From: Methylobacter sp. | GTDB lineage: Bacteria; Pseudomonadota; Gammaproteobacteria; Methylococcales; Methylomonadaceae | Assembly: GCF_030680395.1 (NCBI RefSeq) | Contig: NZ_JAUXVR010000038.1 | Coordinates: 1 to 54,893 of the forward strand | DNA length: 54,893 bases | Reading direction: 5' to 3' | Shown here: positions 1 through 54,893 of the stretch, one piece after another | How positions within the stretch are numbered: position 1 is the stretch's first letter | Layout of the letters: each line of letters begins with the position of its first letter | Position numbers and translations under genes: made by a program | Notes under the pieces: model-generated | Seen by the model: only the letters and a program-made list of their open reading frames with translations | What the model was told of the DNA's origin: nothing | Database searches by the model: none

Positions 1-719
1 GCGTCCAGTACGCGGCGGATGGCGCTGCAATGGTCTTTGACATAGAGCCAGTCACGGATTTGCCGGCCATCGCCGTATACGGGCAGGGGCTTGCCCGCCA
101 GCGCATTGACGATCATCAGCGGGATGAGCTTTTCCGGGAAGTGGTAAGGGCCGTAGTTGTTGGAACAGTTAGTGGTGAGCACCGGCAAACCATAGGTGTG
201 ATGGTAAGCCCGCACCAGGTGATCACTGGCGGCTTTGCTCGCCGAGTAAGGACTGTTAGGCTCATAACGGTAGGTTTCGGTAAAAGCCGGATCGTCTTTA
301 GCCAGAGAACCGTAGACTTCATCGGTGGAAACCTGCAGGAAGCGAAAGTTTTGCCCGGCTTCGTCCGGCAGGTTGCTCCAGTAGGCGCGCACCGCTTCCA
401 GCAGCCGGAAGGTGCCGACGATGTTGGTTTGAATGAAGTCTTCCGGACCGTGAATGGAACGGTCTACATGGCTCTCTGCGGCGAAATTGATGATGGCGCG
501 GGGCTGGTGTCTAGAGAGTAGACTGGCTACCAGATCAGAATCGCCGATGTCGCCCTGCACGAAAAGATGGCGCTCATCGCCTGCCAGTGAGGCCAGATTC
601 TCGCGATTACCTGCGTAGGTGAGCACATCGAGATTAATGACCGTTTCGTCGAATTGTGCCAGCCATTCCAATACAAAATTCGCACCGATAAACCCGGCAC
701 CGCCCGTTACTAAAATCAT
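1..719 (-). CDS. rfbB: dTDP-glucose 4,6-dehydratase, 3' end outside window
   Basis: Converts dTDP-glucose to dTDP-4-keto-6-deoxyglucose, the entry step to dTDP-rhamnose and related deoxysugars; cytosolic, NAD-dependent. Reading the minus strand from the ATG at 719 gives [16 protein letters not shown] (Rossmann glycine motif), then [14 protein letters not shown], the STDEVYGSL active-site motif and a [11 protein letters not shown] segment carrying the YxxxK catalytic pair. These are hallmarks of RfbB in the extended SDR family. The frame stays open to the window edge (239 codons seen; the family is about 350), so only the C-terminal third is missing. It is the last gene visible in the leftward polysaccharide cluster and is separated from it by about 340 bp of decayed sequence. 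Confidence 0.95.
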
Positions 720-991
720 TCACTATGCCTGAAATATCTGTTCTCTCCGCAAGGATGTTTGCCGAGACGCTTTTGCGTTTTTTATGACCTACCGAGAAGT
801 CTGCTGCCAATCAACCACGTTAACGCTATGCCTGTTGGCGAACAGAAACATTGACACACTGACTGACCACACAGCGGGTTATTTTAACCGACGGTAAGAG
901 AGATGGGCAAGTTTTTAAGGGTGATTGAGCTTAATGCTACAGCTTTGCAGCACATTGCCGAACAAATGCCTCAGTATTTGTTGCTACATGA

Positions 992-1060
992 CTACAATGC
1001 AGCAATACCATTGAAAACAGCAACGATGATAGAAATCAAAGGTGCGGACTTAGGATTCAT
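992..1060 (-). pseudogene. N-terminal stump of a family 2 glycosyltransferase
   Basis: An ATG at 1060 overlaps the TGA of the upstream GMD remnant (ATGA junction). It encodes 22 residues beginning MNPKSAPLISIIVAVFNG, the classic start of GT2 glycosyltransferases (hydrophobic strand then the xVFNG nucleotide-sugar loop), then meets a TAG at 994-992. No continuation of a GT2 protein could be read in any frame down to rfbB. I read it as the leftover start of a lost gene that was once translationally coupled to the GMD gene. The call rests on a short motif, so confidence is moderate. Confidence 0.5.
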
Positions 1061-1428
1061 AGCTTTAACAATACAGGATCCATTTGCGTACCCTCTATCA
1101 TCATGCGCACAACAGCGCGCATTTTAAACCTTGCCTGCCAAAGCTCTGTTGGCTGTTCAAAAGACAAGCCAACAGAGCTTTGGCAGGCAAGGTAATAAAT
1201 TTCGTCGGGCTCACTGCGTGCAAGTGCCGTGAGTACGCTCCGAAAATCATTCGGAGCCATTGAAAGCAATTTCACCTGACTCTTAAACGCCAATCAAGCC
1301 TAATTACTAAATCCGGCAACTTGAGTATCTCTGGATGAGCCCCACACTTCATAGCCCTTATCCAGCAACAACCGGGCAAGATAGGCGCCATCTTGCCCAC
1401 TTACGCCACAAATTAAAGCTCTTTTCAC
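1057..1428 (-). pseudogene. decayed GDP-mannose 4,6-dehydratase-like gene
   Basis: A GTG at 1428 overlaps the stop of the upstream glycosyltransferase (GTGA). It opens with a GMD-type N-terminus ([20 protein letters not shown], then WGSSRD), hits in-frame TAG and TGA codons about 41 codons in, then resumes in the same frame with LLSMAPNDFRSVLTAL, EPDEIYYLA and SSVGLSFEQPTE. These match the middle of short-form GMD proteins. The frame then jumps to what looks like the family C-terminus (WQARFKMRAVVRMMIE) and stops. About 120 codons remain of the usual 320-350, so most of the catalytic core is gone. The join coincides with a perfect 27-bp inverted repeat (1128-1193). It is distinct from the intact gmd at 9244-10329. 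Confidence 0.75.
1128..1193. repeat. 27-bp perfect inverted repeat inside the GMD pseudogene
   Basis: Arms 1128-1154 and 1167-1193 are perfect reverse complements around a 12-nt loop. Both arms are read as protein in the remnant (YLACQSSVG on one side, QPTELWQARF on the other). The palindrome therefore arose within the coding sequence, rather than by insertion of a foreign hairpin. Confidence 0.9.
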
Positions 1429-2516
1429 ACCAGGCTCCTATAAACAGCCAGCGTTTCCTCTGCACAGCGCTTCCACGAAAACTGAGCGCTGCGTATAAAC
1501 CCGGCGTCAATCAGCTCGACTCGTCTTGCCGTTGAATTTAATACGCACTCCATAGCTGCACGCATGGATTCAGTATCTTTTGGATCAAAATATTCGGCTG
1601 CGTTACCAGCCACTTCCGGAATAGAACTGTTGTTGCTACAGGCAACAGGACAACCTAGAGACATCGCCTCCAGCGGTGGGATGCCAAAGCCCTCGTAAAG
1701 AGAGGGATAAACAAACAACGCGGCACCACGATAGGCGTTAGCGAGATCACTGTCATCTCCATTCATCTGTCTCAACTGGTTATCAGAAAGCTTTAAATCA
1801 TCAATCAGTTTTTTTTCAGCGTTTGAAAAAATGCCGCTACCGAAGCACACAACATTAAAATTATTACGTAACCACGGCGAACTGGCGTAAGCACGCAGGA
1901 ACCCTTCAAAGTTCTTATAGTCGCTACGGTGTCCAACGTAGAGTAGATAAGGCTTTTCTTGAACAGTTTCCGAGATCGTTGGGAGCAAACTATCAAAGCC
2001 AAGATAAACTACCGACACCTTATCTTCCGGTAAATCGAAAAGCTCCAGCAAATCCCTGCGCGTGCTTTCAGAAATACAAATAACGTGATCCGCCCTTTGT
2101 GTCGCTATGCGCTTTCTCTCCGAGGTCCGATCATGTTGAGGAAACACGAAAGGAAATCGCTCGTGTATCATGTCGTAAACTGTCACTACCGTACGAGCAC
2201 CCTTTGGAGCTATCGGAACTCCATTGTAGTAAGTCTCGTGCACGATCTGCGGTGCAAGTCTTGCGATAGCTCCGCGGGCTAACCACAAACCACTACGGTG
2301 AAAAACTGTCCCCATTCTCGGTATTTTGGGTATCCTGATTCCTGATACTATGCCTTTGGGTAGCTTTTCAAGGTGAGCATTGATATAGAAAGGTGCGATA
2401 ATGTCAGCCTCTACCCCGTCAATACTCGCGAGTTGGGCAGCAAGACTACTGATATAACGGGAAATCCCGCCATACTCCTGCATGGTGAATATCTGTGAGT
2501 CGAAGGCGATTTTCAT
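1425..2516 (-). CDS. GT4-family glycosyltransferase (GT-B fold)
   Basis: Probably adds one sugar to a lipid-linked oligosaccharide on the cytoplasmic face of the inner membrane; donor and acceptor cannot be told from sequence. The 363-residue protein has the usual two-domain pattern. The N-terminal half has a Gly-rich acceptor loop near residue 15 ([13 protein letters not shown]). The C-terminal half has [16 protein letters not shown] near 190, [18 protein letters not shown] near 268 with the E-x7-E donor site, and the following SLGCPV. Start at 2516 is the first ATG of the frame, 4 bp after the methyltransferase stop. Its stop overlaps the GTG of the GMD remnant. It resembles the mannosyltransferase-like GT4 group (WbpZ/MtfB type), but specificity is not assigned. 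Confidence 0.85.
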
Positions 2517-2520
2517 TTCT

Positions 2521-3357
2521 CTATTGCTCGTCTTTATCGATTTTATGCAATATTAAATGATGATCAGTCATCGTCTTGGAGCCCAAGCGTCTACGCACCC
2601 ACCATGGGGCAACCCGTGAAATCCATCGCCCTGTAGCTATACCTAGCAATCGTTCATTTACTGCGGTTTTTGAAAGGATATGTATGCCATTCGCACTTGC
2701 AAAGTGCAACCCCAATCTGTCGGCTACTACCGCCAAAGTCCGCCGTTGAAAAAAACCGATATGCTGCCCGGTAGAAAATGCGTAATACCACCATGCCTCT
2801 GGTTCCGGGGGATCGCCTTCATACAGCTCCGTCGTAAACAGCAATGTGTTCGCACCTGAAAAGGCAAATATTTCCTCTATGAAAGAAACAGGATCCGTTA
2901 CGTGCTCCAATACCTCCATTGCGGTAACTACACGACAGGTACCATACGATTGCCTATACTCAAAACCAAGAGCAAGCAAGTTATTGCAGTATTTGTCGTT
3001 CCAATAAAAATCAAAACCAATGTCACGCATCAGTCGGGTAAGCATCCCGTACCCGCCTGCTGCATCCAGATAACGACCGTTTCCTCGTTCATGCAATACC
3101 CAATACAATACACCTGCAAGTTTATTGGCAATCGTTATATTCCGCATGACCAATCCGGTATCGGCCTGAGCAATTGCGCTTGAGTAGGCTTCTTCAAGCC
3201 AATGTGGCTCATGGGCGCGCAAAAAGCCACATTTCTTACAGACTTCGTATTGAGCAAGATATTTATTAAGCACTTGTGCCGTAAAGCAGGCTTCCATTGC
3301 ACTTGAACATATAGGGCATTCGATGCTTGCATCTACTCCATGAGTGGCTTCTTTCAT
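2521..3357 (-). CDS. class I SAM-dependent methyltransferase with N-terminal zinc ribbon
   Basis: Likely modifies a sugar or glycan end in the polysaccharide pathway. The first 45 residues carry two Cys pairs (CPIC and CKKCGF), a small zinc-binding ribbon often found before Methyltransf_23-type domains in O-antigen clusters. The SAM-binding motif follows near residue 95 as YLDAAGGYGMLTRLM, and the post-motif strand VVTAMEVLEHVTDP holds the usual E-V-L-E-H signature. Length is 278 residues. The gene lies 4 bp upstream of the GT4 gene, so the two are probably co-translated. The substrate is unknown; a C- or O-methyltransferase on a keto-sugar is one option. Confidence 0.8.
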   Translation of the reverse strand: MKEATHGVDASIECPICSSAMEACFTAQVLNKYLAQYEVCKKCGFLRAHEPHWLEEAYSSAIAQADTGLVMRNITIANKLAGVLYWVLHERGNGRYLDAAGGYGMLTRLMRDIGFDFYWNDKYCNNLLALGFEYRQSYGTCRVVTAMEVLEHVTDPVSFIEEIFAFSGANTLLFTTELYEGDPPEPEAWWYYAFSTGQHIGFFQRRTLAVVADRLGLHFASANGIHILSKTAVNERLLGIATGRWISRVAPWWVRRRLGSKTMTDHHLILHKIDKDEQ

Positions 3358-3529
3358 CTAAGCGGTCCAGTATTGTTGAAAATGCGCTTCAATAAAGGCA
3401 TTCGGGGGGCAGGTGTTTTCTGGAAATTCGTCAGCGCTTATACTTTCGAAAAAAATCAACGGATAAACCACAGGAAACTGAACGACATCTTTTGGCGGAT
3501 TAGACAATCATTTTTCACTTCAGTTTTCA

Positions 3530-4474
3530 TCAGGCTTTTTGTTTGTTATGCAATGTATGAAACAACATCCTGACTAACTTGTTTTTTACACGCCGAGGTA
3601 ACGACGGCATAGAAAATTCTTTAAAGAATCGCCTATCCAGCGCATGACTGGCAAATATCCCCTCTGGATGATTCAGAGGAAAGTGCATTTCATCTACCTG
3701 TAGATTTGACAATGCCCCGGCCACAATGGTGTGAGTCGCATCAGGACCAAAGCCGATATTGGAGATAAGGTTGACGTTAGGCAATATAGACAATCGACCC
3801 TGCAATAGAACCGCAAATGACCACTGATAATCCCAGGTATCGACCTCGCCTTGGTACACCTTTTCAAAAATATTAGTCCAGCTTGTTTTTTCTGCCGGTG
3901 AATAAAACCAATCAGCCATCCGCCCCTGATCTCTAATACGCGGCCAGCGTTTCATCTCAACATCGTAATCATTTTGCCAACGATCGCGCCACGATGCCCA
4001 GCCCCAAATATGACTATTTTTTGAAAAATAATAGCTGTCGTCATTAATTCGATAACCTGATTGAAAATTCACGCCATTAATTTGCGAAATACGCTGATCG
4101 TGCCGATAACGCATCAGCAACTCTTCACAAAATCGAAAAAATGACGGATGCGGCAAGCAGTCATCTTCCAGAATAATCGCTTCTTCCACTTGCTCGAATA
4201 TCCAGTCGATACCGCTAGATACGCGCCGCTTGCATCCGAGGTTAATGTCAGAATAATTGGTCAGTACTTCGCAATCCCAATCCACGCGATCGATAATGGA
4301 GCGGGTTGTTGCCACTTTCTCTGCTTCGCCATCTCGGTCGGCTCGTGGACCATCCCCCACCACCAACAACTTGGGTGGCTTGGCCTTGGCAATTTCGGCA
4401 AAAACTCGTTCAGTCGTATCAGGCCGATTGAAGATAATGAATGCAACAGGGGTTTTCAATTGAAACTCAGGCAT
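3530..4474 (-). CDS. GT-A-like glycosyltransferase (HlpA-like group)
   Basis: A 314-residue protein starting [18 protein letters not shown], a GT2/GNT-I-like first strand and nucleotide loop. Near residue 100 comes [18 protein letters not shown], where the acidic EDD cluster is the likely metal/donor site. [12 protein letters not shown] block near 155 is typical of proteins annotated as glycosyltransferase or hemolytic protein HlpA-like. No signal peptide or membrane segment is evident, so it probably acts at the cytoplasmic face. Its start overlaps the stop of the UDP-glucuronate decarboxylase gene by 8 bp. About 170 bp of non-coding sequence follows before the next gene. Sugar specificity is unknown. 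Confidence 0.7.
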
Positions 4475-5408
4475 TTAGTAATCTCCTGAAATATGCAATG
4501 GTTTCCTTAAGCCCATCTTCCAATTGCACCTCGGGAGTCCAGCCCAGTTTTTCTTTGGCAAGCTCGATATTGGGCTGTCGCTGTCTGGGATCGTCTGTCG
4601 GTAGCGAGTGATATGCGAGCTTTGATTTACCGCCGACCAAGCGCAATACGTTTTCGGCCAATTCCAGCATGGAAAATTCGTTTGGGTTACCCAGATTAAC
4701 AGGTCCGGTGAAGCCCGCTTCAGTATTCATCATACGTACAAAGCCTTCAAGCAGATCATCTACATAGCAAAAACTACGCGTCTGGCTGCCATCGCCATAA
4801 ATAGTGATATCTTCACCCTTCAGCGCCTGGACGATAAAGTTCGACACCACCCTGCCGTCATTCGGATGCATCCGAGGCCCGTAGGTATTGAATATTCGAA
4901 CCACCTTAATATCCAAATTGTGTTGGGCGTGATAATCAAAAAAAAGCGTTTCAGCGCAACGCTTGCCTTCGTCATAACAAGACCGAGGGCCAATCGGATT
5001 GACATGACCCCAATAATTTTCCGGCTGCGGATGCACTGCTGGATCGCCATACACTTCGGAAGTAGACGCCTGAAAAATACGCGCTTTTACCCTTTTGGCG
5101 AGGCCCAGCATATTGATAGCACCATGCACACTGGTCTTGGTCGTCTGCACAGGGTCAAATTGGTAATGAACGGGAGATGCCGGGCAAGCCAGGTTGTATA
5201 TTTGATCGACCTCCACATACAGCGGGAAAGTAACATCATGCCGCATCAATTCGAAGTAAGGGTTGCCTATCAAGTGAGCAATATTCGTTTTACTTCCGGT
5301 AAAGAAGTTGTCCACGCACAAGACGTCATGACCTTCTTTGATCAGCCGGTCGCAGAGGTGCGAGCCAAGGAAGCCTGCACCGCCGGTTACCAATATTCTT
5401 TTTTTCAT
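4467..5408 (-). CDS. UDP-glucuronate decarboxylase (UDP-xylose synthase)
   Basis: Oxidises and decarboxylates UDP-glucuronate to UDP-xylose with bound NAD. The chosen start at 5408 gives [18 protein letters not shown], exactly the family's N-terminus; an ATG 12 codons upstream (5444) would overlap the preceding gene and adds no family-like sequence. The 313-residue protein shows the glycine motif, [11 protein letters not shown] with the catalytic Ser/Thr, and [11 protein letters not shown] with YxxxK. It also shows [21 protein letters not shown], which is characteristic of UXS rather than of general UDP-sugar epimerases. It implies xylose, or a sugar made from it, in the polysaccharide. No UDP-glucose dehydrogenase is present in the window, so UDP-glucuronate must come from elsewhere. 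Confidence 0.9.
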
Positions 5409-5418
5409 GAATTTATTA

Positions 5419-6138
5419 TTATGGCTTGAAATTATTTTGAACAAAAAAAACTGTATTCACTGATTTTGCAAACACCCTATAACTGTATTTTTCCAAGAAA
5501 AGTGCAATTTTACTGTTTTCAATCTCAAACAAACCGCTTTCTAGAATCTCGACGAGAATAATCTTCGGTTTGTATTTATTCCAATCGATTGAATGCAAAA
5601 TATCCAGATCCAACCCCTCAACATCGATACTTAAAAAATCTATTTCCGTTCCGATCGGCAAATGTTTATCCAGCACTGTCGAGAGCTTTGACGTTTGCAT
5701 CTTTATCTCTTGCTGAATGAAATATCCATTCGTCCCATTCCGCTCTTGCGAAAGATCTTTTGAGAAACCGTTCAATGCCGGCTCATTGAACGCATAATAA
5801 GTCAGGACTTGATCGCTATTACTGATGGGTATCTCTAAATTTATATCTCTTTGTCTAAATTTCCTAAACAGTTCCATGCTGCCCGGCATGGCATCAATAT
5901 TAATACCTTTCCAACCTTGTTTATAAAAATAGTAAGTGTTTGAGAATCTGAACGGATGATGAGCGCCGACATCTACATAAAAGCCGAACTGTTGCTTCTC
6001 AAGCATTCGCCTGAGTATCATGTCCTCGCCTTCTTGCGAGTACGACTTGAGACAATATCCGCCCAAGAAATTATTTCGAATATCCCTGATAGACTTGAGA
6101 AGCCCTTTGGGGATAAACCTTTTAAATAAATCTTTCAT
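5419..6138 (-). CDS. FkbM-family methyltransferase
   Basis: A 239-residue protein with the FkbM signature: [15 protein letters not shown] near residue 34, [16 protein letters not shown] (SAM-binding strand) near 52, [17 protein letters not shown] near 75, and [14 protein letters not shown] near 168. Family members O-methylate sugars or small acceptors, so methylation of a glycan residue is the likely role. The sequence is visibly more AT-rich than the flanking sugar-nucleotide genes, as is common for exchanged polysaccharide genes. Its 5' end overlaps the preceding methyltransferase-like gene by 17 bp and its stop is 10 bp before the UXS start, consistent with one transcript. Confidence 0.85.
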
Positions 6139-6829
6139 CGTTGCCGTTCTTTATTGCGGCTACTGAATAATGCGGTTGCACGCTGTTAACCGGCTGAAGT
6201 CTAGCGCCTCTCTTAAAAAAAATACTTGTCGTCCATGTGTAAGCGTTTATTGGCCCAAAACCATGAAAATCCACCTCAAGTAGATCCAATTTCTCTCTCA
6301 GAAATTTTGAAGTTTCTTTATACCAGTCTGCATTGTCTAAAATAACAATTCCATCTTCAGCAAGATGATCTTGAACTAATTGGGCACATTTCTCCCGGTA
6401 AATTCCATCAATAATGATGACATCTATTTTTTCTGAAATTTTACTCATTGCATCAAGGTAGTGCACCTCATTTTCACACAATTCAATTGCCTGATTCTGC
6501 GCCATCTCATGCTTAACTTTTTCATACCACTCTTTATTGTGTTCGACCGAATATACAAACTTTGACTTCCTCGCCCAATAAGCGGAAGAGTTTCCGCTGC
6601 CGAACTCAAAAACCACCTTATCGCTAAAATCCATATTATTAAGATACTCAATTATTGGGTATGTATACCAAGGCAACTTGGTATTTACATGGTCAACACA
6701 ATTCCACTGACTAATAGTTTTGTACTGCCCGTAATCTACAGCAAGGATAATAAAGTTCCGCAACTGTTTCTTGATGGCCTCAGGAAGCAATTTTGATCCA
6801 ACTCTTTTTAATAATCGCTTAACTTCCAA
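6122..6829 (-). CDS. SAM-methyltransferase-like protein of the polysaccharide cluster
   Basis: A 235-residue protein with a Rossmann-type SAM core. VVFEFGSGNSSAYWAR near residue 73 is motif I, YSVEHNKEWYEKV near 93 is motif II with the acidic residue, IDVIIIDGIYREKC near 135 follows, then EDGIVILDNADWY near 160. The D-N-A-D block resembles SAM-dependent methyltransferases or acyl/aminotransferase-like proteins of O-antigen loci. No membrane segment is obvious. It overlaps its neighbours at both ends (11 bp with the flippase, 17 bp with the FkbM gene). The substrate is unknown. Base composition is AT-rich, like the two genes beside it. Confidence 0.7.
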   Translation of the reverse strand: MEVKRLLKRVGSKLLPEAIKKQLRNFIILAVDYGQYKTISQWNCVDHVNTKLPWYTYPIIEYLNNMDFSDKVVFEFGSGNSSAYWARKSKFVYSVEHNKEWYEKVKHEMAQNQAIELCENEVHYLDAMSKISEKIDVIIIDGIYREKCAQLVQDHLAEDGIVILDNADWYKETSKFLREKLDLLEVDFHGFGPINAYTWTTSIFFKRGARLQPVNSVQPHYSVAAIKNGNDERFI

Positions 6830-8144
6830 CTTTTACTCCTTTGAAAAAAATTGCGTTAATTTTCATAAAAAACATCTTTCTTGTTCTGACAGTTAACAAA
6901 TCAAATAATAGACCGGCGACCATGTAGCTGATTACTGTTGCGATTGCAGCACCTATTAATCCAAAATCTGGAATCAGGACCAGATTTAATGCGACATTAA
7001 TGATCGCACCCAATAACGTTCTATAAAATGCATACCGTTGAAGATTTTCACTGGTATACCAACTCCCGCTGGCCACGCCTAATGAAACGAAAATACCTGC
7101 CCATATATGTATCATCAGCACTTGACCGGCATCATTATAAGCTTCGCCATAAAGGAGAGTTATCAGCCAATTACTCATAAAGGTCATTGGCAAAGCAACC
7201 GCCACACCCATCCACAGCAGAAAGGTATACAACCTTTGAAGTCTTGCGAGATAAAGTGTTTCGCTCACTTTTTTTGCATTAACTATGGATGGAAATAAAG
7301 AGTTGGTAAGAAGCATTGGAATGAAGTACCAGGCTTCGCTTATCCGAGTGGCTGCTGAATATAGCCCGACTGCTTTCTCTCCCAGCATTTCTTTGATCAT
7401 GATCTGGTCAATGCGCATATAAATCATGATCACTAACCCACTAAAAATAAGCGGCCAACTATTTTGAAGAAGTTGTTTGGCGGTGGTCAGATCAAAGTGA
7501 CTATAAAAGCCGCCGAGTTTTTGATAGCGATAAGCCAAGTAAAGCGATAACCCAAGAATCATTTGGTCAATTAAACTAACCAACACAAACCAAAATAAAT
7601 CCGCCTCTGTAAATATCAGATAAAGCTTCAGCAACGAGGAAAGCACAAGTTGCATCAACTTGCAGATTGAGACGAACTTTGAAAGAACCTGTGACTGAAA
7701 ATAAAAATCGACTACCTCAAATGACTGAAAGATCGTCCCGCTCGCGATAATAAGGATATATAGATTTGTGGTGCGATCATTTGAAAAAAGTTGTGTGGAA
7801 ATCGCAATAACAACAAGCGTGACAATTGCTCCAACCAACTTTAACCAAAATGCCGACCCCAAATACACATCTCTCCGACTTGGCTCACGCACCAAATCCC
7901 GAACCACAATACCATCCAACCCCAACTTTGCAATGGCGCTGAATATAGCAGCAAAAGCAATGGCATAGCTAAACACACCGAATTGCCCAGGCCCCAGATA
8001 ACGCGCCACCCAAATGCCTACAAGCAGTCCGGCGATAAGGCGTAATATTTGCTCTGCAAACATCCACGAAGTATTGGCAAAATAGCGACGAAAACCTTGA
8101 TGAATTAAGACGCTGCTAATAGTGTGCTTTAAGTTCGTTAGCAC
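6819..8144 (-). CDS. Wzx-type oligosaccharide flippase (PST/MOP family)
   Basis: A polytopic inner-membrane protein that moves undecaprenyl-linked repeat units to the periplasm. The 441 residues contain roughly 12 to 14 hydrophobic segments. The N-terminal FANTSWMFAEQILRLIAGLLVG and VARYLGPGQFGVFSYAIA motif is the standard start of polysaccharide biosynthesis flippases; the middle carries an INDQ-like KEMLGEKAVGLYSAATRIS block. One flippase in a sugar cluster points to Wzx/Wzy-type assembly. No Wzy polymerase or chain-length regulator was recognised in the visible part. The sequence is AT-rich compared with fcl and gmd. Confidence 0.9.
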   Translation of the reverse strand: MLTNLKHTISSVLIHQGFRRYFANTSWMFAEQILRLIAGLLVGIWVARYLGPGQFGVFSYAIAFAAIFSAIAKLGLDGIVVRDLVREPSRRDVYLGSAFWLKLVGAIVTLVVIAISTQLFSNDRTTNLYILIIASGTIFQSFEVVDFYFQSQVLSKFVSICKLMQLVLSSLLKLYLIFTEADLFWFVLVSLIDQMILGLSLYLAYRYQKLGGFYSHFDLTTAKQLLQNSWPLIFSGLVIMIYMRIDQIMIKEMLGEKAVGLYSAATRISEAWYFIPMLLTNSLFPSIVNAKKVSETLYLARLQRLYTFLLWMGVAVALPMTFMSNWLITLLYGEAYNDAGQVLMIHIWAGIFVSLGVASGSWYTSENLQRYAFYRTLLGAIINVALNLVLIPDFGLIGAAIATVISYMVAGLLFDLLTVRTRKMFFMKINAIFFKGVKVGS

Positions 8145-8270
8145 GATAGATTACAAACTTGGGCGCTAAGTACGGAAGTCTTCTTCGGGTCAATGTCCAT
8201 GCATTGCATGTGCATTACACAAACTTACCAAACACCAAGCTGATATCGCTGCAACCGATGATGGTGATAA

Positions 8271-9233
8271 TCATAGAGACAGGCTCTCTAAATAACTGTT
8301 ATAAGCCAAAGCAATTCCTTCTTTTAAATCTATCTTTGGCACCCATCCTTGATTGCGGATTTTCGATACATCCAATACTTTGCGCATCGTGCCATCGGGT
8401 TTGGATGTGTCTTGCACGAACTTGCCATTGTAGCCTGCCACTTCGGCACACATTTCCGCCAGTGCCCGAATGGTTAAGTCTTGACCGGTACCCACATTAA
8501 TCAATGGACATTGGTCGGGGTTAGTCAACACGTTATATCGCTGATCATCCAATGATGCCAAAAATACCAGCGCATTCGCCAGATCATCCACATACAAAAA
8601 CTCGCGCTTGGGTGTGCCGCTGCCCCACAGTACTACCTCTGCATCACCGGTAACTTTTGCTTCGTGTATTTTACGGATCAAGGCGGGCACTACATGCGAA
8701 TTGTTCAGGTCATAATTATCGCCGGGGCCATACAAATTGGTGGGCATGGCCGCCAGCCATTTGGTGCCGTATTGACGATTGTACGACCAGCACATTTCAA
8801 TGCCGGCAATCTTGGCCAGTGCATAGGCGCGGTTGGTTGATTCGAGCGGTCCGGTAAGTAAATATTCTTCTTTGATCGGTTGCGGACAATCACGCGGATA
8901 GATACAGGAGCTACCTAAAAATATCAACCGATTCACGCCTGTGGCATAAGCAGCACGGCAAACATTGGATTCAACCAACAGATTGCTCATCAGGAATTCC
9001 ACCGGATAACTGTTATTGGCATGTATGCCGCCGACTTTGGCAGCGGCCAAAAATACAACCTCGGGGCGCTCCTGGTCAAAAAAGTGCTGTGTGGACGTGG
9101 CATCTTCCAAATCAAGTTCGGCATGGGCGCGCCCTATCAGATTGGTGTAACCTTGTCGCTGCAACTCACGCACAATGGCGCTACCCGCTAAGCCCCGGTG
9201 TCCGGCAATATATATTTTTGTGTGCTTATTCAT
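8271..9233 (-). CDS. fcl: GDP-L-fucose synthase
   Basis: Epimerises and reduces GDP-4-keto-6-deoxymannose to GDP-L-fucose with NADPH. The 320-residue protein shows KIYIAGHRGLAGSAIVREL (Rossmann motif), FLAAAKVGGIHANNSYP, the FLGSSCIYPRDCPQP active-site stretch with Ser and Cys, and NRAYALAKIAGIEM with YxxxK. These are diagnostic for Fcl. It lies 10 bp after gmd, whose product is its substrate, so the two form a GDP-fucose unit. The start at 9233 matches the family N-terminus. About 125 bp of non-coding sequence separates it from the flippase gene. Confidence 0.96.
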   Translation of the reverse strand: MNKHTKIYIAGHRGLAGSAIVRELQRQGYTNLIGRAHAELDLEDATSTQHFFDQERPEVVFLAAAKVGGIHANNSYPVEFLMSNLLVESNVCRAAYATGVNRLIFLGSSCIYPRDCPQPIKEEYLLTGPLESTNRAYALAKIAGIEMCWSYNRQYGTKWLAAMPTNLYGPGDNYDLNNSHVVPALIRKIHEAKVTGDAEVVLWGSGTPKREFLYVDDLANALVFLASLDDQRYNVLTNPDQCPLINVGTGQDLTIRALAEMCAEVAGYNGKFVQDTSKPDGTMRKVLDVSKIRNQGWVPKIDLKEGIALAYNSYLESLSL

Positions 9234-9243
9234 TACTGATTAC

Positions 9244-10329
9244 TTATTCGTGATAATCGTAAGCAGCAAAGCCGTGCTTTTTGACCAACTCGTCGCGCTC
9301 GGCGCTTTTAAGGTCTTCTCGCACCATTTCTGCTACCAATTCATGGAAAGTGATTTTCGGTGTCCAACCGAGTTTTTCTTTTGCTTTGCCCGGATCGCCC
9401 AGCAATGTCTCGACTTCCGTAGGGCGGAAGTAACGAGCATCAACCTGAACAATGCATCGTCCTTGCGCGTCATATCCTTTTTCTTCTACGCCGCTACCTT
9501 GCCAAGTGATGGTAATACCCAGTTCTTTTGCTGCAATATCAACGAACTGGCGCACACTGTATTGCACGCCTGTCGCAATAACAAAATCCTCTGCCAGCTC
9601 TTGTTGGAGCATCAACCATTGCATTTCGACATAGTCTTTGGCATGCCCCCAATCGCGCAGGGCATCAAGATTGCCGAGGTAAAGACAATCCTGCAAGCCA
9701 AGTTTGATGCGCGCCAAAGCGCGGGTAATTTTGCGGGTAACGAAGGTCTCGCCGCGTACCGGGCTTTCATGATTAAACAGGATGCCGTTACAGGCATACA
9801 TGCCATAAGCCTCGCGATAATTGACGGTGATCCAGTAGGCGTAAAGCTTGGCAACGGCATAAGGAGAGCGCGGATAAAACGGCGTGGTCTCTTTCTGCGG
9901 CGTTTCCTGAACCAGTCCGTAAAGTTCGGAAGTAGAAGCCTGATAAAAACGGGTCTTCTTTTCCATGCCGAGAATGCGGATAGCCTCAAGTAGTCGTAAG
10001 GTGCCGATACCGTCGGCATTGGCCGTATACTCGGGAGTATCAAAACTCACCGCGACATGGCTCATGGCGGCGAGATTATAAATCTCGTCCGGTTGAACTT
10101 GCTGGATGATGCGGATCAGGTTGGTCGCATCGGTTAAATCGCCAAAATGCAAAAAAAAACGCGCATTCTTGACGTGCGGGTCCTGATAGAGATGATCGAT
10201 ACGGTCGGTATTGAACAGCGATGAGCGCCGCTTGAGGCCATGTACCACGTAGCCTTTTTGGAGTAAAAATTCGGCCAGATAGGCGCCGTCTTGCCCGGTA
10301 ATGCCGGTAATTAATGCTGTTTTATTCAT
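9244..10329 (-). CDS. gmd: GDP-mannose 4,6-dehydratase
   Basis: Dehydrates GDP-mannose to GDP-4-keto-6-deoxymannose. The 361-residue protein is full length: [19 protein letters not shown] at the start, the family-specific [18 protein letters not shown] loop near residue 32, [14 protein letters not shown] near 129, and [15 protein letters not shown] with the YxxxK pair. The [16 protein letters not shown] stretch near 188 is typical of the tetrameric bacterial Gmd. It stands between manC, which makes its substrate, and fcl, which uses its product. It belongs to a different GMD subfamily from the pseudogene at 1057-1428. Confidence 0.97.
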
Positions 10330-10334
10330 TTGGA

Positions 10335-11741
10335 TTACGTTCTGTCGTAGGTGTCATCGAAACGCACAATATCGTCTTCCCCTACATACTCGCCACATTG
10401 CACCTCGATAATTTGCAACGGAAGATGACCGGGATTTTCCAAACGATGCCGGTGAGTCTTGGGGATATAAGTTGATTGGTTGGCCTCCAATTGGATTTCC
10501 TGCGTACCATTGGTGATTTTAGCCGTACCGGATACCACCACCCAGTGCTCGGAGCGGTGTTTATGCATTTGCATGGAGAGCTTGGCGCCGGGATTGACGA
10601 TAATGCACTTGATCTTGAAATTAGGGCCTTCTTCCAACACTCTGTAAATTCCCCATGGACGATGCACCGTCAAATGCGTTTCAGTCAGGTGGGGATGGGT
10701 TTTTTGTACTTGCGCGACCAGTTGCTTGATGTCCTCTGTGCGACTGCGATCGCAAATCAGCGTAGCATCCGCCGTCTGAATCACCGCAATATTTCGTACG
10801 CCCAACGTAGCCAGAAGCCCATTCGAGCTCCATAACAAGCTGTCTTGCGTATCCAACTGCAAAACATCGCCTTGCGTGATATTTCCCGATTCATCTTTGG
10901 CGCGATGCTGATAAATAGATTCCCAACTGCCGAGATCGCTCCAATCCATAGAAACAGGTACCACCGCCACTTTTTTTGCTTTTTCCGCCAGCCCGTAATC
11001 AATGGACAGATTCGGCATCTGGTCATAAGACGCTTCCACGTCGGTCTTTTCCTGCATTGAGGTCATTGCCAGATGAATTTCAGGCTGATGGCACTCCAGC
11101 ATTTGCATAAAGTCATTTGCACGAAATACAAACATGCCGCTGTTCCACAAATAGCCGCTTTCGACAAAACGTTTTGCGTTTTCCAAAATCGGTTTTTCAA
11201 CAAAACTGGACACATTCAAAATCGGGTCGGCTGCAGCATCAAGCGTTAGGGATGCGCCAGGCTGAATATAGCCGTAACCCGTCGCCGGCTCGGATGGCTT
11301 GATGCCCAGCAATACTAGATAACCCTCCGCCGCCGCCAGCTCGGCTGAGCGCCAGGCTGAAAGAAAACTTTGTTCGTCACCAATCGCGTGATCGGAAGGA
11401 AAAACGCCGACCATCGCCTCAGGATCCTGCTTAAAAATCTCCCAAACAGCCCATGCAATCGCAGGCAGGGTGTTGCGGGCACAAGGTTCGGCCAATACCG
11501 CAGCAGGAAGCAGGGCATCAATTTCGGCCAACTGTCCTTTTACCTCAAACTTGTGGTCCTGATGCGTCACCGTTAACAAACATCCGGCATCCACATGCTT
11601 GAGCAAGCGACATGCCGTTTGTTGCAGCAACGTTTGCTCGCCGTCGAGCGGAAGCAATTGTTTTGGGCGTAATGTACGCGAAAGCGGCCAGAGGCGACTG
11701 CCGCTACCGCCCGCAAGAATAATTGCATAACTGTTACTCAT
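10335..11741 (-). CDS. manC: mannose-1-phosphate guanylyltransferase / mannose-6-phosphate isomerase
   Basis: Bifunctional enzyme (ManC/AlgA/CpsB family, type II phosphomannose isomerase) supplying GDP-mannose. The start at 11741 gives [20 protein letters not shown], the family N-terminus; in-frame ATGs upstream only add unrelated residues, although MSEN at 11756 is a possible alternative. The product is about 468 residues. The pyrophosphorylase signature ([19 protein letters not shown]) and [13 protein letters not shown] lie in the N-terminal domain. The C-terminal cupin has [13 protein letters not shown], a metal-binding [14 protein letters not shown] and [15 protein letters not shown]. It is the first gene of the leftward sugar cluster, so the promoter should lie just upstream. 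Confidence 0.96.
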
Positions 11742-12202
11742 AATATTCTCAGACATGACGACTACGCGGATACAGGAGGCATGCCTCCCAAAGATGAGGT
11801 AGAGAAAGCAACGCATGGAGCGGTTGCCGTGAACAACGCATGAAGTAGACTGGCAAGGTATCGAAAGGCCAACCGCAACAGCTTCGATTGGGCAACTCGA
11901 ATCGCTAAAACGCCTCTCAAAACTGTTCTCTTACATACAAGCATAATTTTGTCTTTATCAAGCTCTATTAATCTATTAATTGTTTCATACACAAGCCAAT
12001 TTAGCTAGGCCTTAACACCATTGGACCGGTCTGAAACCAGTACCATCGTGAGTTTCATTAGCACAATGGTTCATCTAACCGGAATGAGAATTGCAAACTT
12101 ACTCGTATGGTTATCTGCATGAATATAGGCGTAAAGTGATACAGGGAACGGACGCTTTTTAGCTATTGCCGCCGCTAAATTTAACCTTAAACGCCTCCTG
12201 CT
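11742..12202. promoter_or_regulatory. non-coding leader region upstream of the polysaccharide cluster
   Basis: This 461-bp stretch separates manC from the EVE gene, both leftward, and must hold the cluster promoter. The one clear structure is a 14-bp perfect palindrome with ends GGAGGC and GCCTCC (11775-11788), 34 bp upstream of the manC start. I could not identify convincing -35/-10 boxes. A 76-codon minus-strand frame (11762-11992) has no recognisable features and is not called. Confidence 0.4.
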
Positions 12203-12661
12203 TTACTCCAGTGAAAGAATAAACTCCCACTGATCTTTACTCACCGGCATTATGGACAATCGGTTACCGCGCCTTACCAGCGCAAGATCTGCCAACGCTT
12301 CCTTGTGCTTTAATTCTTTAAGGGTGATGGTGCGAGACAGGGTTCTGACATACTTAACGTCAACCATTATCCAGCGAGGATGTTCAGGATCGCTTTTGGG
12401 ATCGAAATGCTTGTCATCCGGGTCGAAAGCAAAAAAGTCGGGATAGCCTTCTTTGACGACTTCCATGATGCCCACTACGCCCGGCAGCTCGCAATTGGAA
12501 TGATAGAAGAAAACCCGGTCGCCCAACTTCATGTCATCCCGCATCATATTTCTGGCCTGATAATTACGCACACCATCCCAATGTTCGGTCTGGTTGGGCT
12601 TGCTGCACAGATCATTAATCCCGAACGTATCGGGTTCGGATTTCATTAGCCAGTAGTTCAT
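12203..12661 (-). CDS. EVE-domain protein (PUA-like fold)
   Basis: A 152-residue cytosolic protein of the EVE/thymocyte nuclear protein 1 family. Seen features are YWLMKSEPDTFGINDL at the start, TEHWDGVRNYQARNMMR near residue 27, and VFFYHSNCELPGVVGIMEV near 50. These are the conserved blocks of the family, whose PUA-like fold is thought to bind modified bases in nucleic acid. In many proteobacteria EVE genes sit next to zapA/6S RNA, as here. In E. coli that position is held by ygfA, a 5-formyl-THF cyclo-ligase, which is absent here. It is read leftward, about 30 bp beyond the 3' end of 6S RNA, and may be cotranscribed with it. Confidence 0.93.
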   Translation of the reverse strand: MNYWLMKSEPDTFGINDLCSKPNQTEHWDGVRNYQARNMMRDDMKLGDRVFFYHSNCELPGVVGIMEVVKEGYPDFFAFDPDDKHFDPKSDPEHPRWIMVDVKYVRTLSRTITLKELKHKEALADLALVRRGNRLSIMPVSKDQWEFILSLE

Positions 12662-12691
12662 GGGAATTTCTTTATGAGAAGCGATTGTTAT

Positions 12692-12880
12692 GGTGCATCT
12701 CCCGCCTGCGCCGTAATGTGCTTTCGTCCTTGAACCGGAGGTTCAAGTGGGGACATGGCCGGTAAATCAGGCTTCCCGTATAAAACGGGCATGCTCACCA
12801 ATACTGGTATCCGCCCCCGGGGTAAAAACAGGTTCAGGAAACACCCAGCACACTCTCGAACGCCGCAGGAGATGCAGGAC
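12692..12880 (-). ncRNA. ssrS: 6S RNA
   Basis: This RNA mimics an open promoter and sequesters sigma-70 RNA polymerase. On the minus strand the ends form a closing stem: TGCATCTCC at the 5' side pairs with GGAGATGCA at the 3' side, next to GCAGGCG. Conserved blocks match E. coli 6S RNA: GGTGAGCATGCCCG and GGGAAGCCTGA around the upper hairpin, and the ACTTGAACC / GGTTCAAGGACGA arm near the 3' end. Its place directly after zapA is the classical synteny. Ends are set from the terminal stem and are good to a few bases. A 64-codon frame through it is not a gene. Confidence 0.93.
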
Positions 12881-12895
12881 AATAGTTTAGCGTGT

Positions 12896-13195
12896 TTACT
12901 GATTTTCTAAAACGTTTTCTATCTTGTGGGTCATTTTCGACAGACATTCGCTCAGGGTTTGATTGAGTATGGCGTTTTGACTTTTCATCAATTGTAACTC
13001 ATGGGCCAAATTGAGCGCCGCCATAACCGCAATTCTGTCAGCGCCGGCTACTTTACCGGAATCCCTCATTTGACGCATTTGAGCATCGAGCTGTTGCGCC
13101 GATTGGATCAGGTCGTTTTGCTCGTCAGGTGCACAGGCAATTTTATATTCTTTACCCATAATGATCAGCGATACAGCCTGGAGTTTCTTGTTCAT
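12896..13195 (-). CDS. zapA: cell division protein ZapA
   Basis: A 99-residue FtsZ-associated protein that bundles and stabilises the Z ring. The N-terminal half, VSLIIMGKEYKIACAPDEQNDL, is the globular ZapA domain; the rest (VAGADRIAVMAALNLAHELQLM then a heptad-like tail) is the coiled-coil dimerisation helix. Length is as usual for the family. Its ATG overlaps the stop of the upstream ZapB-like gene (ATGA at 13195-13192), so translation is probably coupled. 6S RNA follows about 15 bp downstream, so zapA and ssrS may share a transcript. Confidence 0.95.
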   Translation of the reverse strand: MNKKLQAVSLIIMGKEYKIACAPDEQNDLIQSAQQLDAQMRQMRDSGKVAGADRIAVMAALNLAHELQLMKSQNAILNQTLSECLSKMTHKIENVLENQ

Positions 13196-13413
13196 GATCC
13201 ATTCTCCATTGCTTTAAGACGGGTAATCATGGCTTCAACCCGGGTTCTGGCCAGCGTGGTTTTTTCCAACAGCTTGGCTTTTTCCCGGACCAATGAATCC
13301 TGTTTGGTTTTAAGCGAACTGTTTTCATTTTTTACGTTAGTATACTGCTCGATGAGCTGATCCAGCTTGTGTTCGAGGTCTTTTAGCTCTAAAGATTGAT
13401 TTGATTGTGTCAT
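13192..13413 (-). CDS. ZapB-like coiled-coil protein (TIGR02449 type)
   Basis: A 73-residue protein that is almost entirely heptad-patterned coiled coil: LELKDLEHKLDQLIEQYTNV, then NSSLKTKQDSLVREKAKLLEK, then TRVEAMITRLKAME. Small coiled-coil proteins of this type sit directly upstream of zapA in many gammaproteobacteria and are thought to take part in Z-ring organisation. The start at 13413 has no clear Shine-Dalgarno sequence. The 5' flank is occupied by an inverted-repeat element whose end lies 12 bp from the ATG, so promoter and leader may have been altered. The stop overlaps the zapA start. Confidence 0.8.
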   Translation of the reverse strand: MTQSNQSLELKDLEHKLDQLIEQYTNVKNENSSLKTKQDSLVREKAKLLEKTTLARTRVEAMITRLKAMENGS

Positions 13414-13424
13414 GGTGGTAACTA

Positions 13425-13561
13425 GTACTCAGTCAGTCTTGTTATGTCGTGTAAAAATTGTTTAGCTCAGCGTAAATCCGCTCATCTCATTCGACAAGCT
13501 CATGACAGGCTCAGGCCGAACGGATTTACTTTTACCCGTCAAAATAGAATTGACTGAGTAC
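13425..13561. repeat. 137-bp MITE-like element with nested inverted repeats
   Basis: The outer arms GTACTCAGTCA (13425-13435) and TGACTGAGTAC (13551-13561) are perfect 11-bp inverted repeats. Inside, GTAAATCCG (13472-13480) and CGGATTTAC (13521-13529) form a second pair, around a TTCGACAAGCTCATGACAGGCT segment of the kind often seen in dispersed short repeats. It contains no ORF. It fills the divergent promoter region between the zapB-like gene and the UPF0149 gene. No target-site duplication is obvious. Confidence 0.65.
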
Positions 13562-13696
13562 GAGGTTGTTGCAAGCAAGTAAACACGTGATATTTTGCGT
13601 CTTTACCCAGCAATTCAATATTAACAAATATTATCCAAGTTAATGATCAATGGTAGCATAAGCGATATTTTTAGTCCGCGATAGTGAAATTATTAT

Positions 13697-14221
13697 GTGG
13701 AATTTATGACTTACCAAGTAATTAATGCAATAGTTGTACAAAGTGATGCCGAACTTTCGGCGGGGCAAGCCCACGGCATGGCGACGGGCATGTTGTGCGC
13801 CAATGAGCAGGCGCAGAGTGCCGAGTGGCTAACCGAGCTGTTTCGGCATGGCGCGCCACTGGCTGATGAAAACCGGACTACGTTGGTGCATTTGTTCGAG
13901 GATACGCGAAGCTTATTGGCTAGCGATGAATTTGAATTTGACTTACTTTTACCCAGTGATGACGCATTGTTGAGTGAGCAGGTTGAAGCACTTACTGACT
14001 GGTGCCAAGGATTTTTATTGGGCGTGGGTTTTACCCATACCGTTTCCGATTTGTCCAAGGAAGCAAGCGAAATACTAAAAGACATTGTCGAATTCACCAA
14101 GCTGGACACCGAGGCTGAAGGCGAAGAAGATGAGAGTGATTTTATGGAAATTACTGAATATATGAGATCGGCTGTTTTATTGCTGCGGAGCGAATTAAGC
14201 GACAAAGGCGAAAGGCTCTGA
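13697..14221 (+). CDS. ygfB: UPF0149 (YgfB-family) protein
   Basis: A 174-residue acidic protein of the UPF0149/YgfB family, all-helical and of poorly known function; in Pseudomonas YgfB has been linked to regulation of ampDh3 and beta-lactam resistance. Seen features are an N-terminal AELSAGQAHGMATGMLCAN block and a central ALTDWCQGFLLGVGF block, both signature regions. The acidic EAEGEEDESDFMEITEYMR stretch leads into the C-terminal helix. Start choice is between 13697 and an ATG at 13706. It lies upstream of pepP-ubiH-ubiI in the usual gammaproteobacterial order, with about 50 bp before pepP. Confidence 0.92.
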   Translation: MEFMTYQVINAIVVQSDAELSAGQAHGMATGMLCANEQAQSAEWLTELFRHGAPLADENRTTLVHLFEDTRSLLASDEFEFDLLLPSDDALLSEQVEALTDWCQGFLLGVGFTHTVSDLSKEASEILKDIVEFTKLDTEAEGEEDESDFMEITEYMRSAVLLLRSELSDKGERL

Positions 14222-14269
14222 ATCTTTTGCCCTTAGCCCTTAGCCTTTAACCTTTTACCTGATTTTAAA

Positions 14270-15580
14270 ATGAAACAAAGCGAATTCAAAAAACGCCGCA
14301 AGCAACTAATGCAGCACATCGGCAAAGGCAATATTGCGATTATAGGCAGCGCAGCAGTGCGGGCTCGCAACCGGGATGTCAATTACCCGTTCAGGCAGGA
14401 TAGCGATTTTTATTATTTGACCGGCTTTAATGAGCCGGATTCTCTGGCTGTCTTTATCCCCGGACGCAAACAAGGTGAATACATTTTATTTTGCCGCGAA
14501 TTCGATGAGAAAAAAGCCTTATGGGAAGGTGCACACGCAGGTCTTGAAGGCGCTACCATTCATTATAAGGCTGATGATTCCTTTCCGATCGACGATCTGG
14601 ATGATATTTTGCCGGGCATGCTGGAAGACAAAGGCAAGGTCTACTATCCGATAGGGCGGAATTCCGATCTCGATCACAACTTATTGGTCTGGATAAACCA
14701 TATCCGCAGCCAGTCCAGAAGCGGCGTTACTGCGCCGGGTGAGCTGGCTTCACTGGAACATATCCTGCATGAAATGCGGCTGTTCAAAAGCCCTGAAGAA
14801 CTCAAGCTGATGCGACGCGCCGCCGACGTTTCCGCCAACGCTCATGTCAAAGCCATGCAAAAATGCAAACCCGGACTGCATGAGTATCAGATAGAAGCGG
14901 AAATCATTTATCACTTTATACAGGGCGGCTTACGCGCGGTGGCTTATCCTTCAATCGTCGCAGGAGGGAAAAATGCCTGCGTACTGCATTACACCGAAAA
15001 TGCCGATAAATTAAAAAGCGGCGATTTACTATTGATTGATGCCGGCGCGGAGTGTGACCATTACGCCGCCGATATTACCCGCACTTTCCCGGTTTCCGGG
15101 CGTTTTAGCGAACCGCAAAAACAGCTTTATCAACTGGTTCTGGATGCACAGACAGCGGCAATTGCACAGGTCAAGCCGGGGTTGCCCTGGCATCTGGCGC
15201 ATGATGCTTCGGTTGAAGTGCTCACCAAAGGACTGGTCTCGCTGGGTCTGCTCAAAGGCAAGGTGGCCAAGCTGATCAAGGATGAAAAATACAAACAGTT
15301 TTATATGCACAGGATTGGCCACTGGCTAGGCATGGATGTGCATGATGTCGGCGACTATAAACTGGATAAGGAATGGCGCTTGCTGGAACCCGGCATGGTG
15401 CTGACCATAGAGCCGGGCTTGTATATCCCTGCGGATTGCCTGACCGTTGACGAGCAATGGCGCGGTATAGGCATACGCATTGAAGATGATGTTCTGGTCA
15501 CTGCTCTGGGCCATGAGATTTTGACCGGCGGCGTGCCCAAAACCATTGCGGAAATTGAAAGCTTAATGCAGGCGAGCTGA
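14270..15580 (+). CDS. pepP: Xaa-Pro aminopeptidase (aminopeptidase P)
   Basis: Removes the N-terminal residue from peptides with proline at position two; a cytosolic di-manganese enzyme. The 436-residue protein has the N-terminal domain (DFYYLTGFNEPDSLAVF) and the pita-bread catalytic domain. Metal ligands are visible in LLIDAGAECDHYAADITRTFP (two Asp), MHRIGHWLGMDVHDVG (His), LTIEPGLYIP (Glu) and GIGIRIEDDVLV (Glu). All five ligands are present, so it should be active. Its TGA overlaps the ubiH ATG by one base, which is consistent with translational coupling within ygfB-pepP-ubiH-ubiI. Confidence 0.96.
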   Translation: MKQSEFKKRRKQLMQHIGKGNIAIIGSAAVRARNRDVNYPFRQDSDFYYLTGFNEPDSLAVFIPGRKQGEYILFCREFDEKKALWEGAHAGLEGATIHYKADDSFPIDDLDDILPGMLEDKGKVYYPIGRNSDLDHNLLVWINHIRSQSRSGVTAPGELASLEHILHEMRLFKSPEELKLMRRAADVSANAHVKAMQKCKPGLHEYQIEAEIIYHFIQGGLRAVAYPSIVAGGKNACVLHYTENADKLKSGDLLLIDAGAECDHYAADITRTFPVSGRFSEPQKQLYQLVLDAQTAAIAQVKPGLPWHLAHDASVEVLTKGLVSLGLLKGKVAKLIKDEKYKQFYMHRIGHWLGMDVHDVGDYKLDKEWRLLEPGMVLTIEPGLYIPADCLTVDEQWRGIGIRIEDDVLVTALGHEILTGGVPKTIAEIESLMQAS

Positions 15581-16782
15581 TGCAACATGATTATGACTTA
15601 TTGATTGTCGGCGGCGGTCTGGCAGGTAACTGTCTGGCGCTGGCGTTACAAAAAACCGGGCTGAAGATTGCGATAGTTGAAGCCAGCACTCGCGAACAGC
15701 ACCATGACTCTCCCGCCGGCGACAGGGCCTTGGCTTTGGCCGCCGGTACCGTAAAGATGCTTGAAGCGATGGGTATTTGGCAAGGAATCAGCCAGGCTGC
15801 CACCGCAATCAAAGACATCCACATTTCCGACCAAGGCCATTTCGGTAAAGTCAGGCTTTCGGCGCAAAAAGAAAATGTAGCGGCACTGGGTTATGTCATT
15901 ACCGCAAGAGACATTGAAGCGCATGTCGCCAAACTAGTTAATGAAACGGATATAGAACTGATTTGCCCTACCCGACTGGTCGGTTTGATGGCCGGTAATA
16001 ACGCAATCAATGTCAGCCTGAAGCGCGGTGATGAACCGTTAAACGTTTCGGTCAAACTGCTGGTCGGCGCAGACGGCGGCAACTCTTCAGTTCGTAACTT
16101 GCTGGAAATAGCCCAGCACATCACGGAGTACGGACAGACGGCGCTAGTCACTACAGTTAAATCATCCCTTCCCCATAAAAATGTCGCATTCGAGCGTTTT
16201 ACAGCGTCAGGGCCGCTGGCCATGCTGCCTGTCGACAATAATCATTGCGCCGTTGTCTGGACGCGCATCAGCGAAGATGCGAATGCGCTGATGTCCGGCA
16301 GCGAAACGGACTTTTTGGCCGAACTTCAGCAGTGTTTCGGTTATAGGCTGGGCGAGCTTAGTTTGGCGGCTCCTCGGCGGGCATTTCCGTTATCCCTGAT
16401 ACGCGCCGAAAAAATGACAGCGGCTCGAACCGTTGTCATCGGCAATGCAGTACATCAACTGCACCCGGTCGCCGGACAGGGATTTAACCTGGGTCTGCGC
16501 GATGTGATGCAGCTGGCCGAAATGATCATCAAACAGCATCAGGCAAATCAGGACATTGGCGCTACCGATTTTTTAGCGGCTTACGCTGACTCCAGGCAGA
16601 AAGATCATGACCGCACTATCGGCTTTACCAATAGCGTGGTGCGAATTTTTTCCAATGACTGGCTGGCACTGGCTGCCGCCAGAAATATCGGCCTGGCAAT
16701 GCTGGATCATATTCCTGCGGCAAAAACATGGCTCGCCCTTCACGCCATGGGACTGGCCGGGCGTTTGCCCCGCCTGCTATGA
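15580..16782 (+). CDS. ubiH: 2-octaprenyl-6-methoxyphenol hydroxylase (ubiquinone synthesis)
   Basis: FAD monooxygenase that hydroxylates the ubiquinone ring precursor. The 400-residue protein has the FAD-binding DLLIVGGGLAGNCLALAL at residue 5, the middle LLVGADGGNSSVRNLL (DG motif) near 160, and RTVVIGNAVHQLHPVAGQGFNLGLRD near 285, the GD-type motif contacting FAD. In the last one an Asn replaces the usual Asp of the G-D-A-A-H form; this variant is also seen in true UbiH proteins. The gene order pepP-ubiH-ubiI supports the assignment over other UbiH/COQ6-family members. Confidence 0.93.
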   Translation: MQHDYDLLIVGGGLAGNCLALALQKTGLKIAIVEASTREQHHDSPAGDRALALAAGTVKMLEAMGIWQGISQAATAIKDIHISDQGHFGKVRLSAQKENVAALGYVITARDIEAHVAKLVNETDIELICPTRLVGLMAGNNAINVSLKRGDEPLNVSVKLLVGADGGNSSVRNLLEIAQHITEYGQTALVTTVKSSLPHKNVAFERFTASGPLAMLPVDNNHCAVVWTRISEDANALMSGSETDFLAELQQCFGYRLGELSLAAPRRAFPLSLIRAEKMTAARTVVIGNAVHQLHPVAGQGFNLGLRDVMQLAEMIIKQHQANQDIGATDFLAAYADSRQKDHDRTIGFTNSVVRIFSNDWLALAAARNIGLAMLDHIPAAKTWLALHAMGLAGRLPRLL

Positions 16783-16806
16783 TCCTGTGCAGCAGGAGAT
16801 AAGATA

Positions 16807-18027
16807 ATGACTGAACATTATGAAGTAATTGTCGTCGGCGGCGGCATGGTGGGTGCGGCAACGGCTTGCGCTCTGGCGCATGGCGGCATCAAGGTCGCGT
16901 TGCTGGAAAGGTTTAACCCGGAACGACAGTGGCCGCCGGAACCTGTTGATATTCGCGTCTCCGCTTTAACCAAGGCCTCCGAGAACATCCTGGAAATGTT
17001 GGGCGCTTGGCCGGGCATGACGCAGCGCGGCGTTTGCGCTTACCGGGATATGCGGGTGTGGGATGTCCGCGCTGGCGGAGAATTGCATTTTGATTGCGCC
17101 GATACCGTCTTCTCCGAGCTGGGACATTTGGTCGAAAACAGAGTCACCATTGCAGCTTTATGGGATGTGCTGGACACCTTGCCCTCGGCCACCTGCATTA
17201 CACCGGCAAAGGTTGTCGATATGCAGCTTAACGAAAGCAGTAGGCAATTGCGACTGGACGACGGTCGAATCCTTGACGCTGATCTGGTTATTGCCGCCGA
17301 CGGGCGCGATTCCGCATTAAGAGCGATGGCAGGCATTGACGTTACCGGCTGGGACTATCATCAGGATGGCCTGGTCGCTACAGTAAGTACTGAAATGAGT
17401 CATCAGTTCACCGCATGGCAACGTTTTCTGGATGAAGGGCCGTTAGCTTTTTTGCCGCTGAAAAACGGACAATGCTCAATCGTTTGGACCCTGAACTCGG
17501 AAACATCAAAAAGCCATCTGGCGCTTGCCGATCAAGACTTCCTGCAAGTTCTGGAACAAGCCTCGGGCGGCATTCTGGGCAAAATGCTGGCTGTAGGTCC
17601 GCGCGCCGCATTTCCATTGCGCTTTCAATACGCAAACCGCTATACCGATCAACGTTTCGCCGTATGCGGCGATGCCGCTCATGCCATGCATCCTCTGGCC
17701 GGACAAGGCGTAAATGCAGGGTTGTTGGATGCCGCAGCGATTGCGGAGCTGGTAATCCAGACCCGACAGGAAAAAAGACCGTTATCCAGCTCACGCTTCC
17801 TGCGTCGTTATGAGCGCTGGCGTAAAGGCGATAACCTGATGATGATGTCGAGCATGGACGTGCTCAACAGGACCTATGGCGTGACCGCGCAGCCCTTGGT
17901 CGGCTTGCGCTCGGCGGGAATGAACATGGTTAATAACTCGGCATGGGTCAAGGCTTACTTTAACCGTTACGCCATGGGCTTGCGTGATGATTTACCTAAA
18001 CTGGCAAAAAGGCAGACCTGCTGGTAA
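16807..18027 (+). CDS. ubiI: FAD-dependent ubiquinone-ring monooxygenase (UbiI/VisC type)
   Basis: Second hydroxylase of the UbiH/UbiI/UbiF family, most likely the C5 hydroxylase UbiI by position. The 406 residues show EVIVVGGGMVGAATACALA at residue 5, DLVIAADGRDSALRAMAGI near 158, and FAVCGDAAHAMHPLAGQGVNAGLLDA near 282, with the standard G-D-A-A-H motif. The spacing after ubiH is 24 bp with an AGGAGATAAGATA ribosome-binding region, so it is the last gene of that operon. UbiF or UbiL activity cannot be excluded, because the family members are not separable by motif alone. Confidence 0.88.
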   Translation: MTEHYEVIVVGGGMVGAATACALAHGGIKVALLERFNPERQWPPEPVDIRVSALTKASENILEMLGAWPGMTQRGVCAYRDMRVWDVRAGGELHFDCADTVFSELGHLVENRVTIAALWDVLDTLPSATCITPAKVVDMQLNESSRQLRLDDGRILDADLVIAADGRDSALRAMAGIDVTGWDYHQDGLVATVSTEMSHQFTAWQRFLDEGPLAFLPLKNGQCSIVWTLNSETSKSHLALADQDFLQVLEQASGGILGKMLAVGPRAAFPLRFQYANRYTDQRFAVCGDAAHAMHPLAGQGVNAGLLDAAAIAELVIQTRQEKRPLSSSRFLRRYERWRKGDNLMMMSSMDVLNRTYGVTAQPLVGLRSAGMNMVNNSAWVKAYFNRYAMGLRDDLPKLAKRQTCW

Positions 18028-18205
18028 TCGCCGGACTTAATCTCTAAGTATCGGGCAGATTTGCGGTTTTTTCGAATTAGAGTTTTCCCTACCCACCCGC
18101 TTCTGGTATATTCCGGCACTAGCGATACGGTTTACCTGCTGACCAGCGACGCTTAATTTCCAGGCAGCGATGAAAAATTAACTTTTAAAGAGGTGGAGAG
18201 CCATT

Positions 18206-18787
18206 ATGACTGAAGGGTTGTTTATATTAACTACTATTTTTGTTGCCTACGTTGTTTATGTGATTATCGGCGAACAAAAAGCAACTGCTAAATCCAAAAC
18301 GCCGACAGCAAAACCTGAAACACAGGCCGCCGCCGTGGAACAACCAAAGCCCCAAGTTGCCGTCGCAAAAGAAAAACCTGCCGCAATAATTCCACCGGCT
18401 GCGGCTAAAACCGTTGCACCCAAAGCTGCGGCAACCAAGGCAGCCGCGCCTAAACCGGCGGCTGCTAAACCGGTAGCAGCCAAACCAGCTGCGCCTAAGG
18501 TAGCGGCTAAACCAACAGCCGCCAAGGCAACTACAACCAAACCGGCAGCCGCTAAAAAAACCGCTGTTGTCGAAGCAAAGAGCGCCGGATTAAAGGATCC
18601 AAAAACCGGAGAAGTTACCACTGCTTACAGCAATTACCGATTCACCAAACGCTGGATAAAAGACGCCTTGGTTGCAGAAGGCTTGCTGGAAAAGGTCTAT
18701 ACCGCTAATGAGTTGAATGCCGAAACTGACACGAAAATAAAAGAAGCCATAGGAAAACTGGAAGCCATGGATAAATATAAGGCATAA
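18206..18787 (+). CDS. membrane-anchored Lys/Ala/Pro-rich protein
   Basis: Not assigned to a named family. Seen: residues 4-21 form a single hydrophobic helix (LFILTTIFVAYVVYVIIG). Residues 27 to about 120 are a low-complexity run of Ala, Lys, Pro and Thr with repeats such as KPAAAKPVAAKPAAPK, like histone-H1 tails or AlgP. A C-terminal region of about 65 residues (DPKTGEVTTAYSNYRFTKRW, then two predicted helices) has normal composition and is probably the functional domain. The strong RBS AGAGGTGGAGAG lies before the ATG and a hairpin terminator follows. The linker could reach across the cytoplasm to nucleic acid or through the cell wall, depending on topology, which is unresolved. Confidence 0.7.
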   Translation: MTEGLFILTTIFVAYVVYVIIGEQKATAKSKTPTAKPETQAAAVEQPKPQVAVAKEKPAAIIPPAAAKTVAPKAAATKAAAPKPAAAKPVAAKPAAPKVAAKPTAAKATTTKPAAAKKTAVVEAKSAGLKDPKTGEVTTAYSNYRFTKRWIKDALVAEGLLEKVYTANELNAETDTKIKEAIGKLEAMDKYKA

Positions 18788-18811
18788 GACCTGGGTCATT
18801 GAAAATGCAAA

Positions 18812-18837
18812 GGGAGGCCGGATGGCCTCCCTTTTTT
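18812..18837 (+). terminator. rho-independent terminator
   Basis: Arms GGGAGGCC (18812-18819) and GGCCTCCC (18824-18831) enclose a GGAT tetraloop and are followed by six T residues. It sits 25 bp after the stop of the Lys/Ala/Pro-rich gene and should end that transcript. Confidence 0.93.
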
Positions 18838-19046
18838 AATGCCCTTCAAAGCGTTATCATCTTAGCCGCTTCGTAACTCGCAGGATGGCAACTGCCTATC
18901 GGCAAACTTACCTTACGGTTATTTTTGATGGCGTTTATCTAACTTAATGACACCATGATGCGTTGCGTCACAAAGCGCAATGACTGGACCGCAGATTAAT
19001 TATGCGGGCAGTTTACTCGGCATGGACTGAGATAAAGCCCGAACAA

Positions 19047-19433
19047 CTACGCTACTACAACCGCGTTGAAATCAATCCAGGTAAAGTCTTCCTGGACATC
19101 CTGACCCAACTCTAAAATCGTATCGTCTTCTTCATCATGATGCCAGTTCAATAAAACACAATTTGGATGAGCTTTGGCATATTCGTTTAATAATTCAAAC
19201 ATGCTATAAAAAATTTTAGTGCTGACACTATTGAAATAAGTGAGCTGAAAATTAAATTCAATAGCATCGCCATTGAGCGCTTTTAAATGGTTTTGCAATT
19301 GCCGAAGAATAGGACGGAAAAATTCGACACCGTTTTCAGGATACGCTTCACCGGACATGCTCAGCGTATTGCTTGAAAACTTAAAGTTGATTTCAGGTGT
19401 GTCGGAAGTGGCTGGGATGTAGATGTCGGTCAT
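19047..19433 (-). CDS. siaC: SiaC-like regulatory phosphoprotein (DUF1987)
   Basis: A 128-residue protein of the DUF1987/SiaC family. In Pseudomonas aeruginosa unphosphorylated SiaC binds and activates the diguanylate cyclase SiaD; SiaB kinase and SiaA phosphatase set its state. Seen here: IPATSDTPEINFKFSSNTLSMSGEAYPEN at the start (written in part: PEINF and GEAYPEN are the signature) and LTYFNSVSTKIFYSMFELL at 64-82, which carries the Ser/Thr residues (68-72) where family phosphorylation occurs. It is the third gene of a leftward three-gene unit after the phosphatase and kinase genes. No SiaD follows, so its target must lie elsewhere or differ. Confidence 0.85.
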   Translation of the reverse strand: MTDIYIPATSDTPEINFKFSSNTLSMSGEAYPENGVEFFRPILRQLQNHLKALNGDAIEFNFQLTYFNSVSTKIFYSMFELLNEYAKAHPNCVLLNWHHDEEDDTILELGQDVQEDFTWIDFNAVVVA

Positions 19434-19442
19434 GATAGCTCC

Positions 19443-19997
19443 TTAGATAGTAGCTTTGAGATAAAAGCAAGACAGTTCATTTTCATATCCTATTGCATCT
19501 TGGATAGCGTATTGGATAGGTTCGACTGAATCTCTTGCCAGTGTTAAAAATCCAAGACCTGCACCTTTGCTGATCGTATCGTCGCTGTGCTGATCATTTT
19601 TTAATTGGGTGCGATAAGCTTGCCTGATTTCGTCGGCGCTCATTTCCAGAATCGGATCGATTTTGTCGCGTATGCGCATTTCATGCTGTTTTTGAATAAA
19701 ATTTGCACAGATAATAAAATATTTATCTTCTTTTTTGCCGACAATGATAGAGCCTTCCTTGGTGTCGTCAGAATCAAGCGTACCGGGTGAGTAATGCAGC
19801 GCATTTTGTATCATTTCGATAAAAGTGGAAAACACCTTGCGGGATCTGGCTCCCTTTTCATCCTGAATTTGCAGTTTTTGTTTTAAAGAGTCACTCATGG
19901 TTATGATGACATTCTGTGAAAGAATACCGCTGTAATAAAAAACAATCCCATTGGCATCAGCCTCTTCGCGGAAGACGGTAAACAGATCGATAAGCAT
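19443..19997 (-). CDS. siaB: SiaB-like protein kinase of a partner-switching module
   Basis: A 184-residue protein matching the SiaB family (DUF6272), GHKL-type kinases that phosphorylate SiaC. Visible ATP-site elements are FSTFIEMIQNALHYSPG near 62-78, an N-box-like helix with the Asn, and ISKGAGLGFLTLARDS near 145, a glycine-rich lid. The N-terminal FREEADANGIVFYYSGILSQNVI is typical of the group. The gene follows the phosphatase gene by 16 bp and precedes siaC by 9 bp. Opposed kinase and phosphatase genes beside their likely substrate gene fit a SiaABC-type switch. Confidence 0.82.
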   Translation of the reverse strand: MLIDLFTVFREEADANGIVFYYSGILSQNVIITMSDSLKQKLQIQDEKGARSRKVFSTFIEMIQNALHYSPGTLDSDDTKEGSIIVGKKEDKYFIICANFIQKQHEMRIRDKIDPILEMSADEIRQAYRTQLKNDQHSDDTISKGAGLGFLTLARDSVEPIQYAIQDAIGYENELSCFYLKATI

Positions 19998-20013
19998 AAA
20001 ATTTCCCGGTTAA

Positions 20014-21294
20014 TTAAAATCTGAATCCCATCAGGCAGACGTCGTCACGCCGTTTTTGTTTGCCCTGATAGTCATAATAGGCTTGCATGAAAATAGATTC
20101 CTGCTCCGGCATCGGTTTGAGGTAATTTTCATGGAGCAGCGTCGAAAAACGTTTTTTGCCGAAAGCGATTTTCTTTAATCCGCCAATTTGATCGATGATC
20201 CCGTCAGTGGTCAGATAAAGGCACATCCCTTTCGTTAACGGGAGTTGTTGATTGGTCCACTGATAATCCATCGGCGTGTCAATATAACCTACGCCTTTAC
20301 GATCGGGGTCCAGTAAAAGTACGTCAGATGATGCGTTGCCTATATAAAATAACGGGGTTTTGGCGCCGGCATAAGTGAGCGTACCGTTTTGCGTATTGAC
20401 CCAGCAGAAAGCCGTATCCATGCCGTCATCGGATTGTCCGCTCTGCGCTGAAGAAAACCTGTCTGCATCAACCTCGTCAGTGCCTGTCTCATTTATCTGA
20501 CCAAGCGCCATCTTGACCTTTTTATTCATTATCGCCAGCGCACCGGCAGGGTCGTGACGGTTATCTTCGACCAGAACGTGGTCGAGGAAGGAAGCCATGA
20601 TCAGTGTCATAAATGCGCCGGGAACGCCATGTCCGGTACAATCGATCAACGCAAGAAAGAAACCGTCATCGAATTTCTTGCAGAAATAATAATCGCCACC
20701 TACTTTGTCGCGCGGTTCCCAGTGCATGAAATAGTCCTGCAATACTGCGCTCATGTCTTCTCTTGACGAACGCATGAAGGATTTTTGGATGATACTTGCA
20801 TAATTAATGCTTTCTGTTACCAGCCGGTTTTTTTCCGCTTGTAAGAAAGAAACCACCCTGACCAAATCCTCGCCGTTACCAAGACCCAGATAATCGCCAT
20901 TTTCGTCGGTGATAATAAATCCGTCGTTAAGCGTTTTGCGGCCGGAACCCAGCACCTTAAAACTGAGCGTTTGAATGCTCATGTTTTGATCGACAATGAG
21001 AGGATCTTTGTCCATGAAGGCAATACAGCTTTTTCGGTCGAATAAATCATGGTGAAAGGGTTTGGCCATGCCTTCCATAAAAATATTACGACTAATCAAC
21101 CCGATCGGCTTGCCATTTTCTACCACAGCAATAGAAATCAGATCGCGATGCTCGTCCAGCAGCGCGGTCACTTCACTATTGGTTTGTTGCGGCGATACCG
21201 TAGAACAGACTTTTAGAAGACTGCCGGCAATATATTCTGCCTCGATTTCGGACAGTCCCGCTTTCGATTGATTTAATAAGGATTGATCAAACAT
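20014..21294 (-). CDS. PP2C/SpoIIE-type phosphatase with N-terminal CBS-like region
   Basis: Probable phosphatase of SiaC, acting in the cytosol. The ATG at 21294 has an AAAGGCA leader; the upstream extension starts with TTG and is less likely. Residues about 15-150 resemble a CBS-domain pair (LISIAVVENGKPIGLISRN, FIITDENGDYLGLGNGED). A short coiled linker follows, then the PP2C domain: RDKVGGDYYF near 197-204, LIDCTGHGVPGAFMTLI near 217-233, GMDTAF near 291, LTTDGIIDQIGG near 364 and a terminal RRDDVCLMGFRF. The metal-binding aspartates are all present. Pseudomonas SiaA instead has membrane and HAMP sensing domains, so the input here is likely a soluble ligand such as a nucleotide. Confidence 0.85.
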   Translation of the reverse strand: MFDQSLLNQSKAGLSEIEAEYIAGSLLKVCSTVSPQQTNSEVTALLDEHRDLISIAVVENGKPIGLISRNIFMEGMAKPFHHDLFDRKSCIAFMDKDPLIVDQNMSIQTLSFKVLGSGRKTLNDGFIITDENGDYLGLGNGEDLVRVVSFLQAEKNRLVTESINYASIIQKSFMRSSREDMSAVLQDYFMHWEPRDKVGGDYYFCKKFDDGFFLALIDCTGHGVPGAFMTLIMASFLDHVLVEDNRHDPAGALAIMNKKVKMALGQINETGTDEVDADRFSSAQSGQSDDGMDTAFCWVNTQNGTLTYAGAKTPLFYIGNASSDVLLLDPDRKGVGYIDTPMDYQWTNQQLPLTKGMCLYLTTDGIIDQIGGLKKIAFGKKRFSTLLHENYLKPMPEQESIFMQAYYDYQGKQKRRDDVCLMGFRF

Positions 21295-21585
21295 TGATTT
21301 GCCTTTGTGCTGGAAATTAGGCAACGATAAATTACTTTTATTACAGTATGATGAATCAGAACGTTGTTACAGCTATCCGATCAAACACCCGGTCATTATC
21401 ATTTCTTACTGATATTGAAAATCAATAGGTTGCGGAAACATGCAGTGCCTGTTTGCTGAGTAAACACGTCCGGTCAAGACCTGGTATTTCGACAAAAAAG
21501 AAAAAGTGTAAATGGAATACTTGCCAACGCACTTTCAGAGGGAGGCTTATCGGTGAGGTTTTGAGGTTTTTACATTGATCCGCTA

Positions 21586-22929
21586 TTAATTGTCCATCTT
21601 AAGCTGTTTCAATCGATAGCGTAACGATCTGAAAGACAGCCCCAGTTGCTTTGCGGTGGCTGTTTGGTTCCAATTATTGTCTTCCAGAGCAAGTGAGATG
21701 GCTTTTCTTTCAATGCTTTCCAGATGATCTTCCAATGATCCCAAGATTGGATCATATTCCGGCGATTTAGCCGTATTATGCGCATCTATCGGCAGGTTCA
21801 AATCATCACTCTCTATGCTGTTGCCGTCATACAGCGCAAGCGCTCTTTCCATGATATTTTCAAGCTCGCGCACATTGCCCGGAAAATGATACCGTTGCAA
21901 TGCCGTTAATGCGGATAGCGATAAGATCGGCCTATCCTGTTTGTTGGCGCCCGTCAGTTTGGCCAATATATGCCCGACAAGGATGGGTATATCGCCCGGC
22001 CGCTCTCGCAAGGGTGGAACATGAAGATCGATGACATTGATCCGGTAATATAAATCCTGCCTGAAGCTGCCGTCCCGAACCATGTCGTTGAGGTTTCGAT
22101 GGGTAGCGCTGAGCAAACGAATATCGACCGGAATTTCCTGCTGGTCACCGACCGGACGAATTTTCTTTTCCTGTATGGCGCGCAGTAGTTTGACTTGCAG
22201 GGACAGGGGCAAATCGGCAACTTCATCAAGAAATAAGGTGCCGCCTTCTGCGGCCTGGAATAAGCCCTTTTTGTCGCTGACGGCACCGGTAAAACTGCCT
22301 TTTTTATGACCGAAGAATTCACTTTCCATCAGGTCGTGCGGGATCGCACCGCAGTTAATCGCTACAAAAGCATGATCGCTACGGGAGCTTTGCTGATGAA
22401 TCAGCTTTGCAACCAGCTCCTTGCCTGAACCTGACTCGCCGCTGATATAGACCGGCGCCTGACTGCGCGCGAGTTTATCTATTTTTGCCCTGATCTCCTG
22501 CATGATTATCGATTCGCCCAGCAGCGTGTGCCGGGTTCGTCTTTCTTTGCCGGCGCTTGTATCGGAAAGCTTTAAAGCATTGTTAACCAGCAGCCTCAGC
22601 GCAGGTAAATCAACCGGTTTGGAAACAAAATCGAAGGCGCCTTTTTTCATCGCCAAAATTGCCGATTCCATGTTTCCGTGTGCGGTAATAACGGCAACCG
22701 GTATCGATGCGGACAGCGTTTGTATAAAATCAACCAGCTCCAGGCCGTTGCCATCCGGCAGTTTCATGTCGGTGAGGCAAAGATCGAAGGACTTTTGCTT
22801 CAATAACGCCTTGGCTTGAGTAATATTTTCGGCGCAGCAGCTCTGGATATTCATCCTGTTAAGGGTGATCTCCAACAGCTCACGGATGTCGGGTTCGTCA
22901 TCTACAATCAAGGCCAGTGGTTTATTCAT
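21586..22929 (-). CDS. pilR: sigma-54-dependent response regulator, PilR type
   Basis: An NtrC-family activator of 447 residues. The receiver domain (1-120) has the acidic pocket DDEP at 10-13 and phosphoacceptor Asp54 in CLTDMKLPDGNG. The AAA+ domain has Walker A GESGSGKE at 164-171 and the sigma-54 contact loop GSFTGA at 211-216. Next comes EGGTLFLDEVADLPL (Walker B). The C-terminal helix-turn-helix is Fis-like (NWNQTATAKQLGLSFRSLRYRLKQL). It is translationally coupled to the sensor gene by an ATGA overlap. PilR controls pilin gene expression in related bacteria; no pilin gene is in the window, so the target is inferred by family only. Confidence 0.88.
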   Translation of the reverse strand: MNKPLALIVDDEPDIRELLEITLNRMNIQSCCAENITQAKALLKQKSFDLCLTDMKLPDGNGLELVDFIQTLSASIPVAVITAHGNMESAILAMKKGAFDFVSKPVDLPALRLLVNNALKLSDTSAGKERRTRHTLLGESIIMQEIRAKIDKLARSQAPVYISGESGSGKELVAKLIHQQSSRSDHAFVAINCGAIPHDLMESEFFGHKKGSFTGAVSDKKGLFQAAEGGTLFLDEVADLPLSLQVKLLRAIQEKKIRPVGDQQEIPVDIRLLSATHRNLNDMVRDGSFRQDLYYRINVIDLHVPPLRERPGDIPILVGHILAKLTGANKQDRPILSLSALTALQRYHFPGNVRELENIMERALALYDGNSIESDDLNLPIDAHNTAKSPEYDPILGSLEDHLESIERKAISLALEDNNWNQTATAKQLGLSFRSLRYRLKQLKMDN

Positions 22930-24623
22930 AGTTCAATTAGGGTCTGTTCCGCATTCAGCAAGCAGAGCCGAAAACAGCTCCTATTATTGTCGGTTAAATA
23001 ATAGCTCAATTTTGCCTGATTTAACTCGGCTAATTCTCTTGAGATATAAAGCCCTAATCCCGTGCCGCTGGAAGAGGTGGTAAAAAAGGGCTCGAACAAG
23101 TGACTCTGGTGTTCGCTGCTGATGCCGAAACCGTTATCAATGACTTCTATGCAGGCGGCCTGCTGCAGGGCAAAAGCGCGTAAAATTATTGGCCCGGCCT
23201 CAGGCTTGCCGTATTTGAGTGCATTCCGGCACAGGTTGTCGGTAATCTGCCTTAAATGACCGGGATCTATAAACGCGCAGAGGGATTCGTCAGGGCACGA
23301 AAGCTTGAATACATCCATATTGACAGCATGTTCAAGCGTGAAATTTTTCAGGTAATTGTCCAGCCAGGGCTTTAGACGAATCTTTTCCCGCCTTGAATCG
23401 GTTCGTCTGGACAACTGTAAAATATCTTCAATGATATGGTTGACCCGGACTGAGTGGGTCTGGATGATTTCTGTCAGCCGCCGATCCTGGGCAGATAACA
23501 GCGGATTTTCCGACAGTAACTGGCCTGCGTGACTGATAGCGCCTAACGGGTTGCGTATTTCGTGGGCGATACTGGCGGTGAGCCGCCCCAACGATGCGAG
23601 CTTACTTTGCTGGACCTGCTGATTATAAAACGCAATATCCTCAAGAATAATCATGTAAAAAAACTCATGCCCGGTCGGCAGGAGCATGAACCGGCTATGA
23701 ATTTCGGACTGATTCGGCAGTTGCAACAATACAAGATTCTGTTCGGGATCAGCCAGCCAGGTTTGAAAAGCTTCAGCTAAATATGCCGAAATATCACCCA
23801 GCTTGACCGGCAGTGTCGATAAATTTGCCAGCCGCAATGCAGACTCATTGGCCATCTGAATGGCCTGCTGCTTGTTGGCGATAATAATGCCCGATTGCAA
23901 ATGCTGGATAATGTATTTGTTGAGATCTTCCAGTTTAATGATGGTTTGTTTTTGCTGATCGGCAAGCTGGAATATTTGTTCACTGCGTTTTGCAAGGATA
24001 TATGACAGTAACGCAATGGTAAAAAATGCGGCGCCGAGCATTCCTGCGTTGGCGTAAGAGGTTGAGTTAAAACTGTATCTGTAATTGGCCACAACTTGTT
24101 CGGTCAACACGGCCAAGCTGGCCATGGCGGCAAAAAGCATGGCGCAACGGCCACCGATCAATAATCCGCCTGCTGCGATGGATACGGCAAGCAAGGTACC
24201 CATGCCGCTGTTAATCCCCCCGGAGGCATGCATGATCAAGGTGAGAATGAGTATGTCCGTAAAAATCAGCAATTGCGCTTGCGTGGTGTAGCTTGTCAGT
24301 CGCCAAACTATGCAGATACCGGATATGATTGACAGTATCAAGTAGCTTTGGCTGCTGTAAACGAACAATCGGCTGTCGTAGGTACCCAGTAATGAAGAAT
24401 CCGTATAACTGTAGAACAAAGCGATAAACAGGCCGGCCAGGATAAGTCGATAACCTAAAAAAACTTTTAGCAGTATCCAGGCTTGTTGAGCGGGAATGCC
24501 GTAACCTTTAGAAAAAGGACAGGGAAAGATGGTCTCGTTGGTATTTGGCGGCATGTTTATTTTTAAAATGGCGTTTTGCGGGGACTTCGTTAAAATGCTC
24601 AATAAAGCCTTTAATCGTAGCAT
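22926..24623 (-). CDS. pilS: membrane sensor histidine kinase, PilS type
   Basis: Partner of the adjacent PilR-type regulator. Of 565 residues the first 65 or so are uncertain: an ATG at 24554 would give a 542-residue form, and neither start has a clear ribosome-binding site. About six transmembrane helices follow (ILLKVFLGYRLILAGLFIALFY onward, the PilS arrangement). Then come a PAS-like segment (LNKYIIQHLQSGIIIANKQQ), the HisKA box TASIAHEIRNPLGAISHAG with the phosphorylated His, the N box and the GTGLGLYISRELAEL G box. The gene diverges from sucC, with 67 bp between the outer starts. Confidence 0.88.
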   Translation of the reverse strand: MLRLKALLSILTKSPQNAILKINMPPNTNETIFPCPFSKGYGIPAQQAWILLKVFLGYRLILAGLFIALFYSYTDSSLLGTYDSRLFVYSSQSYLILSIISGICIVWRLTSYTTQAQLLIFTDILILTLIMHASGGINSGMGTLLAVSIAAGGLLIGGRCAMLFAAMASLAVLTEQVVANYRYSFNSTSYANAGMLGAAFFTIALLSYILAKRSEQIFQLADQQKQTIIKLEDLNKYIIQHLQSGIIIANKQQAIQMANESALRLANLSTLPVKLGDISAYLAEAFQTWLADPEQNLVLLQLPNQSEIHSRFMLLPTGHEFFYMIILEDIAFYNQQVQQSKLASLGRLTASIAHEIRNPLGAISHAGQLLSENPLLSAQDRRLTEIIQTHSVRVNHIIEDILQLSRRTDSRREKIRLKPWLDNYLKNFTLEHAVNMDVFKLSCPDESLCAFIDPGHLRQITDNLCRNALKYGKPEAGPIILRAFALQQAACIEVIDNGFGISSEHQSHLFEPFFTTSSSGTGLGLYISRELAELNQAKLSYYLTDNNRSCFRLCLLNAEQTLIEL

Positions 24624-24689
24624 TTAGTTGTCATCTGTGTATGAAAAATACCCCCGCCGGACTGTGCCGGTTAATCCAAGGAGTCATTA

Positions 24690-25856
24690 ATGAATATTCA
24701 TGAATATCAGGCTAAACAGTTGTTTTTGCATTACTCCATACCTGTGCCTGATGGAAAGCAGGCGACAACGCCGGAAAGCGCCGAGCAGGTTGCCAAAGAA
24801 CTGGGCGGCGACGGTTGGGTGGTTAAAGCCCAGGTTCATGCCGGTGGCCGAGGCAAAGTCGGCGGCGTAAAACTGGCCAAAACTCTGGCTGAAGTAGTTG
24901 AGTTTAGCCGGGAGATGCTCGGAAAACGACTGGTTACCAAACAGACCGGCGCGGAAGGCTTGCCGATTAATTCACTGCTGATAGAAAAAACTTACCCGAT
25001 CAAGCGCGAGTTATACCTGAGCGTTCTGGTTGACCGGGGCAGCGAGCGCATCATTTTTATCGCCTCGGCCGCGGGTGGCATGGACATAGAAACCGTCGCC
25101 CACGAAACGCCTGAACAGATTATCTCGGTGCCCGTGCATCCGGCTGCTGGGTTGCAAGGCTATCAATGCCGGAAGGTTGCCTACGCATTGGGACTCAAAG
25201 GAGCGCAGATCAAGGCCTTGGGAAAAATCATGCAAGGCTTGTACGACCTGTTTTTAGCCAAGGACGCCAGCCAGATTGAAATTAATCCCTTGATAGAAAC
25301 CGACAGCGGTGAGTTGATGGCGCTGGATGCCAAGATCAATTTCGACGATAACGCGGTAGAAGCCCATCCCGATATTTTAGCCATGAAAGACCCCGCTCAG
25401 GAAGATGAAAAAGAAAACAAGGCCGAGCAATTCGGGCTGAACTACATTACGCTGGAAGGCAACATCGGCTGCATGGTCAACGGCGCAGGACTGGCGATGG
25501 CGACGATGGATCTGGTTAAACTCAAAGGCGGGCTTCCGGCCAATTTTCTCGATGTCGGCGGCGGCACCAGTGTTGACAAGGTCTGCGAGGCGTTCAAGCT
25601 GATCCTGTCCGATCATAGCGTAAAGGCGGTACTGGTGAATATTTTCGGCGGCATCGTCCAGTGCGACATTATCGCGGCGGGCATTTTAGCCGCTGTCGAA
25701 CAGGTTCACGTTACCCTACCTGTAGTAGTGCGCCTGGAAGGCACCAATGCCGAACAGGGCCGGGCCTTGTTAAGCAACACCGGACTTAATCTTTATGCAG
25801 CGGATGATTTAGCACACGCGGCAGAACAAGTCGTAGCATTGGCGGAGGCCGCATGA
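24690..25856 (+). CDS. sucC: succinyl-CoA synthetase beta subunit
   Basis: ATP-grasp subunit forming succinate and a nucleoside triphosphate from succinyl-CoA in the TCA cycle. The 388-residue protein begins [20 protein letters not shown] and has [17 protein letters not shown] in the ATP-grasp domain. The C-terminal domain has [18 protein letters not shown] and [18 protein letters not shown] strong AAGGAG lies 7 nt before the ATG. Its stop overlaps the sucD start (ATGA), as expected for equimolar subunits. A malate thiokinase (MtkA) role is possible in serine-cycle methylotrophs, but no serine-cycle genes are nearby. Confidence 0.94.
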
Positions 25857-26719
25857 GCATTTTAATCGACAAAGACACCAAAGTAATTTGCCAGGGCTTT
25901 ACCGGCAAACAAGGCACTTTTCATTCCCAGCAAGCGCTGGATTACGGCACCTTATTAGTCGGCGGCGTCACCCCGGAACGCGGCGGCGAAACTCATTTGG
26001 GTTTGCCGGTGTTCAACACCGTACAGGATGCCGTCAGCGGCACCGGAGCGACCGCCAGCGTCATTTACGTGCCGCCTTTTTATGCAGCTGACGCCATTCT
26101 GGAAGCGGTCGATGCCGGAATTAAACTGATCGTCTGCATCACCGAAGGCATCCCGATATTGCAAATGCTGCGCGTTAAGGCGGCGATGGCCGGTACCGGC
26201 GCATTGCTAATCGGGCCGAACTGCCCCGGCGTGATCACCCCCGGCGCATGCAAAATCGGCATCATGCCCGGCCATATTCACCTGCCCGGATCTATCGGCA
26301 TCGTGTCGCGCTCCGGCACCTTGACCTATGAATCGGTGCATCAAACCACCGCGCAAGGCTTGGGGCAAAGCACCTGCGTCGGTATCGGCGGCGACCCGAT
26401 ACACGGCATGAACTTCGTCGATGTCCTAAGTCGTTTTCAAGCCGACGAGCAAACCAAAGGCATCGTGATGGTCGGTGAAATCGGCGGCGGCGAAGAAGAA
26501 GATGCCGCCGAATATATTAAAGCGCACGTCACCAAACCCGTGGTTGCTTATATCGCAGGACAAACCGCGCCTCCCGGAAAGCGCATGGGGCATGCCGGTG
26601 CGATAGTCACCGGCGGCAAAGGCACTGCTGAAGGTAAAGTCGCCGCGCTTAAAGCGGCGGGGATTGAAGTGGTGAGCTCACCTACGGATATTGGCGTGGC
26701 GATGAAGGGGTGTTTGTAG
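25853..26719 (+). CDS. sucD: succinyl-CoA synthetase alpha subunit
   Basis: The CoA-binding, histidine-phosphorylated subunit paired with SucC. In 288 residues: [19 protein letters not shown] (CoA-binding Rossmann domain), [38 protein letters not shown] and [14 protein letters not shown]. The phospho-His loop is [20 protein letters not shown] near residue 245, full and intact. It overlaps sucC by 4 bp. A short perfect hairpin directly follows the stop and may mark the transcript end. Confidence 0.95.
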
Positions 26720-26739
26720 AGACGCGATTTATCGCGTCT
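26720..26739 (+). terminator. hairpin directly after sucD
   Basis: AGACGCGAT (26720-26728) and ATCGCGTCT (26731-26739) are perfect arms with only TT between them, starting one base after the sucD stop. There is no long T tract, so it could be a weak terminator, a 3' stabilising stem or a dispersed repeat. Confidence 0.5.
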
Positions 26740-26784
26740 TAATCCAGCATAACTCGACCTTTCTACCTTCATCATCAAAATAGA

Positions 26785-27489
26785 ATGAAAATAGTTACAT
26801 GGAATTGTAATGGTGCATTACGCAAAAAATATCAGGTATTAACGGAATTCGATGCGGATTTATTAATTATTCAAGAATGCGAAGATCCTGATAGGTCAAC
26901 GCCCGAATATAAAAAATGGGCGGATAACTTTTTATGGATTGGGGAAAATAAAAATAAAGGCATAGGTATTTTCTCAAGGAAGGCAATTAGCATTAAGGCA
27001 CTGAATTGGAATCCTGAAGGACTTCAATCTTTTTTACCTTGCATTGTAAATGACTCGTTTATTTTAGTAGCGGTTTGGACTAAGCAAGCCAATTCCCCAA
27101 CGTTTAAATATATCGGTCAGTTATGGAAGTATCTACAGTTACACAAAGAAAAATTTGTCGGTAATGATGTCTTGCTATGCGGCGATTTTAATAGCAACAG
27201 CATTTGGGATGTTTGGGATAGATGGTGGAACCATGCTGATGTCGTAAATGAACTGGAAGGCCACAATATAAAGAGCATTTACCATACTCTGTTAGAAGAA
27301 GATCAAGGCAAGGAAACTCAGCCAACGTTTTTTCTTCATAGAAGAAAAGAAAAACCGTATCACATTGACTATGCTTTTGTTTCAAAACACCTGATTAATC
27401 ATGAAGATAGTTTTTTTATTGGTGAGCCTGAAAACTGGCTTGAATATAGCGATCATATGCCAATAGTCTTTGGAGTAAATGTTTCTTAG
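26785..27489 (+). CDS. endonuclease/exonuclease/phosphatase-family protein
   Basis: A 234-residue member of the EEP superfamily (DNase I / exonuclease III fold), Mg-dependent phosphoesterases. Seen motifs are MKIVTWNCNGALRKKY at the start (Asn metal site), LLIIQECEDPD near residue 28 (catalytic Glu), LLCGDFNSNSIWD near 132 (Asp/Asn pair), HIDYAFVSKHLI near 195 (Asp) and YSDHMPIVFGV at the end (Asp-His). All catalytic positions are present. The substrate, DNA, RNA or a small phosphoester, is open. The gene is clearly AT-richer than sucCD and nadE on either side, suggesting it was acquired. The ATG at 26785 has no strong ribosome-binding site. Confidence 0.85.
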   Translation: MKIVTWNCNGALRKKYQVLTEFDADLLIIQECEDPDRSTPEYKKWADNFLWIGENKNKGIGIFSRKAISIKALNWNPEGLQSFLPCIVNDSFILVAVWTKQANSPTFKYIGQLWKYLQLHKEKFVGNDVLLCGDFNSNSIWDVWDRWWNHADVVNELEGHNIKSIYHTLLEEDQGKETQPTFFLHRRKEKPYHIDYAFVSKHLINHEDSFFIGEPENWLEYSDHMPIVFGVNVS

Positions 27490-27553
27490 CCCATAAAGAC
27501 AATTCCCTGCAAGGCAATGATTTAATGAGCTTAATACCAACAGGAGAACCATC

Positions 27554-27808
27554 ATGCACATTGACGTTGAATTAGACGAAATCCATTCAGAACGTCTAAT
27601 GAGATTACAGCAACGCTTGAATAAACCGCTAACCGAAATCGCCGCGGAAATTTTGGCGAGAGCGGTCGACGAAACGATCTTACCGAATGAAACAGAAGGC
27701 TCCAAGATACTGAAAATAATGGAAAAGCATGGGATTCTTGGGTGTATGGAAGGTGAAGGCACACTGTCTGTGGACTACAAAAAACATTTATGGGGTACAG
27801 ATGATTAG
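27554..27808 (+). CDS. small antitoxin-like protein
   Basis: 84 residues with a strong GGAG ribosome-binding site (AACAGGAGAACCATC before the ATG). The N-terminus MHIDVELDEIHSERLMRLQQ, followed by a helix pair with NKPLTEIAAEILARAVDE, looks like the ribbon-helix-helix or VapB-like antitoxins. The C-terminal tail (KHGILGCMEGEGTLSVDYKKHLWG) would be the toxin-binding arm. A 24-codon frame starting MISADTG overlaps its stop (ATG at 27801) as a VapC/PIN toxin gene would, but it ends at once. It may therefore be an orphan antitoxin. Function is inferred from pattern only. Confidence 0.6.
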   Translation: MHIDVELDEIHSERLMRLQQRLNKPLTEIAAEILARAVDETILPNETEGSKILKIMEKHGILGCMEGEGTLSVDYKKHLWGTDD

Positions 27809-27875
27809 TGCCGATACTGGCTGTTACCGCTGGAAAAACCATCTTCCATTTGTCAATTTACTGGAGGACTTATAG
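27801..27875 (+). pseudogene. possible stump of a PIN-domain (VapC-like) toxin gene
   Basis: ATG at 27801 overlaps the antitoxin stop in the usual toxin-antitoxin fashion. It encodes M-I-S-A-D-T, which resembles the first strand and catalytic Asp of PIN domains, then unrelated residues to a TAG at 27873-27875. The match covers about six residues, so this is speculative. Confidence 0.25.
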
Positions 27876-27930
27876 TTTAATAAGTCCGCATTTCCTCCAA
27901 ATCGCACCTTTAAATTCATACCGTTCCTAA

Positions 27931-29541
27931 ATGACCCTAAAAATAGCCCTAGCCCAAACCAACTTCCTGGTCGGCGACATCGCCGCCAATGTCGACAACA
28001 TCGCTCAAGCCGCGATCCATGCCCGAGATGAATTAGGCGCGGATATGATCGTCTTTCCTGAACTGGCCATTACCGGCTATCCGGCGGAAGACTTGTTGTT
28101 GCGCGCCGATTTTATTACGGCTGCCAATAACGCGCTTTATCAACTGGCCGATCGCGTTGCCGGTATTGCACTGGTGGTCGGCTTTCCCGAACGCGATGGC
28201 GACAAGCTTTACAACAGTGCGGCAGTATTGCATCAGGGCGCGATACTGGCCTGCTACCGCAAACGGGCGCTACCCAATTACGGTGTGTTTGATGAGCAGC
28301 GTTATTTTACGGCAGGCAGCCAGCCGTGCGTATTTGAGTTCAACGGCACGTTTATAGGGCTGACCATTTGCGAAGATGTCTGGAGGCAAGGCATTATTGA
28401 AGACAACAAACAGGCGGGAGCTGAGTTGCTGTTGACCCTTAACGCCTCGCCATTCAATTCGGGAAAAATCCATCAACGCGAAGCTGTTATTTGCAGCCAG
28501 GTTAAAGCCGCGCAAATTCCGTTGGTTTATGTCAATCAGATCGGCGGCCAGGATGAATTGATTTTCGACGGCTCGTCTTTCGTCGTTGATACAGACGGCG
28601 ACATCGTCTTCCGTGCTGCGGAATTTAAAGAGCAGATCAGCGTAGTCGAGTTTGACGGCAATAAGCCCGTAAAAACTACCTGTGCGCCGTCCTACAATGA
28701 AGTCTCCAGCGAATATCAGGCCCTCGTGCTGGGCATTAAAGATTATGTGCGCAAAAACGGTTTCCAGGGCGCCATTTTGGGCTTGTCCGGCGGCATCGAT
28801 TCGGCGCTGGTTCTGGCTTTGGCCGTCGATGCGTTGGGCGCTGATAAAGTCGAAGCCGTGCTGCTGCCGTCGCGCTACACCCAAGATATGAGCAACGAAG
28901 ATGCGGTACTGGAAGCGGAAGCCTTGGGCGTCAAATACCATATTATTCCGATAGAACCCGCCGTTAACGCCTTTACCGGCATGTTGGCCGATATTTTTTC
29001 CGGTACGGCTAAAGACGCTACCGAAGAAAATATTCAGGCGCGTTGCCGTGGCGTGGTTTTAATGGCGCTGTCGAACAAGCAGGGCAAGCTGTTGCTGACC
29101 ACCGGCAACAAGAGCGAAATGAGCGTCGGTTACGCGACTTTGTACGGCGACATGTCCGGCGGTTTTGCGCCGATCAAAGACGTACCCAAGATGCTGGTTT
29201 ACCGGTTGGCGCGTTATCGTAATTTATTATCGCCGGTGATACCGGAACGGGTTATTATTCGCCCGCCATCGGCCGAACTTGCGCCCGATCAGGTTGATGC
29301 CGACTCTTTGCCGCCTTACGACGTATTAGACCCGATACTGGAGCGCTATATCGAGAAAGACCAATCCGCCGATGAAATTATCGCCGCCGGCTTCAGGCCG
29401 GAAGATGTAGCGAGAGCCATCAGCCTGGTAGACCGCAACGAATATAAACGCAGGCAATCCCCGCCGGGAATCAGAATTACCGGCAGGGCGTTCGGTCGCG
29501 ACCGACGCTATCCGATCACTTCCGGCTATAAGGGTATTTAA
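27931..29541 (+). CDS. nadE: glutamine-dependent NAD+ synthetase
   Basis: Last step of NAD synthesis: amidates deamido-NAD using ammonia from glutamine. The 536 residues hold two domains. The N-terminal nitrilase-type glutaminase (residues about 3-250) has VFPELAITGYPAEDLLL (Glu), YRKRALPNYGVFDEQRYF (Lys) and GLTICEDVW (nucleophile Cys). The C-terminal synthetase has the pyrophosphatase loop LGLSGGIDSALVLALAVD near residue 284 and TTGNKSEMSVGYATLYGDM near 390. All catalytic residues are seen. The C-terminal GRAFGRDRRYPITSGYKG is typical. It stands alone, with no clear ribosome-binding site. Confidence 0.95.
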   Translation: MTLKIALAQTNFLVGDIAANVDNIAQAAIHARDELGADMIVFPELAITGYPAEDLLLRADFITAANNALYQLADRVAGIALVVGFPERDGDKLYNSAAVLHQGAILACYRKRALPNYGVFDEQRYFTAGSQPCVFEFNGTFIGLTICEDVWRQGIIEDNKQAGAELLLTLNASPFNSGKIHQREAVICSQVKAAQIPLVYVNQIGGQDELIFDGSSFVVDTDGDIVFRAAEFKEQISVVEFDGNKPVKTTCAPSYNEVSSEYQALVLGIKDYVRKNGFQGAILGLSGGIDSALVLALAVDALGADKVEAVLLPSRYTQDMSNEDAVLEAEALGVKYHIIPIEPAVNAFTGMLADIFSGTAKDATEENIQARCRGVVLMALSNKQGKLLLTTGNKSEMSVGYATLYGDMSGGFAPIKDVPKMLVYRLARYRNLLSPVIPERVIIRPPSAELAPDQVDADSLPPYDVLDPILERYIEKDQSADEIIAAGFRPEDVARAISLVDRNEYKRRQSPPGIRITGRAFGRDRRYPITSGYKGI

Positions 29542-29729
29542 TTATCCGCTTGAAAGCGCTTCTCCATATCTTGAAGGAATGGATTACCCTTTCTCAATTC
29601 CTGACTATTTGTAATACAATAGGCAGGTTTACAACCGTTTGTTTCGATCACCCAATGTTCCTGCCGGCGGATTATAAAAACAAAGCTATAGCTGTGTTGG
29701 CTGTCGACATTACCTATTGATCTTTTCAA
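29538..29729 (-). CDS. doubtful small ORF or gene remnant, 63 codons
   Basis: Converges with nadE, overlapping its stop by 4 bp. The only start is TTG at 29729 and there is no ribosome-binding site. The translation (YSFVFIIRRQEHWVIETNG, then KGNPFLQDMEKRFQ) has protein-like composition but matches no family I recognise. It could be a 5'-truncated remnant. Listed with low confidence because the reading frame fills the whole gap after nadE. Confidence 0.25.
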   Translation of the reverse strand: MKRSIGNVDSQHSYSFVFIIRRQEHWVIETNGCKPAYCITNSQELRKGNPFLQDMEKRFQADN

Positions 29730-29836
29730 TAGCGATATACCGCTCTAACAATCCGCATAGCCAATAAAACATTACTGCAGCTCACAGAGTTGTTCATGAG
29801 TAGACAGTATTTAATAATTTAAAAAAGGTCAGTTAT

Positions 29837-30592
29837 ATGTGTTGGAGTGGTGAAGCGTCAGGCGTTTTAGCCGTCGCAGGTCTTAGTACCGCAGCTTATG
29901 TTGCGATTAAACAAGGGGAGTCGAAAGAACTCTGGATTCCGCTAACTTATTTTGCCTTAATGGAGTTATTACAGGCAGTCACTTACGTCTATATCGACTT
30001 ATGTGACAATCCGAGCAACCAGATACTCACGCTTCTGGGCTATTTGCACGTCTCGTTCCAGCCGTTTTTCGTCAACATGGTTGCGATGTACTTCATTCCG
30101 GAAAGCGTTAAACTCAAAATCCGGACAACGGTCTATACCCTTTGTGCGATTGGCACGCTTTTCATGCTGATCAAGATGTATCCTTTTGTCTGGGCGGGTT
30201 CCTGCAACATCGGCATAGAAGGTTTTTGCGGACCGAGCGTCTGTTCCACTTCCGGCTCCTGGCATATCGCCTGGCAAATGCCGCTGAACGGCCTGATGTC
30301 AGACCCGGTCGGCTGGCTGTTCGGCTTTAACTGGGGCTTGCATGCGTTTACCTATATTGTCGTTGCCTTTTACCTGCCGCTTATGTACGGCTCATGGCGT
30401 TTCGTGGGTTTCCATTATTTAATCGGCCCGTTTATTTCCGACATTACCACTACCGATCCCAACGAATATGCCGCGGTTTGGTGTTTGTTTTCGATCGCGT
30501 TATGCGTATCGGTTATTAAATCCCCGATCAGAAAACATCTGCACGTTAAAACCTGGCCTTTTTATAAAAAATATATTGGCGATTCGCTTTGA
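29837..30592 (+). CDS. polytopic membrane protein (DUF5765-like)
   Basis: A 251-residue integral membrane protein with about seven hydrophobic helices. Features seen are MCWSGEASGVLAVAGLSTAA at the start, a YFALMELLQAVTYVYIDLC helix, FQPFFVNMVAMYFIPE and GFCGPSVCSTSGSWHIAWQMPLNG in a loop. Paired acidic and aromatic residues near the C-terminus include PFISDITTTDPNEYAAVWCLFS. The Cys-containing N-terminus and the conserved GFNWGLHAF segment resemble proteins annotated as DUF5765. No function is known. It has an AAAAAGGTCAG leader and stands alone between nadE and a hairpin element. AmrS is convergent beyond that. Confidence 0.7.
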   Translation: MCWSGEASGVLAVAGLSTAAYVAIKQGESKELWIPLTYFALMELLQAVTYVYIDLCDNPSNQILTLLGYLHVSFQPFFVNMVAMYFIPESVKLKIRTTVYTLCAIGTLFMLIKMYPFVWAGSCNIGIEGFCGPSVCSTSGSWHIAWQMPLNGLMSDPVGWLFGFNWGLHAFTYIVVAFYLPLMYGSWRFVGFHYLIGPFISDITTTDPNEYAAVWCLFSIALCVSVIKSPIRKHLHVKTWPFYKKYIGDSL

Positions 30593-30598
30593 TTCAAG

Positions 30599-30639
30599 TG
30601 CGCAGGTCGAGTTACGCTGAAGCTAACCCGACCTGCGCA
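30599..30639. repeat. REP-like hairpin
   Basis: TGCGCAGGTCG (30599-30609) and CGACCTGCGCA (30629-30639) are perfect 11-bp arms. Inner GTTA/TAAC pairs follow a single mismatch, with a CGCTGAAGC loop. The AACCCGACCTGCG end resembles the common GTAGGTCGGGTTA dispersed repeat. It lies 7 bp after a stop codon and between convergent genes, so it may also act as a bidirectional terminator. Confidence 0.7.
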
Positions 30640-30688
30640 GCGTTTCGCAGCCCAACCTGCGAATTTCATTTAACATTACCCGTCCCGC

Positions 30689-31774
30689 TCACCCCATAAC
30701 AACCGCTTTTCGCTTTGCCCCCCAGTTTCCCGGCTTTGCATTGAACACCCCCGCACACCGCTCGCCGCAAAAACGGCAATTTCCCGACGCATCCAGATTC
30801 CAGTCGGACAATTCGTACCAGTCGCGGCCTATCACTAGCTTTTTACAGCGGTGGCAATAGGTGCTCTGTTCGGACTTGTCATGTACATTGCCCACATAGG
30901 CATAATGCACACCGTTTTTTAAAGCGATTTGGCGTGCTTTTAATAAAGATGAAAGCGGCGTAGGGGACTTATTACGCATCTTCCAATCAGGGTGAAACGC
31001 GGTGAAATGCATTGGCACATCCGGTCCCAGATTCTCGACCACCCATTGGGTCATGGCTTCCAGTTCCGCTTGCGAATCATTTTCATCAGGAATAATCAGG
31101 GTGGTCAGCTCCAGCCAGACCGATGTTTCATGCTTGATATATTTAATCGTTTCCAATACCGGTTCCAGATGCCCGCCGACAATTTTGTAATAAAACTGCT
31201 CGGAAAAGGCTTTTAAATCAATATTGGCGGCATCCATCCATTGATAAAATTCGGCTCTGGGCTCCGCGCAAACATAACCTGCGGATACCGCAACCGATTT
31301 TATGCCCAGACTCCTGCAGGCTTGGGCTGTATCAATCGCATATTCATGAAAAACCACCGGATCGTTATAGGTATAAGCAACGCTGTGGCAGCCGTTATCC
31401 CGTGCCGCCTGTGCAATTGCATCGGGCGATGCCTTGCTCATCAGGGTATCCATTTCCCGCGATTTGCTGATGTCCCAATTCTGACAGAAATTGCAGGCCA
31501 AGTTGCAACCGGCGGTGCCGAAAGAAAATACCGAGGTGCCAGGCAAAAAATGGTTCAGCGGTTTCTTTTCGATAGGATCAATGGCAAAACCGCTGGAGCG
31601 TCCGTAACTGGTCATCACAATCTGGTCGTCCAGATTCTGTCTGACAAAACACAGGCCGCGCTGGCCTTTGTGCATCTTACAAAACCGCGGGCAAAGGTCG
31701 CATTGCACACGATCATCCTCAAGAGCATGCCAGTAGTGAGTTCTTACGGTATCTTTGGTAACAAAATCAGTCAT
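30689..31774 (-). CDS. amrS: AmmeMemoRadiSam system radical SAM enzyme
   Basis: A 361-residue radical SAM protein of the AmrS family. The N-terminal region has a Cys-rich block CDLCPRFCKMHKGQRGLC near residue 21. The radical SAM cluster motif CNLACNFCQNWD is near 89, with the three Cys of CxxxCxxC. The middle carries YTYNDPVVFHEYAIDTA and VSAGYVCAEP. The C-terminus has a second Cys cluster (CHRCKKLVIGRDWYEL, then CRFCGERC) that should bind zinc. The leader ACAGGAGAACAATC precedes the ATG. It is divergent from amrB-amrA across 457 bp. The three proteins co-occur in many bacteria and archaea but the reaction is not established. Confidence 0.93.
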   Translation of the reverse strand: MTDFVTKDTVRTHYWHALEDDRVQCDLCPRFCKMHKGQRGLCFVRQNLDDQIVMTSYGRSSGFAIDPIEKKPLNHFLPGTSVFSFGTAGCNLACNFCQNWDISKSREMDTLMSKASPDAIAQAARDNGCHSVAYTYNDPVVFHEYAIDTAQACRSLGIKSVAVSAGYVCAEPRAEFYQWMDAANIDLKAFSEQFYYKIVGGHLEPVLETIKYIKHETSVWLELTTLIIPDENDSQAELEAMTQWVVENLGPDVPMHFTAFHPDWKMRNKSPTPLSSLLKARQIALKNGVHYAYVGNVHDKSEQSTYCHRCKKLVIGRDWYELSDWNLDASGNCRFCGERCAGVFNAKPGNWGAKRKAVVMG

Positions 31775-32231
31775 GATTGTTCTCCTGTTTCTACTAATAA
31801 ATAGTAAAAAGACGACACTTTATTCGTGCAACAATAGTGAATTGAGGCTTATTTAATAACTCAACCATTTTGCAGGGCGAACTGTGATGATTACAATTTG
31901 CTTTGTTCAAGTTATAAAATTTCCATTCTTTAGCATGACTTATCAACAGGGTAAAATAAATGATTTTCGCATCCTTAAGTAATGATACTTATAGATGTCA
32001 GATGGCTTTGACTCTATCATCCCATGCCATTGATAGAGTATCGATTTACGCTGCAGAACACTTGCACGTGAAGGGTTTGGTAATAACTCGTTACCAATAA
32101 GTGTTACTGCCTTGCGGACCGAGACTCCGAAACCGCCACCAGGATTTCCTCAGCAAGAGCTGCCCGCAGAGGGTATCTCCAATCTGCTCCTACTCCATGC
32201 CGTTGTATAGATCACATAAAAGGACAAGCTA
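31775..32231. promoter_or_regulatory. divergent promoter region of the AmmeMemoRadiSam genes
   Basis: This 457-bp gap between amrS and amrB carries two inverted repeats that could be operators or hairpins. One is ACTCTATCA (32011-32019) with TGATAGAGT (32031-32039), an 11-bp loop. The other is TTGGTAA (32077-32083) with TTACCAA (32091-32097), a 7-bp loop. I saw no ORF and could not define promoter boxes. The part from about 32110 to 32205 is GC-rich and may be a structured leader of amrB. Confidence 0.4.
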
Positions 32232-33011
32232 ATGAATAGACAGCCCGCCGTAGCAGGCTCTTTTTATCCTGCAAATCCGGAACAACTCCATCTGATGCTG
32301 GATCAGTTTTTGAGTAATGCGGCGACCGGCGAAAGAGCTCCCAAAGCCATCATCGTGCCGCATGCCGGTTATATTTATTCCGGCCCGATCGCCGCAAGCG
32401 CCTATACCCGCTTAAAAAAAGCCCATGATCGGATAACCCGTGTGGTGCTTATCGGCCCCTCTCATCGCGTAGCTTTCAGGGGGCTTGCCGTGAGCAGAGC
32501 GGAAACATTTACCACGCCTTTGGGGCGCGTCTTTGTCGATCAGGCGGCAGTGCGGACTATCGTCCAACTGCCCTTTGTCGAGTACATTGAGCAGGCCCAC
32601 ACCTATGAACACAGCCTGGAAGTGCATCTGCCTTTTTTACAGGAAGTGCTGGATAACTTTGAAATCGTGCCCATTGTTGCCGGCGAATCATCCGCGGAAC
32701 AAGTCAGTCAGGTGCTTGATGTATTGTGGGGTGGAGATGAAACGCTGATTGTGATCAGTTCAGACCTGAGTCATTATCATGATTATGCAACCGCTCAGCA
32801 GATGGATAAATCAACCAGCCAAACCATAGAACAGCTGCAATATGAGCAACTCGCCTCAGAATCCGCCTGCGGCAAAGTGCCTGTCAGCGGCTTATTAAAA
32901 CTGGCACGGAAAAAGTCATTGTCCGTTACAAACATTGATCTGCGCAACTCCGGCGACACCGCAGGGGATAAAATCAGCGTGGTCGGCTACGGTGCTTATG
33001 TCATTGAATGA
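32232..33011 (+). CDS. amrB: AmmeMemoRadiSam system protein B (MEMO1 family)
   Basis: A 259-residue homologue of human MEMO1, structurally related to class III extradiol dioxygenases. Seen: RQPAVAGSFYPANPEQL at the start, IIVPHAGYIYSGPIAASAY (first metal His) near residue 41, VVLIGPSHRVAFRGLAVS near 73, YEHSLEVHLPFLQ near 124 (two His), and ISSDLSHYHDYATAQQMD near 175. These are the family signature positions. The enzyme activity is unproven in bacteria; MEMO1 has been reported to bind metal. The ribosome-binding site AAAAGGACAAG precedes the ATG. It overlaps amrA by 14 bp. Confidence 0.93.
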   Translation: MNRQPAVAGSFYPANPEQLHLMLDQFLSNAATGERAPKAIIVPHAGYIYSGPIAASAYTRLKKAHDRITRVVLIGPSHRVAFRGLAVSRAETFTTPLGRVFVDQAAVRTIVQLPFVEYIEQAHTYEHSLEVHLPFLQEVLDNFEIVPIVAGESSAEQVSQVLDVLWGGDETLIVISSDLSHYHDYATAQQMDKSTSQTIEQLQYEQLASESACGKVPVSGLLKLARKKSLSVTNIDLRNSGDTAGDKISVVGYGAYVIE

Positions 33012-33564
33012 GACGAGCCGTCAACTTCTGCTGGAGCTGGCAAAGCACTCCATTCGATACGGCTTGCAAACAGGTCGCCCCCTGAAAATCAACTTGGGCG
33101 ATTATCCCAAAGAATTGTCAGAGCTGTGCGCCACCTTTGTTACCTTGCAGATCAATCATCACACAGCCATATTGCGCGGCTGTATAGGTACGCTGAAAGC
33201 GGCCAGACCGCTGGCCGAAGACATTGCCGAAAATGCATTTTCCGCCGCCTTTAGAGATCCTCGCTTTCCACCGCTGGAAGCCCATGAACTGGACGACCTG
33301 GAAATACATTTGTCCATACTCGCTCCCGCTGAGCTCGTATCATTTAGCTCTGAACAGGATTTGCTATCCCAATTACAGCCCAATATTGACGGCCTGATTT
33401 TAGAAGAGGGCCATTGGCGTGGCACTTTTTTGCCATCGGTATGGGAGTTACTGCCGGAGCCTCAGCAATTTTTGCGTAATTTGAAACAAAAAGCCGGGTT
33501 GCCGCCCGACTACTGGTCCCAAAATATTCGAATTTACCGCTACTATGTCGAGACAATTGACTGA
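32998..33564 (+). CDS. amrA: AmmeMemoRadiSam system protein A (AMMECR1 domain)
   Basis: A 188-residue AMMECR1-domain protein. The ATG at 32998 gives MSLNETSRQLLLELAKHSIRY, the family-like start; a frame-open extension to 32935 would run deep into amrB. Conserved blocks are ILRGCIGTLKAARPLAEDIAENA near residue 57 (the RGCIG signature) and AAFRDPRFPPLEAHELDDLEI near 80. GLILEEGHWRGTFLPSVWE near 130 and the C-terminal PPDYWSQNIRIYRY close the domain. Function is unknown; human AMMECR1 is disease-linked. Fusions of AMMECR1 and MEMO domains exist elsewhere, supporting joint action with AmrB and AmrS. Confidence 0.93.
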   Translation: MSLNETSRQLLLELAKHSIRYGLQTGRPLKINLGDYPKELSELCATFVTLQINHHTAILRGCIGTLKAARPLAEDIAENAFSAAFRDPRFPPLEAHELDDLEIHLSILAPAELVSFSSEQDLLSQLQPNIDGLILEEGHWRGTFLPSVWELLPEPQQFLRNLKQKAGLPPDYWSQNIRIYRYYVETID

Positions 33565-33700
33565 GTGTAAAACGTTATACTTTACGTCGACAAATGGCGA
33601 TCAGCATCCGCAAGAGACTTTCCCGTTATTGGATACTGAATTATTTTTTTAAAGCACGATCCAACTATTAACAGCTTACAAGGCTGGATTACCAGCGCGC

Positions 33701-33759
33701 CAGGATTTTTCGCGAAAGCTAAAACGGACTCCATACGATTTTAGCAGCGAAAAATCCTG
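33701..33759. repeat. long hairpin/MITE-like inverted repeat downstream of amrA
   Basis: Outer arms CAGGATTTTTCGC (33701-33713) and GCGAAAAATCCTG (33747-33759) are perfect over 13 bp. Inside them GCTAAAA (33718-33724) and TTTTAGC (33739-33745) pair again. No T tract follows. It lies in a 318-bp gap (33565-33882) between the convergent amrA and the small ORF at 33883; the rest of that gap shows nothing recognisable. Confidence 0.75.
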
Positions 33760-33882
33760 ACAGTTATTGCTTTCGGTGATCCGTATTTGTTCTGTGCCCA
33801 TTACGCCGCGTACTTTGCTTCACTCGTACTCGACATAACTCCCACAATGATTTAGCGCTGTATCGGATGGTCTTGTATTTGA

Positions 33883-34089
33883 CTACACTTCCTGCCCTTC
33901 TTCAAAGTGAATCATTAAGCCCCCACCGTGAACGGATGAAACAAGGATGATGTCGCCGTATGCAGGATGTTTGGCGCACTTGGCGGCAATCATTCCGGCG
34001 TACTCAACCCTGTCAACTTCGTGGTAGATATGTTCGGAGATCTCTGCGTATTGCTGTATTGTGAGAGGCGTTATCTTTGCGTCTTTCAT
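33883..34089 (-). CDS. small protein of unknown function, 68 residues
   Basis: Supported by a strong ribosome-binding site (TGGAGGCTATCTGA before the ATG at 34089) and normal protein composition. It has an amphipathic N-terminal helix (LTIQQYAEISEHIYHEV) followed by alternating strands (AAYGDIILVSSVHGGGLMIH are approximate; the exact run is AYGDIILVSS then VHGGGLMIHFEEG). No signal peptide, membrane helix or Cys pair is present. I do not recognise the family. It converges with amrA across the repeat-bearing gap and is likely monocistronic. Confidence 0.6.
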   Translation of the reverse strand: MKDAKITPLTIQQYAEISEHIYHEVDRVEYAGMIAAKCAKHPAYGDIILVSSVHGGGLMIHFEEGQEV

Positions 34090-34328
34090 TCAGATAGCCT
34101 CCAATACATAAAAAAAAGACGAGCATAATGAGTAGCCCTTATTTTGTTGTTGTTAATACCCTATTCCTTTTTCATTATTGAAATTCGAATCTAACACGCA
34201 TAAATGTAAACTGTCCTTTATGATATTGAGATCCTACATTTGTAAGCCTGTTGCCAATCCCTGAAAAAGCCAGGGACCGGCTTAGCTGTATTCATAAAAA
34301 ATCCAAAAATCGTGCCATCCTCTGTTAA

Positions 34329-34436
34329 TTAGCTGTCAAGGTCAACGCAATGTAAATAAATCTTACGGTTAAAGAGCAGCACTACCATTAATGTGAGTTG
34401 AACTATGATGTTAAACATCCATACTATGTTTTTCAT
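34329..34436 (-). CDS. 35-residue single-span membrane peptide
   Basis: A short frame from ATG 34436 to TAA 34329 with a good ribosome-binding site (TTTGAGGAAATCATC). The peptide begins MKNIVWMFNIIVQLTLMVVL, one hydrophobic helix of about 18 residues, followed by a basic-then-polar tail (LFNRKIYLHCVDLDS) that suggests a cytoplasmic C-terminus. Such peptides are often regulators of membrane complexes or type I toxins. No antisense RNA or paired repeat was identified to support the toxin idea. No family is assigned. Confidence 0.5.
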   Translation of the reverse strand: MKNIVWMFNIIVQLTLMVVLLFNRKIYLHCVDLDS

Positions 34437-35098
34437 GATGATTTCCTCAAAGCGAATTTATTAAATTTATGCTTGCGTCAGTCATGTCGGCTATGTCGAT
34501 CTAACGTTCTTGATCTCGTTATCGACTGACATTTTTATTATTAAAGGCAAAATATTAAATCCCAACCAGTCATCGCCCGATAACACCATTTTGAAAAGTT
34601 TTGTAGCGGCAAAAAGGCGTTTTGCATTTTGCCGGGCTATGTCTGCATTCCCGGACACACCCCTACGCTTACCCTTGCATTTCTCTATCTCCTGCGTCCG
34701 TGCAGTCGTCAAAAACAAGTTGGTGTTATACAAGCATCTATAGGGTAGAGCATCCAACTTATTCAATCAATAAGCCCTTTTACCTATCAGATGAGCGCTG
34801 GATGCCTTATATCACCGAGCCTCAGGTATTTTTTAATTCCGGGTGATGCCAAAAATCAAAGCATAAAAAATACCATCTATTTAATTTTCTTATAAACCAA
34901 TAAATTATATTTTGTTGATATTTACCACGACTTTTTTACTTTTAAAAAGCCGGCTATTTCTTTAGGAAAGGGGAATTATTTTTCCTATTTCGGCAATACA
35001 TTAAGCATATTTCTATCGGAACGCCGGCTAATAACAAGCCTCGTTTTCGGAGATTTATTTATTACTACCACCATTGCCACGCCATAATTTTCTCCGCC
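34437..35098. other. gene-poor intergenic stretch
   Basis: About 660 bp between the small membrane peptide and radC. A 91-codon minus frame (34491-34766) and plus frames in the same place overlap each other, lack ribosome-binding sites and have no recognisable features, so none is called. The sequence is AT-rich from 34860 on. A short hairpin-like pair TCACC/GGGTGA flanks 34808-34847. No RNA gene was recognised. Confidence 0.4.
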
Positions 35099-35773
35099 TT
35101 ACAACAAACCATGCTCTGCAAATGAATAAGGCTGCCCGTCACCGATAATAAAATGATCCAGAACCCTTATATCGAACAAGGCCAAGGCCTGCTTAAGTTT
35201 CTCGGTGATATGTTTATCGGCCTGGCTGGGTTCGGAAATACCGGACGGATGGTTATGGGCAAAAATGACCGCCGCCGCATTATGGCGTAATGCCTGCTTG
35301 GCGACTTCCCGTGGATAAACGCTGGCACCGTCTATGGTGCCTCTGAATAATTCATCCAGCTGTATGACCCGGTGCTGGTTATCAAGAAATAAACAGGCAA
35401 ACACTTCGTAGCTGTAGCCACGCAGTTGCGCGCTGAGATAGGAACGGGTGATTTCCGGACTGGTTAGCGCATCGCCGCGCTGCAAGGCTTCCTTAAAATG
35501 TCGTCGGGCCATTTCCAATACGGCCTGGAGTTGGGCATAAGTGGCCTCGCCCAAGCCTTTGCCCTCGCAAAAGCGTTGCTGGTCGGCGCCTAATAAGGCG
35601 TTCAGGGAGCCGAAATCGCTCAACAGCTCACGTGCCAAATCAACTGCGGATTTGCCGGGCGAGCCGGTGCGCAGAAAAATAGCCAGCAGTTCCGCGTCGG
35701 TTAAAGCGGCTGAGCCGCGTCGCAACAGTTTTTCTCTGGGCCGATCTTCTGCCGACCAATCTTTAATGGACAT
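35099..35773 (-). CDS. radC: RadC family JAB-domain protein
   Basis: The ATG at 35773 gives [20 protein letters not shown], the family N-terminus (UPF0758), for 224 residues; an upstream in-frame start at 35806 adds unrelated residues. An HhH-like region ([28 protein letters not shown]) is followed by the MPN/JAB metal motif [18 protein letters not shown] near residue 170, with both His, Ser and Asp of the zinc site. The [20 protein letters not shown]-terminus is conserved. RadC was once thought to act in DNA repair; its real role is unclear. It diverges from coaBC, as in other gammaproteobacteria. Confidence 0.95.
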
Positions 35774-35832
35774 AAGCTTCTCTCTATACGATTGAAATTT
35801 AAGCATAGAAGAATTTCTTCATACTTGCCATA

Positions 35833-37074
35833 ATGTCATTTTTGTTCAAGCGTCCGGGCATTACTATTAACAAGCATATTTTATTGGCTGTCAGCGGCGG
35901 TATTGCCGCTTACAAGTCGGCCGAATTGGTCAGGCTGTTGCGAAAACGAGGCGCCAAAGTGCGTGTGGTGATGACCCGCTCAGCCATGCAGTTTGTTAGT
36001 CCGCTGACCTTTCAGGCGCTTTCCGGCAATCCGGTGCATAGCGAATTGCTTGATGCGGATGAAGAGCATGCGATGGGGCATATCAATCTGGCGCGCTGGG
36101 CTGATGTATTGATTATTGCTCCGGCAACGGCCAATACCCTTGCAAAATGCAGTCACGGTCTGGCTGATGACTTATTGTCAACACTCTACCTGGCTGCAAC
36201 CTGCCCTGTTTATGTTGCCCCGGCCATGAATCAGGCCATGTGGCATAAAACGGTCACTCAGGAAAACATTCAAAAACTCAAAAGCCACGGCGTTATTGTT
36301 ATCGGCCCGGAACAGGGCGATCAGGCTTGCGGCGAAACCGGCTTCGGCAGAATGTCCGAACCTCTGGACATTTGCAACCGTTTAATGGATGAACCGGCAA
36401 CACAGTGTTTAAGCGGGCTTAAGGTTTTAATCAGCGCCGGTCCCACTCGCGAACCTTTAGATCCGGTACGCTACATCACCAATCGCAGTTCAGGAAAAAT
36501 GGGCTATGCGCTTGCCAACGCCGCATTAAAAGCGGGCGCCAAAGTTACGCTGGTCAGCGGCCCGGTTATGCTTTCCGCTCCTGATAATACAGACTTTTTC
36601 AGCGTAGAAACAGCGGCGCAAATGCATGCGGCGGTTATCGCCAAAGCCCCGGATCATGATATTTACATCGGTGCGGCGGCGGTTGCCGATTACAGTCCCA
36701 TGCACATGGAAAAAGAAAAAATAAAAAAACAGGCCGACCAAACCACGCTGACGCTGCAAAAAACCAGAGATATTCTAGCGGAAGTTGCGCAACTCACTAC
36801 CCGCCCGTTCACGGTCGGATTCGCAGCAGAAACGCATGATCTTGAAAAATACGCCCAAGACAAATTGACACAAAAAAATCTGGATATGATAGCGGCAAAC
36901 TGGGTCGGTCGTGATCTGGGCGGCTTTGATAGCGAGCAAAATGCATTGCAGGTATTCTGGAAAAACGGTCAAAAAGCCCTGGCAATGACTGACAAAAATC
37001 AACTAGCCGAACAACTAATCGGTTTAATCGCAGAGAGAATGGACTATGAAAGGCACCACAAAAATACAGCTTAA
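35833..37074 (+). CDS. coaBC: phosphopantothenoylcysteine decarboxylase / synthase
   Basis: Bifunctional coenzyme A enzyme: CoaB joins cysteine to phosphopantothenate and CoaC decarboxylates the product. The 413 residues show the flavoprotein start ([21 protein letters not shown]), [19 protein letters not shown] and the catalytic-Cys segment [16 protein letters not shown] near residue 165 in the CoaC half. The CoaB half has [21 protein letters not shown], then [12 protein letters not shown], then [12 protein letters not shown], with the KIKK lysines. It overlaps dut by 29 bp, typical of the coaBC-dut arrangement. Confidence 0.96.
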
Positions 37075-37510
37075 AATTCTGGACGGTCGTTTAGGCAAAG
37101 ACATTCCGCTACCTGAATATGCAACATCAGGATCGGCGGGTTTGGATTTACGCGCCTGCCTGGATGAGCCGGTCGAGTTAAAACCGGGAGAAACGCTGTT
37201 AATTCCAACCGGTCTGGCTATCCATATCGATGACCATCAGTTAGCTGCCGTTTTATTGCCCAGATCCGGTCTGGGGCATAAACACGGCATCGTGTTGGGT
37301 AACCTGGTCGGGCTGATCGATTCGGATTATCAAGGGCAGGTCTTCGTCTCCTGCTGGAACCGGGGCGACACCGCTTTTACCATTAATATCGGCGAGCGCA
37401 TCGCCCAAATGATTTTTGTGCCGGTGGTGCAGGTGGAATTCGAACAAGTCGCCGAGTTTGATCAAAGTTTGCGCGGCTCCGGCGGCTTTGGTCATACGGG
37501 TCGCCATTAA
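37046..37510 (+). CDS. dut: dUTP pyrophosphatase
   Basis: Hydrolyses dUTP to dUMP, keeping uracil out of DNA. Trimeric enzyme of 154 residues with the five dUTPase motifs in order: [41 protein letters not shown], then [12 protein letters not shown], and the C-terminal flexible arm [12 protein letters not shown]. All catalytic residues, including the Asp in motif 3, are seen. The start overlaps the end of coaBC. The next gene, algC, starts 28 bp after its stop. Confidence 0.97.
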
Positions 37511-37538
37511 GCCGTTTTTCTTTTATAGAGACATAAAC

Positions 37539-40175
37539 ATGATACGACTATTTTCTTTACTGTCAGCGTTTGCTGTTTTAATGGTTTTAACTGCCGGCGC
37601 CGGTGTTTACTGGATCAGTGCGACCCAAATCACGCAATCAAAGCAGGACTCAACAGCGGCTGTTGCAAAAAGCGTCGCATTGGGCATAACGGCACAGGTA
37701 AATCTGCTAATCGACACCTTGGAGAAAATGAGCCGGGATCCCGAGGTGTTGGCTGCAGTTACCAGTGCGGATACGGCTCAATTAACCACCGTGTCCGCAA
37801 AGCTTGAAAAGCATTTGTCCGGCATTCTGAAGGTCAGACTGTTATTACCCGGTGTCAGCGAACTTGATGACAAAAGCGTACCCAAAATGGGTTATGCCGA
37901 TCTGGACATGGTACGGGAGACATTTACCAAAAACCAACTACCGGCAATACAAGGCGATACCGGACCTGACAGACATCTGGCGATAACCCGTAGAATTATG
38001 CAGAATGATCAGGTGGTCGGCGTTATTCTGGCCAGCTTAAACTATGATTTTATTAGTAAAATCGTACAGGCAGCGGAGCTAAAAGGCGGGCATCTTGAAT
38101 TGAGACAAGCGGCATTGGTGTTAGGCGCTGCCGGTGAACCGGCCGGTGCAGAACAGCAAAACGATGATACGCAAGTACAAGTAGCCAATACCGGCTGGCA
38201 ACTGCATTACCGGTATGGCGACAGTGCAAATTTCGGCGGACTGGCTGTCATTATCGGCATAGTTGTTCTCCCCGCCTTGCTGACGCTGCTGGCTTTTTTT
38301 ATGGGATACCGGAAGCTTTCAACTCTGCTGTCGCAAGACCTGGGCAGTGTGCTAAAAGCCTGCAAGGACATGATGACTAATAAACGACAGGCGACCTACC
38401 CTGTTAAGTTATCTGAAATAAACCGCGTTATTTCAACGCTGGTGCAGTTTAAACGGGTTATGGATAATCAGGACAGCGACATAACCAGCGATAATGACAG
38501 TGTCGGAATGGGCGGTTTTTTTGATGACTTCGATGACGCCGTGACCACGGCTGCTCCCGACAGCCTTGCGGTATTTCCTTCATCCCTGGCGGTTAAACCA
38601 ACAGCTACGCCTCCCGGAACGGAAGAAGTTATGACCCCAAGAATGGGGGAAAAAGCAGGTGCCGAGGTCGAGCGGCCGCCTAAAGCACAAACCGGCAGCG
38701 TTAATTTTAATAAACCGGCTATCATAACCAGTAAACCGGAAGTCGTTGAAAAAACCGTACCGGATTTTTTTGACATGCCCATTTCCATAAAAAAAACGGC
38801 TGACACAGGCATTATCTTCAGGGCTTATGACATCCGGGGCATAGTCGGCAAAACGCTGACTAAGGAGGTGGTTTACGATATTGGCCGTGCGCTGGGCACT
38901 CAGGCTAAAGAGTATGGCTGTAAAACAATGGTAGTCGGCCGTGATGGAAGAACCTCCAGCCCTGCGCTGGCGGAAGCCCTGTCTAAAGGAGTTATTGCAA
39001 CCGGACTCAATGTGCTGGATATAGGCATGGTGCCTACGCCGGTGCTTTATTTTGTGGCAAGACACACCGAAGGGCGTTCCGGGGTGATGATTACCGGCAG
39101 CCATAACCCCCCCGATTATAACGGCCTGAAAATGGTCATCAACGGCGAAACGCTGGCCGACGAAAGAATCCAGCAACTTAAGACCTGCATTGATAATCAG
39201 GCCTATGCCGCAAGCAAACCCGGCAGTATCGAACAGAACAGCCACTTCAGCAATGAATACATCGGCGTTATTTCTGAGGATATACATATCGCCAGACCGA
39301 TGACCGTTGTGCTGGACTGCGGCAACGGCGTTGCCGGCGAACTGGGGCCCATGCTGCTGAAAACACTGGGCTGCGAAGTCAAGGAACTGTTCTGCGACAT
39401 CGACGGCACGTTTCCTAATCACCATCCTGATCCCAGTAATCCGAAGAACCTGAGCGAATTGATTGCAACGGTCAAACATTACAAGGCTGACATAGGCATC
39501 GCTTTTGACGGCGATGGCGACCGTTTGGGCGTTGTCGATTCAAACGGAAAAATCATCTGGCCGGACAGACAAATGATGCTGTTTGCCAAAGATGTGCTGA
39601 CAGGAAAACCCGGCTCGGAAATCATTTACGATGTGAAATGTACCCGTCATCTACCCGATCAAATCATAAAATACGGCGGCAGGCCGACCCTATGGAAAAC
39701 CGGGCATTCGTTGATGAAAGCAAAGCTTAAGGAAACCGGCGCCAAGTTGGCCGGCGAGATGAGCGGACATATTTTCTTTAATGATCGCTGGTTCGGTTTT
39801 GATGATGCCTTATATTCGGCTGCGCGTTTACTTGAAATACTGTCCCGCGACGCGCGCACCAGCGCCGAAATATTTGCCGATTTTCCCGATAGCATCAACA
39901 CCCCGGAACTGAATGTCGCACTGGAAGACGGCGAAAATTTCGCTTTTATGGACGGCCTGTTTGCTGCCGCCCATTTTAGCGACGGCAAAATCACCGATAT
40001 AGACGGAATGCGCGTCGACTTCCCGGACGGCTGGGGACTGGTGAGGGCATCAAACACAACACCGTCACTGGTTATTCGTTTTGAGGCCGATTCGGAAGCC
40101 GCAATGAACCGTATTCAGGAGCAATTCAGACAACTTATGAAAAAAATCAAACCTGACATTGTTTTGCCTTTTTAA
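37539..40175 (+). CDS. algC: phosphomannomutase/phosphoglucomutase with membrane sensor-like N-terminus
   Basis: Interconverts mannose-6-P and mannose-1-P (also the glucose forms), feeding ManC. The ATG at 37539 gives MIRLFSLLSAFAVLMVLTAG, a membrane helix; an upstream open extension lies inside dut. The 878-residue protein has a periplasmic-type N-terminal region between two hydrophobic helices (near residues 5-25 and 230-255), a low-complexity linker, then the alpha-D-phosphohexomutase from about residue 425. Its motifs are ITGSHNPPDYNGLKM (phosphoserine) and IAFDGDGDRLGVVD (metal). Pseudomonas AlgC annotations also show long N-terminal forms of similar size. The dut-algC order is conserved in Pseudomonas. 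Confidence 0.92.
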   Translation: MIRLFSLLSAFAVLMVLTAGAGVYWISATQITQSKQDSTAAVAKSVALGITAQVNLLIDTLEKMSRDPEVLAAVTSADTAQLTTVSAKLEKHLSGILKVRLLLPGVSELDDKSVPKMGYADLDMVRETFTKNQLPAIQGDTGPDRHLAITRRIMQNDQVVGVILASLNYDFISKIVQAAELKGGHLELRQAALVLGAAGEPAGAEQQNDDTQVQVANTGWQLHYRYGDSANFGGLAVIIGIVVLPALLTLLAFFMGYRKLSTLLSQDLGSVLKACKDMMTNKRQATYPVKLSEINRVISTLVQFKRVMDNQDSDITSDNDSVGMGGFFDDFDDAVTTAAPDSLAVFPSSLAVKPTATPPGTEEVMTPRMGEKAGAEVERPPKAQTGSVNFNKPAIITSKPEVVEKTVPDFFDMPISIKKTADTGIIFRAYDIRGIVGKTLTKEVVYDIGRALGTQAKEYGCKTMVVGRDGRTSSPALAEALSKGVIATGLNVLDIGMVPTPVLYFVARHTEGRSGVMITGSHNPPDYNGLKMVINGETLADERIQQLKTCIDNQAYAASKPGSIEQNSHFSNEYIGVISEDIHIARPMTVVLDCGNGVAGELGPMLLKTLGCEVKELFCDIDGTFPNHHPDPSNPKNLSELIATVKHYKADIGIAFDGDGDRLGVVDSNGKIIWPDRQMMLFAKDVLTGKPGSEIIYDVKCTRHLPDQIIKYGGRPTLWKTGHSLMKAKLKETGAKLAGEMSGHIFFNDRWFGFDDALYSAARLLEILSRDARTSAEIFADFPDSINTPELNVALEDGENFAFMDGLFAAAHFSDGKITDIDGMRVDFPDGWGLVRASNTTPSLVIRFEADSEAAMNRIQEQFRQLMKKIKPDIVLPF

Positions 40176-40313
40176 TAAACAGGCAAAATTGTATCGCCGG
40201 AAAAACCCTATAAAGACAAAGTTAAATACCGTGCCGCCCGGTTTCTTGTACAATGGTATTACTATAATAAAATAGTGGTTTATATATCCAGCTTCTTACT
40301 CCAGGAAAAAATA

Positions 40314-40709
40314 ATGAAAAAAACAAAACTATTGCTTTCGCTATCCTTGTTGTTTGGCTTGTCAAGCACGGCCTTATTTGCCGCCCCCCTGACTTCCAAT
40401 AAAGACATCATCGGCAGTTGGTTTCTGGAATATACAAAAAAATCGCCGGAAGATGCCGAGACAAAACTTATGGGCATGACTTGGGTGCTTGATAACAGCC
40501 AAGTGACCCAAAAGGACATTCCTCAAGTTAGAGGCAATCCCTATAATGCGCCCGCAGTTGACTATGTTGTTGAAGATGGCACCTTAAAAATCAGCATACT
40601 GGGCAGAGCAGGCAAATTCGATGTTTATTCGTTAGTGGAAAAAACCGATACGGCTATGGTACTTAAAGATAATAAATACGGCACCTACATGTATTTTACC
40701 AAAAAATAA
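40314..40709 (+). CDS. small secreted protein of unknown function
   Basis: The ATG at 40314 gives a clean Sec signal peptide (MKKTKLLLSLSLLFGLSSTA, cleavage likely after LFA near residue 23) with a CAGGAAAAAATA leader; the upstream frame start at 40275 lacks this. The mature part of about 108 residues begins DIIGSWFLEYT and contains the strand-rich YVVEDGTLKISILGRAGKFDVYSL, like small lipocalin-type or DUF4488-like beta proteins. No Cys residues are seen in the mature part. It probably resides in the periplasm. A large hairpin follows the stop. Confidence 0.7.
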   Translation: MKKTKLLLSLSLLFGLSSTALFAAPLTSNKDIIGSWFLEYTKKSPEDAETKLMGMTWVLDNSQVTQKDIPQVRGNPYNAPAVDYVVEDGTLKISILGRAGKFDVYSLVEKTDTAMVLKDNKYGTYMYFTKK

Positions 40710-40723
40710 GTACCTCTTCCGCC

Positions 40724-40765
40724 TGTCGGGACTTACGCGTCTAAGCAGACCTGTAAGTCCCGACA
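40724..40765. repeat. REP-like long hairpin with GTCGGG ends
   Basis: TGTCGGGACTTAC (40724-40736) and GTAAGTCCCGACA (40753-40765) are perfect 13-bp arms. Inner GTCT/AGAC pairs flank an AAGC loop. It lies 15 bp after a stop codon but has no T tract. The GTCGGG core is shared with hairpins near 30.6, 45.8 and 45.9 kb. The rest of the 310-bp gap up to argS shows nothing recognisable. Confidence 0.75.
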
Positions 40766-41019
40766 CATCGCTACGCTGCTCCATACATTGCTCTACCTCG
40801 GCAACTGTCGCCTTCCTTTCTTATAGTCGTAACTGCTGCATTCACGCAATTGTCGGTACATCACACACTCCGTTTTCATCACGGACAGCACAGGCAAAAA
40901 GCCGCGTTGATCACTGCGTTAGCCGGCGAATTGGCATTGATTTTGTTTGGATGGATAATCGAATGATTTTAATGGATAATGCACGTCTGTTTACTTGATC
41001 TAACCTACGCAGTGAAGCA

Positions 41020-42780
41020 ATGAAAAAAAAGATAGAGGAACTTATCCTGCAAGCCGTTGAAACACTCAAATCAGACGGTGTTCTCGCTCAGGAAATTATC
41101 CCAAATATTACTATTGACCGCACCCGTGACGCACAACACGGCGATTTCGCGTCGAATCTGGCATTAATGCTGGCGAAACAGGTCAATACAAACCCGCGCC
41201 AGCTGGCTGAAAAGCTGATTGCCGCACTGCCCCAAGACGCCGCAATTATTAAAGTTGAACTGGCCGGCCCCGGCTTTATCAATTTCTTTATCGATCCCAA
41301 CTCCCAATATCGGATTATCAAGCAAATTCACGACGAAGGCCGGAAGTTTGGCTTAAGCAATATCGGTGCCGGTAAAAAAGTTCAGGTCGAGTTCGTTTCC
41401 GCCAATCCTACCGGGCCTTTGCATGTGGGCCATGGCCGTGGAGCCGCCTACGGCTCTGCGGTTGCCGATTTATTGCAGGCAGTCGGCTTTGACGTGTATC
41501 GCGAATATTATGTCAATGATGCCGGTCGGCAGATGGATATACTCGCCACTAGTATCTGGCTGAGATACCTGGAAGAATGCGGCGAAGTCGTGCATTTTCC
41601 CTGCAACGGTTATCGAGGCGAATATGTACGCGAAATTGCCAACGACATTCATAACAACGCCAACAATGAATATCGCAGACCGGTAGAGCTGGTATTTGAA
41701 GACATTCCGCTCGATGAACCCGTGGGCGGCGATAAGGAAGAACATATCGATGCGCTGATAGCTCGCGCCAAGACCTTGCTGGGAGCCTCGTTATATCAGG
41801 ACTTTTTTCAAATCGGCTTGAACAACATCCTGGAAGACATCAAGATCGACTTAAGCGAGTTTGGCGTTGACTATCAGGAATGGTTTTCAGAACGCCGGCT
41901 GATGGACGACGGGTCGGTGGAAAAAGCCCTGGAACGCTTACGTGTCGGTGGTCATCTTTATCAAAAGGATGGCGCGACCTGGTTTGCCTGCGCCGATTTA
42001 GGCGACGAGAAAGACCGGGTGGTTGTCCGCGAGAATGGTCAATCCACCTATTTTGCGTCCGATATTGCCTACCACATGAACAAGCTGGATCGCGGTTTTG
42101 ACCAGATTATCAACATTTGGGGAGCCGATCATCATGGCTACATTCCCCGAGTCAGAGCCGCCATTCAGGCCTTAGGCGCTGATGTATCCAAATTAAAAGT
42201 GCTGCTGGTACAGTTTGCCTCGCTTTATCGCGGCGAAGAAAAAGTACAAATGTCGACCCGATCCGGTGAATTTGTCACCTTGCGGCAATTGCGTAATGAA
42301 GTCGGTAAAGACGCAGCACGCTTCTTTTATGTGATGCGCAGATCCGAACAGCACATGGATTTCGACCTGAAACTGGCGACCTCCAAATCCAACGAAAACC
42401 CGGTCTTTTATGTGCAGTATGCTTACGCCAGAGTATGCAGCGTATTGCGTCAACTGGATGAAAAAAACGGGGTAAGGGATTTGCTGCTGGGCATGGAAAA
42501 TCTGGCACTGTTAACCGAAGAGCACGAAACCAATCTGCTGGGAACACTGGCGCGCTACCCTGAAGTGCTGGAGCGTGCTGCGTTACAGTACGAGCCGCAT
42601 CAGCTGATTCAATACCTGCGCGAATTGGCAAACGAGTTTCATACTTACTACAACGCGCATCAATTTCTTGTCGATGATGCAAAAATTCGTAATGCAAGGC
42701 TCAATTTGATTTGCGCAGTGAAACAGATATTGGCAAACGGCTTGGGCTTGCTGAATATCAACACACCTGAAGCAATGTAA
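41020..42780 (+). CDS. argS: arginyl-tRNA synthetase
   Basis: Class I synthetase that charges tRNA-Arg. Of 586 residues, the N-terminal Add-1 domain comes first ([22 protein letters not shown]). The HIGH motif lies in [21 protein letters not shown] near residue 126, and [16 protein letters not shown] near 409 is the KMSKS-loop region, in which the usual second Lys is replaced, as in many ArgRS. The anticodon-binding DALR domain ends with [21 protein letters not shown]. Length matches the family. The next gene starts 2 bp after the stop. Confidence 0.97.
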
Positions 42781-42781
42781 A

Positions 42782-43384
42782 ATGGCTAAAGACTACAAAC
42801 ATAGAACGCAGAATAAGAACGCCGCGTCGTACAGACAAAACTCAGGCCAACAAAAAAGCCTGGGGCTGTGGCGATGGATGCTGATTACCGCATCGATTAT
42901 TTCGTTTGTAGTCTTTCTGGTTTATTTGCGCAGCACCGGATCGAAACAAATAACGCCTCAGCCGAACATGCCGACCAAGACTGAAGAAGTCAAAGTTGAA
43001 GCGCCCACGCAGGAGAAAAAGCCCGATCTGGGGCCGGTGCTGCCGCAATTTGATTTTTATACCATCCTGCCGGAAAAAGAAGTCATCGTGCCGGATTACG
43101 AAATTAATACCCGCGCCAGAGAAGAACGGGTAGGTCAGGCAAAAACCGCCAGTTATATTTTGCAGGCCGGTTCGTTCCGGGAATTTAAAGATGCCGACAG
43201 CTTAAGAGCCAAGCTGGCTTTAATGGGGATTGAATCCAAAGTTGAGAAGGCAAAAATCGGCAATGTGATCTGGAATCGGGTCAAGATGGGCCCTTACACC
43301 CAAATGACCAGCGTTAGCACCATTAGAAGTCGATTAAGGGAAAACGGCATAGATGCGGTCGTTATGGAAATTAACCATAAATAA
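42782..43384 (+). CDS. SPOR-domain membrane protein, FtsN-like
   Basis: A 200-residue bitopic protein: a basic cytoplasmic tail (1-28), one membrane helix (WRWMLITASIISFVVFLVYL, 30-50), a Pro/Lys/Glu-rich periplasmic linker (55-105), and a C-terminal SPOR domain. The SPOR part is SYILQAGSFREFKDADSLRAK through MGPYTQMTSVSTIRSRLREN, with the family's Q-x-G-S-F start. SPOR domains bind denuded septal peptidoglycan, so it probably acts at the division site. An ftsN-like gene directly after argS is common in gammaproteobacteria. It is smaller than E. coli FtsN. Confidence 0.9.
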   Translation: MAKDYKHRTQNKNAASYRQNSGQQKSLGLWRWMLITASIISFVVFLVYLRSTGSKQITPQPNMPTKTEEVKVEAPTQEKKPDLGPVLPQFDFYTILPEKEVIVPDYEINTRAREERVGQAKTASYILQAGSFREFKDADSLRAKLALMGIESKVEKAKIGNVIWNRVKMGPYTQMTSVSTIRSRLRENGIDAVVMEINHK

Positions 43385-43406
43385 AAACCCGGTAGACCTA
43401 TCTATT

Positions 43407-43799
43407 TTATTCTGTTGTTTTACCATCAAAATGTTCGTTGTCGGCCTCTGCGTCGTCGCGGGTATGATGGACAACGCCGTCCCGATGATGCGGCGGCGCA
43501 TACAGCGTATAAAGCTTTAGCGGAACACTGCCGGTATTAATGATATTGTGATTCATCCCGGCCGGAACGATTATCGCGAAACCCTCCCGAATGGGGGTCC
43601 GAACGCCATCGAGAACCACCTCGCCGGTCCCCTCCTCTACGCGAAAAAACTGGTCGAGCTTGTGGACTTCCGCACCGATCTCTTCCTTCGGCTTTAACGC
43701 CATCACCACGAGCTGGCAGTGTTTTGCCGTATAAAGCACTTGGCGAAACTCCTCATTCTTGACAGTAATATCTTCGATATTCTGCACAAATCCTTTCAT
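43407..43799 (-). CDS. small cupin-domain protein
   Basis: The ATG at 43799 has a GAGGATTCGTT leader and starts MKGFVQNIEDITVKNEEFRQ, for 130 residues; the 27-codon upstream extension is not family-like. One cupin barrel is seen: LVVMALKPKEEIGAEVHKLDQF (motif 1 with Glu/His), GEVVLDGVRTPIREGFAIIVPAGMNHNIIN (split across motif 2: PAGMNHN) and YTLYAPPHHRDGVVH. Several His residues near the C-terminus could bind metal. Members of this group are annotated as cupin or mannose-6-phosphate isomerase-like proteins of unknown substrate. It stands alone. Confidence 0.85.
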   Translation of the reverse strand: MKGFVQNIEDITVKNEEFRQVLYTAKHCQLVVMALKPKEEIGAEVHKLDQFFRVEEGTGEVVLDGVRTPIREGFAIIVPAGMNHNIINTGSVPLKLYTLYAPPHHRDGVVHHTRDDAEADNEHFDGKTTE

Positions 43800-43974
43800 A
43801 ACGAATCCTCTTTTGTTTTGTCTGATAGGTGGTAATACTGCGGCCTTAACCGCGCACTGAGCGAGAGCCGAAACAAACAACAGAGTAGGCTCGCGGGCTT
43901 CGGCTTCGCTCAGCCAAACGTTATTTTGACAGCCCTTTCGTTAAGTCAAAGCATGGAGCTGACGCATTTGTTTA

Positions 43975-44226
43975 TCACATGGGTGGAGTTGTCGTCCATT
44001 CCTTCATCGCTTGATCGCCCGGGCGATCTACTTTAACCTTGCCTCCTTCGGTTGAGGTTACCCAGCTTAGCGGAATGTAATGGTGCTGCCCGGTCTTATC
44101 TTTAGTCAACTTGATGGCATCTTCCCCTTCCATATGATCGACAGTGGCAAACTGACCGTCTTGAGAACAGACAACAGGCATATCAGGTTTAATTGTGTCG
44201 GTGTTAATCATTGTGTTGGTAGTCAT
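43975..44226 (-). CDS. DUF2171-like small protein
   Basis: An 83-residue protein with an AGGAGCAAGACT leader. The pattern IKPDMPVVCSQDGQFATVDHMEGEDAIKLTKD (seen in pieces: MPVVCSQDG and VDHMEGEDAIKL) followed by HHYIPLSWVTSTEGGKVKVD matches DUF2171, small proteins with a PRC-barrel-like strand order. Function is unknown, and members are often stress-related in annotation only. It is monocistronic. The 375-bp gap that follows to the Uma2 gene (44227-44601) shows no feature I can name. Confidence 0.75.
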   Translation of the reverse strand: MTTNTMINTDTIKPDMPVVCSQDGQFATVDHMEGEDAIKLTKDKTGQHHYIPLSWVTSTEGGKVKVDRPGDQAMKEWTTTPPM

Positions 44227-44601
44227 AGTCTTGCTCCTGTTAGCTCAATCTGAGCGGGTTGTAGGGTTCATTATTGGTCAGCGATTCAGCCAAGATTATC
44301 GGATTTATTGTTAGCGTTTAATAGATAAGCTAACTATCTCTAATCTCCTTGCCTGTATTTTAAATTTATACCTCTAACCAAAATCCGTCTGTGCGATTAC
44401 ACACATAGAAAATCACTCTCGCCCTATTTGCTCCCCATATTTTATTCAGGCCTTTCCCGGTAAGATGGCCCGTCGCGCTCTTTTCGAAGCCTAATAAAGA
44501 AGCAAACAGTTTGAAGCCCCAAAATAGTGCCTGGAGCATATAGGCTGTGTTATGCTTTTTTAATCGCTACCGGTCCGCATAAAATACACGAGGAAACTGA
44601 T

Positions 44602-45192
44602 ATGGGTTTGGCATTAAAAGATAATCAACACCATTGTTACGGCGATTATCTGACCTGGCCTGATGATAGCCGCTACGAGCTGATTGATGGCAGCGCCTAT
44701 GCGATGTCTCCGGCTCCCGATCTGGCGCATCAGGATGTGGCAGGAGAAATTTATCGGCAGGCGGCTAATATTCTAAACGGGAAACCGTGCCGTGCTTTCA
44801 TTGCGCCGGTCGATGTCCGACTGCCTAAACAGAATGAAGCGGATGAAAGCATCGATACCGTCGTGCAGCCTGACGTATTGGTGGTCTGCGACAGCAGCAA
44901 ACTGGATAGGCGCGGCGTGCGCGGTGCGCCGGACTGGATCGTGGAAGTGTTGTCGCCGTCCACGGCCGGTCACGATCAAATCAAAAAACGCAGTCTTTAC
45001 GAACACCATGGCGTCAAAGAATACTGGTTGATTCACCCGATTGATCGGGTGCTGACCGTTTACCGGTTGATCGACGGCGAATACGGCAAACCCGAACTGT
45101 ACGAACTAACCGGCGAAACCCAGGTCGGCGTGTTGCCGGATATCGTGATTCGATGGGATGAATTAGTTACGCGCTTGCCGGTTGATTATTGA
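44602..45192 (+). CDS. Uma2-family nuclease-like protein (DUF820)
   Basis: The ATG at 44602 has CACGAGGAAACTGAT before it and gives a 196-residue protein. Uma2/DUF820 proteins have a PD-(D/E)xK-type restriction endonuclease fold. The core is visible: DDSRYELIDGSAYAMSPAP near residue 18 (the E of the fold), QPDVLVVCDSSKLD near 90 (Asp), DWIVEVLSPSTAGHDQIKKRSLYEH near 110 (E-x-x-x-S and the Lys), and VKEYWLIHP. The biological substrate of the family is unknown; copies are numerous in cyanobacteria and scattered in proteobacteria. No partner gene is adjacent. Confidence 0.88.
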   Translation: MGLALKDNQHHCYGDYLTWPDDSRYELIDGSAYAMSPAPDLAHQDVAGEIYRQAANILNGKPCRAFIAPVDVRLPKQNEADESIDTVVQPDVLVVCDSSKLDRRGVRGAPDWIVEVLSPSTAGHDQIKKRSLYEHHGVKEYWLIHPIDRVLTVYRLIDGEYGKPELYELTGETQVGVLPDIVIRWDELVTRLPVDY

Positions 45193-45231
45193 TGATTGAC
45201 CGCCACGGTACATACAGCGTACCAGCTTGAG

Positions 45232-45771
45232 TTATTCCCCATAAGTATCCCCCTCCTCAACTCCCGGAAGCGCCTCCCAATTTGGCGGATAAAACCCAAG
45301 GCGAAGAAAGCGGTGAAAGCTTGAATGAGGCCACGCACCGGGATCGGATGCCAAGCCATGTTTCACCGGATTCCAATGGATGTAATCGCAATGTTTTTCG
45401 AAGTCACGGTCATCCCTGATTTGGTGTTCCCAATAGCGCGGCTGCCAAATGGTTTGCGCCCGTTTACGTCGTTGTGCCGGAGAGGGCGGTGATTTCAAAG
45501 CATCCGGGCAACGGCGAGTGAAGTAGTTTTTGATTGCATTCCAGCGCATCGGATAATCATGGTCGTCCGGCGGCAATGTCCAAATGCAATGCAGGTGTTC
45601 CGGCAGCAGCACAAAGGCATCAATGGTGAAAGGATGAGCCGATTTAACGGTTCGGAACGCCGTCCGCAACAATTCGACATTGTCCGGTTCAGAGAGACAT
45701 TTACGCCGACGAAAAGTCACGACAGTGAAAAAATAAGTGCCGCCGGGAGTTTTAGCGCGACGATATTGCAT
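45232..45771 (-). CDS. REP-associated tyrosine transposase (RAYT)
   Basis: Single-strand HUH-type nuclease of the IS200/IS605 (Y1) superfamily, domesticated to handle REP palindromes. The ATG at 45771 starts MQYRRAKTPGGTYFFTVVTF, the family N-terminus, for 179 residues; an upstream extension into the REP region is not family-like. The HUH metal motif is in FVLLPEHLHCIWTLP (H-L-H) near residue 52. DFEKHCDYIHWNPVKHGL near 130 carries the catalytic Tyr helix, and the C-terminal WPHSSFHRF is typical. GTCGGG-ended hairpins at 45793 and 45891 lie just upstream, as expected for RAYT-REP pairs. Confidence 0.92.
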   Translation of the reverse strand: MQYRRAKTPGGTYFFTVVTFRRRKCLSEPDNVELLRTAFRTVKSAHPFTIDAFVLLPEHLHCIWTLPPDDHDYPMRWNAIKNYFTRRCPDALKSPPSPAQRRKRAQTIWQPRYWEHQIRDDRDFEKHCDYIHWNPVKHGLASDPGAWPHSSFHRFLRLGFYPPNWEALPGVEEGDTYGE

Positions 45772-45792
45772 GATAACGATTCCCAAATGTAG

Positions 45793-45821
45793 GTCGGGCA
45801 ACAGCTTTTTCGTTGCCCGAC
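45793..45821. repeat. REP-like hairpin beside the RAYT gene
   Basis: Arms GTCGGGCAAC (45793-45802) and GTTGCCCGAC (45812-45821) are perfect, with a 9-nt loop. It is preceded by TGTAG, giving the GTAGGTCGGGC form. It lies 21 bp upstream of the RAYT start. Confidence 0.8.
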
Positions 45822-45890
45822 ATTTTAGCACCCGAAATGCAGAGGCGGGGGTCAAATCCGAAGTTCGTCATTCCCTTGAAGCTCGGAATT

Positions 45891-45915
45891 GTCGGGCATA
45901 AACAGCATGCCCGAC
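45891..45915. repeat. second REP-like hairpin, inverted relative to the first
   Basis: Arms GTCGGGCAT (45891-45899) and ATGCCCGAC (45907-45915) with an AAACAGC loop, followed by CTACC. The GCCCGACCTAC end mirrors the GTAGGTCGGGC end of the copy at 45788-45799. The two therefore form a facing pair, like a BIME. Confidence 0.8.
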
Positions 45916-45960
45916 CTACCGGCCTTACGCGTTGGTCCCATGCTTTTTTGTATGCATTTG

Positions 45961-47295
45961 TTATAGCTTTTCTTGAACATCTAATTCAATTATTTGTTTT
46001 TTCTTAGTTTCTAGTTCTTCACAAATAAAACTAATTTCAACACTATGTTTTCCTATTTTCAAAGGCACAATTAAGTATTCTTCATCCAAATCAAAACATC
46101 TTGTGTGAAGCAGGCTATTGATTTTAAGTGTTAATTTATTTCCATCCAGTTTTGTCCACCATTGTTGATTGATGGGTCTTATTTTTGGCATATTAAATCT
46201 AGGTTGAAGTATTGTTCCGATACCGCCATAACCGGGATTAAGTAATGAATTTAACATCGAATTCGTATTTTTGTCTTTCTGTAATGTTTTTTCGTATCTT
46301 GTTTCCGCCCACTTTATAGGGGTATATGGGATTGGGTTTTGTGGCTCTTCCATTCTTTTGTCATCATCAATAACAAGAACTTCATCTGGGAATTTTATAT
46401 CAATATACAAATTGTTGGCTTTCACTGTTCCTGTATTAAAAACTGTCAAAACCAAATAGGATGAATAACCTTTTATTTTATAAAATTGTTCGTACTTACT
46501 GTTATATTCGTCAATCTCACTCTGGCTCGGAATACTGTCATTATATTGTCTTATTTCCTCTTCTGAAATGTGCTCTTTTAAATGTTCGTCTACATCATTG
46601 ATATTGATTTTTTCAGGTACGGCTAGTCTTTTATAAGTATTAAATTTACTATCAACAACCAAAGCATTTATAGATAACTCGATTTTTGGATATTTTGGAA
46701 TTATTTTTGATTCTAATTCTTTAATTGTATCTCTTAAGCTTCTATTTTCTTTACTTAAACTAGTCAGCTCGTGTGATAGCGCTTCTGCCGATATAGCTTT
46801 GTCTCCTCTCACCCATCCTATACCAGGTTTTTGCATAATTTGTTTCATTAAAGAAATTGACACATTTTTTATTAACTCGTCTTTTTTTTTCCAAAATTGA
46901 GCCATTTTTGAATTCTTGAGCACCATTTCTCTAAATGTATTTATTTCTGTTAAATCATCATCTCTCTTATCTTTTGATAAAGACACACTGTCATTCATTA
47001 TAAACGCAAGGACAGGTATATTTTTTTCTAGAGCATATTCATATTCTTTTTGTGTAAAACTGATATTCTCGGTTGTTTTTGATCCATATCTTAATCCCAA
47101 GACAAGGATGTAATAATCACTAACTTCGATGGTTCTTCGTATTATTTCCCATTGATCTTCATCTTCAGCACTAAACATTTCCATTCCAATAGGAATATGG
47201 TACATCTCCAATATAGCTTTAATTATGTTTTCTCTTTCTTCAATTAAATCAGTATATGTTGAACTTACAAAAACTTGGTATTTTATTTCTGTCAA
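45961..47295 (-). CDS. DUF4062-domain protein
   Basis: A 444-residue protein. Residues 1 to about 90 form the DUF4062 domain: YQVFVSSTYTDLIEERENII, PIGMEMFSAEDEDQWEIIRR and SDYYILVLGLRYGS, a TIR/flavodoxin-like fold found in many proteins linked to signalling or defence. A Lys-rich helical part follows, with a coiled coil near 170-205 (LTSLSKENRSLRDTIKELES). The C-terminal half of about 230 residues is beta-rich (VLTVFNTGTVKANNLYIDIKFP), like an adhesin or immunoglobulin-like module. No membrane helix is present. It is strikingly AT-rich and lies next to the RAYT repeats, so it was probably acquired. The function is unknown. Confidence 0.8.
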   Translation of the reverse strand: MTEIKYQVFVSSTYTDLIEERENIIKAILEMYHIPIGMEMFSAEDEDQWEIIRRTIEVSDYYILVLGLRYGSKTTENISFTQKEYEYALEKNIPVLAFIMNDSVSLSKDKRDDDLTEINTFREMVLKNSKMAQFWKKKDELIKNVSISLMKQIMQKPGIGWVRGDKAISAEALSHELTSLSKENRSLRDTIKELESKIIPKYPKIELSINALVVDSKFNTYKRLAVPEKININDVDEHLKEHISEEEIRQYNDSIPSQSEIDEYNSKYEQFYKIKGYSSYLVLTVFNTGTVKANNLYIDIKFPDEVLVIDDDKRMEEPQNPIPYTPIKWAETRYEKTLQKDKNTNSMLNSLLNPGYGGIGTILQPRFNMPKIRPINQQWWTKLDGNKLTLKINSLLHTRCFDLDEEYLIVPLKIGKHSVEISFICEELETKKKQIIELDVQEKL

Positions 47296-47535
47296 AATAA
47301 CTCCTTGAGCTTAAAATGTAAGGCTATAACTACTAACGCGGCCCTTAATAATATTAGACATCCTAATAGACGAAAATTGCGTCACTTGTTTACCTAATAC
47401 CTTATAAAAATTAAAAATAATTGTAATTTCATTTGGTTTCATATATTTAGCGCCACCTAAAATAAACCCTGATAACGTCAAATAGAAGTACAAGCAATCT
47501 ACATATAAATACTTGTAGAAAAAGCAGAAATAAAC

Positions 47536-49926
47536 CTACCCCTCCTCCTTATCATCCTCATCCGTAGCCATATCCGAAATCTCCTTCAACCTTGAGATAG
47601 CTTTGCAATTAATACTGCCTTCCGGATAAAAGCCGTCGCTATCTAACGCGCCGGCCGGTTCCCCGGTCAATAATTCCAGCGTTTCATCGACGCAACACAC
47701 CGCGTAAATCGCAAACTTGCCTTCGGCCACCGCATCAATCACTTCCTGTTTCAGCATCAGGTTGCGCTTGTTGGCGGCGGGGATAATGGCGGCATGCTCG
47801 CCGTTAAGGCCGCGTGCCTTGCACAGCCTGAAGAAACCTTCTATTTTCTCGTTAACACCGCCTACCGCCTGCACTTCGCCATACTGGTTGATGGAACCGG
47901 TCACCGCAAAACTGTGTTTAATCGGCGTCCGTGTCAGCGCCGAAATAAGACAGCACAGTTCGGCCAGCGAGGCGCTGTCGCCGTCGATATAGCCGTAGGA
48001 TTGTTCAATCGCGATGCTGCCCGATATGGCGAGCGGAAATTGCTGGGCATAGGTGTGGCCCAGATAGCCGGTCAAGATCATTACGCCTTTGGAATGAATC
48101 GCTTGGCCCAGTTCCACCTCCCGCTCGACATCGACGATGCCTCTGGAACCGGGGTAAACGCTGGCGGTGATGCGCACCGGCGCGCCAAAGCTGCTGCCGC
48201 CGACTTCCAGCACGGTTAAACCGTTGACTTTGCCTATCGCTTCGCCTTCGGTATCGATCAGGATGGTGCCGGCCAGCATTTCTTCGAGTATGTTTTCTGG
48301 CATTCTGCCGTTACGATGCTCTCTTGCGGCCAAGGCCTGCTCTATGTGAGAGCGGTCGCAAATCGGCAGATTGTCGCGCTTGCAAAACAGGTTGGCTTCG
48401 GCAATGATTTCCAGCGAATCTTTGATGCGGGCGGAAAAATGATGCTGGTTTTCCGCAATCCGACAGCTGTGCTCAATCAGGCATTCAATAGCCGTCCGCG
48501 TTAACGGCTTGGCGCCGGAATCTGCTGCCTGCTTGATCATCAGCAGTATAAAACGCTGCATCGACTCATCATTGCGCGGAATATAATCGTCAAAATCGGC
48601 AAGAATTTTAAACATCTCGTTAAATTCATCATCCAATTCTTCCAGCAAATAATACACATCCCTGGAACCGACCAGAATCACTTTAATGTTTAGCGGGATG
48701 ACTTCGGGCTTGAGGGTGATGGTGTTAATGCCCAAATCGGAATAAGGCGATTCGATTTCAATCAGACCGGATTGCAGTGCGCGTTTAAGGCCTTCCCAAA
48801 CGAACGGGTAAGTCAGCATTTTTTCGGCATCGAGAATCAAATAACCGCCATTGGCCTTATGCAGCGAGCCTGCGCAAATACGGCGATAGTTGGTGACCAA
48901 TGTGCCCTGGTCGCTGACGTATTCAATACGCCCGAACAGGTTTTGATAAATCGGGTGCGGCTCGTAAATAACCGGCGCGCCGCTTTCCTGTTTGTTATCG
49001 ACCAGGATATTGGGCGCATACAGCTCGGTCAACAGCTGCCGTTTTGCAGTCGTATTATCTTGCTGTTCCGGCGCCCGGCTCGGCATCAGGTAATCGGCAA
49101 TGGTGCTGCAGAGGTTCTTTTTGATTTCCGCCAAATAGGTGATGACGTCATCGATATTCTGGTAGCTGTCGTTCAGTTCCGAAAACAACGGATCTATCGC
49201 CAGACTGATGGTGTCATTATCCAGCTGCTTGATTTTTTCGACCATCGCCCTGCGCCACTGGGGCAATTCCAGCAAGACATCGCTCAGGTATAGTTCCAGC
49301 TCCTCGACATGCTTATGAAAGATTTCCCGTTCCGGCAGCGGCAATTGGGTAAATTGATCTTCATTCAGCGCCTTATTGTCCCGAATAGGCGCAAAAGAAA
49401 TCGTTTCGCCTTCCCTGAATAAAGCAATATCCAGGGACTGGGACTTTTTATCGACCAGATCGATGGCGTTGTTATAGTACTGGTTAAAATGGCGTTCGAT
49501 AGCGCTCTTTTTTTGTTGGTAAGTTGGGCTTTCGAAAGCGGCGGGAAAGGTCGCCAGCAGGTTATCGATTAATTTTTCAATGTCTTTGCTGAGCGTTTGG
49601 CCATACTCTGCGGGCAGCTCAACGGCCACCGGCTCTCTCGGGTTATCGAAATTATCGACATAAGCATAGGATGGCGGCGCGGGCAGCGTTTTTGCCTGGG
49701 CATCCAGATGGTTGGTAATCATCGACAACCGACCCAGTCCCGGCTCGCCCATCACAAAAATATTGTAGCCGGGGTTACTCATCGCAACGCCGAACTCCAG
49801 TGCCGACTGGGCTCTGGACTGGCCCAAAATGGTGTCCGGCAATTTAGGTGCGGCGGGGAACTCAAAGCCAGTCAAATCGACATTTAGTTTCAGTGATTCA
49901 AGGGGGAGCTTTGAGTGGTTCGACAT
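47536..49926 (-). CDS. Lon-like ATP-dependent protease (LonB/YcbZ-type)
   Basis: A 796-residue AAA+ protease of the family with AAA_32 and Lon_C domains. The N-terminal region has a P-loop-like FVMGEPGLGRLSMI near residue 55, in which Arg stands at the usual Lys position. A long helical insert (about 110-300) follows, then a second AAA part with GGYLILDAEKMLTYPFVWEGL. The C-terminal Lon protease domain has the nucleophile Ser in IDGDSASLAELCCLISAL near 655 and the Lys in VGGVNEKIEGFFRLC near 698, so the dyad is complete. No membrane helix is evident, unlike archaeal LonB. It is monocistronic. Confidence 0.9.
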   Translation of the reverse strand: MSNHSKLPLESLKLNVDLTGFEFPAAPKLPDTILGQSRAQSALEFGVAMSNPGYNIFVMGEPGLGRLSMITNHLDAQAKTLPAPPSYAYVDNFDNPREPVAVELPAEYGQTLSKDIEKLIDNLLATFPAAFESPTYQQKKSAIERHFNQYYNNAIDLVDKKSQSLDIALFREGETISFAPIRDNKALNEDQFTQLPLPEREIFHKHVEELELYLSDVLLELPQWRRAMVEKIKQLDNDTISLAIDPLFSELNDSYQNIDDVITYLAEIKKNLCSTIADYLMPSRAPEQQDNTTAKRQLLTELYAPNILVDNKQESGAPVIYEPHPIYQNLFGRIEYVSDQGTLVTNYRRICAGSLHKANGGYLILDAEKMLTYPFVWEGLKRALQSGLIEIESPYSDLGINTITLKPEVIPLNIKVILVGSRDVYYLLEELDDEFNEMFKILADFDDYIPRNDESMQRFILLMIKQAADSGAKPLTRTAIECLIEHSCRIAENQHHFSARIKDSLEIIAEANLFCKRDNLPICDRSHIEQALAAREHRNGRMPENILEEMLAGTILIDTEGEAIGKVNGLTVLEVGGSSFGAPVRITASVYPGSRGIVDVEREVELGQAIHSKGVMILTGYLGHTYAQQFPLAISGSIAIEQSYGYIDGDSASLAELCCLISALTRTPIKHSFAVTGSINQYGEVQAVGGVNEKIEGFFRLCKARGLNGEHAAIIPAANKRNLMLKQEVIDAVAEGKFAIYAVCCVDETLELLTGEPAGALDSDGFYPEGSINCKAISRLKEISDMATDEDDKEEG

Positions 49927-50104
49927 GATTAGGAGAAGTTCTCGGATTACATAAAAACGGCAATTCTACCATTTTTTACTGCATTGTCCGATTTGAACCA
50001 AGCGGCGCCAAAAGACAGGACGTTTTTTCAACATAGGCCGGAACGATGCAGAAAATCGATGACTTGCTCCCGAGGCTTTAACAACATGACAGCCTGACTT
50101 AAAT

Positions 50105-51031
50105 TTAGAATTGCTGTCGTTGCAATACCATTGAAACAGCGGCTGCACGGGTGGCGACGCCCAGCTTTTCAAAAATATGTTCGAGATGTTTATTGATTGT
50201 GCGTGGACTACTGCCCAGAATAATACCCACTTCTTTATTGGTCTTGCCTCTGGAGATCCACATCAGTATTTCCGCTTCACGAAAAGTAAGCCCCAGGGAA
50301 TTTCTTACCAGATCCAGGTCCCACTCTCCTGAATGCCTGTCCAAAACCAGAAGGTATTCGCCTGTACTTTGACACGGTGTTATTTTTACCAAAAAACCGA
50401 CTCCGGTCCGATAGCTTTCAAAAGATTCGGATTTATCGGCAAAATCTAAATACTGTTTAACCCATTCGAGTATCGGTTTGGGCAGCGGCGAACCGACTTC
50501 ATGTTTACCTGTTAATGCGTGTTTTTGCAGAAATTCATCCAGCCACAAGATGCCGCCCGGCGTTAACCAGGTAATGTTGCCGGATGAATCGATTGCCAAC
50601 GCAGAAAAAGGGCTATTGTTTAAAGCATTTTCAACGCGACGCAGATTTCGGGCCTGAGTCAGTTGCAAATCCACTCGGGCCAGCACTTCGGGCGGACGAA
50701 TCGGTTTGACAATATAATCGACCGCGCCTTCGTCGAAGCCGCGTAACAGGTTGTCGAGTTCGCTTAACGCGGTCATAAATAAAACAGGAATATCGGCCGT
50801 TTCGGGTGAGGATTTGAGCCGGTTACAGGTTTCAAACCCGTCAATACCCGGCATCATAATATCCAGCAAAATAATATCCGGTTTCAGGTAAGCAATTTGC
50901 TCCAATGCCGATATGCCATCGGTGGCGACAAGCACCCGGTAACCGGCTTCCGAGAGCGTATCGGATAACAAGGCCAGATTGCCGGGCGTATCGTCGACAA
51001 TCATCGCGATACCGTTAAATTTACGGGTCAT
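50105..51031 (-). CDS. response regulator with LuxR-type DNA-binding domain
   Basis: A 308-residue transcription factor. The receiver domain (8-125) has the acidic pair DD at 13-14, phosphoacceptor Asp57 in DIILLDIMMPGIDGFE, and the KPIRPPEVLARVDLQL end. A PAS-like middle section (SPFSALAIDSSGNITWLTPGG) connects to a C-terminal LuxR helix-turn-helix (LTFREAEILMWISRGKTNKEVG, then SSPRTINKHLEHIFEKLGV). Its ATG overlaps the stop of the sensor gene by 11 bp, so the pair is translationally coupled and it is the likely target of that kinase. The third domain between receiver and HTH is unusual for short NarL-type regulators. Confidence 0.92.
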   Translation of the reverse strand: MTRKFNGIAMIVDDTPGNLALLSDTLSEAGYRVLVATDGISALEQIAYLKPDIILLDIMMPGIDGFETCNRLKSSPETADIPVLFMTALSELDNLLRGFDEGAVDYIVKPIRPPEVLARVDLQLTQARNLRRVENALNNSPFSALAIDSSGNITWLTPGGILWLDEFLQKHALTGKHEVGSPLPKPILEWVKQYLDFADKSESFESYRTGVGFLVKITPCQSTGEYLLVLDRHSGEWDLDLVRNSLGLTFREAEILMWISRGKTNKEVGIILGSSPRTINKHLEHIFEKLGVATRAAAVSMVLQRQQF

Positions 51032-54000
51032 TGCCGCTTAGTTCTTCGCTGGCAATATGTAAAAGTTTTTTGATTTCAAGCATATGAAACTCGCTGGCCA
51101 GCGTCATGATTCTTTGTGCAAAATAGGTATATTCCGGATGGTACTGAATAAGCTGGGTCAGATATAGATTAAGCCCCTGCAAATCGCCGATTCTTACATA
51201 GCCGGTTAACTCCTGAATAATATCTAATGAAGGCGGCTGGTCGGCACTTTGCAATTCAGCTTCATCTTCCTGATAAAGCCATTCCAAGGCCAAGTGCAGC
51301 TTAAGTTTGTAGAGTAGCTCGCTGACTTGTATAGGCTTGACCAAAAAGTCGTTGCAACCGGCATTAATGGCATTGAGTCGGTCGGAAGGATAGGCGTTGG
51401 CGCTTAAGACAACAATAGGCGCTGCATAGCCGTTTTGACGGAGTCGATGCGCTGTTGCGGAGCCATCCAATCCGGGCATGGATAAATCCAGCAGAACAAG
51501 GTCCGGCGCTTCTTTTTCAATTTTATCCAGGCATTCTTCACCGCATCCGGCCTCGATCAAACCGAAACCTAACGGTTCTAAAATAGACACAATCAATTGT
51601 CGATGATCCGGCTGATCGTCGACAATAAGAATTTTCCGGCGCTTTCCCCGGTAACCGATAATGTCTTCTTCCTGAATGTATTGCTGTTCGCCGCCCAGAT
51701 TGGGCAGCAGCAGCCTTACGGTAAAGGTGGAACCTTTATGCTGATCGCTGGAGACAACCAGTTCGCCGCCCATGATCTCGCATAGAATTTTACTGATGGT
51801 TAACCCCAAGCCGCTGCCGGCGTCTAAATTCTCATTCGGTAATTGCGTAAACGGCTGGAAAATATTTTGCAGTTGATCTTTATGTATGCCGGGACCGGTA
51901 TCGACGACCTGAAAAGTGGTGACTCCGCAGCTGTAACCGATGCGAAAGACGATCTCGCCCGTGGCGGTAAATTTGACCGCATTGCCGAGCAGGTTAATCA
52001 ATATTTGTCCGACCCGTTTTTCATCGCCGCGCACCCGCTGAGGTAGGGTGTTGACAATTTGACAGTAAAAAGACAGGCCCTTTTGTTCGGCTTGCGGCTT
52101 AAAAACGCTGACCAGATGTTCAATAAAACCCGGAAAATCGATAGCTTCCTGACGCAGTTCGAATTTGCGCGCTTCGATACGGGCAATATCCAGAATATCC
52201 TCGATCAGCGCGGATAAATGTTCGCCGTTACGCTTTAAAATATCCACCGCCTGCCGTCTATGCGCAGGTATGGTCGGGTCTTTCTGCAAAATATACGCGT
52301 AACCGACAATACTGTTTAACGGCGTGCGTATTTCGTGGCTCATGCTGCTAAGAAAACGGCTTTTCGCACTGTTAGCGCGATCCGCCATTTTGGTGGCTTG
52401 CTGTAACTTGGCGTCGGTTTTTTTATGTTCATCGATTTCCATCAGCAAACGCTGAGTCTGCTTGGCAATTTCTTCATGGGCAACGCGTCGGCTCTCGTCG
52501 TTCAGGATCAGCCACCAGGTGCATAAACCGATGAAGACCAGTAATGAGGCATAAACCTTAACAAAATTTGCCAGTAACAGGTTGAACGAAGGCAAGTAAT
52601 GCTCGGCAACCAATAAATCCTGATAGTAAATAATCCCGACAAATACGCTGGTTAAAACGGCCAAAAACAAAAACAACAGACTAAAGCGTATCAAGCGCAG
52701 CCTGACGCTCAAATTCACCCAACCCGGCAGACAGCATTCCGCAAAGCTTTGAAGATAATCATCCAGGCGCAAGCCCGGCTTGCAGGCGTCCATGCAACGC
52801 GAGTCCAGCGTGCAACAGAGCGAACAAATACAGCCCTCATAGACGGGGCAATACGCCATATCTTCGCGCTCGAAATGATTCTCGCAAATACTGCAGCGAC
52901 TGACTTGAGCCTGATTATTAAAGTGGATGTCACGCGCAAGATAACGCTGGCTCCCGTACAGCAGGGCGATACACGGAACCAACAGAAAGGCCAGACTCAA
53001 GGCAATAAACGCTGAAAATGCCTGTGCGAACGCGCCGAAAAATCCCAGATAGGCCAATATCGAAACTATCGAGGCGCATAAGGTGGACAGTATGCCGACC
53101 GGATTGAGATCCGGCAGGTAAGCGCGTTTGAACTCAACGGCTTTAGTGCTCAAGCCCAAAGGTTTGTTGATCAGTAATTCTGCGGCAACCGCGCTGATCC
53201 AGGCTATCGACATATTGGAAAACAACCCCAATACCTTTTCCAAAGCGCCGAATACGCCGAATTCCATCAGCAAAAGGGCGATCGAAACATTAAACACCAG
53301 CCATACCACCCGACCGGGATGACTGTGGGTCAGCCGCGAAAAAAAATTCGACCAGGCCAGCGAACCGGCGTAAGCATTGGTGACATTGATTTTGATCTGG
53401 GAAACCACCACAAACAAGGTAGTGACCGCTAAGGCTAACTCAGTATTGCCGAATAAGTCGCCGTAAGCCACCAGATACATTTGCGTAGGCTCATGCGCAT
53501 GGATCGGCGCTATACCGTGACGAATGGCAAGATGGGCAAGCAAGGCTCCGCCCAGCTGCCTGGCCATGCCGAACAAAATCCATCCGGGGCCGGCGGTAAT
53601 CGTAGCCAGCCACCAGCGTACCCGGTTTTTTTCGGTCAGCTCCGGCATAAAGCGCAAAAAATCCACTTGCTCGCCGATTTGCGCAACCATCGAAAAGGCG
53701 ATGGTGGTCGCGCTGCCGAACATCAACCAGTTAAAACCCTGGCCGCTGCCGGCAATCCAAAAGTAGGTTTGCACCGTCAGCATCGCGTCCGGCTCACGAA
53801 TGAATACCGCAATATAGGGCGTAATCAATAAAACCAGCCATAGCGGTTGGGTCCACATTTGCAAGCGGCTGATAGTGGTAATCCCAAAAGTCACCAAGGG
53901 AATGACGGTAACCGCGCTGATAATATGCGCGATGGCAATAGGGATATGAAAATACAGCTCGATAGCCAGAGACATGATCGAGGCTTCGAGCGCAAACAAC

Positions 54001-54437
54001 GTGAACGTAAACGAGGCATAAATCAGTGAAGTGACTGTCGACCCGATATAGCCGAAACCTGCGCTACGGGTCATCAGGTCGATATCTATGTTGTAGCGGG
54101 CGGCGTAATAACTGATCGGGAAACTGGTGATAAAAATAATCAAGCCAACGGCCAGAATGGCCCAGAACGCATTGGTAAAACCGTAATTGATGGTTAGAAA
54201 ACCGCCTATTGCTTCCAGAACCAGGAATGACGTAGAGCCGAACGCGGTATTGGCTACCTGAAATTCCGACCATTTGCGAAACGTGCGTGGTGCAAATCTA
54301 AGCGCATAGTCTTCCAGCGTTTCGTTGGCAACCCAGGCGTTATAGTCGCGACGAATTTTTGAGACACTTTGTCGGATACCGGTTTCCTCAATGGGTTTTA
54401 TATGAATTCTGTGCTGTATAGGGCGTTCCGTGCGCAC
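51021..54437 (-). CDS. NCS1-transporter / Cys-rich / histidine kinase / receiver fusion protein
   Basis: A 1138-residue hybrid sensor. Residues about 35-500 form a 12-helix permease of the NCS1 (nucleobase-cation symporter, CodB-like) type, beginning ETLEDYALRFAPRTFRKW. Next is a Cys-rich segment near 515-555 with nine Cys (CSICENHF, YCPVYEGCICSLCC, RCMDAC), probably a zinc or redox site. Two more membrane helices (near 580-630) and a coiled coil lead to HisKA, with His701 in SSMSHEIRTPLNS. The ATPase domain has G box GSGLGLTISKIL. A receiver follows with Asp984 in VLLDLSMPGLDG. The only start is a GTG at 54437, within a repeat arm and without ribosome-binding site. It is likely a transport-coupled nutrient sensor. 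Confidence 0.9.
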   Translation of the reverse strand: MRTERPIQHRIHIKPIEETGIRQSVSKIRRDYNAWVANETLEDYALRFAPRTFRKWSEFQVANTAFGSTSFLVLEAIGGFLTINYGFTNAFWAILAVGLIIFITSFPISYYAARYNIDIDLMTRSAGFGYIGSTVTSLIYASFTFTLFALEASIMSLAIELYFHIPIAIAHIISAVTVIPLVTFGITTISRLQMWTQPLWLVLLITPYIAVFIREPDAMLTVQTYFWIAGSGQGFNWLMFGSATTIAFSMVAQIGEQVDFLRFMPELTEKNRVRWWLATITAGPGWILFGMARQLGGALLAHLAIRHGIAPIHAHEPTQMYLVAYGDLFGNTELALAVTTLFVVVSQIKINVTNAYAGSLAWSNFFSRLTHSHPGRVVWLVFNVSIALLLMEFGVFGALEKVLGLFSNMSIAWISAVAAELLINKPLGLSTKAVEFKRAYLPDLNPVGILSTLCASIVSILAYLGFFGAFAQAFSAFIALSLAFLLVPCIALLYGSQRYLARDIHFNNQAQVSRCSICENHFEREDMAYCPVYEGCICSLCCTLDSRCMDACKPGLRLDDYLQSFAECCLPGWVNLSVRLRLIRFSLLFLFLAVLTSVFVGIIYYQDLLVAEHYLPSFNLLLANFVKVYASLLVFIGLCTWWLILNDESRRVAHEEIAKQTQRLLMEIDEHKKTDAKLQQATKMADRANSAKSRFLSSMSHEIRTPLNSIVGYAYILQKDPTIPAHRRQAVDILKRNGEHLSALIEDILDIARIEARKFELRQEAIDFPGFIEHLVSVFKPQAEQKGLSFYCQIVNTLPQRVRGDEKRVGQILINLLGNAVKFTATGEIVFRIGYSCGVTTFQVVDTGPGIHKDQLQNIFQPFTQLPNENLDAGSGLGLTISKILCEIMGGELVVSSDQHKGSTFTVRLLLPNLGGEQQYIQEEDIIGYRGKRRKILIVDDQPDHRQLIVSILEPLGFGLIEAGCGEECLDKIEKEAPDLVLLDLSMPGLDGSATAHRLRQNGYAAPIVVLSANAYPSDRLNAINAGCNDFLVKPIQVSELLYKLKLHLALEWLYQEDEAELQSADQPPSLDIIQELTGYVRIGDLQGLNLYLTQLIQYHPEYTYFAQRIMTLASEFHMLEIKKLLHIASEELSGNDP

Positions 54438-54469
54438 ATTGGGAGCTTAGGTGCACACGGCACGCCCTA
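54419..54469. repeat. imperfect 19-bp inverted repeat at the kinase start codon
   Basis: TAGGGCGTTCCGTGCGCAC (54419-54437) pairs with 54451-54469 with two mismatches, across a 13-bp loop. The GTG start of the kinase fusion lies in the left arm, so its first seven codons are made of repeat sequence. The arms match the style of a dispersed GGGCGTGCCGTG element. Confidence 0.75.
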
Positions 54470-54689
54470 TTACGCTCAATCACCGTTCCATGAAGCAATA
54501 ACTACACCAGAGACCCTTAGCAATGGCCAATGCGCTAAACAGCACGTAGCAACAAAATCATCGATCCAATTTGGTGCAATAAGCTGTAACCATGCCCGAT
54601 AACGACCGCTTGGCTCATAGCCGTTCATGGCCGAATTTTAAAATCACCGGCGTCCCCTAATTGTGAACTCCTCGTTCCCACGCGTTGCG

Positions 54690-54893
54690 CTCGTCGTTAT
54701 ACACAAGTCTGTTCAAGACCGCCATTTAGGCATGAAAGCTGAAATGGCGGCCCTGGATGTAGGCCGGAATGAGTCCGCCCGGCGTCAGCAAGGGCGGATG
54801 TTTCCGGCAATCGGAGCGCCGGAAACACCAGTCCTGCGCTTAACGCGCGGACAGGCTTATTCCGGCCTACGTCGAGATGTGTATAACGACGAG
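54690..54893. repeat. nested inverted-repeat element reaching the window end
   Basis: Outer perfect 16-bp repeats CTCGTCGTTATACACA (54690-54705) and its complement (54878-54893) enclose several hairpins. These are 54721-54727 with 54742-54748 (GCCATTT), GTAGGCCGGAAT (54759-54770) with ATTCCGGCCTAC (54859-54870), TCCGCCC (54774-54780) with GGGCGGA (54792-54798), and TGTTTCCGGC (54799-54808) with its complement (54818-54827). No ORF is present. It resembles a MITE or clustered REP (BIME) element. The right end may extend past the window. The stretch 54470-54689 before it shows nothing clear. Confidence 0.75.

Follow-up and report, generated by a model that had tools for sequence, protein, structure and literature searches.

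We identify in Methylobacter sp. a pair of overlapping genes that, in our assessment, quite likely encodes a two-component system for the uptake of urea, or of short-chain amides, in which an NCS1-type permease fold would act as the receptor of a membrane-bound sensor. In the proposed mechanism, binding of the ligand, or its passage through the permease, would shift the permease, and this shift would be relayed to the kinase through an eight-cysteine segment, probably a two-zinc, treble-clef-like structure, and two membrane helices. The overlapping LuxR-type regulator would then be phosphorylated, bind sites of the type TACGTCAnnTGACGTA and activate the porin-urtABCDE operon; elsewhere its predicted targets are urtABCDE together with fmdA in Pseudomonas, and urtABCDE in Burkholderiales. 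In the Methylobacter-type clade, a probable AUC or AUU start codon, mostly with a strong Shine-Dalgarno (SD) sequence, may keep the sensor dose low, perhaps in an IF3-dependent manner. The pair lies in a window of 54,893 nucleotides, the whole stretch of DNA that was analyzed, which makes up the whole of contig C30 of this genome.

Architecture of the sensor and its regulator

The initial annotation had proposed that an NCS1-type permease is fused to a Cys-rich segment, a histidine kinase and a receiver, and that a dedicated LuxR-type regulator is coupled to this fusion by overlap; domain and fold analysis bear out both parts (Table 1). The permease is followed by the Cys segment, two helices and the HisKA, HATPase_c and REC domains, all three detected with Pfam and together defining a hybrid histidine kinase (HK), and then by the regulator gene, which overlaps the kinase gene by 11 nt and encodes a REC domain and a GerE HTH. 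A Pfam scan found no Hpt domain in the window's kinase. In the structural model of the kinase, helices 556-591 and 596-679 lie between the Cys segment and the kinase, and these probably form a membrane pair. Downstream of the regulator, at window positions 47536-49926, lies a gene for a LonB/LonC-type AAA protease, and a gene of similar sequence is likewise found 3' of the regulator in M. tundripaludum (L001).

Table 1. Positions of the features of the sensor-regulator locus, in window coordinates
Feature	Position	Strand	Basis
Hybrid sensor kinase, probable translated form starting at ATC 54377-54375	51021..54377	-	sequence comparison
Hybrid kinase, ORF-finder version with GTG start	runs to 54437	-	ORF listing
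Probable ATC start codon	54375..54377	-	aligned codons of relatives
Shine-Dalgarno-like GAGGA, 7 nt 5' of ATC	54385..54389	-	
Permease domain with NCS1 fold, residues 41-496 in GTG-frame numbering	52950..54317	-	fold comparison
Eight-Cys segment, C515-C552	52782..52895	-	invariant spacing in 168/168 homologues
Two long helices from Cys segment to kinase, probable TM pair	52503..52712	-	end of second helix estimated
HisKA	52170..52367	-	Pfam
HATPase_c	51705..52028	-	Pfam
Receiver domain of hybrid kinase	51303..51632	-	Pfam
Cognate response regulator (REC, variable middle, LuxR-type HTH)	50105..51031	-	
Regulator middle segment, without listed Pfam match	50312..50629	-	absent in 18/160 regulators
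Contig terminus of 141 bp, shared without mismatch with the end of same-genome contig C45	54753..54893	.	

REC and GerE HTH domains were present in 43/43 regulator members scanned with Pfam, placing the protein among the NarL/FixJ (LuxR-type) response regulators. The PAS-like character initially ascribed to its middle found no Pfam support in these 43 members, and 18 of 160 regulators (L011-L015 without gaps, L017, L020, L026, L038, L044, L045, L057, L058, L061, L064, L066, L151 and L183) lack any such segment between receiver and HTH, so the middle is dispensable in part of the family.

Structure comparison assigned the permease a LeuT-type fold closest to CodB and Mhp1. Chains of the SLC5/SSS type scored about 10 Z units below CodB, at best 24.4, and on these fold scores we rejected an SLC5-type sensor. 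Sequence identity to CodB and Mhp1 is about 15%, and hhalign aligned 144 columns of the permease with CodB at a probability of 27% and an E value of 0.00066. No Pfam NCS1 transporter family appeared among the best 25 of 28 families shown for 52 members, and a PDB sequence search with the permease profile returned no reliable relative. The position of Gln105 in TM3 of CodB, a residue with a role in cytosine binding, is occupied by an invariant Thr in the sensor homologues, indicating that the ligand site has changed. Dozens of permease residues are nonetheless invariant among homologues, which would also fit a permease that works as a urea importer as well as a sensor, as would the description of CbrA as both transporter and kinase in the available portions of PMC7096432 and PMC13022988. 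Given that a high-affinity ABC importer is already encoded alongside, we consider this dual role doubtful.

The linker had been described as having nine cysteines. Eight of the nine are held at fixed spacing in 168/168 homologues with no loss of the pattern, and the ninth is not among them; these 168 rows, from which L150 was left out because its read-through failed, are not independent because some genomes occur twice (for example as L001 and L089). The segment weakly resembles two-zinc treble-clef fingers (FYVE/PHD/RING/ZZ) in structure, and a PDB sequence search with the Cys profile found no reliable relative. An Fe-S segment was also considered, and no such match was noticed among the best 50 rows of each of two structure comparisons, an absence that is not proof. 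Pfam scans listed no match to a STAC domain, whose position the eight-Cys segment occupies.

Eight invariant cysteines could also form a true second sensor, for nickel, zinc or redox state, that licenses urt only when urease can be made; urease requires nickel, and UreC is encoded on the urt contig of this genome. We regard this as rather unlikely. The Cys pattern is identical in Pseudomonas loci where formamidase genes lie beside the pair, and the eight-Cys spacing, the one property compared here, is kept in 7/7 module proteins with other outputs. Because the segment is unchanged in both settings, it is more simply read as a structural metal site; its predicted fold bears a weak likeness to structural two-zinc fingers, and the metal would probably be zinc.

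Association with urea uptake genes and a candidate operator

We compared the occurrence of the kinase with that of UrtA (above the TIGR03407 cut-off) in the window's family. UrtA passed the cut-off in 89 of 99 genomes with a strong HK match versus 6 of 102 others, such that the 201 genomes divide into 89 with both, 10 with HK only, 6 with UrtA only and 96 with neither (Fisher p 1.6e-37, a value that ignores shared ancestry). The 10 of 99 HK genomes without UrtA above the cut-off count against the link; six of these ten are less than 91% complete. At a looser threshold of E 1e-60, UrtA-like proteins were found in 118/201 genomes, with 94 genomes having both, 5 HK only, 24 a UrtA-like protein only and 78 neither. 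The 24 genomes that have a UrtA-like protein and no HK indicate that only UrtA above the cut-off is tightly tied to the kinase. UrtA above the cut-off lies within 15 kb of 72 of 109 HK loci (1000 bits or more), on the opposite strand in 65. By ORF clustering, 49 of 80 named loci have a urt- or FmdA-like neighbor, often divergently arranged; an FmdA cluster occurs in 23 of the 80 and a CN-hydrolase cluster in 11, with one representative of each confirmed by Pfam.

In the genome of the window itself, contig C45 carries UreC and urtEDCBA, with UrtA-E all above NCBIfam cut-offs; next come a porin-like gene, which scores under its NCBIfam cut-off, and a small ORF with no family assignment. The last 141 bases of C45 match the first 141 of the window's reverse complement without a difference, and gene order across the join matches that of M. 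tundripaludum (L001). Given this identity and shared order, the HK/regulator pair very probably adjoins urt in its own genome, and it seems to be cut off from the porin, urtABCDE and urease genes only because the assembly breaks within a repeat. The final 53 bp of the small ORF behind the porin-like gene recur in the window (window 54606-54893; C45 end in L121), on the far side of a short element whose inverted ends match in part; were the two contigs joined through their common 141 bp, 275 bp would separate the copies. This arrangement resembles an insertion of the MITE type at which the assembly broke. The UrtE match on C45 (L121:5630-6487, G000:C45) falls into two stretches, the best ending at profile position 189 of 230, and could reflect a frameshift or sequencing error.

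A de novo search found the palindrome TACGTCAnnTGACGTA between HK and urtA in Pseudomonas and Burkholderiales, and before fmdA as well. When we searched for dyads upstream of HK with shuffled controls, TACGT-N6-ACGTA was recovered from 33 of 40 loci in 4 of 5 taxonomic groups against a background of 0, and 38 of 80 loci have the exact motif in the 700 bp preceding HK, against 0.42 occurrences expected in all 1.43 Mb. The 42 loci with no exact operator near HK comprise all ten of the Methylobacter type and 32 others, many from Comamonadaceae/Burkholderiales. Of the nine Pseudomonas-group loci, seven contain a second exact site, a further 5.4-5.7 kb away. In five of the six Pseudomonas loci with both a second site and a clustered FmdA ORF, this site lies 87-89 bp before FmdA; in L015 it falls 31 bp inside the longest FmdA frame, and L044 has FmdA and no second exact site.

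The Methylobacter-type loci (L001-L010) contain no exact TACGT-N6-ACGTA. Allowing one mismatch gave only two sites across the window, L001-L010 and L121, both far from HK, and a scan of TAC-Nn-GTA revealed no outstanding spacing. A second dyad search, over 22 methanotroph HK-urtA regions, returned the related core GTCAnnTGAC in 17, including that of the window's own genome; the remaining 5/22 lack even this core. It is present as two tandem copies in ten of the 17 regions (GCGTCATCTGACTCATCAGTCAAATGACGTA in the own genome) and lies close to, or right at, the 5' end of the porin frame. Both GTCANNTGACGTA and the tandem, the latter with up to three mismatches allowed, occur a single time in the own genome, before porin-urt and in the porin-urt promoter, respectively, with 0 occurrences of a reversed-pattern control. 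The longer operator CTNATCAGTCANNTGACGYA is found in 41/201 genomes, being present in 41 of 112 with the module versus 0 of 89 without it and missing from 71 of the 112. Of its 45 sites, 40 are within 3 kb of UrtA, eight of them on a contig other than that of HK. These putative operator sites are the predicted binding sites of the regulator.

The permease might also not bind urea at all, with the system reading general nitrogen status (ammonium, glutamine or membrane energy) and urt being one nitrogen-scavenging operon under its control. Urea uptake is a form of nitrogen scavenging, and the invariant Thr at the CodB Gln105 position marks a changed ligand site, both of which agree with such a signal. 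A general nitrogen regulon would not be expected to have the tandem and GTCANNTGACGTA only once each in the genome, at urt, and the formamidase, CN-hydrolase and urease neighbors have amide chemistry in common, making this reading improbable in our view. The nucleobase- or hydantoin-like ligand proposed in the initial annotation is likewise unsupported, and we dropped it as first choice since neighborhood, genome co-occurrence and shared operator all point to urea or short-chain amides. The fmd operon of Methylophilus is a short-chain amide uptake system. We favor urea as the candidate ligand, with short-chain amides as candidates for the Pseudomonas and Burkholderiales versions.

Start codon of the sensor gene

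The sensor gene of the window probably starts at ATC 54377, with initiation at AUC, and GTG 54437, which is open in frame and has no visible SD, is probably not its start. In the closest relative (L001, the same as L089), a stop lies eight codons before the codon aligned with ATC 54377, and no ATG, GTG or TTG follows that stop until codon 102. Across the 101 codons before this first canonical start, 26 of the 29 differences between the window and L089 fall at codon position 3 (dN 0.004, dS 0.55), with one amino-acid change, demonstrating that the stretch is translated.

This absence of canonical starts extends to other loci. In 13 of 89 loci (90 given minus L171, in which the motif was not found; L150, of doubtful frame, is among the 13), the stretch from the in-frame stop to the first conserved motif contains no ATG, GTG or TTG, and in 21 loci none occurs within six codons before the aligned Ile codon, which is ATC in 17 and ATT in 4. 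The SD pairing energy before these ATC/ATT codons averaged -4.8 kcal/mol, versus -0.8 at the same place in 68 loci with a nearby upstream start, whose own starts are preceded by -0.4. As a control, 14 of the 21 sites reach -4.8 versus 9.8% of the 1668 ATT/ATC codons inside these genes; the SD is weak or missing in 7 of the 21, with none in L166, L169 and L170. Among the loci with upstream starts, 54/68 also have ATT/ATC at the aligned codon, which belongs to a conserved peptide in any case.

A 91-row FastTree phylogeny places 20 of the 21 loci in one 23-row clade spanning ten genus codes; L108 lies outside, and five changes are needed in all. In the 24 rows formed by this clade and L108, the aligned codon is ATC in 18, ATT in 5 and ATG in one (L099), and the ATG at exactly this place marks the codon as a start. 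We also weighed a canonical start for the gene, which in the window would be GTG 54437 and in other loci various codons scattered upstream or internally, given that GTG 54437 is open in frame and several clade members have ATG, GTG or TTG further upstream; L093 and L109, with ATC/ATT and an SD, have one within six codons. The in-frame stop of the closest relative, the strong constraint on codons ahead of its first canonical start, the lack of a visible SD at GTG 54437 and the non-homologous positions of the upstream starts render this very unlikely. Since ATC and ATT are one base from ATG and such a change would leave the initiator residue as it is, the long persistence of ATC/ATT as the probable start suggests selection for weak initiation.

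Modularity, spread and relation to known systems

The fusion had been considered little described, and it is not rare: a contig search across genomes gave 118 confirmed stretches, 80 of which were kept for analysis, from Methylobacter-type methanotrophs, Pseudomonas, Herbaspirillum, Comamonadaceae and others. In the window's family, sampled as 201 genomes that we take, from named relatives, to be Methylomonadaceae, 112 have a module match at E 1e-150 or better. Seven chosen proteins carry the same permease-Cys module with other outputs behind it, namely PAS-kinase, GAF-PAS-GGDEF (cut by a contig end), PAS-GAF-GGDEF-EAL (two proteins), hybrid kinases with REC-REC-Hpt and REC-Hpt, and GAF-SpoIIE. 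These varied outputs, together with the Cys spacing retained by all seven, indicate that permease and Cys segment behave as a portable sensor module.

Two further observations concern relatives of the module. A Cys-profile match (G462:C6:943245-943406) lies in an open frame of 617 aa, with a full-size match about 3.4 kb away in the same genome; the frame is of a length that suggests a permease-Cys protein lacking an output domain. A second paralogue, 47-50% identical, is located 0.5-0.75 kb from a second UrtA in L124 (G037), G010, G060, G078, G093, G005, G055 and G111; in L124, where it adjoins its own UrtA, a perfect TACGTCAAATGACGTA lies upstream, and this paralogue may serve a formamide-type transporter.

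We tentatively advance a broader proposal, which we hold as possible and well short of probable in its entirety: that the NCS1 permease and eight-Cys segment constitute a portable receptor for urea and small amides, a module so far undescribed, on kinases, GGDEF/EAL proteins and SpoIIE-type phosphatases, and that in one methanotroph lineage the kinase version has long been held on an AUC/AUU start one base from AUG, tying sensor dose, and through the overlap regulator dose, to initiation fidelity (IF3). Among the literature matches listed, with subscription papers mostly outside the search, there was no account of the NCS1-Cys-kinase fusion, of a characterized two-component regulator of urt or of the operator. 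If the system works as proposed, a second transporter fold would join the small group of transporter-kinases, and methanotrophs, Pseudomonas and Burkholderiales would gain a candidate urea receptor with a ready DNA site. The other outputs of the module suggest that the same signal may steer second-messenger and phosphatase signaling. The conserved AUC/AUU start would be a rare case of a sensor gene misread by gene finders and could show whether weak initiation is selected for low sensor numbers.

According to the available portion of PMC5472188, infC (ATT/ATC) and sigR (GTC) have non-canonical starts and their translation is repressed by IF3. The sensor gene resembles these in being a regulatory gene with a probable start outside ATG, GTG and TTG that annotation rules miss. 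It would differ in encoding a sensor kinase and in that AUC/AUU is mostly accompanied by a strong SD; control by IF3 may apply here as well.

The system is an NCS1 counterpart of the CbrA-type transporter-kinases, as had been proposed; its Cys linker is conserved, and it has a regulator of its own. It shares with the SLC5/STAC kinases CbrA, CrbS and RpuS the fusion of a transporter domain to a kinase (available portions of PMC9100948 and PMC13022988), and CrbS- and RpuS-type proteins are hybrid kinases with LuxR-type regulators that control substrate use or uptake (PMC9100948, in the part available). It differs in having an NCS1 rather than an SLC5 fold, for which reason we do not class it as an SLC5/STAC member, as well as in the eight-Cys segment in place of STAC and in its predicted target, urt. 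Unlike CodB and Mhp1, the sensor permease is fused to signaling outputs and has Thr where CodB has Gln105. Its resemblance to urea and amide uptake systems lies in the linked operon, with UrtA-E above cut-offs and a porin-like gene, and in FmdA in other clades. In Ectopseudomonas, a hybrid HK and a LuxR gene lie beside a second urtABCDE, as described in the available portion of PMC13296017.
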